Both the position numbers and the translations under genes were made by a program. A stretch of 60,877 nt of DNA from Opitutales bacterium. GTDB taxonomy: Bacteria > Verrucomicrobiota > Verrucomicrobiia > Opitutales > Oceanipulchritudinaceae. The notes beneath the pieces are model-generated. The model was not told where the DNA came from. It saw only the letters and a program-made list of their open reading frames with translations, and did not search any database. Within the stretch, counting starts at the first letter, position 1. Each line of letters starts with the position of its first letter. Location of the stretch: contig JAFIGH010000019.1 in NCBI GenBank assembly GCA_020831525.1, positions 1 to 60,877 on the forward strand, in the 5' to 3' direction. Shown in pieces: positions 1-60,877 of the stretch.

Positions 1-709
1 CGACCGCGCCAGCAACACCTCGAATTGATATAGTTATTTTCTGACAGGCCCTAAGTACCTCGGAATCCTTATATTCAAGCTGCGGGCTCATCCCGGCCAA
101 TAGGGCGTCCGGGAGCCGGCTGTGGTATGGAGACGCCGATCCGTTATGAGATTCTTCTTTCGAAAAGGAGCAGCAAACTGGAATGGAGATTTTCGGAGTG
201 AAAGAGGGAGAGGTGTTTCGGCTCACGTTCGTCTCCGCCGTCGTCTAGGGCAACCCTTTCAGGGTTGGATCGGCGGGTCGGCGGATCCCGTGGTTGGCCT
301 GCCGACCGACCATGGGCATTCGCGCGGCCCGGACCGACCGCCGGGACGGCAGTCGGCTACGGCAGTCGGCTACGGCGGTCGGTTCGGTCTGGTGAGTGTC
401 ACGGCGCGCGTTTACGGTTGGGGGGCGGTAGCTGCCAGACCTCTGGTCGGCAGTCCTGCGGGAGGGCGCGGGCGGCGGTGCAGGGCGCGGGCGGTTTGCG
501 GGACCGGCCCCGGCGGAGGCGTGGTGCGGACACGAGGTCGCGCACCTACTTTGGCGGTACCCGCGTGCCCCCGGCTTTTCCGATCGCCTTTCCCCTCCGG
601 GCGGCGGTCGGCAGGATTTCCCAGATCTCCGCCGCGGCGAGGACGTAGCAGGCATGGACGCGGACGCGGTTGTAGCCGCCGCCGTAGAGGACAGCGCACC
701 GCCGCGTGC
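1..709. other. non-coding flank downstream of pfk
   Basis: I see no credible gene here. The open frames are GC-driven and have no recognisable domain. The stretch follows the 3' end of the leftward phosphofructokinase gene. It holds a short 13-bp tandem duplication near 348-385 and several GC-rich runs. No U-tailed hairpin is obvious. Confidence 0.5.
348..385. repeat. 13-bp tandem duplication
   Basis: The unit ggcagtcggctac occurs twice head to tail (348-360 and 361-373). A degenerate partial third copy, ggcggtcggttc, follows. It lies in non-coding DNA, consistent with replication slippage. Confidence 0.7.
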
Positions 710-1858
710 CTACGGGCGGGTGCCCATGCAGGTGTCGACGAGCCGGGCGGTGTGGATCCACGGATGGTCGACGGGGACGAGCCGTTTTTTGCCCGCTGTC
801 TTTTCGAGGGGGACGGGCACGCACTCGCTTCCGCGGATGGCGACCATCTGGTTGTATTTGCCCTCGTAGAGGAGCTGTCCGGCGACGGTGCCGAGGCGGG
901 TGCAGAGGAGCCGGTCGCCCGCCGAGGGCGTGCCGCCGCGCTGCACATGGCCGAGCGAGGTGGTGCGCGCCTCAATGCCGGTAAGGCGCTGGAGCTGCCG
1001 CGCGATGCGGCTGTCGAGCGACTCCTGCACAAGGTGTATCTCGCTGTCGCCGAACTCGTCCTGGAGGCGTTTTTCCTGCGCCTTGCGCTTGCGGTCCTTT
1101 TTCTTCGCGTCTTCGCCGTTGAGGTCGGCCTCCGGGCGCGCCCCTTCGGCGACCGCGATAATGGAAAAGCGTTTGCCGTGTTGGCGGCGTTCGATGAGGT
1201 GGTCGGCGACGACCTGGAGGTTGTAGGGGATCTCGGGGATGAGGATGACATCCGCGCCGCCCGCGATGCCCGCGCCGAGGGCGAGCCAGCCGGCGTCGTG
1301 GCCCATGACCTCGCAGATGATGACGCGGTGGTGGCTCGTCGCGGTGGTGTGGAGGCGGTCGATGGCCTCGGTGGCGATGTTCAGGGCGCTGTCGAACCCG
1401 AAGGTGATGTCCGTTTCGGCGACGTCGTTGTCGATCGTCTTCGGCAGGGTGAGGACGGGCAGACCGCCCTCTTTGAAGAGATGCATTGCGTTCTTTTGCG
1501 TGCCGTTGCCGCCGAGGCACACGAGGCAGTCGATCTGCTGGCGGCGGGCGTTGGCGATGGCGACGTCGGTCATGTCCATCTCCTTGCCCGCCATCGGCAT
1601 TTTGTTGGGCTTGTCCCGGCTCGTGCCGAGAATTGTCCCGCCGTAGGTGAGGATGCCGCTCGTCGATTTGTCGTCGAGGGGCAGAAAGCGGTTTTCCACG
1701 AGGCCGCGAAAGCCGTCCTGCACGCCCAGTACTTTGATGCCGTAATGCAGCGCAGCTTTCGCCACGCCGCGGATCGCCGCGTTGAGGCCCGGACAATCCC
1801 CGCCCGAGGTGAGAATACCGATGCACTTCGTTTTCGAACCTTTAACCGCTTTGTCCAT
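710..1858 (-). CDS. pfkA: 6-phosphofructokinase
   Basis: Phosphorylates fructose 6-phosphate to fructose 1,6-bisphosphate in cytosolic glycolysis. The 382-residue product has the phosphate-binding GGDCPGLN (residues 19-26), [12 protein letters not shown], the substrate loop [17 protein letters not shown] and the C-terminal [15 protein letters not shown]. The Mg/ATP loop reads GGNGTQ. The Gly after Asn fits an ATP-type rather than a pyrophosphate-type enzyme, while the Lys in PKTIDND is seen in group III and PPi-type members. I chose the ATG at 1858 because homology begins just after it; upstream in-frame codons look non-coding. There is no clear Shine-Dalgarno. The phosphoryl donor is inferred, not certain. 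Confidence 0.93.
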
Positions 1859-1968
1859 AACAAGGGACACGCTGCCCTGCCGGTGGTCCCATGGCAACCG
1901 GGAATTCGCGGGGGCGGAGGCCGCGTCGCGCTTCCTCCACGTCAATGCATGCGGTGGCCGCGCGGGGC

Positions 1969-1997
1969 TTGACAATCCGTGCAGCAACCCATACACA
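1969..1997 (+). promoter_or_regulatory. candidate vapBC promoter, possibly leaderless
   Basis: A perfect -35 TTGACA (1969-1974) is followed after 17 bp by TACACA (1992-1997). The predicted transcription start falls at about 2004, next to the vapB ATG at 2005, which has no Shine-Dalgarno. The -10 match is weak (3 of 6). Confidence 0.35.
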
Positions 1998-2004
1998 CAC
2001 ACAG

Positions 2005-2247
2005 ATGGGTTCAAAGAACATATCCATTTCCGAGGACGCCTATTTGCGCTTGCAGCGGGCGAGGCGGCATGCGCGCGAGTCCTTTTCCGAGGTCATTCGC
2101 CGCGGGCATTGGGACAGTGAGAGCCCGACCGCGCAGGCTTGGCTGGATGCCTTCGGGGAACTGCCGGCAGTCGCCGAATCGGTTCTTGATGAATTGGAAA
2201 GCAACCAACGATCAGATCTTCCGCCCGAGGACAAGTGGTCATGCTGA
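2005..2247 (+). CDS. vapB: VapB-type antitoxin
   Basis: Predicted 80-residue antitoxin that binds and neutralises the VapC toxin encoded just downstream and probably represses its own operon. The N-terminus ([17 protein letters not shown]) and the signature [10 protein letters not shown] match the VapB family in which SFSEVIRR is the hallmark (COG1753-like). The acidic C-terminal half would contact the toxin. The ATG at 2005 is chosen because the family motif starts within three residues of it; a longer upstream frame lacks homology. The gene overlaps vapC by a few bases, so the two are translationally coupled. Confidence 0.85.
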
Positions 2248-2630
2248 TGGTCGACACCTGCTTTCTGATTGACTACCAGCGGGAGTCGAAGCGGCGGAAA
2301 CCCGGCGGAGTGGCGGTCTTCTTAAAGGCGCATGCGGACGAGCGCCTGCAAATCTCGCCGGTGGCATGGGGAGAGTTTCTTGCCGGATTTGCAGACGAGG
2401 AACACCCCTTCATCCAGTTTGGGCGGGGCCGGCTGGATTTTCCTCCGTTCGGACCGACGGTTGCTTCGGCGTATCGAAAGGTCTTCCGGTATTTGAAATC
2501 GTCGGGGCAATTGATTGGTGGGAATGACATGTGGATTGCCGCCCATGCCATCGCTTTGGATCTACCGCTTGTGTCCCGCAACGGCAGCGAGTTCAACCGG
2601 GTGCCGGGTCTTCGGCTGCTTACCTACTGA
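2241..2630 (+). CDS. vapC: VapC-type PIN-domain ribonuclease toxin
   Basis: Predicted Mg-dependent ribonuclease toxin of a type II pair with VapB; family members cleave tRNA or rRNA. About 129 residues form one PIN domain. Visible acidic positions are Asp in MVDTCFLID, Glu in WGEFLAGF and Asp in GNDMWIAAHAIAL, followed by LVSRNGSEF where a Glu replaces the more usual Asp before Phe. Possible starts are GTG 2235, ATG 2241 and ATG 2247. I prefer 2241 because GAGG at 2227-2230 is well spaced for it. It overlaps the vapB stop. Confidence 0.87.
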   Translation: MLMVDTCFLIDYQRESKRRKPGGVAVFLKAHADERLQISPVAWGEFLAGFADEEHPFIQFGRGRLDFPPFGPTVASAYRKVFRYLKSSGQLIGGNDMWIAAHAIALDLPLVSRNGSEFNRVPGLRLLTY

Positions 2631-2728
2631 GACGTTGGTTGAGGAAAGCCGCGGCCGCGGCGGTTCGTGGCCGCGCTTCATGCCAAATGTTGTGGCATTC
2701 GGAACGGGATCTGCTTGTTTGCGGGATC

Positions 2729-3562
2729 ATGGAGACGAACGGCGAGACACCCGACCCGTCCGCGCCGCGCGGAGTGTTGCTGGACCTCGACGGGGTTTTG
2801 TATGTCGGCGACCGGTTGCTGCCCGGCGCGCGGGAAACCCTTGAGTGGCTGGAGGCGCGGGGGATCCAGCGCCGGTTCCTCACCAACACCTCGACGAAAA
2901 GCGTGGGGGAGTTGGTAGAGAAGCTCAAGGGTCTCGGCATCGGCGTGGAGGAAGGCGAGGTTTTCAGCGCCGTGTCGGCCACGCGGGCGTACCTTGAGGA
3001 AGCCTGCGGGGGCAATCCCGGCAAGACGCGCGTGGCCCTGCTCATCCGCGATGCAGCGAAAGCGGATTTCGCGGACTTCGCGGAGCCGGAGGGCACGGAG
3101 GAGGCGGATTTCGTTGTCGTGGGCGACATCGGGGCGGCGTGGAGCTACGATCTGCTCAACCGCGTCTTCCGCATGATCATGAACGGCGCGTGCCTCGTCG
3201 CCATGCACCGCAACCGGTATTGGGAGGGCGACGACGGCCTGCGCATGGACATCGGGGCCTTTGTCGCGGGGCTGGAGTATGTCACGGGCAAGAAGGCCGT
3301 TGTCGTGGGCAAGCCGTCGGAGGCGTTCTTCGGGTTGGCTTTGTCCTCGATGGGATTGGAGAAGGAAGAGGTCGTCATGGTGGGCGACGATGTTTCGTCC
3401 GACATCGGCGGGAGCCAGGCGGCGGGTGTCCGCGGCGTGCTTGTGCGAACGGGAAAATACCGCGAGGGCGACGAATCCGAATCCGACCCGCCGCCCGCCG
3501 CCGTCATCGATTCCATCGCCGACCTGCCGGACTGTATCGAGAGCGGCCTCGGCGGAGAGTGA
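2729..3562 (+). CDS. HAD-superfamily IIA phosphatase (LHPP-like)
   Basis: Cytosolic phosphatase of the haloacid dehalogenase superfamily, 277 residues. Motif I is LLDLDGVLY with catalytic D19 and D21. Motif II is FLTNTSTKS. The C-terminal part has VVGKPSEAFF (Lys motif) and MVGDDVSSDIGG (acidic motif IV). The segment HRNRYWEGDDGLRMDIG resembles the subfamily containing mammalian LHPP (phospholysine/phosphohistidine phosphatase). The true substrate is unknown. The start at 2729 follows an in-frame region without homology. It converges on the next gene. Confidence 0.85.
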   Translation: METNGETPDPSAPRGVLLDLDGVLYVGDRLLPGARETLEWLEARGIQRRFLTNTSTKSVGELVEKLKGLGIGVEEGEVFSAVSATRAYLEEACGGNPGKTRVALLIRDAAKADFADFAEPEGTEEADFVVVGDIGAAWSYDLLNRVFRMIMNGACLVAMHRNRYWEGDDGLRMDIGAFVAGLEYVTGKKAVVVGKPSEAFFGLALSSMGLEKEEVVMVGDDVSSDIGGSQAAGVRGVLVRTGKYREGDESESDPPPAAVIDSIADLPDCIESGLGGE

Positions 3563-3639
3563 CGCTCGGTGCCTTATCCGTGCTCCACTGCCCTGTAATC
3601 TCAGGCCGTAGGGTTTGTTGCTTCAGTGTGCCGGCTTTT

Positions 3640-3661
3640 CCTCGCTTCGCTCGATGCGAGG
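3640..3661. terminator. hairpin between convergent genes
   Basis: The inverted repeat CCTCGC / GCGAGG with a 10-nt loop lies between the 3' ends of the HAD gene and the TraB/GumN gene. No U-tract follows on either strand, so a terminator role is only possible. Confidence 0.25.
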
Positions 3662-3683
3662 TGTTCTCCAATCCATACCTTGA

Positions 3684-4625
3684 TCAACGATTGCCGGGGC
3701 ACACCAAGCCGACCCGCTCGACAGTGAAGCCTTTTTCGCGGAGGCGGTGCTGGATGCCTTCGGCGGAGGCGAAGTGGCCGGCGCCGACGGCGAAGAAGTG
3801 GACTTTGCCCGGTTCTTCGCGGAGGCGGCGGGCGATGCGTTCGGCGATGCGCTTGTCGCGGTCGGTGAGGAGCTTGCGGGCGAAGCGCTCGTTGAATTCG
3901 GCGTCGCTGCCGCCGGTCATGGTTTCTTCGAGGAGTTCGCCGAGGCGCGCGAGGTCTCCGGTGAGGTAGAGGTCGAGCATCTCCCCGACGATGTCGCGGC
4001 CTTCGGACTGCGCTTCCTCCATGTAATCGACGGTGTCGCGGAGCATGTGGATTTCTTCGTCGCGGGAGAGGCTGCCGAAGACTTCGAGCTGTTCGTCGAT
4101 GGTCTCGATTGCGCGGGTGGCTTTGCCTTCGGAGGCGGCGCGGCGGTAGAGCCGCAGGTCGAGCGGGGTGCCGAAGGGGTTGCTGAGTTGCGCCTCAAGG
4201 AGGACAAGCTGCGTGGCGAAGGCCCACACACGCAGGCCGTCGAAGGCGGCGATGTCGAGTTCGGGGCGTATGGCGCGCAGGACGGCGGCGGCGCGCGCGT
4301 GGAGGTCCTCCGGCAGGATGGCGGCAAGGCCTTTGCCGGAGGGGGCGACCGTCGCCTGCACGACCCGGCCCATCGACTGCGGGTCGAAGGGGATTTCGGT
4401 GTAGACGGCGTCGGCTTCTTTGAAGGCGTCGTCGACGGCGGCGGGGAGGATGGCGAGGCGCGGATCGGCGAGGTGGATTGTGCCGAAGAGGTAGGACGGC
4501 TTGTCGCCCTCGATGCGCCAGAGAAAGGGGGCCGCCCACTCCGCCGCGGCGAGGGCGGGGAGGAGGAGGAAGAGGAGGACGGCTGCGGTTGCGCCGGAAC
4601 AACAGATACGGTTGCCGGAAATCAT
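3684..4625 (-). CDS. TraB/GumN family exported protein
   Basis: The 313-residue product has an N-terminal signal sequence (hydrophobic run AAVLLFLLLPALAAA) and should be exported. The family hallmark FLWRIEGDKPSYLFGTIHLA follows the signal, and the C-terminus has VHFFAVGAGHFASAEG, the second conserved block. TraB/GumN proteins resemble the metal-dependent Tiki protease fold, with GTIH and GxGH as putative metal-binding motifs; activity in bacteria is largely unproven. The ATG at 4625 places the signal peptide at the start. The gene is the last of a leftward run from miaB. Confidence 0.85.
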   Translation of the reverse strand: MISGNRICCSGATAAVLLFLLLPALAAAEWAAPFLWRIEGDKPSYLFGTIHLADPRLAILPAAVDDAFKEADAVYTEIPFDPQSMGRVVQATVAPSGKGLAAILPEDLHARAAAVLRAIRPELDIAAFDGLRVWAFATQLVLLEAQLSNPFGTPLDLRLYRRAASEGKATRAIETIDEQLEVFGSLSRDEEIHMLRDTVDYMEEAQSEGRDIVGEMLDLYLTGDLARLGELLEETMTGGSDAEFNERFARKLLTDRDKRIAERIARRLREEPGKVHFFAVGAGHFASAEGIQHRLREKGFTVERVGLVCPGNR

Positions 4626-4645
4626 CACGGGAAAAGCGGTCGGTG

Positions 4646-5200
4646 TCAGTAGGTGAAGCTGACGACGGCGAGGACGCCGCCGAGCACAGCGAGGGTTCCG
4701 CCGAGGACACGGGCCCGCCCGGTGGCGGCGTAGAGCCATTCGAGGAGGTTGCGCAGGTAGAAGGGGGCTGCGCCGATGACGGTGGCGAAAGTGATGAGGA
4801 TGTAGAGCAGGGTGACAAAGAAGAGCCGCTGCGGGATGTCGTAATGGCCGAAGGCGGCGCCGAGGCCTGTCGCCCCGAAGAGGAGGATGAGGATGGCGAG
4901 CCCGCGCACGGACAGAAAATCCTTCACGACGAAAAACGCGCCCACCATGGTGCCGCCGAAGAGACCAAGGAGGATCATGCGGAAGAGGCCGAAGTCCATG
5001 TTGAAGAGGTTGTCCGCGGGGGAGAGGTTCCACACGTTGTAGAGGAACCACAGCCCGCCCGCGCCGAGGGTGACGTAGGCCGCCTGCTCGCTGCGCAGGA
5101 AGCGCATGGAGGCGGATCGCCACGCGGCGGTGCAGCGGAAAAAGGCGGCGCCGAGGGCGATGAGGATCGCGGCGAGGATGAGGGAAAGCAGGGTGAGCAT
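4646..5200 (-). CDS. multi-pass membrane protein of unknown function
   Basis: I do not recognise a family. The 184 residues contain about five hydrophobic helices: a start helix (LLSLILAAILIALGAAFF), then around residues 42-60, 75-92, 98-115 and 125-145, and a last one near the C-terminus. Between helices 2 and 3 is the polar segment NVWNLSPADNLFNMDFG. The gene sits between miaB and the TraB/GumN gene with short gaps (27 and 20 bp), suggesting co-transcription. Confidence 0.75.
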   Translation of the reverse strand: MLTLLSLILAAILIALGAAFFRCTAAWRSASMRFLRSEQAAYVTLGAGGLWFLYNVWNLSPADNLFNMDFGLFRMILLGLFGGTMVGAFFVVKDFLSVRGLAILILLFGATGLGAAFGHYDIPQRLFFVTLLYILITFATVIGAAPFYLRNLLEWLYAATGRARVLGGTLAVLGGVLAVVSFTY

Positions 5201-5227
5201 GGTCGGTCGAAATTTGCGGGGTGCGGG

Positions 5228-6616
5228 TCAGGCGGTAGCGGCATGGAGCGAAGCGGCGTCTTCCACGCCCTCGAGGACGAGTTCTCCACGCACGACGCTG
5301 ACGCTGCTCTCTGTGATGCGCACGGGCACGATCTCCCCGACGAGGCGCGACGCGCCGCGGAAGATGACTTTGCGGTTACCCGGATTGCGGCCCGTGAACA
5401 TACCCTCGCCCTTGCGCGCGGGGCCTTCGACGAGGACCTCTTCGACGCCGCCCACGAGGCTGTCGTTGCGGCGCCGCGAGTGGCGCGCGAGGATGTCAAG
5501 GAGTGCCTTGTTGCGGGCGTCTTTTACCTCGGGCGGGACGTCGTCCTCCATGTCGGCGGCGGCGGTGCCGGTGCGCGGGGAGTATTTGAAGATAAAGGCC
5601 ATGTCGAAGCCGATCTCGTCGAAGACCGCGCGGGTCGCCTCGAAGTCGGCGTCCGTCTCGCCCGGAAAGCCCACGATGATATCGGTGGAGAGGCAGATGT
5701 CCGGGCGCACGGCGCGGAGCTGCTCCACGATCTCGCGGAAGCGCCGCACCGTGTAGGGGCGGTGCATCGCGCGCAGGACGCGGTCCGACCCGCTCTGCAG
5801 GGGCAGGTGGACATACGGCATGAGCTTGGGCAGGCGCCCGTAGGCGTCGACAAGGTCGCGCTGAAAGCCGCGGGGGTGGGGCGAGGTGAAGCGGATGCGC
5901 TCGATGCCTTTGACCGCCTGCACGCGCTCAAGCAGCTGGGTGAACGGGCTCTTGCGGTCGACGAACGGCATTTGGCGCAGGCCGTAGTTGTTCACGATCT
6001 GACCGAGGAGCGTGATTTCGCGGGTGCCCTTGGCGGCGAGTTCGCGCACCTCCTCCACGATGCTCTCCATGCTGCGGTAGCGCTCTTCGCCGCGCGTCTT
6101 GGGTACGATGCAGAAGGTGCAGTGCATGTTGCAGCCCTGCATGATGCTGACGAAGGCGGATACCTGCCGCTCCGCGCCGTGCTCGCGGATCGTCTCCTCC
6201 GAACCCGCCTCGGGGTCGAGGTCGACGAGCGTGGTGGGCCGCGGCCCGAGCCCGCGCCGGCTCTCGAGGAGGTTGTCGAGCATGTCGGGCACGCGGTGGA
6301 ATTTCTGCGTGCCCACGAGCAGGTCGAGATCCGGCAGGGTGTCGACGAGCGCCTCGCCCCGGTTCTGCGCCATGCAGCCCATGATGCCGAGGATGAAGTC
6401 GGGGTCGGTGCGCTTGCGCTTGGCGAGCCGCCCCGTCTTGCCGATGGCCTTCTGCTCCGCCTGGTCGCGCACGGCGCAGGTGTTGAGCAGCACCACGTCC
6501 GCATCGTGCTCGCTGTCGACCACGCTGTAGCCGCGCGCGCGCAACTTCGAGGCCACCGCCGCGGAGTCGCGCTCGTTCATCTGGCATCCGTAGGTCTTTA
6601 TATAGACGCGGTTCAT
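5228..6616 (-). CDS. miaB: tRNA-2-methylthio-N6-dimethylallyladenosine synthase
   Basis: Radical-SAM methylthiotransferase that adds the 2-methylthio group to i6A37 of tRNAs. The 462 residues have the full layout: an N-terminal UPF0004 domain with cluster-binding C11, C47 and C81 (YIKTYGCQMN, LLNTCAVRD, GCMAQNRGE); a radical-SAM motif GCNMHCTFC (C162, C166, C169); and a C-terminal TRAM domain of about 65 residues. The ATG at 6616 is chosen because the conserved MNRVYIKTYGCQMN block starts there; about 100 upstream in-frame codons have no homology. It heads the leftward run of three genes. Confidence 0.95.
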   Translation of the reverse strand: MNRVYIKTYGCQMNERDSAAVASKLRARGYSVVDSEHDADVVLLNTCAVRDQAEQKAIGKTGRLAKRKRTDPDFILGIMGCMAQNRGEALVDTLPDLDLLVGTQKFHRVPDMLDNLLESRRGLGPRPTTLVDLDPEAGSEETIREHGAERQVSAFVSIMQGCNMHCTFCIVPKTRGEERYRSMESIVEEVRELAAKGTREITLLGQIVNNYGLRQMPFVDRKSPFTQLLERVQAVKGIERIRFTSPHPRGFQRDLVDAYGRLPKLMPYVHLPLQSGSDRVLRAMHRPYTVRRFREIVEQLRAVRPDICLSTDIIVGFPGETDADFEATRAVFDEIGFDMAFIFKYSPRTGTAAADMEDDVPPEVKDARNKALLDILARHSRRRNDSLVGGVEEVLVEGPARKGEGMFTGRNPGNRKVIFRGASRLVGEIVPVRITESSVSVVRGELVLEGVEDAASLHAATA

Positions 6617-6800
6617 ACGCGAAAACCGCCTAGACAAGCCCGTGCCCCCGGCGGGGTCAATGGCATATGCGGGGGGCGCGAAGCGGCGGGGAAGGACTTT
6701 TTCCTTTACTCCCTTGGCAGGTGAAGGCGATACTCTGGACACTCTCATCACTCGCACGCCGGAATCTGCGGTGCGCCCATCAACCTGGAAAGGCCCTGCC

Positions 6801-8192
6801 ATGAGATTGCATCCTGTCGCTTGTTGTCCGTCGATTCTTCGCCGTCGCAGATTCCGCATCCGATTGTGGACCGTTTGCCTCCTTCTCCTCGCCCTGCCGC
6901 TGGCGGGACAGACTGTTTTCAATGCCCCCGTGTCCGTCCCCGGCGGCTTTACGAACGGGCTCTTTCAGATGCAGAACGGCAACGTAACCCCCGTCGATAC
7001 GGGGCTGGCGACAAATGACTTTCCCTCCCTCTCGCGCGACGGGCGGTTCATCACCATGGCGGCCCCCAATCCCGCGCAACCCGCCCAAGCCGCCACCGAT
7101 CTCTTCATCTACGACCGCGTAACGGGCCTCCGCCGCACCTTGGTCGATCATTCCGCCGAGACCCTTCAAGACGGCAGTATCGTCCGCCCGGAGGCCACCT
7201 ACAGCGCCCTCTCGCCGAACAACCAGTTGGTCGTCCTGACCACGATGATGAACGTGACGACCAACGTCCAGGGCACGAGCAGCACGCCGATGCTCACGGT
7301 GAACCGTAGCAGCGACGGTTTTCAACTCGCCACCGCCGCCATCGGCTTGGGCGATTCGATCGATTTCTTTCGCTCCGAATTCAAGGGCATCTCCTGGGCT
7401 CCCGATGGTTCTGTCTTTGCTGTTCCGCACTACGTCAATACCCCCACGCCCATGGGCGACCTGCGGCCCGCCGTCGGCATCGTCGTCTTTGCCCACAATC
7501 CGATGACGACCCAATGGGACATCGTCGGCCAAATCACCCAGCCCCGAATTTTTGATAACGTGATCCCGAATGTCGTCGAGTCGCATGTCTTTCCGGCCAT
7601 TTCGCCCAATGGACAGCGCCTCGCCTACTTCGAACTGACCTGGCCCGATCCGCTCCTCGCCGGTCCTGTGAGCGCCCGCCTCCTTGCCGTCAACATCGAC
7701 GGGAGCAACCCTCTGGTCCTCGTCAATTTTAATCCCGGCTTTTACCCCATGGGCGTGACGTGGTCGGCGGACGGTTCGCAGGTGATCTATTCCGTCGCGC
7801 CCCAATTGCAGGTGCCCGGACAGTTCTTCCCCGCCGGTGACCCCGCCGGGGCCGCCATCCGCGCCGTCAGCAGCACCAACCCCGTTGCCATCTTCACCGT
7901 GCCGGGGATCGACAGCGGGAGCTATCCCCACAATCCCTCCATCACCGCGCCTCCGCCGGGACCGACGGTTGATTTGCGGCGGGTCCCGGTGATCCTCTCC
8001 CGCCAAAGTAATGGCAACCTCCTCCTGACCGCCCCCGGGCTCGACCCGGACGCCCTCTACCGCTTGGAAAGCGGCACCACCCTCGACGGCTTCGGAAATC
8101 CCCAGGATTTCACCGGTGCTCAAATCATGGCGGGTATCGATATACCCCTCTTCGCCCCCAGCCTCTTTTTCCGCTTCACCGCCGCCCCGTAA
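6801..8192 (+). CDS. exported TolB-like beta-propeller protein
   Basis: The 463-residue product starts with a basic stretch and a hydrophobic signal (WTVCLLLLALPLAGQ). The body contains PD40/TolB-like strands such as FPSLSRDGRFITM, ISWAPDGSVFAV, PAISPNGQRLAYF and VTWSADGSQVIYSV, suggesting a six-bladed propeller. The C-terminus (LLLTAPGLDPDALYRLES) resembles the short 'YRLE-S-T' tail common on exported verrucomicrobial proteins. GGAAAGG upstream of ATG 6801 is a good ribosome binding site. The ligand is unknown; such proteins usually act in the periplasm or outside the cell. Confidence 0.8.
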   Translation: MRLHPVACCPSILRRRRFRIRLWTVCLLLLALPLAGQTVFNAPVSVPGGFTNGLFQMQNGNVTPVDTGLATNDFPSLSRDGRFITMAAPNPAQPAQAATDLFIYDRVTGLRRTLVDHSAETLQDGSIVRPEATYSALSPNNQLVVLTTMMNVTTNVQGTSSTPMLTVNRSSDGFQLATAAIGLGDSIDFFRSEFKGISWAPDGSVFAVPHYVNTPTPMGDLRPAVGIVVFAHNPMTTQWDIVGQITQPRIFDNVIPNVVESHVFPAISPNGQRLAYFELTWPDPLLAGPVSARLLAVNIDGSNPLVLVNFNPGFYPMGVTWSADGSQVIYSVAPQLQVPGQFFPAGDPAGAAIRAVSSTNPVAIFTVPGIDSGSYPHNPSITAPPPGPTVDLRRVPVILSRQSNGNLLLTAPGLDPDALYRLESGTTLDGFGNPQDFTGAQIMAGIDIPLFAPSLFFRFTAAP

Positions 8193-8228
8193 CCGGTGGT
8201 GTGCGTCCCATGGGTGCGTCCGCGGCAC

Positions 8229-8250
8229 GGAGGCAAGACGGAGCGCCTCC
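8229..8250. terminator. hairpin between convergent genes
   Basis: The inverted repeat GGAGGC / GCCTCC (10-nt loop) lies in the 78-bp gap between the propeller gene and the UroD-like gene, which converge. There is no U-tract, so this is a weak call. Confidence 0.28.
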
Positions 8251-8270
8251 CGCTTCTTCGGGGGCGCGGT

Positions 8271-9389
8271 TCAAAACGCCATGCGGCGCCACGAACCTTT
8301 CCGGGTTTGCGCCGGGGGCAGGCCGAGCAACTCGCGGGCGGTGCGCACGTAGAAGCGGTAGTTTCCAATCGGTGTGCCGTTGGGGATGCGGTGATCAAGG
8401 CCGAAAACGATGCCGCCTCCGCGTATCGCGGGCTGGAGCTTGTATTCCAGTTCCGCGCGGATCGCCTCCTGTGTGCTGCGAAGGACATGTTTGTCGATGC
8501 CGCCTTTCATCAGCAGCCGCCGTCCATACTTTGCGCGGAGGCTTACGATGTCCATTCCGGCCGCGGGTTCCATCGGATAAATCTGGTTGATGCCTGCGTC
8601 GAGGAGGGCATCGATGACCGGATTCACATTGCCGTCTGTATCGACGGAAAAGATCTTCGCCCCCGCCTCCCGCGCATGTTCCCAAACTCTTGTGTAGTAG
8701 GGTTTCATATACGCGGAGATCATCGCCGGCCCGATGAGGGGCCCTGACTTGCCCGCGAAATCCTCATGCACATGCAGGTAGTCGATAGGGCAGTGAGCGG
8801 CGATCCGGTCGATCACGGCGCAGGTCATCCCGGCGGCCGCCGAAAGCATCTCCACGATCATCTCCGGCTCGTCAATAAAGGCCATGCAGGCGTTTTCCTC
8901 ACCCATCAGTTTGCGTGGAAGGTCGAAGCCTCCGAGCATGCCGAAGCCGACGAGGGCACCGGCTTCGTGGCGCTTCCGCGCGGCGCGGCAGGCCTCCTCG
9001 TTCACCCGGCTCTCATGATCTGCCAGCCAGTGGCGTATCTTCTGCCAATCGTCCGCCGTTTCCACCGGATAGTCCATGGGGAGGGGCAAGGTCGCCGTTG
9101 CCTTGATGAGCTTCATGCGGCGGCCGAGTTCATCGCGGTGGATGCTGTATTCCGGACTGTCATACTCCACCCCGGGCGTGCGGTCTCCCCGGAGGTTGGC
9201 GTTGCCGATCCAGACAAACTCCACGGAATCAAAATCGAAGGCATCGAGACTCAGTTCGTCTTCGCTTGCCCCTTGTTTGCGCCATTCTGCCTCGAGCCCG
9301 ACAAGCGGGCCGAACAGCTCGACAAGGATTTCGCGCCCGGTGCCTTCGCCCAGCATGTGGCTGAGGTATTCCTCGCGGTGGTATCGCAT
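8271..9389 (-). CDS. uroporphyrinogen decarboxylase-like (URO-D) family protein
   Basis: A 372-residue TIM-barrel protein of the URO-D/methyltransferase superfamily. Typical segments are VGFGMLGGFDLPRKLMGEE, YLHVHEDFAGKSGPLIGP, KIFSVDTDGNVNPVIDALLD, INQIYPMEPAAGMD and LMKGGIDKHVL. It lacks the N-terminal substrate-binding arginine motif of true HemE, so heme synthesis is unlikely. In Verrucomicrobiota, Planctomycetota and Lentisphaerota such paralogues often accompany carbohydrate or small-molecule catabolism and may be methyltransferases. The stop of the upstream gene is 1 nt from this ATG (TAAGATG), so the two form an operon. Confidence 0.8.
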   Translation of the reverse strand: MRYHREEYLSHMLGEGTGREILVELFGPLVGLEAEWRKQGASEDELSLDAFDFDSVEFVWIGNANLRGDRTPGVEYDSPEYSIHRDELGRRMKLIKATATLPLPMDYPVETADDWQKIRHWLADHESRVNEEACRAARKRHEAGALVGFGMLGGFDLPRKLMGEENACMAFIDEPEMIVEMLSAAAGMTCAVIDRIAAHCPIDYLHVHEDFAGKSGPLIGPAMISAYMKPYYTRVWEHAREAGAKIFSVDTDGNVNPVIDALLDAGINQIYPMEPAAGMDIVSLRAKYGRRLLMKGGIDKHVLRSTQEAIRAELEYKLQPAIRGGGIVFGLDHRIPNGTPIGNYRFYVRTARELLGLPPAQTRKGSWRRMAF

Positions 9390-9390
9390 C

Positions 9391-10272
9391 TTAGCAAGTC
9401 ACGTCCTTTCCTTCGCTGCCAAAGACCGCGAGGCGTTCGTCCGTGGACGTCTGTCCGCAGGAAATGCCCGCGTAGTGGAATTGCAGGGCTTTGCGTCGAT
9501 GGGGCGAAAAATTGGTCGGTGTGCCGTGAGGCAGGAGTCCGTCAAAGAGGAGGAGCCCGCCCGGCTTCAGGGGAACGGCAACGCAGGGCTTGCCCATGAT
9601 TTCCGTGTCGCAGATTTGCCAGTCACGCCGTTTGAAGTGAAGAAACGGCCCGTCGTGATGACCGCGCGGCTGCACATGCATGCAACCGTTCTCAACGGTT
9701 GCCGGGTCCAGCGCAATCCAGACGCCCACTACCCGAGCCGATAGAGAAAGGTCGAAGTAGGCTTTGTCTTGGTGCCACGGCTTTTCGCGCCCGAAGTGAG
9801 GCGGCTTTATCAACGCCATATCCTGGAACATTTTCGGCGGCTCACCGAGAAGGCGTTGAATGACGTTGAGCAGGCGCGGGTCGTTGGCGATGGCCGCCAG
9901 ACGCGGCTCGAAGTCCACGAAGTGCATCAGTTTCCGCACCGCGTCCTGACGCTCCTCAGCGGATAGGGTATCCAATTTCGCCGCCGCCTTTGCTTCGAAA
10001 ACAATCCCTTTGAACTCCGGATTCGCCCCCATGATCAAATCGACCAGTCCGTTCGCCGCGTCCCGCGTCGCCGCGGGGGAAAAGGCATTTTCAATGGCGA
10101 GGTAACCTTCCTGGGCGTAGAAATCCAGATGTTCGTCCGTAACCGCCGCAAACCCGTCAACACCCGTCGCCACCCCGGCACTCTTGTAGAGACCGGGATC
10201 GTGTGGCTCCGCTCCAGGATCCACTTCGGACGGACCGGGAGGACGGACACGTCTGTCTTGCTTTGTACCCAT
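9391..10272 (-). CDS. phytanoyl-CoA dioxygenase (PhyH) family oxygenase
   Basis: Predicted non-heme Fe(II)/2-oxoglutarate-dependent oxygenase, 293 residues. The iron triad is visible as HxD in KPWHQDKAYFD and a distal His in DGLLPHGTPTNFS. The 2-oxoglutarate-binding Arg is probably in SPHRRKALQFHY. The substrate is unknown; PhyH-like enzymes act on many small molecules. The ATG at 10272 is chosen over upstream in-frame codons because homology begins with the DEHLDFYAQEGYLAIENAF region. It is first in an operon with the UroD-like gene and divergent from an AraC regulator. Confidence 0.85.
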   Translation of the reverse strand: MGTKQDRRVRPPGPSEVDPGAEPHDPGLYKSAGVATGVDGFAAVTDEHLDFYAQEGYLAIENAFSPAATRDAANGLVDLIMGANPEFKGIVFEAKAAAKLDTLSAEERQDAVRKLMHFVDFEPRLAAIANDPRLLNVIQRLLGEPPKMFQDMALIKPPHFGREKPWHQDKAYFDLSLSARVVGVWIALDPATVENGCMHVQPRGHHDGPFLHFKRRDWQICDTEIMGKPCVAVPLKPGGLLLFDGLLPHGTPTNFSPHRRKALQFHYAGISCGQTSTDERLAVFGSEGKDVTC

Positions 10273-10347
10273 GCGTGTGAAGGATATACACTCGATGCCG
10301 AAAAAGAAATGGCAGTAGTCGACATTGTTTTGTATCTTTCCGACATC

Positions 10348-11193
10348 ATGGACTTTGAAGGGCATTTTCAGCTGAATTCGGCGGGACGCGTTCGTTGTGA
10401 ACCGGGATGGGCTCTTGACGCTGCATGGAGCGAGCGGCTTGTTGATTGTGATCTATGGTTTGTCCGGGAAGGTCGCGGAACGATGCAAACGAGGACCGGG
10501 AACATCGCCTTGAAACCGGGCGTCTGCATCTGGATGCGTCCCGGCGGGCTTTACCTCGCCAGGCACGATCCGGAAAATCCTCTCGGGGTCACCTACATCC
10601 ATTTCACGCCGAAAACGAATCCCGACGAGTCGGTGTTCGATGAGGCGCGGTTGCCCCAAGAGTATTTTCTGGTGCGCGATCCGCTCTACTACACGACCGT
10701 AAGCGACAAAATCGTGCACCTTCTTCGAATGGAAGGAAGGGCGGTCGCCGGAAATAAAGGGGCCAAGGCGGGCCTGAAGCAGGCGACCCATCTATTCCAT
10801 GCGCTTGTATTGGATCTGTTCAGCGTTGCGTCGGAGCCTCCGGGAATATCGGGGGTTCATCGCGCGCTCATCGAGAAGCAAGCCGCCGCAATCTTCGAAC
10901 AACCCGGGCGGGTACCTTCCGTGCGCGAACTCGCGCGGGCGGCCTCCGTTTCGCCCGACCATTACGGACGCCTCTTCCGGGCCATCAACGGTTGTGCGCC
11001 CCGCGAGTGGATCCAGAGAGCCCGCCTCCAGCGCGCATCCCAATTACTGCGCGAAACGGCTCTCTCGATCAGTGAAATTGCCTCGGAAACGGGATATGCC
11101 GATGTATTCCAGTTTTCGCGACTCTTCAAGCGGCGCATGGGGATGCCCCCGGGTCGGTGGCGGGACGGGGATCGAAAAAAGGCGAGCGGTTGA
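10348..11193 (+). CDS. AraC-family transcriptional regulator
   Basis: A 281-residue regulator with an N-terminal cupin-like sensor domain (roughly 10-150, including LWFVREGRGTMQTRTGNI and CIWMRPGGLYLARHDP) and a C-terminal double helix-turn-helix (VRELARAASVSPDHYGRLFR, then ISEIASETGYADVFQFSRLF). It lies 75 bp from the divergent PhyH-like gene and is its likely regulator, responding to a small molecule such as a sugar. The ATG at 10348 is chosen because homology starts there. Its stop codon lies inside the terminator hairpin of the opposing pseudogene. Confidence 0.9.
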   Translation: MDFEGHFQLNSAGRVRCEPGWALDAAWSERLVDCDLWFVREGRGTMQTRTGNIALKPGVCIWMRPGGLYLARHDPENPLGVTYIHFTPKTNPDESVFDEARLPQEYFLVRDPLYYTTVSDKIVHLLRMEGRAVAGNKGAKAGLKQATHLFHALVLDLFSVASEPPGISGVHRALIEKQAAAIFEQPGRVPSVRELARAASVSPDHYGRLFRAINGCAPREWIQRARLQRASQLLRETALSISEIASETGYADVFQFSRLFKRRMGMPPGRWRDGDRKKASG

Positions 11194-11202
11194 AGGCTCG
11201 CC
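11175..11202 (-). terminator. rho-independent terminator of the leftward ice-binding-type pseudogene
   Basis: Read leftward, the perfect 7-bp stem GGCGAGC / GCTCGCC (11181-11187 and 11196-11202, 8-nt loop) is followed by six U. It stands about 40 bp after the stop of the broken leftward gene. The loop contains the stop codon of the rightward AraC gene, so the two convergent 3' ends interlock. Confidence 0.75.
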
Positions 11203-11242
11203 TGATCGTATTTCCGGAAAACCCGGCGCCCGCCTCACCTGT

Positions 11243-11972
11243 TTACCGAGGCTGGGAAGAGACGCTCAGCCATGTTCCCCCGTCCGCATCCTGCGCATCG
11301 TAGAGGAAAAACCAGCGCGTAATGTGGGTGCCGCCGGTGAGGTAGTAGTCCCAATAGGCGCGCTGCGCGTTGTATAGAAAGGGATGGACGGTGGCTTCTG
11401 TCCAAAACCAACTTTGGCGGATGTTGTCCCATGCCCACAGTTCTTGCGAGTCGCCGTCAACGTAGAGCCAGCCGTGTTCGGCGTGAAGGACCCAGCCGCG
11501 CCCGCTGTTGGCATCGAAGAAGGAATGCGCGATGGTTCCGAACCAAGTCCAGTCCGGGGGTGAGCGTCATCCCGCTGATGTTGCCCGCGCCGAGTTCGGT
11601 GGTGTCGGGAAGGCTTCTCCCGGCGGCGTCGGTGTAGGCCGTCATCATGTCAGCGATCGAAGTAGTGAGGTTCGAGGGAGTGGGGGGCGCATAATCGCTG
11701 GCAAACAATCTGCCGGTGACGAGGGGCGAGGTGGCGAAGACGTTGCTCGCGTCGAGCGTGAGTTCGAATCCGGTGATGCCGGTCGCGTCAATCGGGCTGA
11801 CACCGACGTTTCTCGTGATCTTGGTGGTGCCGGTGGTGGTGACGCCGGTTTTCGAAAGAATGACGTATTCGCCCGCCATTCCGAGGTTTACGGGGGCTTG
11901 TGAGCCGGAGACGGTCAGCGCGAACACGAAAATCGATGCGATGCTGAAGAGGATGGAGGGTTTTGATTCCAT
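11243..11972 (-). pseudogene. broken ice-binding-type (DUF3494) gene with tryptophan-rich tail
   Basis: From ATG 11972 the first 141 codons encode a signal peptide and the N-terminal half of a DUF3494 ice-binding-like domain (EYVILSKTGVTTTGTTKITR, VGVSPIDATGITGFE, ADMMTAYTDAAGRS, GNISGMTLTPGL). At about 11550 the reading frame must shift by one base to continue: WTWFGTIAHSFFDANSGRG, then HAEHGWLYVDGDSQELWAW and more, 102 codons to a stop at 11243. This tail matches tryptophan-rich C-terminal domains of exported Opitutae proteins. The second half of DUF3494 is missing. The simplest reading is an internal deletion that joined the two ends out of frame; a U-tailed terminator still follows. Confidence 0.72.
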
Positions 11973-12159
11973 GCGGTTGTGTTCTCGCGCAGGCTGCCGG
12001 TAAAGATCGGGAACGCCCTCTCTTCTGTCGGGCAAAGGCCTTCGCGACGAAAAAACGATCCCACGCTTTCTGGGGGTTTTGGGCCAATACTTTTATGGTA
12101 TCACCCCTGTCGCCGCAGGCTATTGGGCGACTGTACCCTATTGCTCTGAGCGGTTTCCC

Positions 12160-13063
12160 TCAATCCCAGGCGGGTGCCTCTTCCTTGACGATGCGGATGT
12201 ATTGGGCGAGCGCTTTGGAGACGTTCTCGCGGTGCCATGCGATCCAATACTCGGACTTCGCGGAGTCCGCCGAGGGACGGAAGACAACGCCCGCGTGGGG
12301 CAGCTTCTTGATCGGTTCGCGCGCGAGGGTGACACCAAGGCCCTCGGCCACAAAGGACATGATGCCCGATTCCAGTTCCACGTCTTGAAGGATGCGGGAA
12401 GTGAAGCCCGCCTCGTGGCAAAGGGTGTTCAGCCAACGGCGGGAACCCGGGTGACCCTCTTCGGACATGGTCACGAAAAAGAGCGGCTTGAGGTCGAGGA
12501 TGTGGATTTTCCGCGATTTTACCAAAGGATGTTTGGCCGGCAGAACGACGACGACTTCGTGGTGCGCCACGCATTCCCACTCCAGCCCCGACACGTGGGG
12601 ATGCTCGGAAGGCGGGCGCAGGCCCACGAATCCGAGATCGATCTTCCGCACCGCCAAGGCCTCGAGCTGCTCGCCCGGCGTTCATGTCGAAGAGGTTGAC
12701 GGAGACCTCCGGCAGGTGGCGGTAGCAGGTGTGGAGCGTCGCAGGCAACAGCTCGAAGTTAAACTTAAAGGAGTAGCCAAGGTTGAGCCGACCGGATTCG
12801 CCCCGGCTGAAGCGCTGCACCGAGATTACGCTCTCAAGGCTCTGCGCAAGGAGCTTTTTCGCATCCACGAGAAAGCTCACGCCTTCTTTGGTCAGGGCGA
12901 CCTTGTTTTTGCTGCGGTCAAGCAGGCGCACGCCGAGTTCCTCTTCGAGATTCTGGATCTGGCGCGTGAGCGAAGGTTGGGCCAGGCGCAGCCGTTCAGC
13001 AGCCCGCGTGAAATTCAATTCCTCCGCGACCGCCACAAAATACCGCAAGTGACGCAACTCCAT
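12160..13063 (-). pseudogene. LysR-type regulator with a single-base frameshift
   Basis: From ATG 13063 the product starts as a standard LysR regulator (MELRHLRYFVAVAEELNFTR, helix-turn-helix with RLAQPSLTRQIQNLEEELG) and runs to VNLFDMNAG. There the frame is lost at a run of three C on the plus strand (12674-12676). Removing one base restores GEQLEALAVRKIDLGFVG and the effector domain down to EEAPAWD at 12160. The repaired protein would be about 300 residues, the normal family length. So this is either a recent pseudogene or a base-calling error. The gene faces glsB-like 13319, which it might once have regulated. Confidence 0.85.
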
Positions 13064-13318
13064 AAAACGCAAAGACTCCGGGAGTTCCCGCGCGTGGTCA
13101 ATGCTCTCCCTCGGGGTTGGTGGTCCGTTCGTCGGAGGTTTGCTCTTTCTCCGCGGCTCGACCGGGATGCGAAGAAAACACGATCCGAAATCCCCAACCT
13201 CCACAGGGTCCCCATTATAGGATTGCAGGCATCCACGCTCGGGAAACATCGTCTCCCATTGACGCCGATACCCGCTTGCACGAATGAACGCGCAGGGCTC
13301 GGGTCAAAGAAAACCTCA

Positions 13319-13573
13319 ATGACTCTGGAACAACTACTTATCTTTCTCCTGATTGGTGCCGTGGCCGGGTGGCTGGCCGGATTGATCATTCGTGGCGGCG
13401 GCTTCGGGCTCATTCGAAATATCATCATCGGCGTGCTCGGTGCCCTCTTCGGCGGTTGGCTGTTTGGCGTGCTGGACATCCCCGTGGACAACGAGTGGGT
13501 CGGATCCCTCATAACGGCGACCGCAGGCGCGGTCATCCTGCTCTTTCTCCTCGGGTTTCTGCGGCGGCGTTGA
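13319..13573 (+). CDS. GlsB/YeaQ/YmgE family membrane protein
   Basis: A small (84-residue) inner-membrane protein of the transglycosylase-associated/GlsB family, linked to stress responses in other bacteria. It has three hydrophobic helices: LLIFLLIGAVAGWLAGLIIR, a second around LIRNIIIGVLGALFGGWLFG, and a third around ITATAGAVILLFLLGFL ending in RRR. The glycine pattern GAVAGWLAGLI and GVLGALFGGWL is typical. The ATG at 13319 has no clear ribosome site. It is divergent from the frameshifted LysR gene across 255 bp. Confidence 0.88.
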   Translation: MTLEQLLIFLLIGAVAGWLAGLIIRGGGFGLIRNIIIGVLGALFGGWLFGVLDIPVDNEWVGSLITATAGAVILLFLLGFLRRR

Positions 13574-13774
13574 GGCCGGCGGGCAACCGGAGGCGTTTTC
13601 CGCGGTTGGGCTGGACTGCAGATTTTTGGTGGGCGGTGCTGCGTCCGTGGCGAGCGCTGCCAGTGGATCGCTTTTCGCTCATTTCCGGTCGTGCCTGCGC
13701 GGTAAGGCCCGGGGGATTTCGGCGAACGCCGCTCGCTCCGCTCGCCAGGGATGAGTAGGTTACGAAACAATACG

Positions 13775-14128
13775 ATGTCCCGACCCGACCCCGACAATCC
13801 GAAGAGCCCTCAAAAGGAGCAGTGGTTTCGCCTGCACCCGTTGAGCGGGATCGCCATCCTTGTTTTGGACAATCTCTTTTTCGGGCTGAAACTCGCGACG
13901 GCGGGCCTTGGAATGCCGGTGACGGCGACGCTGGCCTTTTGGAGCACACTTTGCGCGGTGTGGTTTATCCAGCGCAGGCTGGTCGGCGAGCATTGGCGGA
14001 TGAGCTTTCTGAAGGCACTCGCCGCAGGAGTTGTCGCCGGTGTGCCTTTCTCCATCGCGGGCACGGTGGTCGGCAGTTGGGTTATCCTCAGTTCGGGACT
14101 CTCGCCGTGGCGACGACTGATCCGATGA
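13775..14128 (+). CDS. small membrane protein of unknown function
   Basis: About 117 residues with a polar N-terminus (MSRPDPDNPKSPQKEQWFR) and about four hydrophobic segments (SGIAILVLDNLFFGLKLAT, GMPVTATLAFWSTLCAVWFI, ALAAGVVAGVPFSIAGTVVG, SWVILSSGL). I do not recognise the family, but the layout recalls uncharacterised proteins common in Verrucomicrobiota. An alternative ATG at 13751 adds eight residues (MSRLRNNT); I prefer 13775. No operon partner is evident. Confidence 0.6.
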   Translation: MSRPDPDNPKSPQKEQWFRLHPLSGIAILVLDNLFFGLKLATAGLGMPVTATLAFWSTLCAVWFIQRRLVGEHWRMSFLKALAAGVVAGVPFSIAGTVVGSWVILSSGLSPWRRLIR

Positions 14129-14365
14129 GCCGGGCAGAAGCCCGGATCGAAAATTGGCGCCGGGCAACCCGCATTTTCAAGACGCGCTCCCAGGCCGCCA
14201 ATGGCGTTCGGATAAGACGTTTGAAGCCGCGGCATGCTCGAAAGCGGGCACCGACCGTTTCCAGGGCGGGCTGCGCCCGCGGGTATGGAGAGCGCAGCGC
14301 CGTGGAGTGCGCCGAGAACCGCCGCCTTCTTCGGTTGCGCACAACCAGCCGCCCGGATTGTCCGT

Positions 14366-16282
14366 CTATTGTTCGCCGACCCGGTAGAATTGGGTGCCGA
14401 GGGCGGAGATATCGTCGTCGATAAACACCTCTCCCTCAGTGCCTGCGACGGATGGCGACAAGTCAGGTCTTGGCGAAAGGTTGTGCAGACCGGAACCGCT
14501 GTAGACTTCATAGACAGCGTCCTCCCGCGCTTCCCAGCGCAGGAGGAATCCGCCCCCGGGCTGCCGGGTGAAGGAGAGGATCCGCAGCGTGCCGGCGTTA
14601 ACCGCCGTCGTGGCGTAGACCCGGCTTCCGGCGGTGGCGACAAAGCGCCCCAGGCCATACGATGCCGTCGTCAGCGATTGGCTGGTGGGGCGGGAATCGA
14701 CCGGGAGAGTCGTCCAGTTGAGGCCGTCGGCCGAGTAAGAAATGGTTCCGTTGAAGCCCGCCGCCAGAAACGTCCCGCCGCCGTAGGCGAGGGCGCGCGG
14801 TTGGCCCGCGCTGACGGACTCCCAGGTGATTCCGTCGACGGAGGAGAGAAGCGAGTTGTTTTCGGCGACGACGAACTGCCCGTCTGCGTAGATCACGTCA
14901 AACAAACCGGAACTCCCCGGATGGGACCGTTCCACCCAGCTCTGGCCGTTTTCCGAGGTGAAGAGGTGCGTTCCGCCCAAGGCGACGAACCGGCCTGCAC
15001 CGTAGGCCACTCTGGTCAAATTCACCGCATTACCGACATCGTGGGTTTCCCAATCCTCCAGATCGGCGGAGGTCAGAACGATCCCGCTGCTCCCGACGAC
15101 GCACCACAGGTTGTTGGCATAGACGACTCCTTCGAGAGAATCCGTTACCGGGCTGGGGCGGGTTGACCATGTGATGCCGTCCGCCGAACTCCAGATCGCT
15201 CCCCCGGAGCCGACCGCCGCAAACAGGCCGTTGCCAAAGGCCACGCCGCGCAGAGTAGAAGATCCGGGGGCGGATTGCCGGACCCAGTTGGCCCCGTCGG
15301 TGGACCGGGCAATACGACCGGAGTTGCCCACGCCGACAAACATCTGGTTGGCAAAGACAATGTCGTTGAAGGGTGCGTCGATCCCTTCATTGGAGCGGAC
15401 GGTCCACGCCGCGCCGTTGGCACTGCTGAGCAGGGTGCCGCCGCCGCCCACCGCCACCCACGTTCCGCCCCCGTGCGCCACCCCCGACAAGGTCTGGGAA
15501 GCGGGGAGCGGACTCACGTCGGTCCAGGAATCTCCGTCCGCCGAATACGAGATCCGCCCGAAAATGCCGACCTGCACGTAAACCCCCGAGCCAAAGGCCA
15601 TGGCGCCGTAGGCGTTGCCGTGCGCGTTGACGATAGACCAGTTCACGCCGTCGACCGACCGCGCCTGGCTCGTGGGTCCCTGCACGATGAAGCGGTTGCC
15701 GTCATAAATCACCGCGCTCAAGGCAACCGACGTTCCCGAGTCATGGGACACCCACGTTTCCCCGTTGGCGGAAGAAAGCAAAACCCCGCCCACCCCCACG
15801 GCCACATAGCGCCCGTTCCCCGCCGCGATGCCGCGCAACTCCGCGGTCTCTCCGCTGTCCTGAGGCGTCCAGGTGATCCCGTCGGTTGACGTGACCACCG
15901 TGCCCTGCCGCCCCACCGCCACAAACCGGTCGTCGGCATGGACTACGCCTAAAAGCCATTGGTTCGTTTCGCTGGTCCTCGGTTCCCAGACTTCGCCGTC
16001 CGGGGAGGTGAAAATTTGCCCGAACCCGCCCACCACCACGAAGAGCCCGTTGCCGTGGGTAATGGCTTCGGCGAACCAGTTGTTGGCCAGTTCCCGGTGC
16101 TCCCAATTCGCGCCGTCCGGCGAGATACTGAGAAATCCGTCGTAGCCCACCGCCCAAAAGCGGTCTCCGTCATGGAGGACGTCGTTGTACTGCCCTCCGC
16201 TCACGCGTTCCCATGTCTGCTGGGCATGAAGGGAGGTGACGATCAACATCAGGCTAACGGCGATTAAACGAATCTGCTTCAT
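14366..16282 (-). CDS. exported 14-repeat beta-propeller (YCF48/BNR-like) protein
   Basis: The 638-residue product starts with a signal peptide (MKQIRLIAVSLMLIVTSLHA). The rest is built of about 14 tandem units of 38-45 residues with the pattern hydrophobic-x-x-VAxGxGxFVAVGxxGxxxxSxDGxxW, for example LRGVAFGNGLFAAVGSGG and LSGVAHGGGTWVAVGGGG. Fourteen blades suggest two seven-bladed propellers. A C-terminal module (LRILSFTRQPGGGFLLRWEA...) resembles the short fibronectin-like tails of verrucomicrobial exported proteins. The ATG at 16282 puts the signal peptide at the start. Function is unknown; such folds usually bind proteins or sugars outside the cytosol. Confidence 0.8.
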   Translation of the reverse strand: MKQIRLIAVSLMLIVTSLHAQQTWERVSGGQYNDVLHDGDRFWAVGYDGFLSISPDGANWEHRELANNWFAEAITHGNGLFVVVGGFGQIFTSPDGEVWEPRTSETNQWLLGVVHADDRFVAVGRQGTVVTSTDGITWTPQDSGETAELRGIAAGNGRYVAVGVGGVLLSSANGETWVSHDSGTSVALSAVIYDGNRFIVQGPTSQARSVDGVNWSIVNAHGNAYGAMAFGSGVYVQVGIFGRISYSADGDSWTDVSPLPASQTLSGVAHGGGTWVAVGGGGTLLSSANGAAWTVRSNEGIDAPFNDIVFANQMFVGVGNSGRIARSTDGANWVRQSAPGSSTLRGVAFGNGLFAAVGSGGAIWSSADGITWSTRPSPVTDSLEGVVYANNLWCVVGSSGIVLTSADLEDWETHDVGNAVNLTRVAYGAGRFVALGGTHLFTSENGQSWVERSHPGSSGLFDVIYADGQFVVAENNSLLSSVDGITWESVSAGQPRALAYGGGTFLAAGFNGTISYSADGLNWTTLPVDSRPTSQSLTTASYGLGRFVATAGSRVYATTAVNAGTLRILSFTRQPGGGFLLRWEAREDAVYEVYSGSGLHNLSPRPDLSPSVAGTEGEVFIDDDISALGTQFYRVGEQ

Positions 16283-16671
16283 TGTTTTTCTGTCTTTTTG
16301 TGTGAATGAGAGAGGAAAATTGGACAGCCCGAGACGTGGATTAACACAGATAAAAGAGAAAGATTGGCAATTTTTTTCTTCACCCAAAGGATGAATGGCC
16401 AATATCGCTAGGCTTCGTGCTGATATTGGGCACGCTGAACCGAACAACATTGGGGTGTGAACTCCCCGCAGTCCGAGACGGGCGGACTGCGCGCGCCCGC
16501 GTTCGCTTCAGCCGAGCCAGTCTTAGGCCACGCCAGGGACGCTGGTGCGCCAAGAGGAAAATGACCATACTGACTTCGCCCGAGCATTGTTGGAGAAAGG
16601 TGCGAAGGACGGAGCGCGGGCCCGCGAAATGGGTAAGTCGCGGTTTTTCACTACATGGCGGCGCCGGTGCC
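16283..16671. other. intergenic region, no gene seen
   Basis: 389 bp between two leftward genes. The half next to the propeller gene is AT-rich and likely holds its promoter, but I find no convincing -35/-10 pair. A GCAGTCC / GGACTGC inverted repeat near 16468-16491 has no U-tract. No small gene is supported. Confidence 0.5.
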
Positions 16672-18273
16672 TCAACCGGACCCCGATAGTTCCTTGTGCG
16701 CGCGCGTTTGCCACAACCAGAGGCGCGCTTGAAAGTAGAGAGTAAGGGCAAGCATGGCAATAAGGCCGAACATGCGGGCTTGCGCCAGCCGGGCCAGGTC
16801 CTCGGCCGCCTCTCCGGTGACGAGGGCGAGGGGGGCCGTGCCCCCGAGAATTGTCAGGCCCCATGGCGAGAGGGCGAAGAGGAAGTAGGCCGCCGTGCGG
16901 AGTTCGAGCGAAGCCGCCGTGAGAACAAGCCCGAGGAGGATGGGAGCGATCCACACGAGCAACCCGAGGAGCAGCTGGTTCTTGTCGCCGAGGTATTCCC
17001 GCGTGCTGTGAAAATAGACCAGCGTGAGCCCGCAAACCAGGGGCAGGAACCAGAGGGGCACAGCGGAAAAATCGAAATCGAGGGCACTCCCTCCCATGCG
17101 GCCGTAGAGGGTTCGCTGCATGAAATACAGGACCCCCGCCAAAACGACCGCAAAGGCGACGGTGCAGGCGCGGGCCGAGGTCTCGTCATACCACCATGGC
17201 AGGCGGGTCCAGCCGAACTTCCGCTGCCGGAGGAGCCCGCGCCGGAAATCCATGCGCTCGGGGCAAATCACCCGCAGGATCAACAAACCGGCAAAAAGCC
17301 CGAGGAGACCGAAGACCAATGGTACCGCAACCAGGGCGGCGATGTCGCCCGCCGGTCCGGACTCGCCGATCGTCGTGACGCGCGGCCAGAGATTGCCGAG
17401 CGCCGTGAAGATCACCGCGAAAAACGCCACCGATCCGCTGATCTTCCCGAGGGCGGGTGCGCTTTCGCGGTTCCATTTCCGCTCGATCATCCGGTAGAAC
17501 AGGGCAATGAGCGCTCCCTGCAAAATAAGGGCGAAAACCGCCGAACTGATCCCCCACTGGAAGAACGGCACATCGCGGTCACCGAGGCGCGCGAGGAGTT
17601 CGGGGTAGGCCTCGACCCCTCCCCGCAGCAGCGGCAAAATGAACTGGGCCAGCGCCGGACGCACGGTGAGGTACTCAAAAAAGACGATCCCGAGGTGTGA
17701 GAGCTGGGGAAGAAATAAATACAAAACGAGGACCATGCCCTGCGTGATGCGTGCCGCCCAGCGCCACCGCCGCGTGATCATGGCGGCGGCGAAACCCGTC
17801 ATGTGGTAGAGCCAGACTCCGCTGAAGAAGAGCAGGTAAAACGGAGCCCATGCGCCAAACGGCACCGCTCCGCGGATGAGCGCGTAGGCGAGAAAGGGCA
17901 GTGTGACGGCAAACATGGCATACTCGCGGACGGGCAGACCAAAAAGATAGCCGAGCACCTTCTTCCACGCGGGCATAGGGGTCATGCGCTGGTAGTCGAG
18001 TACTCCGTCGAGCTTTTCCTGGGTAATGCCCGAAGCGACCGCTCCCGTGCCCATGAGCATGAGGAGGATGCCTTGAATGAAGATCAGGGGGATGAGCGTT
18101 CCCCGCGCCGCCGCCACCGTATCCAGATCGGCCTGCTCGCGGGCGAGGAGGAACGTCATGAAAAACGCGAAGCTCACCACAATGAGGGTGGCGAGGAGGC
18201 GGAAAATAAGCGGCCGCGGGCGCAGGCGGGCGCTCGCGTAGCGCAGGATGAGCGGATTGAGGCGGGTCTTCAT
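16672..18273 (-). CDS. ABC exporter membrane subunit
   Basis: A 533-residue integral membrane protein with about a dozen hydrophobic segments, for example LLATLIVVSFAFFMTFLLA, LIPLIFIQGILLMLMGTGAV, MFAVTLPFLAYALIRGAV and LVAVPLVFGLLGLFAGLLIL. The region VASGITQEKLDGVLDYQRMT, with its 'EK..G..d.lr.TP' character, is typical of ABC-2 type permeases. The start overlaps the stop of the ATP-binding gene by 4 bases (ATGA), so translation is coupled. With that partner it forms a two-gene export system; the substrate is unknown. Confidence 0.85.
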   Translation of the reverse strand: MKTRLNPLILRYASARLRPRPLIFRLLATLIVVSFAFFMTFLLAREQADLDTVAAARGTLIPLIFIQGILLMLMGTGAVASGITQEKLDGVLDYQRMTPMPAWKKVLGYLFGLPVREYAMFAVTLPFLAYALIRGAVPFGAWAPFYLLFFSGVWLYHMTGFAAAMITRRWRWAARITQGMVLVLYLFLPQLSHLGIVFFEYLTVRPALAQFILPLLRGGVEAYPELLARLGDRDVPFFQWGISSAVFALILQGALIALFYRMIERKWNRESAPALGKISGSVAFFAVIFTALGNLWPRVTTIGESGPAGDIAALVAVPLVFGLLGLFAGLLILRVICPERMDFRRGLLRQRKFGWTRLPWWYDETSARACTVAFAVVLAGVLYFMQRTLYGRMGGSALDFDFSAVPLWFLPLVCGLTLVYFHSTREYLGDKNQLLLGLLVWIAPILLGLVLTAASLELRTAAYFLFALSPWGLTILGGTAPLALVTGEAAEDLARLAQARMFGLIAMLALTLYFQARLWLWQTRAHKELSGSG

Positions 18274-19214
18274 TTCGGTGTCGCCTCTCCGTCGAGTTCG
18301 CGCAGAAGCTCTTCGAGGCCGCTGCGTTTCGGTTCGAAAGCGCGGAGGCGATGGCCCGCTTGAACGATGGCTGCAAGGAGGTCGGCAAGGGCCTCGTCCG
18401 TGCCCGCGAATGTGCCTTCGATTTCCCCCTCTCCGCTCTTGATGTAATTCAGGTGCCCCCCGCTTTCCAGAAACGCGGCAAGGGGTGCGGGGTCGCCAAG
18501 GGGCTCAAGGCGAAGCAGGCGTTCGGCGGAATGCGCCCGGTTGAGAATGGAGCGCACCGACCCGCTCATGCGCAGTTCACCCCGGTGGAGGACGGCCAGA
18601 TCCGTGCACATTTCCGCGAGTTCGCTGAGGATGTGCGAGGAAACGAGGATGGTGCACCCTCCTTTCCTCAGGTCTTCCAGAGTGGCGCGCAGATCGAGTC
18701 GGGCGATGGGATCCATCCCGCTCGCTGGCTCGTCGAGGAGAAGGACGGAGGGCCGGTGCAAGAGAGTCTTGGCGAGGACAACGCGCTGTGTCATCCCCCG
18801 CGAAAGCGTCGAGGCCAGCTTGTCCGCTGCCTCCGTCATGCGCACGTGCGCAAGGACTTCCTCGACGCGGGGCCGCCGCTCGTCCTCGGGAAGCGCATAC
18901 ATGCCCGCGAAAAAAAACAAAAACTCGCGCACCGTGAGATCGGGAATCACGGGGGCAAGGTCCGGCATGTAGCCGATCAACCGAAAAGCCGCATGCGGTT
19001 CCTCCCGCAGATCCACCCCGCCGAGGCGGATCTCGCCGAACGTCGGGTCCAGCAATCCCGCAAGGGCGCGGATGGTACTCGTCTTGCCGGCCCCGTTGGG
19101 CCCCACAAGACCGTAGATGGATCCGGTCGGGATGCGCAGGGAAAGGCTCTCCACGGCGGTGAAATCGCCGTAGTCGATGCGCAGGTCGGTTGTCTCGATG
19201 GCGTATTCGGGCAT
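18270..19214 (-). CDS. ABC transporter ATP-binding protein
   Basis: A 314-residue ATPase that powers the permease encoded immediately downstream. Visible motifs: Walker A GPNGAGKTST, Q-loop replaced by GYMPDLAP, signature LSRGMTQRV, Walker B VLLLDEPASGMDP, switch VSSHILSEL. A C-terminal region of about 90 residues follows the core, as in ABC-2 exporters of the CcmA class. The ATG at 19214 (MPEYAIETTDLRIDYG) is preferred over an upstream TTG at 19250. The signature Ser-Arg-Gly-Met instead of SGGQ is common in this subfamily. Confidence 0.93.
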   Translation of the reverse strand: MPEYAIETTDLRIDYGDFTAVESLSLRIPTGSIYGLVGPNGAGKTSTIRALAGLLDPTFGEIRLGGVDLREEPHAAFRLIGYMPDLAPVIPDLTVREFLFFFAGMYALPEDERRPRVEEVLAHVRMTEAADKLASTLSRGMTQRVVLAKTLLHRPSVLLLDEPASGMDPIARLDLRATLEDLRKGGCTILVSSHILSELAEMCTDLAVLHRGELRMSGSVRSILNRAHSAERLLRLEPLGDPAPLAAFLESGGHLNYIKSGEGEIEGTFAGTDEALADLLAAIVQAGHRLRAFEPKRSGLEELLRELDGEATPK

Positions 19215-19282
19215 TTGCGGTCGGGAGGTGTTTGTCGTCTTTCGCGGCAATAGCGCGTGGGGCGGCGCATAGTTGTGCCGGA

Positions 19283-20116
19283 TTATGTTACCGCACCGGA
19301 AAGGTTGTTGAGGCGCAGTGTATAGAGGTTCTCCGCTTCAATCCGATCCGCTTCACTCAGCATTTCATCCAAGTCATCGTGCACGTGAATAAACCTTCCA
19401 TTCAATGCCGTGCCTCTACTTGTGGCCAACCGTACGACGAGCGATGCGGCTGCTTCCGGGCGCGACCATTCGCTCTCGGGAATCGACTGGAGACCGTCGA
19501 CCGCTTCGGTCATGGCGGTGCGGACCAAACCCGGACTGATTGTGAAGACCCGGACGTCATATTTCTCAGTGGTCGCGGCAAGGGTATCGGTGAAGCGCAC
19601 AAGCGCGGCCTTGCTCGTCGGGTACGCACCGCCCACGAGGGACGCATCGGTTGAGGCGCGGATCCCGGCGTAGCTGCCTACGTTGACGATGGTTCCCGAC
19701 CGGCGCCGGATCATCGACGGCAACGCCGCCCTGGCAAACAGCATAGGCCCGCGCAAGTTGACCTCAACCGCCCGCCACCAATCGTCAGGATCGGCTTCCC
19801 AAAGGGGCAGATTCGGACCTCCCGTTCCGGCGTTGTTGACGAGTATATCAATCGGCCCGAGAACATTCTCGGTTTCGGCGGTGACTGACTCGACAGCGGC
19901 GCGGTCCGCCACGTCGGCGCCCAGGCCGATGGCACGACCGCCCTTGCCGTTGACCAACGCCGCCGTTTCACCGACCTCGGCCCGGCTGCGGGCGACTGCC
20001 GCCACCGCGGCGCCTGCGTCCGCGAGTGCGAATGCTATCGCACGTCCGATGCCGCGCCCCGCGCCGGTGACGAGCGCTGTCCGGCCACTCAAGGGAAGTA
20101 TGGTGTTATCGGACAT
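19283..20116 (-). CDS. short-chain dehydrogenase/reductase
   Basis: A 277-residue classical SDR oxidoreductase. The NAD(P)-binding motif TGAGRGIG is at residues 18-25, the NNAG motif lies in LVNNAGTGGPN, and the catalytic Ser-Tyr-Lys is seen in VNVGSYAG and YPTSKAAL. The cofactor-specificity region (VARSRAEVGE) suggests NADP(H). The substrate is not deducible. A good ribosome site (AAAGGA, 4-nt spacing) precedes ATG 20116. The gene stands alone. Confidence 0.9.
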   Translation of the reverse strand: MSDNTILPLSGRTALVTGAGRGIGRAIAFALADAGAAVAAVARSRAEVGETAALVNGKGGRAIGLGADVADRAAVESVTAETENVLGPIDILVNNAGTGGPNLPLWEADPDDWWRAVEVNLRGPMLFARAALPSMIRRRSGTIVNVGSYAGIRASTDASLVGGAYPTSKAALVRFTDTLAATTEKYDVRVFTISPGLVRTAMTEAVDGLQSIPESEWSRPEAAASLVVRLATSRGTALNGRFIHVHDDLDEMLSEADRIEAENLYTLRLNNLSGAVT

Positions 20117-20563
20117 GTTGTCCTTTCATTAACGGTTGAACACGTGGGTGCGCTGCAGGAGCCATGCCGAACGAAAGGGATCGACCGGCAACGCCGTCTC
20201 TTGTGCCGGCCGCGACCTGTCCCGAAGTGGTCCCCTGCATGCACTTCCGCCGTCCGGCATCGCATCTGTCATACGCTCGAATCAACAAGAATCACTGGTC
20301 CATGGCAAACGCTTTCGGACCCTCGGCATCCTCGTAGCGACGTAGCCCCGCCCCTGTCCGCCCCGTACAATATGGAAGGGCGCCTCTCCCCTTTCCGCTG
20401 CGGTTGAAAAGCCCCAAGCGCTTGGTACCGAACGCCTCGCGTAACCGCCCAGAGCCGGTCTGCATACCTGTGGCGTAAGTGCTTGTTGACAGAGTTGCGG
20501 AAGCGGGGCCGGATTATACGGGCTCGCTCTGTAGTTGCATTCTCACGACAATGGAACCCGCTC
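20117..20563. other. intergenic region, no gene seen
   Basis: 447 bp upstream of the SDR gene and downstream of the cytochrome-type gene, both leftward. No homologous frame or strong hairpin with U-tract is visible. A TATAAT on the minus strand (20513-20518) has no matching -35. Confidence 0.45.
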
Positions 20564-22012
20564 TCAGTCGAAGCCGTAGCGCTTGCGCTGCGCGGGGGTG
20601 AGGCGGCGCACGGCGGCGCGCATGGCCTCTTCCATGGCTTCGGTGAGGGTGCCGTAATCGCCGAGGTCGAGGGGAATGCAATCAAGGTGGACTTCGGCCA
20701 TTTCGTTGCTGGAGTCGGGGCCGAAGGTGACGTGGCGCGGCGGATCGTGGGGATTCGCCGGGTTTTCGGCGGAGTTGTCGAAGATCCATTCCGCTTCAAT
20801 AACGGTCCCGGCGGGAAGAAAGACCGGCTCCTCGTAGTGCCAGCGGTCTTGCCAGTTGAAGTTCCAGCGGCGTATTTCGAGAAGGCGGGTTGCTTCTCCG
20901 CCGTCCCGCGGGATGGCGCGCACGCGCACGCTGCGGCCGAGGTAGTGCATGTGCGGGGTGGCGGCGAGGACGAAGACGTCGGCGGGCAGCCGATAGCGGT
21001 CGGTCACACGGTGGCGCGCCGCGCCGGGCGGGATTTCGATGTCAAAGGTGCCGAGGCGGACGGGAGCGGTGACCCGGCGCACGGGTTCGCGGCTCAGGTG
21101 GATGCCGACGCTCGTGCGGTCGGTTTCCGGTTTTCCGGTGGGGCTGTAGTGGATGTGGATGACAATGTCGCCCTTGAGGTCGAGTGTATCGGCAACGCCG
21201 GGAGGCCACCGCTTCGGCGTGCTGCCCGGTGTGTAGGCGCCGAGAAATCCGCTCGGCTCGAACCCCGGATCGCCGAAACGTTCATAGCCGTAGTCCGGGT
21301 CGGCCCGGGCGAGACGGCGCGCCTTCCCGGTGGAGTCGACGAAGACGAGGGCGTGGTGCACCGTCTCCCGGTTGCCGGGGCGCACCTCGGCGGCGGCCAC
21401 GCCGACAAAATCCGACCCCGGGATGCGCGCCGTGGCGACGAGATTCCGCGGCAGTTTTTCCGCGTCGAAGGGCAGGACGAAGGCGCGGTAGATATCGCGG
21501 TTGACCGCCGGGATTTCGAAGGCTTCCTCCATCTCAAGCACGATGTCCGGCTCGCCGAGGACCCACCCGGACACCTCTTCCGGCGCCGGAATGGCCACAC
21601 CGCCTTTGTCGCCCGCGGGCGCTCCGGCCTCCGCCCACGCCCGGAGACGCTCCAATTCTTCGGCGGACAGACGGCGCTCCCCGGCAAAGGCATGGTCGCC
21701 CGCATCGGGAAGCCACGGCGGCATGTGCCCGCTTTCAACGGCCTCGACAAGGAATTCCGCCCGCTGCGCGGCATCGCTGTGGCGCAGGAGGGAAAACGGC
21801 GCAGCCTGTCCCGGCCGGTGGCAGTCAATGCAGTGGCGCTTCATGATCGCGGCGATCCCGCCGTCCCAAGTGAGGGTTTCCGGCGCGGGATCCTTTTCGG
21901 CGTTGGCGGCGACGCCGGTGAGAAAGGCGCAGAACGCCGGCGCAGTGAGGCGGCGAAGGGAAAGACGGGTTTTGCGGAGGAGGCGCATGCGCAGGAAAAT
22001 ACGGATACGCAT
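20564..22012 (-). CDS. c-type heme and copper-monooxygenase-like exported protein
   Basis: The 482-residue product starts with a basic, then hydrophobic leader. A single c-heme motif HCIDCHRPG (C61-x-x-C64-H65) is followed by the block SGHMPPWLPDA common in planctomycete/verrucomicrobial cytochromes. The C-terminal 300 residues resemble a peptidylglycine/ascorbate-dependent copper monooxygenase domain, with TPHMHYLGRSVRV (HxH) and a Met-containing block SSNEMAEVHLD. The reaction is unknown; electron transfer in the periplasm is inferred. The ATG at 22012 overlaps the stop of the redoxin gene (TGATG), so the two are coupled. Confidence 0.8.
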   Translation of the reverse strand: MRIRIFLRMRLLRKTRLSLRRLTAPAFCAFLTGVAANAEKDPAPETLTWDGGIAAIMKRHCIDCHRPGQAAPFSLLRHSDAAQRAEFLVEAVESGHMPPWLPDAGDHAFAGERRLSAEELERLRAWAEAGAPAGDKGGVAIPAPEEVSGWVLGEPDIVLEMEEAFEIPAVNRDIYRAFVLPFDAEKLPRNLVATARIPGSDFVGVAAAEVRPGNRETVHHALVFVDSTGKARRLARADPDYGYERFGDPGFEPSGFLGAYTPGSTPKRWPPGVADTLDLKGDIVIHIHYSPTGKPETDRTSVGIHLSREPVRRVTAPVRLGTFDIEIPPGAARHRVTDRYRLPADVFVLAATPHMHYLGRSVRVRAIPRDGGEATRLLEIRRWNFNWQDRWHYEEPVFLPAGTVIEAEWIFDNSAENPANPHDPPRHVTFGPDSSNEMAEVHLDCIPLDLGDYGTLTEAMEEAMRAAVRRLTPAQRKRYGFD

Positions 22013-22602
22013 CAACGGGTTTCGCCGGCGACTTCCGGAATCGGGCAACCGAAGCCCGGCTCGTCGGCGGCACGGGGAGCGTCGCCCGCCGCCAGCGCCT
22101 CCATCGCTTCTTCGAGGTCGCGGCGGGTGGGGGCGGGGCGGCTTTGCCCGAACCCGCCGAAGCGGTCGTCCACGCTTCCACGGTAGTGGACCTTGCCGCT
22201 GCGGTCGACGATGACGGCTTCGGGGGTGACGCGCGCGCCGGTAAAGCGCACGAGGGCGCGGTCATCGTCCCGCCAGAACGGAAAGCCGAGCCCGTACTCC
22301 GCGGCATGGGCGTGCAGGGCCTCCTCCCCGGCATCGATGTCGACGTAAACGCCGTGCAGGGAAAAATCCCGCCCGCTGTATTCGCGGTGCAGCCGGTTCA
22401 GCTCCGGGGCGCTGCGGTTGGCCACGGGACACTCCCGCGCGATAAAGACAAATACGGTCCACGGAGTATCCGCCAACTCCGCCGCGTGCACGGGATTTCC
22501 GCCGATGTCGCTTATGCGCACCTCACTCCATGCCGCCGCATGCAACGTCTGCGGCGCGGTGCCGAGGGCGAGGGCGGCGAGGAGGAGGGGAACAGTTCGC
22601 AT
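22012..22602 (-). CDS. exported redoxin (AhpC/TSA-like)
   Basis: A 196-residue thioredoxin-fold protein with a signal peptide (VPLLLAALALGTAPQTLHA). The active-site region is FIARECPVANRSAPELNRL, with one Cys in an ECPV setting typical of the redoxin family that accompanies verrucomicrobial copper/cytochrome proteins. Further blocks are VYVDIDAGEEAL, FPFWRDDDRALVRFTGARVT and EAVIVDRSGKVHYRGSVDD. Only one conserved Cys is visible at the active site, so it is not a standard CxxC reductase. It is coupled to the heme/copper gene downstream and probably works with it. Confidence 0.85.
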   Translation of the reverse strand: MRTVPLLLAALALGTAPQTLHAAAWSEVRISDIGGNPVHAAELADTPWTVFVFIARECPVANRSAPELNRLHREYSGRDFSLHGVYVDIDAGEEALHAHAAEYGLGFPFWRDDDRALVRFTGARVTPEAVIVDRSGKVHYRGSVDDRFGGFGQSRPAPTRRDLEEAMEALAAGDAPRAADEPGFGCPIPEVAGETR

Positions 22603-22692
22603 GATCGGAAGGGGCGGGAAATGCTGCGGGTAACACTGCGAAAGCGTTGTTGCGGAGCGCCCCGCTGTCAAGGGCACCCCCCGCAAGTCCGT

Positions 22693-23040
22693 TCAGCCGG
22701 TGAGCGGAATTGCCCGCAGGCTCTCCCGCACCGACGCCCAGAACCCGGTCGGCTCCTTGATCAGCCGGTCAAACTCCCCCGGCGTATAGACGAGCAGGTC
22801 GAGGCGCGGATAGAGGTCGTAGAGATCGTCGAAGAGCCTCGGTCGCTCGACAAACGGCCGGTCCGTCTCCGCGACGAGAATCAGGTCGACGTCACTCCCC
22901 GGGCGAAACGCCGCCGTCCCGTAGCTGCCGAAAACATACGCCCGCCGCACCCGCCCGCGTACCCGCCCGGCGACCTCCGTAAGAAATCCCTCCGGCGGCG
23001 TGTTGAACCGGTTCCGCTCCGGCCAGATGACCGCGCTCAT
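22693..23040 (-). CDS. mntA: MNT-type nucleotidyltransferase antitoxin
   Basis: A 115-residue minimal nucleotidyltransferase with the polymerase-beta motif GSYGTAAFRPGSDVDLIL (G38-S39, D50, D52) and a third acidic site in RLDLLVYTPGE. It overlaps the upstream HEPN gene by 4 bases (ATGA), the standard HEPN-MNT arrangement. In characterised pairs MntA modifies the HEPN ribonuclease with AMP to silence it. Activity here is inferred from the intact motifs. Confidence 0.85.
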   Translation of the reverse strand: MSAVIWPERNRFNTPPEGFLTEVAGRVRGRVRRAYVFGSYGTAAFRPGSDVDLILVAETDRPFVERPRLFDDLYDLYPRLDLLVYTPGEFDRLIKEPTGFWASVRESLRAIPLTG

Positions 23041-23432
23041 GTCTCCGCCTCCCCGGTCTCGTTTTCCGCGCTCCGCAGAAAGAGCGCGGCGAGCTTGAGC
23101 GCTTCCTCCGCCTGCTCCCGCGAGAAAAACTCGAAAGGGGCGCCGTCCGGCTGCGCATCGGGATAACGCGTGGGGATGTAATACTGGTCGAGGCGCCGCG
23201 CGGCGGATTTCAGCTCACCGTTGACGGCGAGTTCGCGCGCCACGCTAAGGACCGAGTGCCCCTTGACCAATGCCGCGCCGCGGAAGTAGGCGATCGCTTT
23301 GAGCGACTTTTCCGCCACCTGCTGGGCGATGAAGCAGGCCTGCGCGTGAAAGCCCGCCGCGGTGGTGGCTTCTCCCCACGCCAGATCGTTCTTCGCCTGG
23401 GCCAGCCAGTCCCTTGACCGGTTTGCACTCAT
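23037..23432 (-). CDS. hepT: HEPN-domain toxin of a HEPN-MNT pair
   Basis: A 131-residue helical HEPN protein. The typical block AQACFIAQQVAEKSLKAIAY is followed by FRGAALVKGHSVLSV. In many HEPN ribonucleases the catalytic motif is R-x4-6-H. Here the nearest spacing is R51-x7-H59, so catalytic activity is uncertain. The partner MNT antitoxin overlaps its stop. The ATG at 23432 is used because the upstream in-frame start (23477) adds unrelated residues. Confidence 0.85.
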   Translation of the reverse strand: MSANRSRDWLAQAKNDLAWGEATTAAGFHAQACFIAQQVAEKSLKAIAYFRGAALVKGHSVLSVARELAVNGELKSAARRLDQYYIPTRYPDAQPDGAPFEFFSREQAEEALKLAALFLRSAENETGEAET

Positions 23433-23473
23433 CTTTGACGCACAGTGCCGCCCCGCCCCGGTAGAGACAAGCA

Positions 23474-23650
23474 TCAAGCGACGGTTCGCTCCCGGAGCCG
23501 CTCCCAGTCGGCGTCGTTCAGACCGTGGAGGCGTTGCACGGACGTTACCGCCAGCTTGCGGCCGCCGGTCTCCGCCGCCCGGAGAAGGGCTTTTCGCAGG
23601 GCCGTATTGACCCGGTTGCCACTCCGGGATGCGGAGGCTTCGCCCTTCAC
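23474..23650 (-). CDS. possible small coupled ORF
   Basis: A GTG codon overlaps the stop of the lipoprotein gene by 4 bases (GTGA), opening a 58-codon frame: VNTALRKALLRAAETGGRK, then LAVTSVQRLHGLNDADWERL. Codon use is GC3-rich like its neighbours and the product is basic and helical. It ends 41 bp before the HEPN toxin gene. It might be a real small protein or chance. I know no homologue. Confidence 0.35.
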   Translation of the reverse strand: MKGEASASRSGNRVNTALRKALLRAAETGGRKLAVTSVQRLHGLNDADWERLRERTVA

Positions 23651-24765
23651 CGCGAGATGGGCAGGGTGAGCACGGGGGTGAGGGCGCGGGAATCGCCGGA
23701 CTGTATGGCGAAGAGGAGGTCGAGCATGAAGAAGGTGGATTTGGAGTCGAGGTCGGCGTCGTCGATGTAGTACCAGCCGCCGCGGTAGCGGGTTTTGAGG
23801 TAGGCGTTGCGCGGTGTGGTGTCGGCGCGGCGGACGCGGAAGAGGTTTTCGAAGACGGGCTCCCAGGAGAAGGGAGTGCCGTCGGGGCGGACGGTGGTCG
23901 TGACGGTGCCCGCGGCTTTGGCGGAGGGCGGGACCTCGACGGCCTGCGAGAAGTAGAAGAGCACGCCGAGAAGGGAGCGTGTGCTCACGGCGATGGAGCG
24001 GTCGTCGATCTGTGTGAGACCGGGCACGATAGGGAAGACGTCGAGCGACGGGTCGAGACCGAGCGACGCTTTGAAATGGAGGGCTTCCGGGGAATCGCGC
24101 CACTCCGGGTCGATGACGAGTTTGGCCCCGCCGTTTTCCTCGCCCGCGACGGGGAGAAGGTAGACGGCGTCGGCCTGTTGCAGGCGCCGCAGGGAGGTGG
24201 CCATGGTGCGGAAGTTCTCGAACTCGGGGGCTTCGACGGGGGTGGGGCCGGAGGCGGTGGGGGCGTTGCGCAGGCGGTTCATGCGCTGCACGCAGGCGCG
24301 GAAGATGCGCTCGGCGCTCCAACCCGACTGGCTCAGGTAGACGAGGGCCTCGGGCGGCAGGGGCGAGAGGAGATTTTTGGCGAAGCGGTCGCCCTGCATG
24401 GGCACGTAGGTCACGGTGGGGCGCTCGCTGATGCTGAGGTTCGGGCGCAGAAGGAGGGCGTTGTTGGCGGCGCCTTCACGGATCTGGCCCTCCGCGCCGA
24501 GACCGGCGACGCGGTCGTAGGCCGTCGAGATGCTTGTGATCTCGAGAAATGTCGGCGTGTCGCGGTAGCGCAGGCGCACGATGTTGAGGAGCAGTTGCTC
24601 GTCGCCCACGGTGCTGACGGTCTCATTGTAGGGCTGCGCGGCGGTGCGCATGGCGCGCGGGCCCATGAGGTTGCAGCCGGTGACGAGGAGAATGGTGCCG
24701 AGGCCAAGGAGGACGGCGGAAAAGCGGCGGTGCACGGCGGCCGGTGGATCGGTCTCTCTATGCAT
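23647..24765 (-). CDS. uncharacterised lipoprotein
   Basis: A 372-residue predicted lipoprotein with a signal (FSAVLLGLGTILL) and lipobox VTGC. The region after it, YNETVSTVGDEQLLLNIVRL and RYRDTPTFLEITSIS, is a conserved block of an uncharacterised family I have seen in various Gram-negative bacteria. The middle is variable; the end has TRYRGGWYYIDDADLDSKS and a hydrophobic stretch FFMLDLLFAIQSGD. No catalytic motif is apparent. It heads a leftward run that leads into the HEPN-MNT pair. Confidence 0.7.
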   Translation of the reverse strand: MHRETDPPAAVHRRFSAVLLGLGTILLVTGCNLMGPRAMRTAAQPYNETVSTVGDEQLLLNIVRLRYRDTPTFLEITSISTAYDRVAGLGAEGQIREGAANNALLLRPNLSISERPTVTYVPMQGDRFAKNLLSPLPPEALVYLSQSGWSAERIFRACVQRMNRLRNAPTASGPTPVEAPEFENFRTMATSLRRLQQADAVYLLPVAGEENGGAKLVIDPEWRDSPEALHFKASLGLDPSLDVFPIVPGLTQIDDRSIAVSTRSLLGVLFYFSQAVEVPPSAKAAGTVTTTVRPDGTPFSWEPVFENLFRVRRADTTPRNAYLKTRYRGGWYYIDDADLDSKSTFFMLDLLFAIQSGDSRALTPVLTLPISR

Positions 24766-25142
24766 GGCGTGGAAGTGTGGGTGCGGCCCGCCCCGGTTCA
24801 AGACCTTCTTCGAGTCGTGGATCACGCCGAAATCGTTTGACCGGGGAGGGGGTTGGTGTAGCGTTCTTGTATCCCTCTGTGGTGTGCGTGGGATTTTCAC
24901 GCGCTCTTCCCTGATACTTCATCAACGGGAGTTCGGAAGTCGGGGTGGCTGTCAAGCCGTCGACCGGAAGACAAAAGCCCCGGCGAGAACACCCACCTAT
25001 CCGAAACATAGGATAAGAGCTTGAATTTCCACCACGGCACCGGCGGAGGGTTTTTTTGTAAGGCCCGCGGGCAGCGGCGGCACCGGGGGAGTTTTCGCGG
25101 TCGCGGCGCGGAGAACTTGCGCCTTGTCCGCAGTCGGGTTGA
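24766..25142. other. divergent intergenic region
   Basis: 377 bp between the leftward lipoprotein gene and rightward kdsD; it should hold both promoters. A short TATCC / GGATA inverted repeat around 24998-25015 and a T7 run near 25050 are visible, but no clear promoter pair or riboswitch. Confidence 0.4.
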
Positions 25143-26183
25143 ATGGGCGGCGTGAAAAAGGATGCCGCAGAGGATAGCGGGAAGACCGCGCCGCAGCGTT
25201 TTGACGCGGAGGCCGCCGTGCGTGCGGGGCGCAATTGCCTGCGCTGGGAGGTGGAGGCCATTGAGGCCACGGCGGCGGCGCTGGACGGGCGCTTCGCGGC
25301 GGTCCTCGACAGGATCGACGCGGCGGTCGGCGCGGGGCGCAAGCTCATCTTCTCCGGCGTGGGCAAGAATGTGCCGGTGAGCCAAAAGCTGGTCGCAACC
25401 TTCAATAGCACGGGGGTGCGCTCGATCTTCCTCGATCCCATCCAGGCCTTTCATGGCGATCTCGGCATCTGCATGGAGGGCGATCTCGCCTTCCTTCTCA
25501 GCAACAGCGGCGAGACCGACGAGGTCGTGCGCCTGCTGCCGGCCTTGCGCCGGTTCGGGGTGGGGGTTGTCGCCGTCACGGCGGACGCCGGATCGCAACT
25601 GGCAACCAACGCCGACGACGTGCTCCTCTTCCAATACAGCCGCGAAGGCTGCCCCCTTGATCTTGCGCCAACCGCCAGCACGACAGCGGCGCAGGCGCTG
25701 GGCGACGCCCTTGCCATGGCATACGCCGGCCTGCGCGAGTTTTCGCGCGAAGATTTTGCGCGTTTTCATCCTGGAGGTGCGCTTGGGCGGCGCCTGATTC
25801 TTAGGGTGCGCGACGTCATGCGTACGGGCGCGCGCATGGCCTGTCTTTCGGCCGGGTCGACGATCAAGGAAGTGCTCCTTGCGCTCACGCAGGCGAAGTG
25901 CGGCACGGCGGCCCTTTTTGAGGACGGCTCCGGCCGCCTCGAGGGCGTCTTCACGGACGGGGACTTCCGCCGCCTCGCTCTCGGTTTGCCCGGATTTCTC
26001 GATGCTCCCGTGGCCGATCACATGACCCGCTCACCCAAAACGGTGGGCGAGAGCGCGCTCGTCGTCGAAGCCCTCAAGATTCTCGAACGCTCCCGCATTA
26101 ACGACCTCGTTGTCGTCGACGCGGACATGCGGCCGGTCGGTCTCCTCGACGGCCAGGACCTGCCGCGACTGAAGATTTATTGA
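25143..26183 (+). CDS. kdsD: arabinose-5-phosphate isomerase (KpsF/GutQ family)
   Basis: Interconverts ribulose 5-phosphate and arabinose 5-phosphate, the first step to Kdo of lipopolysaccharide. The 346 residues contain an N-terminal SIS domain (KLIFSGVGKNVPVSQKLVAT, LLSNSGETDEVVRLLPAL, LAPTASTTAAQALGDALA, FARFHPGGALGRRL) followed by two CBS domains (from VRDVMRTGARM and from VADHMTRSPKTV). The H-P-G-G-x-L-G-R block is diagnostic. The ATG at 25143 is used; a later GTG is possible. Confidence 0.93.
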   Translation: MGGVKKDAAEDSGKTAPQRFDAEAAVRAGRNCLRWEVEAIEATAAALDGRFAAVLDRIDAAVGAGRKLIFSGVGKNVPVSQKLVATFNSTGVRSIFLDPIQAFHGDLGICMEGDLAFLLSNSGETDEVVRLLPALRRFGVGVVAVTADAGSQLATNADDVLLFQYSREGCPLDLAPTASTTAAQALGDALAMAYAGLREFSREDFARFHPGGALGRRLILRVRDVMRTGARMACLSAGSTIKEVLLALTQAKCGTAALFEDGSGRLEGVFTDGDFRRLALGLPGFLDAPVADHMTRSPKTVGESALVVEALKILERSRINDLVVVDADMRPVGLLDGQDLPRLKIY

Positions 26184-26307
26184 ATCATCCGCGGTGCGGG
26201 CGGGCGAGGGGAGCCGTATGCCGGCATGGACGCGGCAATTCGGCGACGGGTGACCATGGCCCACGGCGGTGTTTGATGAGACTTCCGCCGTAGACGGGGC
26301 GAACCGG

Positions 26308-26835
26308 TTACTCGATGATGTAAAAGAGATTGCCTCCGCTGGAGCGGATGCGCCCGGTATCCGCGCTGCCGTCGTCATAGCGGTCGAGGAGCCGGACGAT
26401 TTGTGAGTCGGGGACGGTGTACCCGCGAACGGTGACGACCGCCGTAGCATCGGCGGGTTTGGAGCCGGACGATTCGGGATCCCAGTCGTAGTTTCCGCCC
26501 AGAGGGGTTTCGCGGGTGAAGCGGTTTGGGGAGAGCCAGCCGTCCATTTCGGGCGGAAAGAGGCCGGGGTTGCGGTCCGCCGGCCATTCGCCGGACTCAA
26601 GGTGGTATGCGGTGAAGGCGTTGGCGAAGACCCGGATGTCGTTCATAACGGCGGCGTTGCGTGAGTTTTCCCGCACCAGTTGCACGGAGGGGAGGGCGAG
26701 GGCGGCGAGAACGCCCACGATCACGACGACGATCATGATTTCGACGAGGGTGAAACCGTCTTTCCGGCGGTGGCGGAGAAACGGTTGTCCGGTGCGGTGC
26801 GGAGGTTGTGCGGATACGGGACGCGTGAATTTCAT
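26308..26835 (-). CDS. type II secretion/type IV pilin-like protein
   Basis: A 175-residue pseudopilin with the prepilin cleavage site G27|FTLVEIMIVVVIVGVLAA: the basic leader ends RRKDG and Glu5 of the mature protein is present. After the N-terminal helix the region NAAVMNDIRVFANAFTAYHL is typical of the verrucomicrobial pseudopilin group. It would be processed by a prepilin peptidase and assembled at the inner membrane. It stands alone, with no pilus operon in the window. Confidence 0.85.
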   Translation of the reverse strand: MKFTRPVSAQPPHRTGQPFLRHRRKDGFTLVEIMIVVVIVGVLAALALPSVQLVRENSRNAAVMNDIRVFANAFTAYHLESGEWPADRNPGLFPPEMDGWLSPNRFTRETPLGGNYDWDPESSGSKPADATAVVTVRGYTVPDSQIVRLLDRYDDGSADTGRIRSSGGNLFYIIE

Positions 26836-27050
26836 GGCGGGCGGTGGTGGACAACGACAGTTGAGAATGGAAAGTAGCTAGGCGTAAATACCCAATTTCC
26901 TCAAGCGGAAACACTAGTTCATCCTGTTTTTAGCACTCATTTCACGTGCCGTCGATCGCGCTACCGCTGACCCCGTGCAATCGGTCGGAAAAACGAAGAA
27001 ACTGATGTAAAGCGATGGTAAGGAAATGCGTTGACGGTCCGTCCGCCGCT

Positions 27051-28793
27051 TCAAGGCCCGGATTTGTCCCAGTCGAGAAAGGTGACACGGGGTGTGCGGC
27101 GGCCCTGCCAGACATTCCAGCCGAAGCGGAGGGCGAGGCGGCAAGGTGTTCCGGCCTGTGGCAATAGGTCGGAGACATGGTTCCATGCGACGCCGCTGAT
27201 ATCCCCGTTGCCGGAGTTGACGAGGTGGAAGCGTGTGTGCGAACCGTCGCCGATGGGCTGGAGCCGGTCGATGACGGCGTTGCGCACGGAGAAAACCGGT
27301 TCTTCGTTGCCTTGGCCGAAGGGGGCGAGGTGGTCGAGGTCGCGCAGGAGCTGTTCGTTCAGTTCTTTCGGGTCGAGTTCGGCGGCGATTTCCAAGGTCG
27401 GTTCGGGGAGTTCGCCGGCGGTGTTGCTCAGGATGCTGGCGCAAAAGGCCTCGCGCAGTTTGTCGATGTTGGCGGGTGCGACGGAGAGCCCGACGGCCAT
27501 GGGATGGCCGCCCCAGCTTTCGAGGAGTGCCGCGCAGGGCTTGAGGACTTCGACGAGGTTGATGCCCGGCACGCTGCGACCGGAGCCCTTGGCAAAGGGA
27601 CCTTCGGCGCCGAGCACGAGAGCGGGTCGGTGAAAGCGGTTGGTAAGGCGGCTCGCGACGATGCCGACCACGCCTGCGTGCCACTCGGGGTGAAAGAGGA
27701 TGATGCCGGGATCGTCGGCGAACGAACGTTCGACAAGCGCCTCGGCTTCTTCGGCGATGGCGCGTTCGATGGTTTGTCGGTCGCGGTTGGAGGCATCGAG
27801 GTCCATCGCCGCCTGGCGGCATTCCTGCAGGTCGGCGCCGAGGAGCAGCTTGATTGGTTCGCTGGCGTCGCCGAGGCGGCCGCTGGCGTTGATGCGCGGG
27901 CCGATGCGGAAGGAAATGTCGAAGGGGGTGATTTCGCTGCCCAGTTGAATGCCGCCCACTTCGAAGAGGGCGGCGAGGCCCACGCGCTGCGTTTGGCGCA
28001 GGAGTTTGAGTCCGTGCCGGACGAAGATGCGGTTTTCGCCGGTGAGGGGAACGAGGTCGGCGATCGTGCCGAGCGTGACAAGGTCGAGATAGTCGCGGAG
28101 ACGTATTTCGTGGGCCAGATCGTCGCCGTCTTCGCGGAGGGTTTTGAGCAGGCCGTGGACAAACTTGAAGACGAGGCCGACGGAGCAAAGGTGCTTCCAC
28201 GGGGCGTCGTCCGGATCGTGGACGTGGGGATTGACGACGACACAATCCTCGGGGAGCGACTCCTTGGAGGTGTGGTGGTCGAGAATGATAACGTCGATGC
28301 CTGCATTGCGGAGGACGGCGACTTCGGCGCGGCTGCTTGTGCCGCAGTCCACCGCGATGAGGAGATCGGGCCGCCCGCCTTCGGCGATGGCCCGTTTGAG
28401 CGCCGCCTCGGAGAGGCCGTAGCCTTCTTCAAGCCGTTTCGGGACGACAAAGCGCGGGTAAATCCCGTAGCGGGAAAGCACATCGACGAGAATCACCGTG
28501 GAGGTCACGCCGTCGACGTCGTAGTCGCCGAAGACGAGAATTTCCTCTCCGTCGCGCATAGCGCGGCGGAGGCGATGCACGGCGGTTTCGAGGTTGGCGA
28601 TGGCGAAAGGATCCCGGAGGGCGGCGAGCTTCGGTTCGAGAAACCCGCGCGCTTCGGCGGGCGAGTTTATACCGAGCCGCGCGAGAATCTCGCCGGCGGG
28701 ACGGGACAGGCTGAGGTCCCGTTGCAGGCGGCGGGCGAGCTTGCGGTCGAATTCAGCCGGTTGCCATCGCATTCCTTGGCCGCGGGCGCTCAC
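27051..28793 (-). CDS. recJ: single-stranded-DNA-specific 5'-3' exonuclease RecJ
   Basis: A 580-residue DHH-family nuclease for recombination and mismatch repair. Motifs: VFGDYDVDGVTST (motif I), AVDCGTSSRAEVAVL, IILDHHTSKE (DHH), VTLGTIADLVPL, IGPRINASGRLG, and GGHPMAVGLSV of the DHHA1 domain. An OB-fold region forms the C-terminus. The GTG at 28793 overlaps the secDF stop (GTGA); an alternative ATG at 28772 removes seven residues and has AAGGA right before it. It is the last gene of yajC-secDF-recJ. Confidence 0.93.
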   Translation of the reverse strand: MSARGQGMRWQPAEFDRKLARRLQRDLSLSRPAGEILARLGINSPAEARGFLEPKLAALRDPFAIANLETAVHRLRRAMRDGEEILVFGDYDVDGVTSTVILVDVLSRYGIYPRFVVPKRLEEGYGLSEAALKRAIAEGGRPDLLIAVDCGTSSRAEVAVLRNAGIDVIILDHHTSKESLPEDCVVVNPHVHDPDDAPWKHLCSVGLVFKFVHGLLKTLREDGDDLAHEIRLRDYLDLVTLGTIADLVPLTGENRIFVRHGLKLLRQTQRVGLAALFEVGGIQLGSEITPFDISFRIGPRINASGRLGDASEPIKLLLGADLQECRQAAMDLDASNRDRQTIERAIAEEAEALVERSFADDPGIILFHPEWHAGVVGIVASRLTNRFHRPALVLGAEGPFAKGSGRSVPGINLVEVLKPCAALLESWGGHPMAVGLSVAPANIDKLREAFCASILSNTAGELPEPTLEIAAELDPKELNEQLLRDLDHLAPFGQGNEEPVFSVRNAVIDRLQPIGDGSHTRFHLVNSGNGDISGVAWNHVSDLLPQAGTPCRLALRFGWNVWQGRRTPRVTFLDWDKSGP

Positions 28794-31468
28794 GCCCGGC
28801 TCTTTTCCGGCTGTTGCTGCGGTTCGGAGGTCCAGTCGTAGGACGGCAGGATCTCACCCTTTTCCACCTTGCGGCGGTCGCCTTTGTGGTACCAGAAGAA
28901 CGTCGGGCTGGCGATGAAGATGGAGGAGAACGTTCCCGTGAGAATACCGATGAGGAAGACGAGCGCGAAGTCCTTGATGACGCCGGCCCCGAAGAGGAAG
29001 AGGGTGAAGGACGCGAACAACGTCGTCAAACTGGTGAGGACCGTGCGGTTGAGCACGCGGGTGATGGACAGGTGGATGACCCGGCGCAGGTTCATGCCCG
29101 GGTTGAGTTCCAGCTCCTCGCGTATTCGGTCGAAGACGACAATCGTATCGTTGATGGAGTAACCCACCGTCATGAGGACGGCGGCGATCATGGGCGCGGT
29201 AAACTGGCCGCTGCCGACTCCAAAAAACTCGCCGAGGGCAATGAAGAGCCCGATGGTCATGAGGACGTCGTGCATCGTCGCCGTGATGGCGCCCAGACCA
29301 AAGCCGAACTCGAAGCGGACGGCGATGTAAAGGAGTATACCGACGAGCGCGGCGAGCATGGAGAAGATGGCGGAGTTCGTGACTTCCTTGCCCACGGCGG
29401 CGCCGATCTGGGTCTCGCCGACGCGCTCGAGTCCGGCGTCGGGGTAAGCTTCGGCAAGGACTTGGAAGAGCTGGCCGCCCTTGCCGGGCTCAGTCTGCAC
29501 GATCATGATCTCGCGCTCGGAGCCGAGTGGCGTGCGGTAGAAGACGTTGACCTCGCCGAAGGGTTCCGTGGAACCGTCCGCGGCGGTAAACGTCGCCGCG
29601 GAGGCGGCGGATTGCACGTCGATTGAGGTCAGCCGCTGCTCGTAGGCGACGGAGACTTCGTCACCGCCGGTGAAGTCGATGCCGAAGGCTTGGTCGAAGT
29701 GCAGGATGAAGGCGACGATGCCCAGCGCGACAACCACCCATGAGGCGGCGAAGGCTTTGCGCGCGTGGTTGAGAAAGGGAATTTCCTCGGCTTTGATGAG
29801 GCGGAAGCGGAAGGGGTTTTTCAGCAGGTTGCCGCTGACGAGCAGTTCCATGAGGAAGCGCATGAAGACCAGCGAGCAGAACACCGTTGCGAGGATACCC
29901 ACGGCAAGGGTGATGCCGAAGCCCTGCACCGGACCCGTGCCGAGCCAAATGAGGATGAGCGCGGTGATGAGGGTGGTGACGTTTGCGTCGATGATGGTCG
30001 AGAACGCTTTCTCGAAACCGTTGGTGACGGCGTTCTTTATGCTTTTGCCGGCGAGCAGCTCCTCACGCGTTCGTTCAAAGATCAGGATAGAGGCGTCCAC
30101 CGCCATACCGATGGTGAGGACAAGCGCGGCCACACCGGGGAGGGTGAGGGTGGCGCCGAAGCTGGCGAGCGCTCCGATGACAAGGAGAATGTTGAGGATG
30201 ACGGCAAGGGTGGAGACGACGCCCGCGATGCCGTAATAAATGATCATGAAAATGATGACGAGGATACCGGCGGCGGCGCCCGCGCGGAGGGAGGCGTCGC
30301 GCGCGTCGGCGGCGAGCGACGGGCCCACTTCGTACATTTCGGTGACGACCAGTTCGACGGCGAGCGGATTGCTCAGGGCGTTGGCCAGCTCGAAGGCTTC
30401 GCGCTGGGTGAAGCGACCGGTGATGCGTGCGGAAGGACTGTTGATCTCCTCGCGCACGGTGGGGGAGGAGATGAGTTCGCCGTCGAGAATGATGCCGAGT
30501 CGACCGATGTTGCCGGGGCTGTTTTCCGCCGCGATCTGGCGGGTGACCTCGGCGAACTGGCGGCGGCCCGCACTGTTGAAGTCCATCGTCACTTCGTAGC
30601 CGCCTGTCTGCGTAATCTGGGGCCTCGCGCGGTTGATGATCTCGCCGGTCATCACGGGGATGCGGCGCACATAGACGCGTTCGCGCATGATTTCGCCGGT
30701 TTCGCGGTCCTCTACCTCCTGGACCTTCTCGATGTAGCCGAGCGGGGCGCGCTCCGTCGTGCCGGGGCGTGCCGTACGGTGAAGGAGTGTGAATTCGAGG
30801 ACGGCGGGCGCACCGATGGTCTCTGCGAGGTTGGGATTATCCTCGGAGGAGATGCCGGGCATCTGCACCTCGACGAGGTTGCCGCCCTTTATGCGCACGA
30901 CCGGCTCGGCCACGCCGAGGCCGTCGACACGGTCGAGGATGATGGCGCGCACGTCCTCCATCTGCTGCTGGCGGATGTGGAAATCGCTGTCGAGCTGATC
31001 CTCGTCGACTTCGAAGGTGATGGCGACGCCGCCCGCGAGGTCGAGGCCGAGCCGCAGTTCGCCTTTCGAGCGGGTGAGCAGTTCGTTGAGAAGCGTTTCG
31101 TTGCGGCGCTCGAGGTTGCGGATGTCGGCCACGCGGATGTGCTGGAAATAGCGCGACAGGTCGATGCCCTCTTCATTGGCTACGCGGCGCATTCCAATGA
31201 AAACGGTGGGGTAGGGATTCTCCTCGACCAGCCCGAGCCGCTCGCGGTGTTCGTCGACAAGTTCGGTGACACGCGCGAGCAGGGCGATGAGCGTTTCGCG
31301 GTTTTCGTCGCGGGTGTTCACGACATTGCCCTGTGCGTCCACCGTTTCGGTGACCTGCTGGAGGAGGAAATCCTCGAACGGCGTGTCCTGCACCGGCGTG
31401 ATTTCGACCACCGCCCAGAGAATGAGCAGAGCTGTAATAATGAGGCGGAAAAGATTCGTGCCGTTCAT
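28790..31468 (-). CDS. secDF: fused protein translocase subunit SecDF
   Basis: An 892-residue fusion of SecD and SecF that uses the proton gradient to help pull proteins through SecYEG. The SecD half has LRLGLDLAGGVAITFEV near residue 140 and the helix block GMAVDASILIFERTREEL; the SecF half starts near FGIDFTGGDEVSVAYEQ and has YSINDTIVVFDRIREEL. About twelve membrane helices and large periplasmic P1 and P4 loops are apparent. It follows yajC (67-bp gap) and is overlapped by recJ. Confidence 0.95.
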   Translation of the reverse strand: MNGTNLFRLIITALLILWAVVEITPVQDTPFEDFLLQQVTETVDAQGNVVNTRDENRETLIALLARVTELVDEHRERLGLVEENPYPTVFIGMRRVANEEGIDLSRYFQHIRVADIRNLERRNETLLNELLTRSKGELRLGLDLAGGVAITFEVDEDQLDSDFHIRQQQMEDVRAIILDRVDGLGVAEPVVRIKGGNLVEVQMPGISSEDNPNLAETIGAPAVLEFTLLHRTARPGTTERAPLGYIEKVQEVEDRETGEIMRERVYVRRIPVMTGEIINRARPQITQTGGYEVTMDFNSAGRRQFAEVTRQIAAENSPGNIGRLGIILDGELISSPTVREEINSPSARITGRFTQREAFELANALSNPLAVELVVTEMYEVGPSLAADARDASLRAGAAAGILVIIFMIIYYGIAGVVSTLAVILNILLVIGALASFGATLTLPGVAALVLTIGMAVDASILIFERTREELLAGKSIKNAVTNGFEKAFSTIIDANVTTLITALILIWLGTGPVQGFGITLAVGILATVFCSLVFMRFLMELLVSGNLLKNPFRFRLIKAEEIPFLNHARKAFAASWVVVALGIVAFILHFDQAFGIDFTGGDEVSVAYEQRLTSIDVQSAASAATFTAADGSTEPFGEVNVFYRTPLGSEREIMIVQTEPGKGGQLFQVLAEAYPDAGLERVGETQIGAAVGKEVTNSAIFSMLAALVGILLYIAVRFEFGFGLGAITATMHDVLMTIGLFIALGEFFGVGSGQFTAPMIAAVLMTVGYSINDTIVVFDRIREELELNPGMNLRRVIHLSITRVLNRTVLTSLTTLFASFTLFLFGAGVIKDFALVFLIGILTGTFSSIFIASPTFFWYHKGDRRKVEKGEILPSYDWTSEPQQQPEKSRA

Positions 31469-31535
31469 GGGTTCAAAGATGCGTTTCGAGCGGTTGCCGC
31501 AGGGGGGTTCAAAGGGGAGAGACGGTGCAGGCGGC

Positions 31536-31844
31536 TTATTTGTTCGGAGTCTCGTCGCCCTGGCGCGACTGGACGAAGGATTTGAGAACGTCGATGCGTG
31601 TATTGTCGTCGACCTTTATCTGAAAACGGTCCGGGCGCACGCCGGAGATGGTCCCGAAGATACCGCCGGAGGTGACAACCTTGTCGCCGGTCTTCAGCTC
31701 GGAAATCATGCGGGCGTGCTCTTTCTGTTTCTTGCGCTGCGGCGCGATAAGCAGGAACCAGAAGGCCGCGATGAGAAGAATAAACGGCAAAAACTGGATG
31801 AACGGATTGGGCGCGCCGTCGGCTTGGGCGAGGAAGAATTCCAT
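31536..31844 (-). CDS. yajC: preprotein translocase subunit YajC
   Basis: A 102-residue single-pass inner-membrane protein that associates with SecDF. The membrane helix is FIQFLPFILLIAAFWFLLIA, followed by the hallmark PQRKKQKEHARMISEL and LKTGDKVVTSGGIFGTI. The ATG at 31844 (MEFFLAQADG) is chosen because the N-terminus is short in this family. First gene of yajC-secDF-recJ; an upstream terminator isolates it from psp. Confidence 0.95.
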   Translation of the reverse strand: MEFFLAQADGAPNPFIQFLPFILLIAAFWFLLIAPQRKKQKEHARMISELKTGDKVVTSGGIFGTISGVRPDRFQIKVDDNTRIDVLKSFVQSRQGDETPNK

Positions 31845-32017
31845 GGTTGGTAACAGGTGCGTACTGGCGTTTTGCATTGCGAAAAAGGGTCAAAGTGTGC
31901 GGTCGCCAAAGCGGAACGCAAGTATTTTGCAGGTTCCGTTTTCCGGCGTGGCTCCCGTGTCCGCGCCGGGGCGTTGCGCTGCGTCGGCGGTACACTGCCC
32001 CCGTCGCGGAGCGGGCG

Positions 32018-32046
32018 AAAAAAAGCCCCGCGCGGGCGGCGGGGCT
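32018..32046 (-). terminator. rho-independent terminator of the psp operon
   Basis: On the minus strand an 8-bp GC-rich stem AGCCCCGC / GCGGGGCT with a 7-nt loop is followed by seven U. It stands about 55 bp after the pspC stop and separates psp from yajC-secDF-recJ. Confidence 0.88.
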
Positions 32047-32100
32047 TGAAGTCGGTTCGCGGGGAGGGCTCTGCTGTCCGGAAGCGTGAAGTTCCGCCCT

Positions 32101-32478
32101 TCACGGTGTCGAGCGGAAGCGGCGGTCCCACTCGTATTCGCGGTCGGTGACGATGCTTTCGATGCGGCGGGTGCGGCGTTCGATACTGTCGAAGCGGCGC
32201 TTCAGCCCGGTGAGAGCGGCGCCGCGGTTGGAGGCGTAGGCGTTGTAGAATTCCCAGTCGGCGACCTCCGCGGTGGGCAGCACCGGGGCGGGCCGCATGA
32301 AGATCGCCGCCATGATATAGATAAGGATGACAGGCAGGAAGCTCGTGAGGAAACCCGCGAGGATCATGAGGACGCGGACCCAGATGACGCTGATCTGGGC
32401 GTAGTCGGCGAGGCCTTGGCATACGCCGAAGATCCAGCCGGAGCGTGAACGGTAAAGGGTGCGTGTGGTGTCGGACAT
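32101..32478 (-). CDS. pspC: PspC-domain membrane protein
   Basis: A 125-residue inner-membrane protein. The PspC domain is seen in LYRSRSGWIFGVCQGLADYA and VIWVRVLMILAGFLTSFLPV, followed by a helix, IYIMAAIFM. In the phage-shock system PspC with PspB senses membrane stress and recruits PspA. The C-terminal 40 residues form a charged, probably coiled, cytosolic or periplasmic tail (LKRRFDSIERRTRRIESIV). Last gene of the leftward pspA-pspB-pspC operon. Confidence 0.9.
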   Translation of the reverse strand: MSDTTRTLYRSRSGWIFGVCQGLADYAQISVIWVRVLMILAGFLTSFLPVILIYIMAAIFMRPAPVLPTAEVADWEFYNAYASNRGAALTGLKRRFDSIERRTRRIESIVTDREYEWDRRFRSTP

Positions 32479-32518
32479 GGCGGTGGTCGGGTCGGTTGAA
32501 GTGGGATGAGGTTGCGGA

Positions 32519-32770
32519 TCAGAGTTTGTTTTTCATGCGGTCGGCGCGGTCGAGAATGACGGCTTCGAGCGTATCGATGCGTGCCTCCAGCTTATTGAGG
32601 GAGCGGTGAATGTCCTGCACGAGGCGGGTCTCCTCGGTTTCACTCAGGCCGCCGCCGGAGTTCTTGCCGTCGCTTTTGAGGATTTTCGCGAGGGCGATCA
32701 TAAAGGCCCCCATGATCGGCAGGCCGACAACGATGAAGACGATGAGAACGGGGACCAGAATGGGATCCAT
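32519..32770 (-). CDS. pspB: PspB-like membrane protein
   Basis: An 83-residue protein: one N-terminal membrane helix (ILVPVLIVFIVVGLPIMGAF) followed by a charged helix (RLVQDIHRSLNKLEARIDTL), the layout of phage-shock protein B, which pairs with PspC. Sequence identity to classical PspB is not strong; the call relies on layout and position between pspA and pspC (57- and 40-bp gaps). Confidence 0.75.
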   Translation of the reverse strand: MDPILVPVLIVFIVVGLPIMGAFMIALAKILKSDGKNSGGGLSETEETRLVQDIHRSLNKLEARIDTLEAVILDRADRMKNKL

Positions 32771-32827
32771 GGCGGTGGCGGGCTGAGGTTGGCGCGGAGG
32801 TGCGTTCGGCGGATTGAAGGAATTGGC

Positions 32828-33505
32828 TTATTCTTTGCCGCGTCCGCTCTCAATCTCTTTTTTCAGGTCGGCGAGTTCGCGTTCGACCTCGTCGTCGCGC
32901 TCCAGTTTCTCGAATTCGTCGTCGAGGTTGGACGCCTTCTTGCCGTAGTTGACGAGGTCGGCGTCGGCCTCCATACGGTCGATGCGGCTCTCGAACTGGT
33001 CGAAGCGCACAAAGGCGTCGGAACTGTCGGCGCGCCGAATCTGGCTCTGCGCGGTCTTGCGCTTTTGCGCGTGGATGTGGCGCTGCACGAGCACGCGGTG
33101 CTTGTTGCGGGCGGCCTGAAGTTTCTCTTCCAACTGGCGGATGTCGTCCTGGTATTGGCCGACGAGTTCCTCGAGGTTGGCGACCTCAGCCGTGCGTGCT
33201 TCCACTTCGGCGAGAAGATTCTTCTTTTCTGTGATGGCCTCGCGGGCAAGGTCTTCGCGGCCTTTTTCCATGGCGAGCTTCGCTTTGCCGGCCCAGCGGT
33301 TGGCGCGCTCGCGGATGTCTTCGAGGTGGCGTTTGACGCGTGCCTTGTTGGCCATCGCGGAGGCGCACGACGCCTTCATTTCGACGAGCGTGTCCTCCAT
33401 TTCCTGGATCATGAGTTTGATCAGCTTTTCCGGGTCCTCCGCCTTTTCGAGCATGGAGTTGAGGTTGGCGCTGACGATGTCGCGGAATCTTGAGAAGATA
33501 CCCAT
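32828..33505 (-). CDS. pspA: phage shock protein A
   Basis: A 225-residue PspA/IM30 family coiled-coil protein (ESCRT-III-like) that binds and repairs the inner membrane under stress and restrains PspF. The N-terminus GIFSRFRDIVSANLNSMLEK carries the amphipathic membrane-binding helix; KLIKLMIQEMEDTLVEMK and much of residues 25-190 are coiled coil. The ATG at 33505 fits the conserved MGIFSRF start. The upstream sigma-54-type site and divergent pspF indicate classical psp regulation. Confidence 0.95.
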   Translation of the reverse strand: MGIFSRFRDIVSANLNSMLEKAEDPEKLIKLMIQEMEDTLVEMKASCASAMANKARVKRHLEDIRERANRWAGKAKLAMEKGREDLAREAITEKKNLLAEVEARTAEVANLEELVGQYQDDIRQLEEKLQAARNKHRVLVQRHIHAQKRKTAQSQIRRADSSDAFVRFDQFESRIDRMEADADLVNYGKKASNLDDEFEKLERDDEVERELADLKKEIESGRGKE

Positions 33506-33575
33506 TGTTGTGTTCTCCGTAGTTGAGGTGATTGTTGCGCCGGTCAATGCGGATGACGGGCGTTGCCACGTCTTT

Positions 33576-33592
33576 AGAAATCTCCGTGCCAA
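33576..33592 (-). promoter_or_regulatory. sigma-54-type promoter of pspA
   Basis: Reading leftward, TTGGCACGGAGATTTCT matches the -24 element exactly (TTGGCACG). After 4 nt comes TTTCT instead of TTGCW at -12, one change at the otherwise invariant GC. It lies about 75 bp before the pspA ATG, between pspA and the PspF gene. Confidence 0.72.
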
Positions 33593-33723
33593 GTTTTTGA
33601 TTGAATCCTCAAGTTATTGTTGTTCAATGGAATAAGTTTTCATGGAATGGAGGAATCCGATTTTAGTTGCGCGCCCTGTGTTTCGCAGACCAAATCTTGG
33701 CGAGTTTTACCAAACTCCGTATC

Positions 33724-34818
33724 ATGCCGACGCGCGACCGCACCCGCACCTCCGATCCATCTGTCCTCGACCGCACCCCGCGGGCCGAGCCCCTCGGCGA
33801 GTCGGAGGCGTTCATTGAGTTCAATGAGCACCTCTCACGCGTGGCGAAGGTGGACCGCCCCGTCCTCATTGTGGGCGAGCGGGGCACGGGCAAGGAACTG
33901 GCCGTCCACCGCCTGCACTACCTCTCGGCGCGCTGGCAGGGGCCGCTCGTCGCCCTCAATTGTGCGGCGCTCTCGCCGAGTGTGCTGGAGTCGGAGCTGT
34001 TCGGGCACGAGGCGGGTGCCTTTACCGGCGCGATGCGGCGGCGGCAGGGGCGCTTCGAGGCGGCGGAGGGCGGAACGCTCTTTCTCGACGAGATCGGGCT
34101 CATTCCCATGCAGGTGCAGGAAAAGATCCTGCGTGTCGTCGAATACCGGGAGTTCGAGCGTGTGGGCGGCAGCGATCCGGTGCGTGTGGACGTGCGCATC
34201 GTCGGCGCGACCAATGCCAACCTCCCCGCCATGGCGCGGGAGGGCCGTTTCAAGGCCGACCTCCTCGACCGGCTGACCTTCGAGGTGCTCTACCTGCCCC
34301 CGCTGCGCCGACGACCGGAGGACATCCTTCTCCTCGCGCGCCACTTTCTCACCCGCATGGCCATGGAGCTGGGCCGCGAGCCGCCGGAACTGTCCGCGCG
34401 GGCGGAACAGCAATTGGAGGCGCACGCGTGGCCCGGGAACATCCGCGAACTGAAAAACGCCGTCGAGCGCGCCGTCTACCGCTGCCCGGGTCGTGCAATC
34501 AAGGAGATCGACTTCGATCCCTTCGGACGTGTGGAGTGGGGCGGGGCATCCGCGCCAGCCGCGGGGCCGGCACCGGGCCCGGCCGCGGTTCCCGCGCACG
34601 GCGGCGCAGATGCCCCCCCCGCCGCCGCGGTGCCTTCGTTCGCGCCGGGCGGCGGCGAGTCGCTCACGGACGCCCTGCGCCGCTTCGAACTCAATGCCCT
34701 GCGCGAAGCCCTCGAGGCCGCCCGCTACCACCAGGGCGAGGCGGCCAAGCGCCTCGGCCTCACTTACCACCAGTTCCGCGGGCTCTTCCGCAAATACAAG
34801 GACGAGTTTCCTCAATGA
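33724..34818 (+). CDS. pspF: PspF-type sigma-54 enhancer-binding activator
   Basis: A 364-residue AAA+ activator without a receiver domain, like PspF. Motifs: Walker A GERGTGKE, the sigma-54 contact loop GAFTGA, Walker B GGTLFLDEIG, arginine-rich sensor region and a C-terminal helix-turn-helix GEAAKRLGLTYHQFRGLFRK that closely matches PspF. Between the AAA+ core and the HTH is an Ala/Pro/Gly-rich linker of about 40 residues (269-309). It is divergent from pspABC and should activate it with sigma-54. The ATG at 33724 is chosen because the upstream codons lack homology. Confidence 0.92.
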   Translation: MPTRDRTRTSDPSVLDRTPRAEPLGESEAFIEFNEHLSRVAKVDRPVLIVGERGTGKELAVHRLHYLSARWQGPLVALNCAALSPSVLESELFGHEAGAFTGAMRRRQGRFEAAEGGTLFLDEIGLIPMQVQEKILRVVEYREFERVGGSDPVRVDVRIVGATNANLPAMAREGRFKADLLDRLTFEVLYLPPLRRRPEDILLLARHFLTRMAMELGREPPELSARAEQQLEAHAWPGNIRELKNAVERAVYRCPGRAIKEIDFDPFGRVEWGGASAPAAGPAPGPAAVPAHGGADAPPAAAVPSFAPGGGESLTDALRRFELNALREALEAARYHQGEAAKRLGLTYHQFRGLFRKYKDEFPQ

Positions 34819-34971
34819 AGCCGGGTCCCGAACGCCTTGGCCTGTTTTTCTTTTGCAAAACCTCTTGACAGAGGAATTCGCGGAATCTTTTTTCTTCGTT
34901 TTTCCCAAATCGCGGAAGCCGTCGCCGTTTCCGTGTGTACGCAACAAATCTAACTGATTGGAAGCCACATT

Positions 34972-35346
34972 ATGCCACGTATCCTGGGTGTCGACATTCC
35001 CGGTAATAAGAAAGTCCCGTATGCCCTGCGCTACATCTACGGGATCGGTCCCGCGCAGTCGGACAAGCTTGTCAAAGAGGCCGCCATCGAGCCCGACCGC
35101 CGGGCTCACACGCTTTCTGAAGCCGAACTCAACAAGATTGCCGAGCTGGTTGTCCAGCACGGCATCCGCGTCGAGGGCGACCTCCGGCGCGAGGTGGCGG
35201 CTGACCTCAAACGCCTTCAGGCCATCCAGTGCTACCGTGGCGTGCGCCACCGCCGGGGACTCCCCGTGCGCGGCCAGCGTACTAAGTGCAACGCCCGCAC
35301 ACGCAAGGGCAAGCGCAAGACCGTCGGCGTGCTGAAGAAGAAGTAA
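34972..35346 (+). CDS. rpsM: 30S ribosomal protein S13
   Basis: A 124-residue small-subunit protein contacting the head and the P-site tRNA. Hallmarks are [36 protein letters not shown] and the basic tail [18 protein letters not shown]. First gene of the alpha operon here (rpsM-rpsK-rpsD-rpoA-rplQ). The upstream gap contains a perfect TTGACA (34865-34870) but no good -10. Confidence 0.97.
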
Positions 35347-35381
35347 AGCAGTTTTATTTAGGAACACACCATAAAATCCAT

Positions 35382-35936
35382 ATGAGCGAAGAAACAAAGA
35401 AGGAGCCGGAAGGTAAGACTCCTGCCGCGGAAAACGAAAAGGAAGCCCCCGCGGCCGCCGTCGCCAACGAAGAGGCGGCGAGCGCTGAAAACGGTGAGCG
35501 CGAAGAGAAGAAGTCGGGTGCGCCAACGGCGGCGGACCTCCTCAAGAGTGAGGTCGACCTCAACGTCCGCAAAGCCAAAGGCAGCAAGAACGTCACGAGC
35601 GGGATCGTCAATGTCCTCGCCACCTTCAACAACACCAAGGTGACCTTTGCCGACCGGCAGGGGAACATCATTTCGTGGTCGAGCGCCGGCAAGATGAACT
35701 TCCGCGGCAGCCGCAAGTCGACGGCCTACGCCGCGCAGGTTGTCACGCAGGACGCCGGCAAGGTGGCCCTCTCGCACGGCATGCGCGAGGTGGAGATCCG
35801 CGTCAAGGGACCGGGCATGGGGCGCGACTCCGCGATCCGGGCCGTGCAGTCTCTCGGGATGACCATCAGCGCCATCACTGACGTCACGCCGGTGCCGCAC
35901 AACGGTTGCCGCGCGAAGAAGCGCCGCCGCGTCTGA
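35382..35936 (+). CDS. rpsK: 30S ribosomal protein S11 with acidic N-terminal extension
   Basis: S11 platform protein. The conserved core runs from about residue 66 ([20 protein letters not shown]) to the typical end [15 protein letters not shown]. It is preceded by about 65 residues rich in Glu, Ala and Lys ([20 protein letters not shown]...), absent from most S11 proteins (usual length about 130). The extension is likely disordered. The ATG at 35382 is the only start between the S13 stop and the core with open frame and fits the operon gap of 35 bp. Confidence 0.95.
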
Positions 35937-36003
35937 TTGGCGCGCCGCGTTTTCTTGTAACTGCACTCTCATTCTCTTCAAACCGCTTTAGCTTCGAATA
36001 CTC

Positions 36004-36612
36004 ATGGCCCGATACACAGGACCCACCACCCGCATCAACCGCCGTTTCGGCATTTCGATCTTTCCGCCGAGCAAGGCACAGGACCGCAAGCCGCACCCGC
36101 CGGGCCAGCACGGTCCGCGCCTGCGCCGCAAGCAGTCCGAGTATTCGCTCGGTCTCAACGAAAAACAGAAACTGCGCTACCTTTACGGACTCACCGAAAA
36201 GCAGTTCCGCCGCACCTTCGAGCGCGCCAAGAGCACACGCGGTGTCACCGGCGATATCTTCTGCCAGATGCTCGAAAAGCGCCTCGACGCGGTCATCTAT
36301 AGCTGCGGCTTTGCCAAGACCCGCCGCCAGGCGCGCCAGTTCGTGGCCCACGGACACGTCAAGGTCAACGGGCGCAAAACGGATATTCCCAGCTTCGAGG
36401 TTTCCGCTGGCGACACCATTGAGGTGAAGGAAAACACATCTTCGCGCCAACTCGCGACCCGTGCCCTTGAGGATACGCGTATCCGCAACGTGCCGCTGTG
36501 GATCACCCGCAACGAGGACACCCTCGCCGCGACGATCAACCGCGAGCCTGCCGCCGACGATATCGAGACCGGCATCAACGTGCAGCTCATCGTCGAGTTC
36601 TACAGCCGTTAA
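36004..36612 (+). CDS. rpsD: 30S ribosomal protein S4
   Basis: A 202-residue primary 16S rRNA-binding protein and, in enterobacteria, repressor of the alpha operon. Seen are the N-terminal block MARYTGPTTRINRRFGISIF, LRRKQSEYSLGLNEKQKLRY, and the S4 RNA-binding domain (MLEKRLDAVIYSCGFAKTRR, QFVAHGHVKVNGRKTDIPSF). The N-terminal zinc-type Cys residues are absent (C-minus type). Third gene of the alpha operon. Confidence 0.97.
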   Translation: MARYTGPTTRINRRFGISIFPPSKAQDRKPHPPGQHGPRLRRKQSEYSLGLNEKQKLRYLYGLTEKQFRRTFERAKSTRGVTGDIFCQMLEKRLDAVIYSCGFAKTRRQARQFVAHGHVKVNGRKTDIPSFEVSAGDTIEVKENTSSRQLATRALEDTRIRNVPLWITRNEDTLAATINREPAADDIETGINVQLIVEFYSR

Positions 36613-36668
36613 CCGGTTCCGCCCGGAGCGACACACCACCCACACCGCGAACCCACAGCCTCATCCAG

Positions 36669-37670
36669 ATGGCCATTCGATTAGGAAAATTCCAGCTCCC
36701 GAACCGCCTTGCGCGGGACGAAGACAGCGCGACGGAAACGTACGCGAAATTCACCGCAGAGCCTTTTGAGACCGGCTACGGCCATACCATCGGCAACAGT
36801 CTGCGCCGTGTTTTGCTCAGTTCTATTGAAGGCGCCGCGATCTCCTCCGTGAAGATCGACGGTGTGCAGCACGAGTTCCAGAGCATCGAAGGTGTCGTCG
36901 AAGACGTCACCGACATCGTGCTCAACCTCAAAAAGATTCTCGTCGTCGCGCAAAAGCGCGAGGCCGTGAAGGTCACTCTTGATGTAACCCGCGAAGGGCC
37001 GGTCACCGCCGCCGACATTCAGACCGTCACCGGGGTCGAGATCATCAACCCCGACCAAATCATCTGCACTCTCGACAAGGAGCAGCGCTTTTTCGCCGAG
37101 CTTGAGGTGAAGGTCGGTCGCGGCTACGTTTCCGGCGAGGACAACAAGTCCGAGGAGCAGCCCATCGGTGTCATCGCCATTGACTCCCTCTTCAGCCCGG
37201 TGCGCCTCGTCAAATACACCGTCGAAAACACCCGTGTCGGGCAGATGACCGACTACGACAAGCTCATCCTCGAGATTTGGACAGACGGACGCATCACGCC
37301 GGACGATTGCCTCAAGCGCTCCGCCGCCATCCTCAAGCACCACCTTGACGTCTTCGACAACGTCAGTGAGGACGCCGTCGAGTTCGAGAGCGACCAAGCC
37401 GAGGTCAGCGAGGAGCAGAACAAGCTCCGCAAGCTCCTCAACATGTCCGTCAACGAGATCGAGCTGTCCGTGCGCGCTGCCAACTGCCTCAACAACGCCA
37501 ACATCACCACGGTCGGCGAACTCGCCATGAAGTCCGAGCAGGAGATGCTCAAGTACCGCAATTTCGGCAAGAAGTCCCTCAACGAAATCAAGGCCAAGCT
37601 CGAACAACTCGGCCTCAGCCTCGGCATGAAGATCGACGAGCGCCTCCTCGAGAGCCGCGCCGATTTCTAA
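36669..37670 (+). CDS. rpoA: DNA-directed RNA polymerase subunit alpha
   Basis: A 333-residue alpha subunit. The N-terminal dimerisation domain is clear (FETGYGHTIGNSLRRVLLSS, EGAAISSVKIDGVQHEF) and the C-terminal domain (LRKLLNMSVNEIELSVRAAN, KYRNFGKKSLNEIKAKLEQL) contacts UP elements and activators. The ATG at 36669 fits the family start. Fourth gene of the alpha operon, 56 bp after rpsD. Confidence 0.97.
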   Translation: MAIRLGKFQLPNRLARDEDSATETYAKFTAEPFETGYGHTIGNSLRRVLLSSIEGAAISSVKIDGVQHEFQSIEGVVEDVTDIVLNLKKILVVAQKREAVKVTLDVTREGPVTAADIQTVTGVEIINPDQIICTLDKEQRFFAELEVKVGRGYVSGEDNKSEEQPIGVIAIDSLFSPVRLVKYTVENTRVGQMTDYDKLILEIWTDGRITPDDCLKRSAAILKHHLDVFDNVSEDAVEFESDQAEVSEEQNKLRKLLNMSVNEIELSVRAANCLNNANITTVGELAMKSEQEMLKYRNFGKKSLNEIKAKLEQLGLSLGMKIDERLLESRADF

Positions 37671-37709
37671 TGGCCGCCCGGCGACACCAACGGTCAAAAC
37701 ACCCGAACC

Positions 37710-38291
37710 ATGAGACACCTTAGACACCGTCACCAACTTGGACGCAAGAAGGAGCACCGCGCGGCGCTCATGAGCAACCTTGCCGCCGCCCTCCTCACCC
37801 ACGGGCGCATCAAGACGACGCTCCCCAAGGCCAAGGCGCTGCGGCCCTTCATCGAGAAGATCATCACCTTCGCCAAGAAGGCGCAGGGCGCCTCTCCGGA
37901 GCGCGCCCTACACTTCCGCCGCCTCGCCATCGCCCGTGTGCGCGACAAAGACGCCGTGGCCATGCTCTTCAACGAGCGCGCGGCGGAGTTTGCCGACCGT
38001 CCCGGGGGCTACACCCGCATCTACAAGCTCGGAACCCGCATCGGCGACGCCGCCGAAATGGCGGTCATCCAGCTCATCCCCGCTTCGGATGAAGGTTACG
38101 GCAAGAAAGGCCGCCGCAAGGCCGCGCCCAAGGCCGCTGCCAAGCCTGCGGAAGATAAGCAGCCGGCTCCCGCTGCCGCCGTGGAAAGCGCTGATACGTC
38201 CGCCACCGCCGCCGTAGCCGAGCCCCCTGTCGAGGCCGAGCCGCCGGCCGAGGCTCCGGAAACGCCCGCCGAAGAGCCGAAGAAAGACTGA
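37710..38291 (+). CDS. rplQ: 50S ribosomal protein L17 with C-terminal extension
   Basis: L17 core (MRHLRHRHQLGRKKEHRAAL, LLTHGRIKTTLPKAKALRPF, YTRIYKLGTRIGDAAEMAVI) in the first 125 residues, followed by a tail of about 68 residues rich in Ala, Pro and Glu. Bacterial L17 usually ends near residue 120-130. The tail is probably disordered. Last gene of the alpha operon; a strong terminator follows 34 bp after the stop. Confidence 0.96.
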   Translation: MRHLRHRHQLGRKKEHRAALMSNLAAALLTHGRIKTTLPKAKALRPFIEKIITFAKKAQGASPERALHFRRLAIARVRDKDAVAMLFNERAAEFADRPGGYTRIYKLGTRIGDAAEMAVIQLIPASDEGYGKKGRRKAAPKAAAKPAEDKQPAPAAAVESADTSATAAVAEPPVEAEPPAEAPETPAEEPKKD

Positions 38292-38325
38292 GGCCCTCCG
38301 CAGCTTTCTTGTTTGTTTTTTTCTG

Positions 38326-38356
38326 AAGCGTCCGGTTACTCCGGGCGCTTTTTTTT
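38326..38356 (+). terminator. rho-independent terminator of the alpha operon
   Basis: The 10-bp stem AAGCGTCCGG / CCGGGCGCTT (one T-G wobble), loop TTACT, leads into a run of eight U. It lies 34 bp after the rplQ stop. Confidence 0.92.
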
Positions 38357-38501
38357 GTCCAGGACGCCGCAAGGCAATCCGTGTTGTTTCCTCAGCAGGC
38401 TGGATCGCTGAGGCTGCGCCAAGCTGTGGTCTGTGATTCGCAGCGGGAGTTTGTGCGCGGGCAAATCGTGCGGGGAATCGTACGCGGGCAACGGCCAGCC
38501 G

Positions 38502-38575
38502 ATGGTAGGGTAATTGTGTACAAGCGATTTGGATACGCGCCCGCCACGCATGCCATGGTAGGGTAACTGTGTACA
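38502..38575. repeat. 21-bp direct repeat pair
   Basis: ATGGTAGGGTAA-Y-TGTGTACA occurs at 38502-38522 (Y = t) and 38555-38575 (Y = c), 53 bp apart, just upstream of the cyclophilin gene. One mismatch in 21. It could be a paired regulator site or part of a dispersed repeat. Confidence 0.75.
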
Positions 38576-38629
38576 GGTTAGGGACGATGGGCGTTGCGCG
38601 GAGGGATTCGGCACGCTAAGGTGTCGCCT

Positions 38630-39970
38630 ATGAATCGATTGCTATTAATCATGCTGTCCGTTTTCGCGGCATCGGAACTTCGTGCGGAGATATACGCGGA
38701 CATCTCCGTTTCCCATGGTGGCGACTCTCTCGGAACGTTCCGCGTCCAGCTCTTCCACGAGGAAGTCCCGCGCATCTGCGCGAACTTCATAGGGTTGGCA
38801 TCGGGAGAACGTCCGTGGCTCGATCCGGCGACATTGCGGCTCCGGGAAGGCGTGCCTTTCTATGACGGGCTGACCTTCCACCGCCTTATGCACGACTTGC
38901 TGATTCAAGGTGGAAGCCCGACAGGCGGAGGTGCGGGAGGGCCGGGGTATGTGGTCATGGATCAGTTTCACCCCGACCTACGGCACTCCGGTCGCTATAT
39001 GCTGTCAATGGCCCACGCGGGACCGCACACAACGGGCTCGCAGTTTTTCATAACACTTGAGGAGGGCTCGCAGTTCGATGATTACCACTCTGTTTTCGGC
39101 GTTGTCGTTGCGGGGCGCGGGATTATCGACCGTTTCGCTTTGCCCGGCGAGTTTCCTACCAGCCCGGGCGGTATCCCGGAAACGCCTATCGTTATAGAAT
39201 CGGTTGTTGTCTCCGGACCGGGCTTGAGCGCGTTCATGGCGGCGCACGGGAACGTGGGCCTTCCGCGGTGGTCGAGCGTGGACGCGGAGATCAGCTATTC
39301 TTTGCAGTCACCCGCGACGGGCGGGGAGGACGGAAGCTCAGCCGTCTCGGTGCCCGATTTGTACCTGAACTGGGAATCGAAACGCATGTGGGACTACGTT
39401 GTCCTTGCATCGAGCGATTTAGATGAGTGGGACATTCTCGGGTTCGGTCTGAGTATGGCGAATGTTTCCCTCTTCAAAACGAATGTGACCGACGTCTTTC
39501 CGGAGGTTGAGGGAGAGCCGTTCCATGCTTTCTTCCAGATTTTGGGAGTAGACTATTCTCACCTGCCGGATCCTCCCGCAAGCGTGGCCCGCGAGGGAGT
39601 CCGCCTTGTCCTGTTGGTTCCGGAGGGTGAGCTTACGCTGGAGTTTTCGGGGGAATCCGCGGCATGGCTTTTCAAAGGGGTCGGTGGAACCGTAACCTCG
39701 GGGGGGCTTGCCGACACTTTTGAGGATACGCAAAGCGTGGTCCCGGCAGGTGGATTTTTTGTCAATACGCAGACGACCTATGCTCGATTGTTACTTCGTC
39801 GGAAGCTGAGAGTGTATTTCGATCAACCAGTTGGTCCCCGCGGTTGGACGTTCATTGAGCCGACGCTTTCCTTTCATACGGACGACAGTGGGTGGTTCGA
39901 TGCCCCGGTGACGGCAGAAGTCCCCGGCGGGCCGCGGTTCAGGGGTGAGTTCCAGATAAGCAATCCCTGA
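38630..39970 (+). CDS. exported cyclophilin-type peptidyl-prolyl isomerase with long C-terminal extension
   Basis: The 446-residue product has a signal peptide (LLLIMLSVFAASELRA) and then a cyclophilin domain up to about residue 190: FRVQLFHEEVPRICANFIGL, FHRLMHDLLIQGGSPTGGG, YMLSMAHAGPHTTGSQFFIT, YHSVFGVVVAG. The active-site pattern FHR, QGG and GSQFFI is preserved. The remaining 250 residues are not recognised; they include a tail with the exported-protein style LNWESKRMWDYVVLASSDL. AAGG upstream supports ATG 38630. Probably acts on periplasmic or surface proteins. Confidence 0.85.
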   Translation: MNRLLLIMLSVFAASELRAEIYADISVSHGGDSLGTFRVQLFHEEVPRICANFIGLASGERPWLDPATLRLREGVPFYDGLTFHRLMHDLLIQGGSPTGGGAGGPGYVVMDQFHPDLRHSGRYMLSMAHAGPHTTGSQFFITLEEGSQFDDYHSVFGVVVAGRGIIDRFALPGEFPTSPGGIPETPIVIESVVVSGPGLSAFMAAHGNVGLPRWSSVDAEISYSLQSPATGGEDGSSAVSVPDLYLNWESKRMWDYVVLASSDLDEWDILGFGLSMANVSLFKTNVTDVFPEVEGEPFHAFFQILGVDYSHLPDPPASVAREGVRLVLLVPEGELTLEFSGESAAWLFKGVGGTVTSGGLADTFEDTQSVVPAGGFFVNTQTTYARLLLRRKLRVYFDQPVGPRGWTFIEPTLSFHTDDSGWFDAPVTAEVPGGPRFRGEFQISNP

Positions 39971-40051
39971 ATCGCGCGAAGGTGACGGGCTCATGAGCCT
40001 GTGCTGTGCGCGGCTGCTCCCGTGTCCGGTGCCGGGTGTGCTGCCTTTCAC

Positions 40052-43000
40052 TCAAGGGTCGGTGTCGATCCGCAGGCGAATAAACCGGGCCTCTCCGGGT
40101 TCGGGCGGAGGAATGTCGACGAAGACGTCCTCGGTTTCGGAGTCGGTCGAGTTTGTGGTGATTGAGTGGCCTTCCGTGGAGACAGGTTGCCAATCGACGA
40201 GGTTGGCGGAGGTCTCCGCGAAGTAGTGGATGCCCGCTGGCGTGGTGCGCCTCGTGTAATGAAAGACGAGGGAACTGCCCTCACGGGAAAGCGCGGGAAG
40301 ACTTTTCGGATCAAGGGGACGCGTCGGATCGAGTGCGAAGGCGAAGGGAATCAGGTTGGGTTGACCGTCGCCGGAGGCATCGTCATGGGGTCCGGTGGGT
40401 GCGTCAGGATCATTGAGGGCGCCGAGGCTGAAGTGCCGACGCAGCCATTGGCGGTAGGGCGTATCCACGATCTCGACGAATGCGGATTCTTGCGCGGAGA
40501 CAAATCCGGGATCGTCGGAGAGGTGTAGCGACAGCACGGGTTGTTCCGGAGGAAAGTCTTTACGGGGCAGTGGTTCGATGATGAGTTGCTGTTCGCGGAC
40601 ACCGGGCGGGAACGTCACGGAGGGCGGCAGCGCCGTGTAGTCGACGTCCGGTTCGGCGACGCCTTGGGCAAGCAGGGAGATGGTGAAGGACTCGGCCGAA
40701 TGCCCCTTGCGGCGAAGGGTGAGGGCAGCGGGTTCCGCGCCATGCCGGGCGGCCGTCGCTTCACCCGGAGAGATATCGACCCGGCGTTCCGCGAGGAGAG
40801 TCCGGCCGTCGGCTTCGATGTGGACTTCGGGTTCGCCTGCTTCGTCGTGGCTGAGGAGACCGCGCAGAAAGAGCGGCTGCCAGCGGGGAAACGGAGAGAG
40901 GGCGGCGGCGATTTGCTCCAGCGTGGCGGTGTCCGCGCCGCGTGCTTCGACAGTGCTGTAGGCGGCAAGGTCGTGCAGTTCCATGCGCCAGTCTGCTCCT
41001 TCCTCCGGAAGCATACGGATGCCGTGAACGGGCACGGCGACGGTTGTTCCGGGGGCCGCATCGGCAAGGTCCGCAGCCATGGCGTAGTGTCCATCCATGG
41101 GATCGAGTTGAGGCTCGGTACCGGGGTTGGTAGCGAAGGCGGTGAAACCCGGCGGCAGGGTAACGGGGGCAAGGGTGCCGTTGTCCTCAAAGCCAAGCTG
41201 GTTGCGGACTAGGCCGAGGTTGTCGAGGGCAAGGCCGTTGAACCATGCGACGAGGGTCGGCGATCCCGCGGGGTCGTAGGTGTTGGCGTCGATGTCAATC
41301 CAGCGCGGGCTGCCGGAGCGCACGGTCTGCACGTCATCGGTCCAGGTCGTGAGGGCGGCGCGCCGCCATGCGTGAAAGCGGTTTGCCGCGATGGTGAGGT
41401 CGCGCAGGTAGCGGGTGACGCCGCTGGCCGATCCCACCCAGGGGTCGTAGTCGTCGCGGAGGACGAGGGCGGAGTCGTTGTCGGCGACGAGGTTGTCCTC
41501 GAGCGTGAGGTTGCCCGCTTCGAGCACGGCAATACCGGCACCGGTGTTGCTGAAGACGGTGTTGCGGCGGATGGTTCCCGGGCCGTGGCTCATTTCAATC
41601 CAGATGCCCGCGCCGACCCACGCTTCACTGCCGTGGTTGCCGAAGACGGTGCAGTCTTCGATGAGAAAACCGGTGTCCTGCCAGGTGAAGCGGAAGGAGG
41701 GCCCGTTGTTGTCGTAGCTGATGACGCGGCGGAGGACGACGCCGTGTGTGCCGGAAAAGTGTGCCGCTCCGCCTGTGGACGCCTCCCCGTGGGCGTCAAG
41801 ATTGCAGCGGCGGAGAATACTTTGCTCGACCGTGAGGTTGAACGGGCCGCGCTGATCAAAAGGAATGTCTCCCCGCACGACGAGGCCGTTCCCCCGGCAG
41901 TCTTCAATGACCGTCCGTTCGATGCGGACGTTGTCGGCGTGGGTGAATGTTGCATCGAGAACAATCCCTTTGAACGCACCATGGATGCGGCAATGGCGGA
42001 TCGTCCAGTGATTGCCCGCGCGCAGAGCGGGGTCGTGGCCGTGGGGCGCGGCGTCGGTAATGTCGAATCCGTCGAGGACGATGTGGGCGGCGGGTTCGTC
42101 CGGATGCGGGGAAACGGCGGTCCCTTCGGGCGCGAGCCGCGTCTCGCCGCGCTCTGTGGCGCGGAAGATGATCGGCTGCAGCGATGTGCCGCTTGTCGAG
42201 AGAACCAGCGCGTCGGTGTAGGTGCCAGGGTGTACCCATACGGTGGTTCCCGGTTCGGCGCGGGCGGCCGCTTCCGCCAAGGTGCGGAGGGGAAAGGCGA
42301 GGTCGCCGGGGTTGCTGTCGTCCGCCGACGGGTGTGCGGGGTTTACGTGTAGTTCGACTTCGGGAAACGTGGGCGGCGGAGGCTGTGGCGGGGGCACGTA
42401 GTCCGCCCGCGCCGCGATCCGAGCGGGGCTGAGTGTCTCCGGATAGACCGCGACCTCGGCAATCGCGCCGTTGAAGTGCAGGGTGCTCAGGCTCTTGTGG
42501 CGACCGATCATGAGCGGCGCGGTCTCCGGCTCCGGTATGACGGATTCGGTGGCGCGGGGAGTGCCGTCGACATACCATTGGATCTGCCCGGGGGCGTCAT
42601 CGAAGACGAGGGCGAGGTGGTGCCATTGCCCGATAGAAACGGGAAATCCCGACAGCCGCACGTCGTTGCCGAGGTGTGAGGAAAATTCGCGAAGGCCGCC
42701 CTCGACCTTGAGGAGCGTGCGGCCCAGCGGCCCGTCCTGCTGGAGAATGGCGGATGAATTGCTCCCGTTGTAGGCGTCGAGCCGCACCCATGCCTCAAGG
42801 GTGAAGCTGCCCGCGGACGGATTGAAGGCAAACGGCGTGTCGACGCTCCCGCTGCTGCCGTCGAAGAGGGCCGCCCGGCTGTCCTCGCCGAGCGCGGGCG
42901 GGCCGGGCACTCCGCGCGTGACGCCGCTGCTGTAGGTGGCATGGGCCTCGCCCGCGCTGTCGGCGGCCTGCGTGCCCGCTTCTTCGTTGAGTCGCCAGTA

Positions 43001-43096
43001 GGCGGCGGGAGAGTCGGCAAGAATCAGGTCGGCGTAGCTGCCCGCGAAGACCGGAAGGGCCGGGAGGCAAAGGACGAATAGGGCGTATGCACGCAT
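40052..43096 (-). CDS. exported LamG / right-handed beta-helix protein
   Basis: A 1014-residue exported protein. Order: signal peptide (AYALFVLCLPALPVFAG); LamG/concanavalin-like domain about 20-230 (YADLILADSPAAYWRLNEEA, AWVRLDAYNGSNSSAIL, IGQWHHLALVFDDAPGQ); a DUF1565/NosD-like parallel beta-helix about 245-620 (DSNPGDLAFPLRTLAEAAAR, TTVWVHPGTYTDALVL, and many IRRNTVFSN / LEDNLVADN repeats); and a C-terminal tail (YRQWLRRHFSLG, GDGQPNLIPFAFALDP) common on verrucomicrobial exported proteins. Beta-helix folds are typical of polysaccharide lyases and epimerases. It follows the sulfatase by 26 bp. Confidence 0.82.
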   Translation of the reverse strand: MRAYALFVLCLPALPVFAGSYADLILADSPAAYWRLNEEAGTQAADSAGEAHATYSSGVTRGVPGPPALGEDSRAALFDGSSGSVDTPFAFNPSAGSFTLEAWVRLDAYNGSNSSAILQQDGPLGRTLLKVEGGLREFSSHLGNDVRLSGFPVSIGQWHHLALVFDDAPGQIQWYVDGTPRATESVIPEPETAPLMIGRHKSLSTLHFNGAIAEVAVYPETLSPARIAARADYVPPPQPPPPTFPEVELHVNPAHPSADDSNPGDLAFPLRTLAEAAARAEPGTTVWVHPGTYTDALVLSTSGTSLQPIIFRATERGETRLAPEGTAVSPHPDEPAAHIVLDGFDITDAAPHGHDPALRAGNHWTIRHCRIHGAFKGIVLDATFTHADNVRIERTVIEDCRGNGLVVRGDIPFDQRGPFNLTVEQSILRRCNLDAHGEASTGGAAHFSGTHGVVLRRVISYDNNGPSFRFTWQDTGFLIEDCTVFGNHGSEAWVGAGIWIEMSHGPGTIRRNTVFSNTGAGIAVLEAGNLTLEDNLVADNDSALVLRDDYDPWVGSASGVTRYLRDLTIAANRFHAWRRAALTTWTDDVQTVRSGSPRWIDIDANTYDPAGSPTLVAWFNGLALDNLGLVRNQLGFEDNGTLAPVTLPPGFTAFATNPGTEPQLDPMDGHYAMAADLADAAPGTTVAVPVHGIRMLPEEGADWRMELHDLAAYSTVEARGADTATLEQIAAALSPFPRWQPLFLRGLLSHDEAGEPEVHIEADGRTLLAERRVDISPGEATAARHGAEPAALTLRRKGHSAESFTISLLAQGVAEPDVDYTALPPSVTFPPGVREQQLIIEPLPRKDFPPEQPVLSLHLSDDPGFVSAQESAFVEIVDTPYRQWLRRHFSLGALNDPDAPTGPHDDASGDGQPNLIPFAFALDPTRPLDPKSLPALSREGSSLVFHYTRRTTPAGIHYFAETSANLVDWQPVSTEGHSITTNSTDSETEDVFVDIPPPEPGEARFIRLRIDTDP

Positions 43097-43122
43097 GGAC
43101 GGATGTCGTGGAAGGGAGCGCT

Positions 43123-44445
43123 CTACAACTGCGCCACCCATGCGTTGTATTCACTTTGCAAAGACTGATCGAGCTGGGGCAGCGAGGCGGCAAGGTTGAC
43201 GTCCTCATGGATGTCCGCCTCGAGGTCAAAGAGGCCCCGGCGTGTGCGTTTGTAACGCCCTTTACGGATGGCCCACTGCTGTGTCTGGTTACCCCCGTGG
43301 CGGTAGCGGAAGTAGAGCGACTCGTGGGGCGACGCCGCGGTGCCCGCGAGCATCGGCGTGGGATCGCGCCCGTCGATGATCCGGTCGGACGGCACCGGCA
43401 GACCGGCCGCTGCGAGGGCCATGGCGAAGAAATCGATCTGCATGAAGGGCTCGGCGCAGGTGTGGCCTTCCGCCGTGTGTCCCGGCCAGCGCGCGATGCA
43501 GGGCACGCGGATACCGCCTTCTTCGAGGTCGCGCTTTTGCCCGCGGAGGGGACGGTTGGATCCGCCGTAGATGTACTCACCGCCGTTGTCCGACATGAAG
43601 ATGACAAGGGTGTCTTCGGCGAGGTCGAGATGGTCGAGGGTATCGAGAATGCGCCCGATGCCGGCGTCCATCGACGTGGTGGCGGCGAGGTAGCCCCGGC
43701 GCATGGCATCCGGGTATTCGCTCGCCGGATACATATCGAGAAATTCCTGCGGCGCCTGCATGACGCGGTCGTCATTGGCCGGGTAGTGCGGGGCCACATG
43801 CGGCACAAAGGCAAAGAACGGGCGGCGGCGGTTGCGCTCGATGAAGGCGATGGTTTCGTCGGTTATGAGGTCGGTGATGTATCCCTCGCGCCGGACCGGC
43901 TGGTTTCCGCGGTAGAGATCGGGATCGCCGTAGTAGGTGTGGTCGTAGAAATCAATCGCCCCCGGCGGACAGCCGAAGAAGTCGTCGAACCCACGGTCGA
44001 CGGGCCGACTGCCGGGTGCCCAGCCGAGGTGCCACTTCCCGAAACAGCCGCTCACGTAGCCGCGGTCCTTGAGGAGACGCGGGAGGATGATCTCGCTGCG
44101 CGGCATGCCGATACCGTAGTTGGTTTGCTGGAAGAGGATGGTGTCGCCCATGCCGCAACGCTGCGGGTGGCGGCCGGTGAGCAAGCCGACCCGCGTGGGG
44201 GTGCAGACCGGTGAGGTGACGTAGAAGTCGGTGCACCGCACGCCCTCGGCGGCCAGCGCGTCGAGCCGCGGTGAGAGCACATCCGGGCTCCCGTAGCATC
44301 CGAGGTCTTCGTAGCCCTGGTCATCGGAAACAATGAGGAGGATGTTTGGCGGGCGCGAGGCACTTGAGGCCCGTGCGATCCATGGCGCGGCCATGGAGGC
44401 GGCGGCGAGGTGTCCGCATCCGCGGATGAACTGTCGGCGGTTCAT
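43123..44445 (-). CDS. exported type I sulfatase
   Basis: A 440-residue formylglycine-dependent sulfatase. The N-terminus MNRRQFIRGCGHLAAASMAA looks like a Tat signal. Metal ligands D41-D42 (IVSDDQG) and the modification site C81-T-P-T-R85 (SPVCTPTRVGLLTGRHPQ) are present, as is GKWHLG and MSDNGGE. The Cys must be converted by a formylglycine-generating enzyme encoded elsewhere. Substrate is unknown, likely a sulfated polysaccharide. The adjoining beta-helix protein and LacI regulator fit a polysaccharide locus. Confidence 0.92.
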   Translation of the reverse strand: MNRRQFIRGCGHLAAASMAAPWIARASSASRPPNILLIVSDDQGYEDLGCYGSPDVLSPRLDALAAEGVRCTDFYVTSPVCTPTRVGLLTGRHPQRCGMGDTILFQQTNYGIGMPRSEIILPRLLKDRGYVSGCFGKWHLGWAPGSRPVDRGFDDFFGCPPGAIDFYDHTYYGDPDLYRGNQPVRREGYITDLITDETIAFIERNRRRPFFAFVPHVAPHYPANDDRVMQAPQEFLDMYPASEYPDAMRRGYLAATTSMDAGIGRILDTLDHLDLAEDTLVIFMSDNGGEYIYGGSNRPLRGQKRDLEEGGIRVPCIARWPGHTAEGHTCAEPFMQIDFFAMALAAAGLPVPSDRIIDGRDPTPMLAGTAASPHESLYFRYRHGGNQTQQWAIRKGRYKRTRRGLFDLEADIHEDVNLAASLPQLDQSLQSEYNAWVAQL

Positions 44446-44562
44446 GTCTCGGGGTGAAAGGGTGGGAAGAACAAGGGGAAAAGAAAACCGGCCGGGGAAG
44501 AGGCTTCCCGCGACCGGTTGGGTAGGAATCAAACTCGCGGCGGTTCTCCGGCCTCCCGGTCG

Positions 44563-45291
44563 TCAACGCCGCCGCCGCAGGACAACGAGACCGAGGGCGA
44601 GGAGCCCGGCGAGGGCCGCATAGGTTGCCGGCTCGGGAATGGCGGTCAGCTCCATCGCGTTGAGGTGCTGGGCATCAACGCCGGCGCCGGACGTCGTGTT
44701 CTCCAGCACGAGGTTGCCGGAGCCGTCGGTCAAGAGATCAGAGAAGGTGTGGACCAGCGTGTCGTCTGGATCGACAGAGATTGTGACTTGGTCCGGGCCG
44801 GGATTGGCGATCCAATCGTGCGCATTGCGCCCGGCGGTGTTTGCCGAAAGGACGGAGAGGTTGTAGGTCAGGCTGTCGTCCAGACCGCTGAAGACGAAAC
44901 GTTGCGGGGAGTCTGAATGGTAGGTCAGGTTTTGTTGGGCGATGTCGGGAATCGCGCCTGAGGCGGGAAAGGAGCGGTTGGGGTCCGCCGGTTCGGTGCG
45001 CCCGCCGATTCCGAAGAGATCGGTGCCGAGACCGCTCCCTTCGATGGAGAGTGCGACACCTGTGGTGGCGCCGTCGGAGAAGCGGATGAGGTCGCCCACG
45101 AGGGTGCCGGCGGAGATCGTCCCGCCGCTTGCTCCTTCAACATTGTTCCAATTTTCACCGGCAGTGTTTCCAGTTTGTGTGAAGTTGATGACGACGGTGT
45201 CGTTGGCGAGGATCTGCGCGGAGGCGGATGCGGTGATGAATGCGGCGCTGACGGCGGTCAGGGCGAAGGATAGCTTTTGGAGCCTTTTCAT
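44563..45291 (-). CDS. PEP-CTERM exported protein, paralogue A
   Basis: A 242-residue exported protein with signal peptide (MKRLQKLSFALTAVSAAFIT...). It ends in a PEP-CTERM sorting signal: IPEPATYAALAGLLALGLVV then RRRR, for recognition by exosortase. The body (GENWNNVEGASGGTISAG, FVFSGLDDSLTYNLSVLSAN, TISVDPDDTLVHTFSDLL, AQHLNAMELTAIPEP) is a close paralogue of the next gene upstream. Function unknown; probably a surface-attached or extracellular matrix protein. Confidence 0.85.
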   Translation of the reverse strand: MKRLQKLSFALTAVSAAFITASASAQILANDTVVINFTQTGNTAGENWNNVEGASGGTISAGTLVGDLIRFSDGATTGVALSIEGSGLGTDLFGIGGRTEPADPNRSFPASGAIPDIAQQNLTYHSDSPQRFVFSGLDDSLTYNLSVLSANTAGRNAHDWIANPGPDQVTISVDPDDTLVHTFSDLLTDGSGNLVLENTTSGAGVDAQHLNAMELTAIPEPATYAALAGLLALGLVVLRRRR

Positions 45292-45351
45292 GTAGGTATG
45301 TGAGCTGTTGGGTTTTTGTTTTTCTGTGAACAGAAGAGAGTTTTGTCCGGT

Positions 45352-46197
45352 TTACTGCTGCGGGAAGAAGCCCCATGCCCCGTCCTCCGCGGAATCGGCG
45401 GGCGGGAAGTAGAGCCATTTCCAGAGGTCCTCGCTCCAGATCCACGGGTCGTGTTCGACATGGAGGAGGCCGAGCCAGTCGCCGGTGTCGGCCACGCCGT
45501 CTTCGACGGGGAATCCGGCCCACGAGCGCGTCTCGGCCGGAACGGCGGCCAGTTCGATGGCGTTGAGGTGCTGGGCGTTGCCGCCGCCCTCGTCCGAGGT
45601 GTTTTCGAGAAGGATCCTGCCGGCACCGTCGGTGGAGAGCCCGGCGAAGGTGTGGACCATGCCGTCGTCGGGGTCGACCGTGATGCTGACTTCATCGGGC
45701 CCCGGTTGGGCGACCCACGCATGCGGATTGCGGTCGGTGGTGTTGGCGGAGAGAATGGAGAGGTCGTAGGTCAGGCTGTCGTCGAGGCCGCTGAAGATGA
45801 AGTGCTGCGGGGTGCGAACGTGAAAGGTGAGATTCTCCTGGACCTCGGCGGGTATGGCACCGGAGTAGGGGAAGGCGCGCCCGGCGTCGAAGGGCTCATC
45901 GCGCCCGCCGATGCCGAAGCGGTTCTCGACCGGATGCCCCATGCCTTCGCCTGCGATGGCGAGGGAAACGCCCGAAGCCGAGCCGTCGCCAAAGCGGATG
46001 AGGTTGTCGATGAGGATGCCCTCCGCGATGGTGGCGCCGCTGGGGGCCGAGACGTTGTTCCAGTTGTCACCAGCGATGTTGGTGTCTTTGGTGAAGTTGA
46101 CGGCGAGTACCTCGCCGGGCTGGATCTGCGCGGCGGCGGACGCGGTGAGGAGAGCGGCGGCCGTCAGGACGGTGGATTTCAAGTTTCGGGTAGGCAT
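45352..46197 (-). CDS. exported protein, paralogue B with tryptophan-rich tail
   Basis: A 281-residue exported protein, clear paralogue of the gene that follows it (FTKDTNIAGDNWNNVSAPSG, FIFSGLDDSLTYDLSILSAN, AQHLNAIELAAVPAE). Instead of PEP-CTERM it ends in TGDWLGLLHVEHDPWIWS, EDLWKWLYFPPADSAEDG, AWGFFPQQ, a tryptophan-rich tail I recall from Opitutae exported proteins. ATG 46197 (MPTRNLKS) is used; ATG 46203 adds two residues. It is divergent from lacI. Confidence 0.8.
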   Translation of the reverse strand: MPTRNLKSTVLTAAALLTASAAAQIQPGEVLAVNFTKDTNIAGDNWNNVSAPSGATIAEGILIDNLIRFGDGSASGVSLAIAGEGMGHPVENRFGIGGRDEPFDAGRAFPYSGAIPAEVQENLTFHVRTPQHFIFSGLDDSLTYDLSILSANTTDRNPHAWVAQPGPDEVSITVDPDDGMVHTFAGLSTDGAGRILLENTSDEGGGNAQHLNAIELAAVPAETRSWAGFPVEDGVADTGDWLGLLHVEHDPWIWSEDLWKWLYFPPADSAEDGAWGFFPQQ

Positions 46198-46319
46198 GAT
46201 CATTTGTGCGTTGAAGGTTGTTGCACCGGCTTGCCGTCGTCCGGGCAACCCGGAGATTTGTTCCAAAGGAGTCAGGTTCACTGTTGCCGGTGCCTCCGCC
46301 CCCCGGAAGCCCTTTTGGC

Positions 46320-46333
46320 TTGTAATTATACAA
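46320..46333. promoter_or_regulatory. candidate LacI-type operator / -10 region
   Basis: TTGTA-ATTA-TACAA is an inverted repeat with identical 5-bp arms, in the 158-bp gap between the divergent paralogue and lacI genes. On the minus strand the overlapping sequence reads TATAAT (46325-46330). A good -35 was not found. Confidence 0.38.
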
Positions 46334-46355
46334 AACGGGGTGAGGATGCCGTTCT

Positions 46356-47396
46356 GTGGATGCATCGAAGCGGCGGATTACCCTCAAGGATGTCGCCCGC
46401 GAGGCCGGGGTGAGCGTGATGACGGCCTCGTATGCGCTGCGCAATCATCCGGCGACGGCGGCGGCGACGCGTCAGCGGGTGAAAGCGGTGGCGGAGAAGA
46501 TAGGTTACCGACCGGATCCGGTCTTGGGGGCGTTGACGGCCTACCGCACCCGTGCGGGGGGCAAGCGCTTGAAGGGGGTCATCGGGGTTTTGGTCGACCA
46601 GCCTCCGCGCCAATGGGAGGCCCTCGCGTTTGGCGCGCAGGTAATGAGCGGATTGCGGCAGCGGGCGGAGGAACTGGGGTATACGGTGGAGTATTTTGAG
46701 ACCGGCGGCGGCATGAGTGCGAAGCGGACGACCTCGGTGCTGCGCAGCCGCGGAGTGCGTGGCCTCATCGTGGCGGCGCCGGCGGCGCCCGGTGCCTGCA
46801 TCGAGCTGGGTTGGGAGCATTTCTGCGCCGTGGGCATCGGTCGTTCGCTCGACTCGCCGTTGCTCGACTATGTCAGCGCAAACCAATACGAGTCCGGGCT
46901 GCGCATCATGAGCGAGCTGGCGGCGCGCGGGTACCGGCGCGCGGGATTTGTTTCGCCCATGCAGGTTGACGAACGCATCGGGCACCGCTTTCTAGCGGCG
47001 TATTTCGTGAGCCAGCAGGAGCTTTACGGAGCACCCGCGCTGGTCCCGCCGCTGCTCGACCATGCCAATGAGGCCGACGCTGTGTCACGGTGGCTTCGGC
47101 TGCATAAGCCGGACGCGGTGATCTCGGACGATGCTGTCATTCACTCCGTTCTCCGCCGGATCGGACTGCGGGTGCCGCGGGACATCGGTGTGGCGGTGAC
47201 GCGCCTGATGGATATTGAGACGGAATTGTCAGGAATTGTTCCCCGCCTGACGATGATCGGAGCCAAATCTGTCGAGTTTCTCCACGCGAAACTCCTCACC
47301 GGAGATACGGGCGTGCCCGAAGAGCGCACTGGTTCGGTCATCAGCGGATACTGGCATGAAGGCGCGACACTGCGCTCGCGCAGTGCTGCGGAATGA
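46356..47396 (+). CDS. LacI-family transcriptional regulator
   Basis: A 346-residue regulator. The HTH is ITLKDVAREAGVSVMTASYA then LRNHPATAAATRQRV; a periplasmic-binding-protein-like effector domain follows (GVIGVLVDQPPRQWEALAFG, GLIVAAPAAPGACIELGW, AARGYRRAGFVSPMQVDER, HKPDAVISDDAVIHSVLRR, IGVAVTRLM). The start is a GTG at 46356 with GGGGTGAGGA upstream; no ATG fits in frame. It is divergent from the paralogue/sulfatase/beta-helix genes and is their likely regulator. Confidence 0.9.
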   Translation: MDASKRRITLKDVAREAGVSVMTASYALRNHPATAAATRQRVKAVAEKIGYRPDPVLGALTAYRTRAGGKRLKGVIGVLVDQPPRQWEALAFGAQVMSGLRQRAEELGYTVEYFETGGGMSAKRTTSVLRSRGVRGLIVAAPAAPGACIELGWEHFCAVGIGRSLDSPLLDYVSANQYESGLRIMSELAARGYRRAGFVSPMQVDERIGHRFLAAYFVSQQELYGAPALVPPLLDHANEADAVSRWLRLHKPDAVISDDAVIHSVLRRIGLRVPRDIGVAVTRLMDIETELSGIVPRLTMIGAKSVEFLHAKLLTGDTGVPEERTGSVISGYWHEGATLRSRSAAE

Positions 47397-47460
47397 AGCG
47401 CCGTTTGTCGACGGCGGGGAAGTTAATGGATGCTCGACGAGGAGGATTGAGACACGGTGG

Positions 47461-49665
47461 TCAAGTGAGCGCGAGGGAGATTTTGTTGCGCAGGTCGGTG
47501 CACCGTTCATTGCCTGAAGTATTGCGCACCGCCATGGCGTAGGCGGCGGGATCGCCGACGAGGATGACCTTCCGCCGCGCGCGGGTGATCGCTGTATAGA
47601 GGAGGTTGCGCTGGAGGAGAAGAAAGTGGGCGCGTACTAGCGGAAGCACGACAACCGGGAACTCGCTGCCCTGCGCTTTGTGAACGGTGACGGCGTAGGC
47701 GGGAATGAGTTCGCCGAGTTCCTCCGGCTTGTAGGCGATGCGCTCGCCTTCGAACTGTACGTGGATTTCTTCCTTTGCGGCATCTTGTGCGACGATGCGA
47801 CCGAGGTCGCCGTTGAAGACGCCCTTCTCGTAATTGTTACGGTTCTGTAGCACGCGGTCGCCAACGCGGAAAAGAAATGCGGCCCGGCCCGCCGCGACGG
47901 GCGTGCCGTGCGGATTCAGTGCCTGCTGGAGCGTTTGATTTAGGTTTGCGATCCCGGCGACGCCCCGGTGCATGGGGGCGAGGACCTGGAACTCCACCTC
48001 CCGGCCGAAAAACGCGGGCAACCGCTCGGCGCAGAGAGTGCGCACGGCGTCGAGGCACGCCTCGGGCGGCGGCGCGGCAAGCATCTGGATGTCGCGCTCC
48101 GGATCGACTTCGTCCGGCGTGCGGGCAAGGGGAGGGGGGCGCGTATCGCCCGCGAGAATTCGGTGGGCTACGGCGACAATGCTGCTGTCCTCGTCCTGAC
48201 GGTAGATCCGCGTGAGCGCGGTGGACGAGATACATCCTGAGGCGAGGGCGTCGTGGAGCACGTTGCCCGCCGCCACGCTGGGCAGTTGGTCGGCGTCGCC
48301 GACGAGGACGAGGTGCGCGCCGCCGGGGACCGCCTGGAAGAGGGCGGCCGCCATGCGGGTGTCGAGCATGCTCGCCTCGTCGATGATAAAGCAGTCGCCT
48401 TTGAGCGGGTTTGCCGCGTCGTGCACAAAGCCGCCCGCGACGGGATCGAACTTGAGCAACCGGTGGAGCGTGGAGGCGGGATGGCGGCAGCTCTCCGACA
48501 TTCGTTGGGCGGCGCGCCCCGTGGGTGCGGCGAGGACGATGCGCGCCTTTTTCGCGGCGAGGATTGACGTAAGGGCGCGGAGGATGGTGGTCTTTCCGGT
48601 GCCGGGACCGCCCGTGAGAATCGACACGGTGCCGGTGAGTGCGCGGCGCACGGCTTCGGCCTGTTCCGGAGCGAAACCAAAGCCGGCCCGCTGCTGCGCC
48701 CATGCCACGGCGGCGTCGACTTTGATGGGCGGGAGGCGCGAGCGGCCGCGCGCGAGGCGGTTGATGTGTTCCGCGATGGTCGTCTCCGCCCGCGCCGTAG
48801 CGGGAAGCTGGTACAGGCCGGGCCCGGCTTCGATGATGGTGTTTTCTTCGAGGAGGGCGGCGATTCTTTCGGCGAGGCGCGCGGGATCGCAATCAAGGAG
48901 TTTGGCGGCCGTGGCGACAGCTTCTTCGCGGGGAAACGCGGTGTGCCCTTCGTCCTCCATGGACCGAAGGGTGAAGATAAGGCCGGCGTCGATCCGCTCG
49001 GGCGAGTCGTTGGCAAAGCCGAGATTGAGGGCGATGCGGTCGGCGGTTTTGAATCCGATGCCTGGCACAGCGCGCGCCACCTCGTATGGATGGTTGCGCA
49101 GCATGGTCTGAGCGCCCGCGCCATAGCGGTCGATGAGCCGTTTGGAGAGAGAGGCGGAGACACCGTGTTGCTGCAGGAACACCATGACTTCGCGCTCGGC
49201 GCGCTGCGCGTCCCACGCCTTTTTGATCTCCGCGGCGCGCTTCGGGCCGATGCCTTCGACCTCGCGCAGGCGTCCGGACTCTTCGTCGATCACGCGAAGG
49301 GTTTCCGCGCCGAAGCAGTCGACGATCTTCTCGGCGTAGGTCTTGCCGATGCCTGGCACCAGACCGCTGCCCAAGTATTTGCGGATCCCGTACACGGTCG
49401 CGGGAAGCATGGAGCGGAAACGCTCGGCCTTGAACTGCCGCCCGTATTCGCGGTGCGTCGTCCACTGCCCGCGGACCTCAAGGGTCTCTCCGCACTGCAC
49501 GCCTGGCAGCGCGCCGACGACCGATACCGTTTCCCGCGATTTCTCCGGGCGCAACTCGCCCACGCAGTAGTGGGTCGACTCATTGTAATACACGATACGC
49601 TCCAGCACGCCCCGGAGCATCGATCCGTCGCGCCCGTCGCCCGCGCCCGCGCCGGTCTTTTCCAT
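47461..49665 (-). CDS. recD2: RecD2-type helicase
   Basis: A 734-residue SF1B 5'-3' DNA helicase of the RecD2/TraA class, not part of RecBCD. An OB-like N-terminus and helix-hairpin-helix motifs (LVPGIGKTYAEKIVDCFG, REVEGIGPKRAAEIKKAW, AVPGIGFKTADRIALNLG) precede the motor: Walker A ILTGGPGTGKTT, Walker B FIIDEASMLDTRM, LVLVGDADQLPSVAAGNVL, and motif VI VTVHKAQGSEFPVV, LLYTAITRARRKVILVGD. The RecD2-specific long N-terminal region is present. Confidence 0.95.
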   Translation of the reverse strand: MEKTGAGAGDGRDGSMLRGVLERIVYYNESTHYCVGELRPEKSRETVSVVGALPGVQCGETLEVRGQWTTHREYGRQFKAERFRSMLPATVYGIRKYLGSGLVPGIGKTYAEKIVDCFGAETLRVIDEESGRLREVEGIGPKRAAEIKKAWDAQRAEREVMVFLQQHGVSASLSKRLIDRYGAGAQTMLRNHPYEVARAVPGIGFKTADRIALNLGFANDSPERIDAGLIFTLRSMEDEGHTAFPREEAVATAAKLLDCDPARLAERIAALLEENTIIEAGPGLYQLPATARAETTIAEHINRLARGRSRLPPIKVDAAVAWAQQRAGFGFAPEQAEAVRRALTGTVSILTGGPGTGKTTILRALTSILAAKKARIVLAAPTGRAAQRMSESCRHPASTLHRLLKFDPVAGGFVHDAANPLKGDCFIIDEASMLDTRMAAALFQAVPGGAHLVLVGDADQLPSVAAGNVLHDALASGCISSTALTRIYRQDEDSSIVAVAHRILAGDTRPPPLARTPDEVDPERDIQMLAAPPPEACLDAVRTLCAERLPAFFGREVEFQVLAPMHRGVAGIANLNQTLQQALNPHGTPVAAGRAAFLFRVGDRVLQNRNNYEKGVFNGDLGRIVAQDAAKEEIHVQFEGERIAYKPEELGELIPAYAVTVHKAQGSEFPVVVLPLVRAHFLLLQRNLLYTAITRARRKVILVGDPAAYAMAVRNTSGNERCTDLRNKISLALT

Positions 49666-49762
49666 GACTCGAATTTCTGGAATACGTTCCGCCGCGTCAA
49701 GACCGCGGCGGAGCGGTCCTTTGCGCTTGCCTCGCGCCTGTCTCTGCGGGAAACCCGTGGAT

Positions 49763-50338
49763 ATGCAAATCCGCTGGACTGCGCTGCTATGGGTTGGCGT
49801 GTGCTTCGTGGCGAATTACGCGGTCGCCGCCCCGGAGCTGCGCATGCAGGACCTGGAGAGAACCGTCGAGAATCTGGAGCGGGCGCTGCGCGAGGCGCGC
49901 CGCCCGCATGCCGAAGCCATGCCGCGGCGGGACATGCCGCCGCCGCGCCGGATGAAAGTGCTGCCCCGCGAGGATGCGCGCCTGCACGGGGACGCCCCGA
50001 TCAATCCCGGGCGCGACCGTCCTGGTTTGCTGCGGCGAGCACCCGCCACCTCGTCGCCCCGTGAACGTGCCGACCGTCCGGTGGTGATGGATTGGTCGGG
50101 ACGGACCGCGCCTGAGCCCGGTTCATGGCGTCAGACCTCGAGGCGCGCCTCCGATATTGATGCCGCCGGGCAGGCGAGGCTCGTGGCAAACGCGCCGGTA
50201 GTGAGGGTTGACTTGGGGAGGCCGTCTTTGAGGGAAGCGCTCGAATCCGTTTCGTTGGAGGATGTGAACCGGTATGTTTTCCGGCGCAACCGTGCGGACA
50301 GCGACGGTCTGCCGTCCGTGCGGGCGGGCGGGGAGTAG
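49763..50338 (+). CDS. exported protein of unknown function
   Basis: A 191-residue protein with a signal peptide (TALLWVGVCFVANYAVAA). A short coiled segment follows (RMQDLERTVENLERALREAR), then a long Pro/Arg-rich, probably disordered region, and a C-terminal block SLREALESVSLEDVNRYVFR. I recognise no family. The upstream ATG at 49664 would add a stretch without homology, so 49763 is used. It converges on the RimK-like gene. Confidence 0.6.
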   Translation: MQIRWTALLWVGVCFVANYAVAAPELRMQDLERTVENLERALREARRPHAEAMPRRDMPPPRRMKVLPREDARLHGDAPINPGRDRPGLLRRAPATSSPRERADRPVVMDWSGRTAPEPGSWRQTSRRASDIDAAGQARLVANAPVVRVDLGRPSLREALESVSLEDVNRYVFRRNRADSDGLPSVRAGGE

Positions 50339-50371
50339 GCGGCATCAAGGGCTTCGCCGTCCCCGCTTCCT

Positions 50372-51340
50372 TCAGCGACCGTCCGCCGCGAAAGCGTCCG
50401 CGGCAAAAGCCACACGCGCTTCGGCGGGTTTCGGAAAGATCCCCGTGGCTTCGCGCTCGACTGTTTGCAGGCGCGGCAGCAGACCCTGCCCGCAGGCGAT
50501 CTGGATGCTCAGGCCGGGGCGGGCGTTCAGTTCGAGGACGAGCGGCCCTTTCTCCGCGTCGATAACGAGATCGACCCCGAGGTAGCCGAGGCCGGTGAGT
50601 TCGTAACACCGCGCGGCGAGGAGGAGGAGCGTCGGCCAGTCCGGCAGGGCAATATCGGTGAAGGCCATGCCGGTGTCGGGGTGCTCGGTGACAATGCGGT
50701 TGCGGCAGGTGGCGTGGATGGCCCGGCCCGTGGCGATATCGAGGCCCACGCCGATGGCACCTTGGTGGAGATTGGCGCGGCCGTCCGAGAGACTCGTCGA
50801 GAGCCGGAGCATGGCCATGACGGGATAGCCTTTGAAGACGAGGACCCGCACATCGGGCACGCCTTGGAAGCTCACTGTATCGAGAGGCGGCGCTGACCGC
50901 ACACGGTGTTCGATGATCGCCCGGTCGAGGTGTCCGCCGAGGCTATGCAGTCCGCTGAGGATGTTGGCGAGGTGGCGCTCAATCTGTGCGCGCGGGACGG
51001 GCTTTCCGTTGGTTTTGAGGTAATCGCCGCCGTTGCGCCCGACGAGCACCATGACGCCGTTGCCGCCGGCGCCCCGGGCGGGTTTGATGACGAACGAATC
51101 GTGCGCCGCCATGCGGTCGTGGAATCCGCGGATCTGGTGGTGGAACTCCACGGTCCCGTAAAGCGGCGGAATGGCAATCCCGGCTTCCATGGCGAGGCGT
51201 TTGGTGAAGAGTTTGTCGTCGACGCGCGGGTAAAGGCGGCGCGGGTTATGCTCCTGGATAAAGCGGTGGTTGCGTGCGTTGATGCCGAGGACGCCGCGCT
51301 CCCTGAGAATCCGCGGATGGATCCACTCCGGAAGTTTCAT
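50372..51340 (-). CDS. RimK-related ATP-grasp ligase
   Basis: A 322-residue ATP-grasp enzyme of the alpha-L-glutamate-ligase-like group (TIGR02291 type). Motifs: LGINARNHRFIQEHNPRRLY, FVIKPARGAGGNGVMVL (ATP-binding), and GVDLVIDAEKGPLVLELNAR followed by PGLSIQ (metal/ATP site). It begins inside the stop of the upstream membrane-protein gene (overlap 4 nt). Members form carboxylate-amine bonds, but the substrate of this subgroup is not known. Third gene of a conserved three-gene cassette. Confidence 0.88.
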   Translation of the reverse strand: MKLPEWIHPRILRERGVLGINARNHRFIQEHNPRRLYPRVDDKLFTKRLAMEAGIAIPPLYGTVEFHHQIRGFHDRMAAHDSFVIKPARGAGGNGVMVLVGRNGGDYLKTNGKPVPRAQIERHLANILSGLHSLGGHLDRAIIEHRVRSAPPLDTVSFQGVPDVRVLVFKGYPVMAMLRLSTSLSDGRANLHQGAIGVGLDIATGRAIHATCRNRIVTEHPDTGMAFTDIALPDWPTLLLLAARCYELTGLGYLGVDLVIDAEKGPLVLELNARPGLSIQIACGQGLLPRLQTVEREATGIFPKPAEARVAFAADAFAADGR

Positions 51341-52872
51341 GGTGCGGTCGGGGGAGCGAAGGGCAGGAACCGCCGCAGTTCGGTGAGCCGGTAGCCGCTG
51401 TAGGTCCCGAGTAGAAGTGTTGCGGCGAGCACGACAAGGAGCAGCTCGGGAAAGGTGTAAGTGGCGTGGCGGACCCATCCGATATTCATGCACAGGTAGG
51501 CGATGACAGCGACGAGAAGGCTGCCCCCGCCGCGCAGGAGGGCGGGCCGCGCGCCTTCCTCTTCCCACAAAATGGAGAGGCGCTCGATCGTCCATGCGAT
51601 GATAATCATGGGAAAGAAGGTCACTTTCATGCCCACGGGCAGGTCGAGGCGGTAGCTGACGAGGCTGAGGAAGGCCATCAGTCCGATGACGACGATGACG
51701 ACGGCGGACACCCGCGCGACGACGAGGAGATTGAGGTGCGAGAGAAGGGCGCGGATGGCAAGGCCGCTGCCGACGACAACAACGAAGAGAACGATGCCGG
51801 GCAGGAGCCGTGTCTCCTGAAAGGCGAGGGCTATGAGGATGGGCATGAACGTGCCCGAAGTCGTTGCCCCGACGACGTTGCGCAAGAACACGATGACGAG
51901 CGCGCCGAACGGTACGAGCATGAGGCGCTTGAAGACGTTCTGCTCCTCGATGGGGAGTTCGTAGATGGAAAAATTGATGAGCGCGGAGTCGGCCGCTTCC
52001 GCCCGTTCGCGTGCAAGCTCACCCAGCGGACGGCTTTCGCGGAGGACAGAGAAGCGCACCTGGGAGCCTTCGCCGCCGGAAAGATCGAGCAGAGAGACTC
52101 CTCCGCGTTGCCAAAGGAAAAAGTCATGCGGCTTGCCCTCCGCACCCGTCGCGGGATCGAAATACACCCACCCTTCGTTGCCGTCCCACAGCTCAAAGCC
52201 GGGAATGACGGGCTGGAAGCGCCGGCCTTCGACGAGGCGGATGCCCCTTGTCATTCGTGTGGCGATGCCTTCGGCGGCGAGGAGATCCCGCGGGAGTTGC
52301 ACCCGTGCTTCGGCATCCTGAGCGTCGCGCAGGAGCATTTCCACGTTTTGATCGCCGCCGGGGTTGTTTAGGAGGTAGAGCAGTTGCGTGGCCAAGCTGC
52401 GCGGATCGGCGGAGCGCTCCCGTGCGGCCGTGATCAGGCTCGCGGCGGCGACGCGTTGCGGTTGCTCGAAGTATGGGGGCGGAGGGTCCGCCGGTGCTTG
52501 TCCGGGTTCTTCGCCGCCCCGCTGGCGGGCGAGCTGCACGCGGTAGTAGAGGGTCTGCGGTCCTTCCGCTTCGCGGCGGGTCCACACGGCGCGGGCTTCG
52601 CCGCCGTTTTCGCTGCGGGTAAAGCCGTAGCCGGGGGACGCGAAATTTTCGCGCAGCACAGTGAATTCACGGGAAACGCGGGGAAGAGCAAACGAGGCGC
52701 GGACGGGTGCGCCCGTCCCTCTGAAGGATATCTCCGCCTCCACAGTCCAGACATCCTCCGCCCCCGCACGGGTGAGCGGGTAGCCGTAGGCTACAGATTT
52801 ATATGCCGTAAGACCGATTCCCGCGAGGGCGAGCAGTCCGCAGATCAAGTAGACCTGGAGGCGGGTCGACAT
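51337..52872 (-). CDS. inactive-transglutaminase / seven-helix membrane protein (UUP1 type)
   Basis: A 511-residue protein. An N-terminal helix (LQVYLICGLLALAGIGLTAY) and a large soluble, inactive transglutaminase-like region up to about residue 280 are followed by about seven helices (LMLVPFGALVIVFL, GTFMPILIALAFQETRLL, AVVIVVIGLMAFLSLVSYRL, SLLVAVIAYLCMNIGW and others). It matches proteins described as inactive transglutaminase fused to 7TM. It sits between the retropepsin-like lipoprotein and the RimK-like ligase with a 14-bp gap and a 4-base overlap, so the three are co-transcribed. Confidence 0.88.
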   Translation of the reverse strand: MSTRLQVYLICGLLALAGIGLTAYKSVAYGYPLTRAGAEDVWTVEAEISFRGTGAPVRASFALPRVSREFTVLRENFASPGYGFTRSENGGEARAVWTRREAEGPQTLYYRVQLARQRGGEEPGQAPADPPPPYFEQPQRVAAASLITAARERSADPRSLATQLLYLLNNPGGDQNVEMLLRDAQDAEARVQLPRDLLAAEGIATRMTRGIRLVEGRRFQPVIPGFELWDGNEGWVYFDPATGAEGKPHDFFLWQRGGVSLLDLSGGEGSQVRFSVLRESRPLGELARERAEAADSALINFSIYELPIEEQNVFKRLMLVPFGALVIVFLRNVVGATTSGTFMPILIALAFQETRLLPGIVLFVVVVGSGLAIRALLSHLNLLVVARVSAVVIVVIGLMAFLSLVSYRLDLPVGMKVTFFPMIIIAWTIERLSILWEEEGARPALLRGGGSLLVAVIAYLCMNIGWVRHATYTFPELLLVVLAATLLLGTYSGYRLTELRRFLPFAPPTAP

Positions 52873-52886
52873 GGTACCGGGCGCGG

Positions 52887-53573
52887 TTACCGTCCGTCGT
52901 CGCGGGCGTCTTCATCGGTCTGCGCGTCGTCCGGATCGACGGTGCCGGGAAGGTCGCCGCAGGGCGGGCGGCCGCTGATGAACGTCTGTTCGGAATCGAC
53001 GAGAGCGAGGCCGCGGAGGAAGCGCCGCCCGATGAGGACTTGATAGACGAAGTTGCTCCGGTCGGCGAGGGTGAACTCCGCCTTCTGGTGGATATCGCCG
53101 AGGCGTACTTCAAGTTCGACGACGGGGCGGCGGTCCGGGTCGTCCTCGTGCCGCACAATGCGAACATTGCGGGCGATGGGCCGTTCGAGGAGCACCCGTT
53201 CCTCGGTCGCTGGATCAATGATCTCGAAACGCACCCAGCGGTCGCCGTCGCGCTCGAACCGTTCCAGGTTCATGGCGTTCATCGACGAAGTGAGGGCGCC
53301 GGTGTCGAGTTTGGCTTTCATACGCACGCCCTCGGGATCGAGGCAGATCCACTCTACCCAGCCGAGCGCGTACCGTTCGTCGAGCGGAAGCTCAGCGTCG
53401 TCGCCTTCCTCTTCCGTTTGATCTGGTTCGACCGCTTCTTCGTCCGGTTGTGTGGGCTCGTCCCCTTCCGGCGGGTCGCTGACGGGCGTTTGACAGCCGG
53501 CAAGCGCGAGCAGGAGCAAAAAGAAGAAAAACCGGAGAACTCGGTTTGGATACGACGGAAAGTAACAGGCCAT
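52887..53573 (-). CDS. retropepsin-like (RimB/'ATP-dependent zinc protease') lipoprotein
   Basis: A 228-residue lipoprotein: hydrophobic signal LRFFFFLLLLALAGC (lipobox Cys27), then an acidic low-complexity spacer of about 35 residues, then the protease-like domain. D90-T-G-A (KAKLDTGALTSSMNA) is the catalytic aspartate block of the single-Asp retropepsin fold; SNFVYQVLIGRRFLRG matches the conserved C-terminal block. The lipid anchor and the spacer are unusual for a family often found in the cytosol with RimK. Confidence 0.85.
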   Translation of the reverse strand: MACYFPSYPNRVLRFFFFLLLLALAGCQTPVSDPPEGDEPTQPDEEAVEPDQTEEEGDDAELPLDERYALGWVEWICLDPEGVRMKAKLDTGALTSSMNAMNLERFERDGDRWVRFEIIDPATEERVLLERPIARNVRIVRHEDDPDRRPVVELEVRLGDIHQKAEFTLADRSNFVYQVLIGRRFLRGLALVDSEQTFISGRPPCGDLPGTVDPDDAQTDEDARDDGR

Positions 53574-53613
53574 TGTTCAGGGAGGAGGAAGTTTCGTCCC
53601 CGGAGCTGCGTTG

Positions 53614-54447
53614 TCAACCGTGCGCACCGCCGCTGCGTTCCGGGGCGGGGGGGGCGGCGAGGCGGTTGGCCACCCAACCGGCGGCGAGGAAGCCGAAGGT
53701 GCCGGTGACAAAGGCGGCGGCACCATAGCCCGTGGCACAGTCGAGTTTCATCGACCCGTCGGCGGGGCCGGGTGCGCAACCGCTTGCCGCTTGCCGCGGA
53801 TCGACGGGCAGTTCCGGGGAGAAGACGCAGGCCACGCGGAAGCGGGCGCGCTCTGCCTTTGGAAAGCCGTATTCGCGGCGAAGGATTTTGCGCAGGCGTG
53901 CCAGGAGGGGGTCGTTGTAGGCACGGCCGAGATCTTCGACGCGGACGTCCTCCGGTCTTCGCTTGCCGCCCGCCCCGCCCGCGCAAACGAGCGGAATATT
54001 GCGGCGGCGGCACTCCGCGACAAGGAAGGCCTTGTGCGGCACGCTGTCGATGGCGTCGACAATGGCGTCGAAGCCTTCGTCGAGGAAAGCCGCGCCGTTG
54101 GTCCGCGTGAAGAAGGCCTCGTGCGAATCGACGGCGCAGTCCGGTGAGATCGCGGCGATGCGTTCGCGCATGACGCCGGTCTTCGTCCGGCCCACGGTGT
54201 CGTCGAGGGCGTGGATCTGGCGGTTGATGTTGCTCTCGCAGATGTCGTCCAGGTCGACGAGCGTCAGGCTGCCGATGCCCGTGCGGGCGAGGGCTTCCGC
54301 CGCCCACGAACCCACGCCGCCGAGCCCGATGACGGCCGCGCGGGCCGCCGCCAGCCTCGCCGCGCCCGCCTCGCCGTAGAGCCGTGCCACACCGAGAAAC
54401 CGGCGGTCCGTTGTCCGCCGCTCCGTTGCGGGAAGATCCGGTTCCAC
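53614..54447 (-). CDS. tcdA: tRNA threonylcarbamoyladenosine dehydratase
   Basis: Cyclises t6A37 of tRNA to ct6A with ATP. The product (about 277 residues) has the E1-like nucleotide-binding block VIGLGGVGSWAAEALARTG, VDLDDICESNINRQIHAL, VPHKAFLVAECRRRNIPLV and CAGGAGGKRRPEDVRVEDL. The C-terminal stretch ends in a hydrophobic segment typical of TcdA. The GTG at 54447 avoids overlap with the upstream flavoprotein gene; an ATG at 54492 would overlap it by 35 bp. Confidence 0.9.
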   Translation of the reverse strand: MEPDLPATERRTTDRRFLGVARLYGEAGAARLAAARAAVIGLGGVGSWAAEALARTGIGSLTLVDLDDICESNINRQIHALDDTVGRTKTGVMRERIAAISPDCAVDSHEAFFTRTNGAAFLDEGFDAIVDAIDSVPHKAFLVAECRRRNIPLVCAGGAGGKRRPEDVRVEDLGRAYNDPLLARLRKILRREYGFPKAERARFRVACVFSPELPVDPRQAASGCAPGPADGSMKLDCATGYGAAAFVTGTFGFLAAGWVANRLAAPPAPERSGGAHG

Positions 54448-54457
54448 CGCTTCGCGT

Positions 54458-55447
54458 CTACAAGGGGCGCGTGAGCGCCTGTGCAAGAGCATATCCGCTC
54501 ATGGCCGAAGCCTCGATGCGCGGTCCGCCGAAGCCGTCCCCGCACATGCCGAGGTGATGATCCTCGTCGAGGAAGTATGTCTTGCGGAAAGGCTGCTTTT
54601 CTTTGTAGATGCGTTTCGGTTCGGTGAATCCCCAGCGGTGCGCCACCGCGTCGACGACGTCATTCTTAAGAAACGGTTTGGCGGCATTGAGTAGCACGGG
54701 AATGCGCTCTTCGTCCGGAGCGTCCCAATAGCGCTCCGCGAATTGCGGTGAGCTTGTGATCGATACCGACCCCGGGGTCGGCGAAACGCCCTTGGCCGAG
54801 TTGTCGCCGATCCAGCGAAGGACGGGGTGGTTGAGGTCCATCGCACCGGGATTGGATAGCCCCGCCGGGCCGCTGAGCTGGGCCATAACCGAGATGGCGC
54901 GGAAGTAAGTGATCCGCTCCAGCTCTTCTTCCTCGTCGAAGTCGATCTGGATGTTGCTCGTTTGAAGCAAGGTGAGGGCCTGCGGAACCGGCGCCGTGAT
55001 GACGAGGCAATCGGCCTTGTAGCTATTGTCCTTGTCCTCGCCGTATTTTCGGGCCGTGACGGTCCACTTTCCGTTCTTGAACCGGATCTTCGTCACTTTC
55101 TCGGAGAGATGGACATTCAGGTCTTTCGCCAGCTCCCGTGGAATGGTCGACATCCCGTTGACACCCACGTAGCGCATGTTGCCGAGCGCGCCTTTGTACC
55201 ACGGGCGGGCGATGCCCCGGTCCATCCAGCCCTCGACCATTTCACGGAAGATCGAGTCGCGCGTCGTGACGAACTGTGCCCCGTGGTCGAAGATGGATTT
55301 GTCGATGGTTCGCGTGGCCATACGGCCCCCGTGGTGCCGTCCTTTGTCAAGAAGGAGGACGTCCACGTGGTGGCGTTTCAAATGTGCGGCGGCAATCAGT
55401 CCACTGATTCCGGCGCCTATGATGATACAGGAATGCGGCGCATTCAT
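54458..55447 (-). CDS. FAD-dependent amine-oxidase-like (renalase-type) oxidoreductase
   Basis: A 329-residue flavoprotein. FAD-binding GAGISGLIAAAHLKRHH followed by LLLDKGRHHGGRMATR; RFAD-like C-terminus with MCGDGFGGPRIEASAMSGYA. The layout (short, GGRMATR, C-terminal GD-FGG) resembles renalase-type NAD(P)/FAD oxidoreductases. The substrate is unknown. Next upstream on the same strand is another amine-oxidase-like gene. Confidence 0.85.
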   Translation of the reverse strand: MNAPHSCIIIGAGISGLIAAAHLKRHHVDVLLLDKGRHHGGRMATRTIDKSIFDHGAQFVTTRDSIFREMVEGWMDRGIARPWYKGALGNMRYVGVNGMSTIPRELAKDLNVHLSEKVTKIRFKNGKWTVTARKYGEDKDNSYKADCLVITAPVPQALTLLQTSNIQIDFDEEEELERITYFRAISVMAQLSGPAGLSNPGAMDLNHPVLRWIGDNSAKGVSPTPGSVSITSSPQFAERYWDAPDEERIPVLLNAAKPFLKNDVVDAVAHRWGFTEPKRIYKEKQPFRKTYFLDEDHHLGMCGDGFGGPRIEASAMSGYALAQALTRPL

Positions 55448-55530
55448 AAATGATCCTTTTCTATGCTCAATCGCGTCTAGGAGACCGGCGTTTCCGGTCC
55501 GAAGAGGGAGTTTAGGTGTGTAGGCAATAT

Positions 55531-56754
55531 TCAGCCCGATGGCAAGCGCGCAATGAGGGTGCGGGCCACGGCGCGACCGGTGGCGAGGGCGCTGTTGAGT
55601 GTCGGGAGTGCGCGGTGGTCGCCGGCGATGTACAATCCGTCGTCGACGCGGAGCGGGTATGCGGCGGGCTCAAGGCTGCGCCGCGCGGGGAGTGCGGCCG
55701 GTATGTGCCGGCGGTGGATGTGCTCCCATTCCGTGGCGTGCGGGCCGAAGGCGGCGGTCAGCTCGTCATGGATGGCGCGCACGGGGTGTTCGTCGAGAGA
55801 AGTCACGGAGACGAGGTGAGTGCCGCGCGGGGCGTATCCGGGCTGCACCGCGGACGGAACAGCGATGTTGTTGATCCGGCCCTTCCCGCATAGATGGAGA
55901 TACGCCGCGTGCGGCGGCAGCGCGGAGGCGCGGAAGTGGTCGCACCAGACCCCGAAGGAGGGCGGAGCGTCGAGACCGGGCAGTAACCTGCAAGCGGCGT
56001 CGGCTTCCGTGGCCACCACGATGTTTTCGGCGCCGAGCGTTTGGCCGTCGGCGAGGATCACCGTACGCCTGTCTATTGCCGCCGCCGGTTGATTGCAGCG
56101 AATGCGATTGACCGGTAGGTGAGCGGCGAGTTGGCGGGGGATGGCTTCCATCCCTTCGGCGGGCAGCGCGGCGTCGCCTTCCGCGAACATCTTGAAGACA
56201 AAGTCGAGGAGGCGGCTGGAACGGGTGAGACCGGGATCGAGAAAGATTCCCCGGAAAAAGGGGCGGAGGAAGGATGCCAGCATTGTTTCGGAAAAGCCGC
56301 GCCTCCGTAGCGCTGACTCCGCCGTCTCTTCGGGCGCGGCGAGAATCGTGCCGACGTCCATGCCCGCAAGCTCGCGCCGCCATCCGAGGATGCTCAGCTT
56401 GTCCCGCGGTGACCCCGCCGGGCTGAACAGCGTCGGCAACAGGTCGGACGGTCGACGCGACGGGTCACCCACGCGCGTCCAACCCGCTTCTGTGCGGACG
56501 CGTGCTCCCGGCGCGAAGGCCCGGAGGGATAGCGCCTCGTAGTTGAGGAGCGCGCGGGCTTCCGGGTAGGCCGTGAGAAGCACTTGGAAGCCGTGGTCGA
56601 GCAGGAATCCGTCGGTGCAGTCTGTCTTCACGCGCCCGCCCACGCGGTCCGAGGCTTCGAAGAGCATCCAGTCGTGGTTTGCCTGTTCGAGCGCACGGGC
56701 GCAGGCAAGTCCGGACATCCCGCCGCCGATTATGATGGTCTGGCACCGGTGCAT
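55531..56754 (-). CDS. FAD-dependent amine oxidase/phytoene desaturase-like protein
   Basis: A 407-residue flavoprotein of the amine oxidase family. FAD-binding CQTIIIGGGMSGLACARALE, then LFEASDRVGGRVKTDCTDGF, and the C-terminal YIAGDHRALPTLNSALATGR with the flavin-contacting GD. The body resembles desaturase-like proteins. The ATG at 56754 (MHRCQTIIIGGG) is used; upstream in-frame codons are non-coding. Divergent from the acyltransferase gene. A GACCGG/CCGGTC hairpin lies between it and the next flavoprotein gene. Confidence 0.87.
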   Translation of the reverse strand: MHRCQTIIIGGGMSGLACARALEQANHDWMLFEASDRVGGRVKTDCTDGFLLDHGFQVLLTAYPEARALLNYEALSLRAFAPGARVRTEAGWTRVGDPSRRPSDLLPTLFSPAGSPRDKLSILGWRRELAGMDVGTILAAPEETAESALRRRGFSETMLASFLRPFFRGIFLDPGLTRSSRLLDFVFKMFAEGDAALPAEGMEAIPRQLAAHLPVNRIRCNQPAAAIDRRTVILADGQTLGAENIVVATEADAACRLLPGLDAPPSFGVWCDHFRASALPPHAAYLHLCGKGRINNIAVPSAVQPGYAPRGTHLVSVTSLDEHPVRAIHDELTAAFGPHATEWEHIHRRHIPAALPARRSLEPAAYPLRVDDGLYIAGDHRALPTLNSALATGRAVARTLIARLPSG

Positions 56755-56873
56755 GTCGGCAGGAAATACTGCGGTGGTGCGGGATTTGCAACGCGGGTGC
56801 GGCGATTCCCGTGCCGTACTGGGCCGTGCTTCTTTCGCTTGCCCGTTTTCGTCCTCTGTTCCAAGGGTGGGGC

Positions 56874-57653
56874 ATGGAAAACGGCGAAAGGGTCGCGGAA
56901 TACACCACGGAGACGGTTCAGGCGGGTTGGCTGGCCCGGGTATTCCCCAGCCTTGCTTTCTACGCAAGGGTCACGCCTGTTGTCCTGCGCAACGCCCGCG
57001 CCGCCAAGCGAGGTCGCTTCGACCGCGCCATGTGGCGCTCGGAAAGCGTCAAGGTCCTCCGCGCCTTCGAACATTGCGGTGTCCCCGTTACCTTCGAGAA
57101 CCTCGGTGTGCTGGAGGGTGTGGAGGGGCCGTGCGTCTTTGTCGGCAATCACATGAGCACTACCGAGACCTTCCTCCTTGCCGCCTTCATCGTTCCCTAC
57201 CGGCCGATCACATTCGTCGTCAAGCGGCAGCTCGTGGAGTACCCTGTCTTCAAACACATCATGCGTGCGTGCGACCCCGTCGTTGTCGGCCGGGAAAACC
57301 CCAAGGAGGATTTCCGTGTCGTCATGGAGGAGGGTTGCAAGCGCCTCGAGTCCGGAGTCTCGGTCATTGTCTTTCCGCAGCGCACGCGGTCCGCCCGCTT
57401 CTCTCCCGACGATTTCAACACCATCGGCGTCAAGCTCGCCCGCCGTGCCGGCGTGCCGGTCGTCCCCCTCGCCCTCAAAACCGACGCATGGGCCAACGGT
57501 TGCTTCATCAAGGATTTCGGACCCCTCGTCCCCGACCGCCCCGTCCATTTCGCCCTCGGCGCACCGCTCTCCTCCGCCCTACGCGACCGCGAGGCCAACC
57601 AAGCCGTCATCGATTTCATCCAAGCGAAACTCAACGACTGGACGCCCGCCTAG
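56874..57653 (+). CDS. 1-acylglycerol-3-phosphate acyltransferase-like (PlsC family)
   Basis: A 259-residue acyltransferase-fold protein probably acting in phospholipid or lipid A-like lipid synthesis. The catalytic block reads GNHMSTTETFLLAAF: His93 is followed after four residues by Glu98 rather than the canonical Asp of H-x4-D. Block II/III (FPQRTRSARFSPDDFNTIGV) has FPQRTRS in place of FPEGTRS. A good Shine-Dalgarno (AAGGGTGG) precedes ATG 56874. These changes look like a subfamily, but the family role is inferred. Confidence 0.8.
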   Translation: MENGERVAEYTTETVQAGWLARVFPSLAFYARVTPVVLRNARAAKRGRFDRAMWRSESVKVLRAFEHCGVPVTFENLGVLEGVEGPCVFVGNHMSTTETFLLAAFIVPYRPITFVVKRQLVEYPVFKHIMRACDPVVVGRENPKEDFRVVMEEGCKRLESGVSVIVFPQRTRSARFSPDDFNTIGVKLARRAGVPVVPLALKTDAWANGCFIKDFGPLVPDRPVHFALGAPLSSALRDREANQAVIDFIQAKLNDWTPA

Positions 57654-57778
57654 AACGCCCACCCCTTTCCGTCTCCTCCACAACTTTAATTGCTCAAACC
57701 TAAAGCAATTATTTCATTATTTCGGGTTAAGTAATGCATGAGCGATTTTATGAGATCTATTTGTGGTTCGCTGTATAT

Positions 57779-57808
57779 CATTCCAGCGCTAGCGCTGGCG
57801 CTGGAATG
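57779..57808. repeat. perfect 11-bp inverted repeat
   Basis: CATTCCAGCGC (57779-57789) and GCGCTGGAATG (57798-57808) are perfect complements around an 8-nt loop. No U-tract follows. It lies in the plsC-menA gap and could form a strong stem or be a REP-like element. Confidence 0.8.
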
Positions 57809-57930
57809 GTGTGGCTGGGCTGAGCGGAGGACGCAACCGTCGTAACACGGCAAATCCAAAAGCAAATCGTGAGGAGGCAAAGGAGAGGGCTTGCGTGATG
57901 GGGCGGGCTCGCGTCGTTTGGAGGAGCAAA

Positions 57931-58872
57931 ATGGGCATTACCGCTAAGAATGAGAGAGTCCGGGTGCCAAGGGTTGTATGGATCCATGCGGCCCGCCCGA
58001 AAACGCTGGCGGCGGCGGTTGTTCCGGTTGGAGTCGGTTCGGCGCTGGCAGCGGCAGTGGGGCAATTCGGTGCGTTTCCCGCGTTCGTCTGCCTGCTCTT
58101 TGCGTTGCTGATTCAAGTGGGGACAAATTTCGCGAACGACTATTTTGACTTTGTCAAAGGGGCCGACACTCCCGCGCGGGTCGGTCCGGTGCGTGCGGTA
58201 GCCTCCGGGCAGGTGTCCGTCGCGGCCATGCGGCGGGTCACCGTAGCGGTCTTTGCGTGCGCCTTTTGCGTCGGTCTTTTACTGATCCCGTACGGCGGTT
58301 GGGGGCTGTTGCCGCTCGGAATCCTGTGTGTCTTATGCGGAGTTGCCTACACCGGAGGACCCTTTCCGTTTGCCTACAAGGGGCTTGGCGAGGTGTTTGT
58401 TCTGCTCTTTTTTGGCATTGTTGCGACGGGAGGGACCTTTTTCGTCCAAGCGGAAGGTTTTCCGGTGGTAGCCGGGGTACCGACGCTCTGGGCTGCCGCC
58501 TCCGCAGGGACGGGTGTTGGGTGCCTCGCCTGCACGATTCTTGTTGTGAACAACCTGCGCGACCGGTTTACGGATGCTCCCGCCGACAAGCGCACGCTCG
58601 CCGTGCGCTTCGGGCGGGGCTTTTCCGAGCTTGAATTCGTCGGCCTCGTGGTTGTCGCGATGGTAATACCGGTCGGTCTGGCACTGGTGTTTGCCCATGC
58701 CGGCCCGCTGCTGGTGTGGGTTTTGCTTCCTCTATACGCAAGGCTGTTCGTGCGCCTGCGCGTTGCGGACGCGCCTGCGGACTGGGGCCGGTTGCTCGCC
58801 GGCAGCGCGGGTACTCTAATGGCTTACGGAGCGCTTTTGGTGGTCGGATTGCTCTGGGCTTCCGTCGCCTGA
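57931..58872 (+). CDS. menA: 1,4-dihydroxy-2-naphthoate polyprenyltransferase
   Basis: A 313-residue integral membrane prenyltransferase of menaquinone synthesis. The two Asp-rich motifs are NDYFDFVKGAD and NNLRDRFTDAPADKRTLAVR; about eight to nine helices surround them. The N-terminal RPKTLAAAVVPVGVG is typical. The ATG at 57931 has a perfect GGAGG (57920-57924) at 6-nt spacing and is preferred over an upstream ATG at 57898. Confidence 0.93.
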   Translation: MGITAKNERVRVPRVVWIHAARPKTLAAAVVPVGVGSALAAAVGQFGAFPAFVCLLFALLIQVGTNFANDYFDFVKGADTPARVGPVRAVASGQVSVAAMRRVTVAVFACAFCVGLLLIPYGGWGLLPLGILCVLCGVAYTGGPFPFAYKGLGEVFVLLFFGIVATGGTFFVQAEGFPVVAGVPTLWAAASAGTGVGCLACTILVVNNLRDRFTDAPADKRTLAVRFGRGFSELEFVGLVVVAMVIPVGLALVFAHAGPLLVWVLLPLYARLFVRLRVADAPADWGRLLAGSAGTLMAYGALLVVGLLWASVA

Positions 58873-58958
58873 TCGGAGGGCGGCCTGAGAGGTGCGGAAT
58901 GATTCATCCGCCCGTGCGTGGACGCGCCGCGGTAATGCCGTTTGATTCCGGAAGCGGT

Positions 58959-59285
<327 letters not shown>

Positions 59286-59339
59286 AGTCTTGTCTTGTGT
59301 GTAATTCCTGAAAGGGGGAGGAGGCGCGGCACACGCGCG

Positions 59340-59597
59340 CTATTCCGCCGGACGGTTTTTATGCAAAAGCTCCGCGATCTCTGATGGATCGGATTCTTCA
59401 AGCTCGCGGCCGCGTTTCTTCAGGTCCTCAAACGTCTTGATCAGCGTCTCCGTCATCTTGCCGTGCGTATCCTCGGATCCTCCGACGACCGAGAACTTTT
59501 CCGCGCGGGTGATGCGCTTGTGTCCGTCGTCGTTGTCAAGGCCGAGCCCGAGGATGTGAGTCCGGATGCGGGTATCTTTGCTTTCAACGGGTCGCAT
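59340..59597 (-). CDS. small hypothetical protein
   Basis: About 85 residues, MRPVESKDTRIRTHILGLGL then DNDDGHKRITRAEKFSVVGG and KTFEDLKKRGRELEESDPSE. No known domain; mixed beta strand and charged helix. The ATG at 59597 is used; the upstream frame to 59870 lies opposite the glycosyltransferase region and has no homology. It lies just upstream of trxA and may be co-transcribed. The style is common in verrucomicrobial genomes. Confidence 0.65.
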   Translation of the reverse strand: MRPVESKDTRIRTHILGLGLDNDDGHKRITRAEKFSVVGGSEDTHGKMTETLIKTFEDLKKRGRELEESDPSEIAELLHKNRPAE

Positions 59598-59656
59598 CTC
59601 TTTACTGTCGGGGCAGGTTCTGGATTTATCAAGCACGCTGTGCCGGTCGCACCGCT

Positions 59657-60667
59657 TTACGCACACATTAGAAAATCGAGCCCCTCCCGGTAACCGTGGC
59701 CTGTGAGTGTGGCGCGGATGAGTTCGCGCGCTCCGCGCTTTCCGACGCAACCCAGGACAAACGCTTCGAGTGGCGGCGGCAGGACCGCGGGCGCGATAAC
59801 GGGGCGATTGTCCGGAAGGACGGCGCGGAGTTTTCTCGGATCGATATCCACGTATCCGGCGGGACGGCATCCGTGTTCTTCCAAATGGCGCATGCGTCTG
59901 CGGGTGCGGCGGCCCGCTCCCCAGAGCCAGAGGGGTCGATTGCCGCGAAGCTTTTCCGTCTCACGTGCGAGAAACGGCGCCTTGGTGGCGAAAAAGGCAT
60001 CCTGCGAGTAGCGGGAGTCTGTTCGCGACAGGCGGTTTGGAGGATCGTTCCAGCGCAACAGCGTTTGCGGGATTTTCTCCATCCGTACACCGCATTCGAT
60101 CCAGCGCAGCCAAAGTTCGTAGTCCTCCGGGAAGGGGCCGATCCGATAGCCGCCGTATCGCGCGGCCAGTTCGCGGCGGAACGCTACGGAAGGGTGGGCA
60201 AGCGGAGATTCTACGAAGCGGGTCAGTGAGATGTCCGCGTGAGACGTGATTGAGTTCACCCAGTCGACATAAGCAGCATACCCTGCTTGCACGCGGCGGT
60301 CTCCGCCGAACTCGACCAGAGAGGAGACGAGACCGACGCCGGGATTTGCGGCGAGGTGAGCGGCCAGCCGCTCAAGGCGGTCCGGGCTCATGCGGTCATC
60401 GGCGTCCATGCGTGCGACAACGGGTGCCCGGCATAGCTCCAAACCTGCGTTTAGCGCTGTGGCAATGCCGCCGTGCGGCATGTGCAGCACGTGGATCCGC
60501 GGATCCGCCAGGGCGGCATGGTCGAGATGCCGGGACGATCCATCCGTCGATCCGTCATCAACAAACACCGCCTCCCATTCCCGCAGCGTCTGCGCCCGCA
60601 GATCCGCAAGCACCCCTTTGAGGGAGTCCGCCGCGTTGAAGACCGGAATGAGAACGGACACGATCAC
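59657..60667 (-). CDS. GT2 glycosyltransferase with a Rossmann-like C-terminal domain
   Basis: A 336-residue protein. The GT2 catalytic domain (about 1-215) has SVLIPVFNAADSLKGVL, VFVDDGSTDGS, RMDADDRMSPDRL (DxD) and GPFPEDYELWLRWIECG (ED acceptor motif). The last 110 residues are extra: PLWLWGAGRRTRRRMRHLEE and AGYVDIDPRKLRAVL look like a Rossmann-type nucleotide fold similar to the N-domain of sugar acetyltransferases. Probably acts in surface polysaccharide synthesis. The donor sugar is unknown. Confidence 0.85.
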   Translation of the reverse strand: MIVSVLIPVFNAADSLKGVLADLRAQTLREWEAVFVDDGSTDGSSRHLDHAALADPRIHVLHMPHGGIATALNAGLELCRAPVVARMDADDRMSPDRLERLAAHLAANPGVGLVSSLVEFGGDRRVQAGYAAYVDWVNSITSHADISLTRFVESPLAHPSVAFRRELAARYGGYRIGPFPEDYELWLRWIECGVRMEKIPQTLLRWNDPPNRLSRTDSRYSQDAFFATKAPFLARETEKLRGNRPLWLWGAGRRTRRRMRHLEEHGCRPAGYVDIDPRKLRAVLPDNRPVIAPAVLPPPLEAFVLGCVGKRGARELIRATLTGHGYREGLDFLMCA

Positions 60668-60767
60668 TGTCCTCAGAGAATTCCGTCTCGTTTCGTTCTC
60701 AAGAAAATTTATAGATTTGAACTATAGAAAGATTGACGAAACGGATAGATCCGGAAATCTCACCCAT

Positions 60768-60877
60768 ATGTCACAGGAAAGAATCAAGAGTCCGGAGTCC
60801 GGTGTTTATCATATTACCTCGCGTGTGGTGCAGAAGCGGCGTTTGCTGGGGGAGAACCAGCGGGACGTATGGGTGCG
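60768..60877 (+). CDS. REP-associated Y1 transposase, 5' fragment cut by window edge
   Basis: From ATG 60768 the 36 codons MSQERIKSPESGVYHITSRV followed by VQKRRLLGENQRDVWV resemble the N-terminus of REP-associated IS200/IS605-like tyrosine transposases (VYHITSRV is the first block holding the metal-binding His). Only the start is in the window, so catalytic Tyr and the rest cannot be checked. Confidence 0.6.
   Translation, partial: MSQERIKSPESGVYHITSRVVQKRRLLGENQRDVWV

Follow-up and report, generated by a model that had tools for sequence, protein, structure and literature searches.

Introduction

Gene neighbourhoods that combine a retropepsin-like peptidase, an inactive transglutaminase with a seven-helix (7TM) membrane domain and an ATP-grasp ligase were reportedly described early by Iyer et al. 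in 2009. An operon of this type has been named rloABC in Pseudomonas aeruginosa, where it has effects on biofilm, on tolerance of antibiotics and on survival at low salt (Lormand et al. 2025, PMC12239564). In vitro, P. aeruginosa RloA cleaves stretches of eight or more glutamates; reporters with 8 or 10 glutamates were cut and those with six or fewer were left uncut (PMC12239564). A triple protease mutant recovers fully from its low-salt defect, and partially from its other defects, when rloB or rloC is lost; P. aeruginosa mutants are sensitive to beta-lactams and changed in cell shape, and the single rloB and rloC mutants are themselves impaired (PMC12239564). Since those single mutants are defective, the product of the operon is not merely harmful. 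RimK and RimB, which serve S6 modification, are both cytosolic (PMC12239564).

Here we describe a locus in a 60,877-nucleotide stretch of DNA (the window; contig JAFIGH010000019.1) from an Opitutales bacterium of the phylum Verrucomicrobiota.

Results

An rloABC operon in Verrucomicrobiota

Three genes on the minus strand, spanning positions 50372-53573, encode a protease, a 7TM protein and a ligase and constitute an rloABC operon:

52887..53573, minus strand: rloA-type gene, predicted lipoprotein retropepsin-like aspartic peptidase, 228 aa (PF05618, 4.7e-38)
51337..52872, minus strand: rloB-type gene, one TM helix, outer inactive transglutaminase domain and 7TM domain, 511 aa (PF14402, 1.3e-102; PF14400, 3.9e-50)
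50372..51340, minus strand: rloC-type gene, ATP-grasp ligase, 322 aa (PF14397, 3.1e-88; TIGR02291, 418.1 bits)
51337..51340, minus strand: ATGA overlap of the rloB stop and the rloC start, from the sequence

The Pfam matches confirm the three families that a preliminary description had placed here. That description also had all three genes overlapping tightly, which holds for rloB and rloC, with four shared bases, whereas rloA and rloB are 14 bases apart. The rloC start is the ATG at 51340, not 51595; the 407-aa ORF from 51595 is too long, its first 85 residues overlying RloB in another frame. With starts chosen by script, the identical four-base overlap is found in 19 of 44 loci, the window's own included. 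The A-B-C gene order on one strand, present at the window's locus, recurs in two phyla, and the locus is therefore not a chance arrangement.

Scores on the NCBIfam models fall below their cut-offs for both RloA (best RloA3, 136.6 bits against 210; RloA2, 99.4 against 250; RloA, 98.9 against 280) and RloB (369.6 bits over 5-505 of 508, against 900). Three of the four RloA and RloB models are of type 'exception', and we take the cut-offs to have been fitted to Pseudomonas-type proteins, so that sub-threshold scores limit the gene names and not the operon type.

Distribution and linkage of the three genes

The window's phylum was represented by 288 genomes, of which 33 have RloB. RloC exceeded its cut-off in 32 of the 288, all of them with RloB and with RloC directly downstream of it, and in 31 of the 33 RloB genomes RloA lay upstream on the same strand, at most 2 kb away, so that the families do co-occur as the preliminary description expected. 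One genome, 86% complete, has RloB and RloC and no PF05618 match; in another the sole PF05618 match is on a different contig. Pairwise protein similarities across 30 chosen loci correlate among the three proteins (r 0.72, 0.84 and 0.83, with 0 of 999 permutations as high), a correlation that shared species history alone can explain. PF05618 is matched twice in the window's genome, once by the RloA-type protein and once by a RimB-like one.

A conserved small peptide near the cassette, suggested in the preliminary description, was not found when ORFs of at least 40 codons were compared by BLAST (E up to 1e-6) across 25 loci, each 4 to 15 kb long, a search that shorter or faster-changing peptides would escape. 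The only families beside the operon in at least three clades at these loci were RloA, RloB, RloC and overlapping reading frames. By identity, the closest RloB outside Opitutales is that of Zooshikella (48-49%), which, like Methylophaga, has the operon. Horizontal transfer of the operon was considered; the deciding tree branch stands at 81/59, so no direction is claimed.

RloA is a predicted lipoprotein

RloA matches the solved chains 9g58_A (2.4e-23) and 9g59_A (6.6e-21) and bears a signal peptide with a lipobox:

53493..53495, minus strand: lipobox cysteine C27 (LALAGC, +2 residue Q), from sequence and pattern scan
53304..53306, minus strand: catalytic aspartate D90 of the DTGA motif, from an alignment of 45 RloA rows

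C27 was called with what we take to be the lipobox pattern, and a lipobox recurs in 25 of 35 RloA proteins. These export and anchor signals support the lipid-anchored protease of the preliminary description, and because the signal peptide predicts export, the protease domain is predicted to face outward. The catalytic residues are preserved in all 45 rows, the D, G and A of the DTGA motif being invariant and the T present in 42. R149 and R172, also kept in 45/45 rows, are probably the counterparts of the glutamate-holding R114 and R137 (PMC12239564), as their spacing of 23 is identical. A disulfide pair is reported for periplasmic RloA orthologs (PMC12239564); one of its cysteines appears to be replaced by Arg in the window, a call read off the 9g58 alignment that holds if the identity of the pair is correct.

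RloC is an ATP-grasp ligase

RloC (322 aa), in which no export signal was seen, exceeds the TIGR02291 cut-off of 314.2 bits, and its closest Pfam family is PF14397, the 'sugar-transfer associated' ATP-grasp. RimK PF08443 matches at 1.3e-08, with a best stretch covering 134-170 of 188 positions, and RloC reaches 40.2 of 143.4 bits on the RimK family model and 20.4 of 331 on the S6 ligase model. The protein had been called a RimK-type ATP-grasp ligase; an ATP-grasp ligase it is, but not RimK itself. K43, K86, D257, E270 and N272 occur in 45/45 rows and are common to the RimK of the same genome. No published ligase activity for any RloC was found in the open literature searched. A giant RloC fusion apparent in one other genome is an artefact, the remainder of that gene falling in a stretch that reads N.

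The family of RloC bears on a reading in which the ligase would modify a lipid-linked glycan or cell-wall precursor with an amino acid or short peptide on the inner face, RloB flipping or handling the product and RloA trimming the peptide, so that the substrate would be the wall or a glycan and not a glutamate polymer. Membership in PF14397 points this way, as do the beta-lactam sensitivity and altered shape of P. aeruginosa mutants, whereas the cleavage by RloA of 8 or 10 glutamates and not of six or fewer argues against it (PMC12239564), as does the absence, beyond the three Rlo proteins, of any family beside the operon in at least three clades at the 25 loci. We consider this reading unlikely.

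Comparison with RimK and RimB

RloA and RloC are related to RimB and RimK, and S6 modification likewise pairs an ATP-grasp ligase with a retropepsin-like peptidase, with the ligase residues and the DTGA motif shared. The cassette might accordingly be read as a RimK-RimB S6-modification system in which the membrane protein gene is included by accident. The RimK-RimB system, however, is cytosolic and without a membrane protein, unlike the window's cassette. A RimB is expected to have no signal peptide and a RimK to score over the RimK cut-off; the window's RloA carries an export signal and its RloC stays below that cut-off. On contig C57 the same genome encodes a RimB-like protease and a RimK-like ligase as a separate pair, and no signal peptide is visible on that protease, in keeping with the contrast to cytosolic RimK and RimB drawn in the preliminary description. 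RloB, moreover, stands between RloA and RloC in two phyla. Because of the export signal on RloA and the separate pair, the S6 reading is in the main refuted, and we give it almost no credence.

The membrane protein RloB

The two main regions of RloB are:

51958..52785, minus strand: inactive transglutaminase region, residues 30-305, from an AlphaFold2 model match, catalytic Cys/His absent
51358..51957, minus strand: 7TM region, residues 306-505 (PF14402)

With PF14400 and PF14402 both over cut-off and the catalytic Cys and His absent, the seven-helix inactive transglutaminase of the preliminary description stands. The AlphaFold2 model of the transglutaminase region matched 3isr (Z 15.8 over 217 residues), which is listed as a putative cysteine protease, with transglutaminases in the next rows of the structure matches. 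At the Cys, His and Asp columns, placed by what we take to be the transglutaminase triad motif, the window's RloB has V, I and D, and the three residues are found in 1, 1 and 15 of 40 RloB rows, respectively. Judged by these columns, catalysis is predicted to be lost in the RloB transglutaminase domain.

Conservation is highest in the segments assigned to the cytosol (mean 0.68, against 0.49 in the 7TM outer loops and 0.41 in the transglutaminase domain), the sides having been assigned by hand from hydropathy and model helices. R331, R374, R387, E430, R431, E437, E438, R495, E498 and R501 are at least 95% conserved in the 40 rows. Thirteen positions with D, E, K, R, H, N, Q or W are at least 90% conserved; 11 are in segments assigned as cytosolic, Q447 is beside one and W427 is outside. 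By this placement, the conserved charges of RloB are predicted to point into the cytosol. The transglutaminase domain is expected on the outside of the inner membrane, and the C-terminus, with the motif GYRxxELxRF, on the inside.

Possible relatives of the RloB 7TM domain

PgsB-PgsC, which makes and exports poly-gamma-glutamate, can be compared with RloB-RloC in its way of working only: there too a ligase adjoins a polytopic membrane protein, and the product is a glutamate polymer. PgsB is of the Mur-ligase type (Mur_ligase_M in two PgsB genes), whereas RloC is an ATP-grasp. By eye, the RloB 7TM domain and PgsC seemed alike in a motif of glycines and a proline that is followed by conserved arginines. 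Aligned by hhalign with 16 CapC sequences (the two repeats of each of 7 proteins plus 2 single PgsC), the 40-row RloB 7TM alignment gave E 0.033 and a probability of 1.6%, and smaller CapC sets gave E between 0.12 and 0.3. With reversed controls, E was 0.11 when the full set was used and 0.023 when the second repeats were used, and 21 of 100 block-shuffled CapC controls scored as high as the real alignment. When the CapC HMM ranked 1797 ORFs drawn from the window and the loci, three RloB proteins took places 31 to 33, without significance (E 2.6 to 4.4), below 29 CapC rows and one other ORF, and hmmscan found PF14102 in 1 of 40 RloB members at E 8.1. Homology of the 7TM domain to PgsC/CapC (PF14102/TIGR04011) thus failed the reversed and shuffled controls and is kept as a lead only.

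AlphaFold2 gave pLDDT 76.0 and pTM 0.70 for the 7TM domain alone (15 sequences) and 72.5 and 0.57 for whole RloB (14 sequences). Foldseek of the 7TM domain against PDB and BFVD returned nothing at E up to 0.001. RnfA and NqrD/E recur among the structure matches of the domain (Z 5.4 to 7.5) and of the whole model (Z 5.8 to 7.4); the best, at Z 7.5 over 153 residues with rmsd 4.8, is tied with unrelated helical rows, and the hhalign comparison against 28 Rnf/Nqr sequences gave RloB an E of 0.46. The fold matches are within noise, and neither the PgsC comparison nor 7TM fold matching demonstrated a transporter relative of RloB.

That no transporter fold was found for RloB agrees with a receptor role, in which the dead transglutaminase domain would bind a periplasmic peptide, either glutamate-rich or from the cell wall, and signal RloC to modify a cytosolic protein, RloA removing the bound peptide. 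Inactive enzyme domains are often binding modules, and the retention of 7TM charged residues on the predicted cytosolic side next to a variable outer domain would also suit such a protein. An RloA located outside, however, could not erase a mark in the cytosol, and the rescue of the protease mutant by rloB or rloC loss is simpler with a harmful exported product. A receptor role therefore strikes us as rather improbable.

Discussion

Gene anatomy, family membership, linkage and preserved catalytic residues are the direct basis in the window for the scheme that we somewhat favour, the making, transfer and trimming of glutamate chains in the envelope. RloC, as a cytosolic ATP-grasp amide ligase, would build an L-glutamate chain or attach it, either on a carrier or as a free chain. 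RloB would take this product from the cytosolic side and pass it across the inner membrane or display it on that membrane's outer face, and the dead transglutaminase domain of RloB may keep hold of the chain there. Lipid-anchored in the envelope, RloA would cut the chain and limit its length or amount, such that RloB and RloC write and RloA erases. We infer that glutamate is the RloC substrate, that RloB carries out the transfer and that the scheme is valid in the window's organism. It is plausible that RloB links RloA and RloC physically. Gene linkage, the kept catalytic residues of RloA and RloC, the two invariant arginines and the export signal of RloA, the charge pattern of RloB and the published P. 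aeruginosa work speak for this scheme. Speaking against it are the placement of RloC in PF14397 and not with RimK, the negative searches for RloC ligase activity and for a transporter relative of RloB, the two genomes in which RloA is missing or unlinked, the defects of single rloB and rloC mutants and the apparent Arg in place of a disulfide cysteine.

A more specific version, which we regard as doubtful, gives RloB the role of exporting the product of a poly-alpha-glutamate ligase, so that in diderm bacteria it would work as PgsC does for poly-gamma-glutamate capsules. Through RloB and RloC an anionic glutamate polymer would then fill the periplasm and be cut back by lipid-anchored RloA; left uncut, the polymer would swell the periplasm and kill cells in low salt.

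For the window itself the result is a good but ordinary annotation, its three genes being ordinary members of a known, poorly understood Pseudomonas-type set. Being distant from the Pseudomonas operon, with a plain layout of three genes and one RloA-type gene in the genome, it would make the write-erase idea testable in a laboratory host without the operon; none of 14 control genomes, E. coli among them, has a PF14402 match. The envelope-modification reading of the preliminary description is sound but not new, both the operon and the envelope idea having been published in 2025 (PMC12239564). Our analysis adds the Verrucomicrobiota members, the recurrent lipobox, the RloB charges conserved on the predicted cytosolic side and the negative small-peptide search.

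The window's operon differs from Pseudomonas rloABC in its host, a member of Verrucomicrobiota rather than Gammaproteobacteria, and in having one RloA-type gene in the genome where P. aeruginosa has three. Its RloA is a predicted lipoprotein, a word absent from the main text of PMC12239564, and seems to be without one cysteine of the reported disulfide pair. Common to both are the same three families in the same order, genetically linked and with the same predicted compartments (an exported retropepsin, an inactive transglutaminase with 7TM helices and a cytosolic ATP-grasp), together with a rimB-rimK-like pair elsewhere in the genome.

Organization of the operon

The three genes described preliminarily as a cassette at 50372-53573 are borne out, all on the minus strand.

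Genes of the operon, in order of transcription
52887-53573, (-), protease gene, rloA type, 228 aa, first
51337-52872, (-), membrane protein gene, rloB type, 511 aa, second
start ATG 51340, (-), ATP-grasp gene, rloC type, 322 aa, third

The tight overlap claimed for the three holds for rloB and rloC, which share ATGA, but not for rloA and rloB, which are separated by 14 bases. In the 407-aa frame returned by the ORF tool the first 85 residues cover RloB in another frame, and in 19 of the 43 other loci a stop ahead of RloC closes the frame where the match to this long RloC version starts. The window makes up an entire contig from a genome of 5.3 Mb.

The protease matches PF05618 (4.7e-38), the membrane protein PF14402 (1.3e-102) and PF14400 (3.9e-50), and the ligase PF14397 (3.1e-88) and TIGR02291 (418.1 bits, cut-off 314.2). 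The best NCBIfam names for the first two are RloA3, at 136.6 bits against a cut-off of 210, and RloB, at 369.6 bits against 900, so that both proteins lie within the families but under the NCBI naming score. PDB matches of the protease are 9g58 (2.4e-23) and 9g59 (6.6e-21), both titled putative ATP-dependent zinc protease domain, which we take to be the RloA structures from the 2025 rloABC paper.

Linkage and range

Of 288 genomes sampled from the phylum, 33 have PF14402, 32 have TIGR02291 above cut-off (46 at E up to 0.001) and 48 have PF05618. All 32 RloC genomes carry RloB with RloC directly downstream; in the 33rd RloB genome RloC positions 1-83 are visible before a stretch reading N (G169). 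RloA lies within 2 kb upstream of RloB in 31 of the 33; the three families do co-occur and are linked. The sole PF05618 match of genome G118 sits on a different contig from RloB, and genome G185, which has RloB and RloC, contains no PF05618 match.

When named genomes were scanned, 14 loci were recovered; they belong to Opitutales, Zooshikella, Methylophaga and one Cellvibrionales bin. RloA is upstream of RloB in 42 of the first 44 loci compared; the other two start too near RloB to tell, and a larger piece of one of these genomes (L056) has RloA 634 bases upstream. The RloB-RloC distance is at most 30 bases in 43 of 44 loci and 195 in L011. An Opitutales bin (L032) is 95% identical to the window over the RloB segment and 91% over RecD2, which probably places the window's genome in Opitutales, Verrucomicrobiota; the RloB frame of L032 is broken, perhaps by assembly error.

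Conserved residues and predicted compartments

Across 45 aligned RloA rows (one genome counted twice), D90, G92, A93, R149 and R172 are invariant and T91 is found in 42. The R149-R172 spacing equals that of R114 and R137 in the published RloA, mutation of which caused the strongest loss of polyglutamate cutting (PMC12239564). K43, K86, D257, E270 and N272 are invariant in 45 RloC rows and common to the RimK of the same genome. The transglutaminase domain of RloB looks dead: at the triad columns, positioned by what we assume to be the motif, Cys is found in 1, His in 1 and Asp in 15 of 40 rows, the window protein having V, I and D. A model of this domain matches 3isr (Z 15.8), with transglutaminases ranking lower. 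Deep-branching RloB relatives (L053 and L054, from G118 and G185) have a recognisable Transglut_core match, and PF14400 is replaced.

The proposal that the protease is lipid-anchored agrees with its predicted signal peptide, which ends in the lipobox LALAGC-Q. Of 35 RloA sequences having a complete 5' end, 25 show the pattern preceded by a start codon, a count that omits 8 sequences cut by the locus edge, duplicate rows and rows without RloA. Among the 10 that lack it are both Zooshikella and one genome of the same class, and several narrowly miss the pattern. RloB combines a single helix with a large outer domain (residues 30-305) and a C-terminal hydrophobic region, which has seven helices by family. 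We assigned its sides of the membrane from hydropathy, and the nearly invariant charged residues sit on the predicted cytosolic side. The compartments of the Rlo proteins are predictions in the published account too (PMC12239564).

Neighbouring genes and related systems

The only other PF05618 match of this genome adjoins its best RimK match on another contig. The protease of this pair is RimB-like, with 85.2 bits against a cut-off of 200. Its ligase is RimK-like, with 218.5 against 143.4 for the family model and 286 against 331 for the S6 ligase model, so S6 is a putative substrate of the pair. The ligase (L055, 4328-5443) has a TrkA_C domain behind its ATP-grasp.

Convergent to rloC, 49664-50338 (+) encodes a very basic protein (pI 11.0; 191 aa when started at an inner ATG) that is predicted to be exported and has no Pfam match; it recurs only in L032, at 56% identity versus 91% for the adjacent RecD2, many compared loci being too short to show it. 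A TcdA-like (ThiF family) gene (53614-54492, -) lies 40 bases upstream of rloA on the same strand, is perhaps co-transcribed with it and, among compared loci, recurs only in L032. A 337-aa protein (45352-46365, -) has a tryptophan-rich C-terminal end and no Pfam match.

Elsewhere in the phylum (L045 and L067, from G132 and G328), PgsB (TIGR04012) adjoins PgsC (TIGR04011), both above cut-off; by these scores the pairs are a predicted poly-gamma-glutamate system. Loci L084-L089 have open frames of 688-1089 aa in which a tandem pair of CapC (PF14102) repeats is followed by a long stretch that no Pfam family matches; L090, of the same group, is cut. No Mur-ligase match lies near them in the three neighbour-scanned stretches (L084, L086, L087).

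Proposed mechanism

The operon was named rloABC in work on Pseudomonas aeruginosa where RloA cuts 8 or more glutamates, and where loss of rloB or rloC in a triple protease mutant fully rescued the low-salt defect and partly the others (PMC12239564). The simplest reading of this rescue is that RloB and RloC would make a product harmful unless RloA cuts it. RloC should work inside because it needs ATP; with RloA outside, the product or a modified carrier would therefore have to cross the inner membrane, and since RloB is the sole candidate in the operon we favour a scheme in which RloC would write, RloB transfer or display, and RloA trim, the mark being glutamate chains. Glutamate is suggested by RloA specificity and distant RimK kinship, and poly-alpha-glutamate is discussed as one option in PMC12239564; transfer by RloB is likewise a step that we infer.

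Kinship of RloB with PgsC was sought as support for the transfer step, an attempt that failed. PgsC, CapC, export and flippase occur nowhere in the main text of PMC12239564, nor do lipoprotein or Verrucomicrobi. We recognised no other paper on the mechanism in the open-access literature, preprints and most subscription journals lying outside this coverage.

The cassette is real and well observed, and as a system it was already described in 2025; Proteobacteria made up 96% of the RloB hits reported there (PMC12239564), which leaves room for members elsewhere. What the window adds to the known system is a member outside the phylum of Pseudomonas, its protease predicted to be lipid-anchored.
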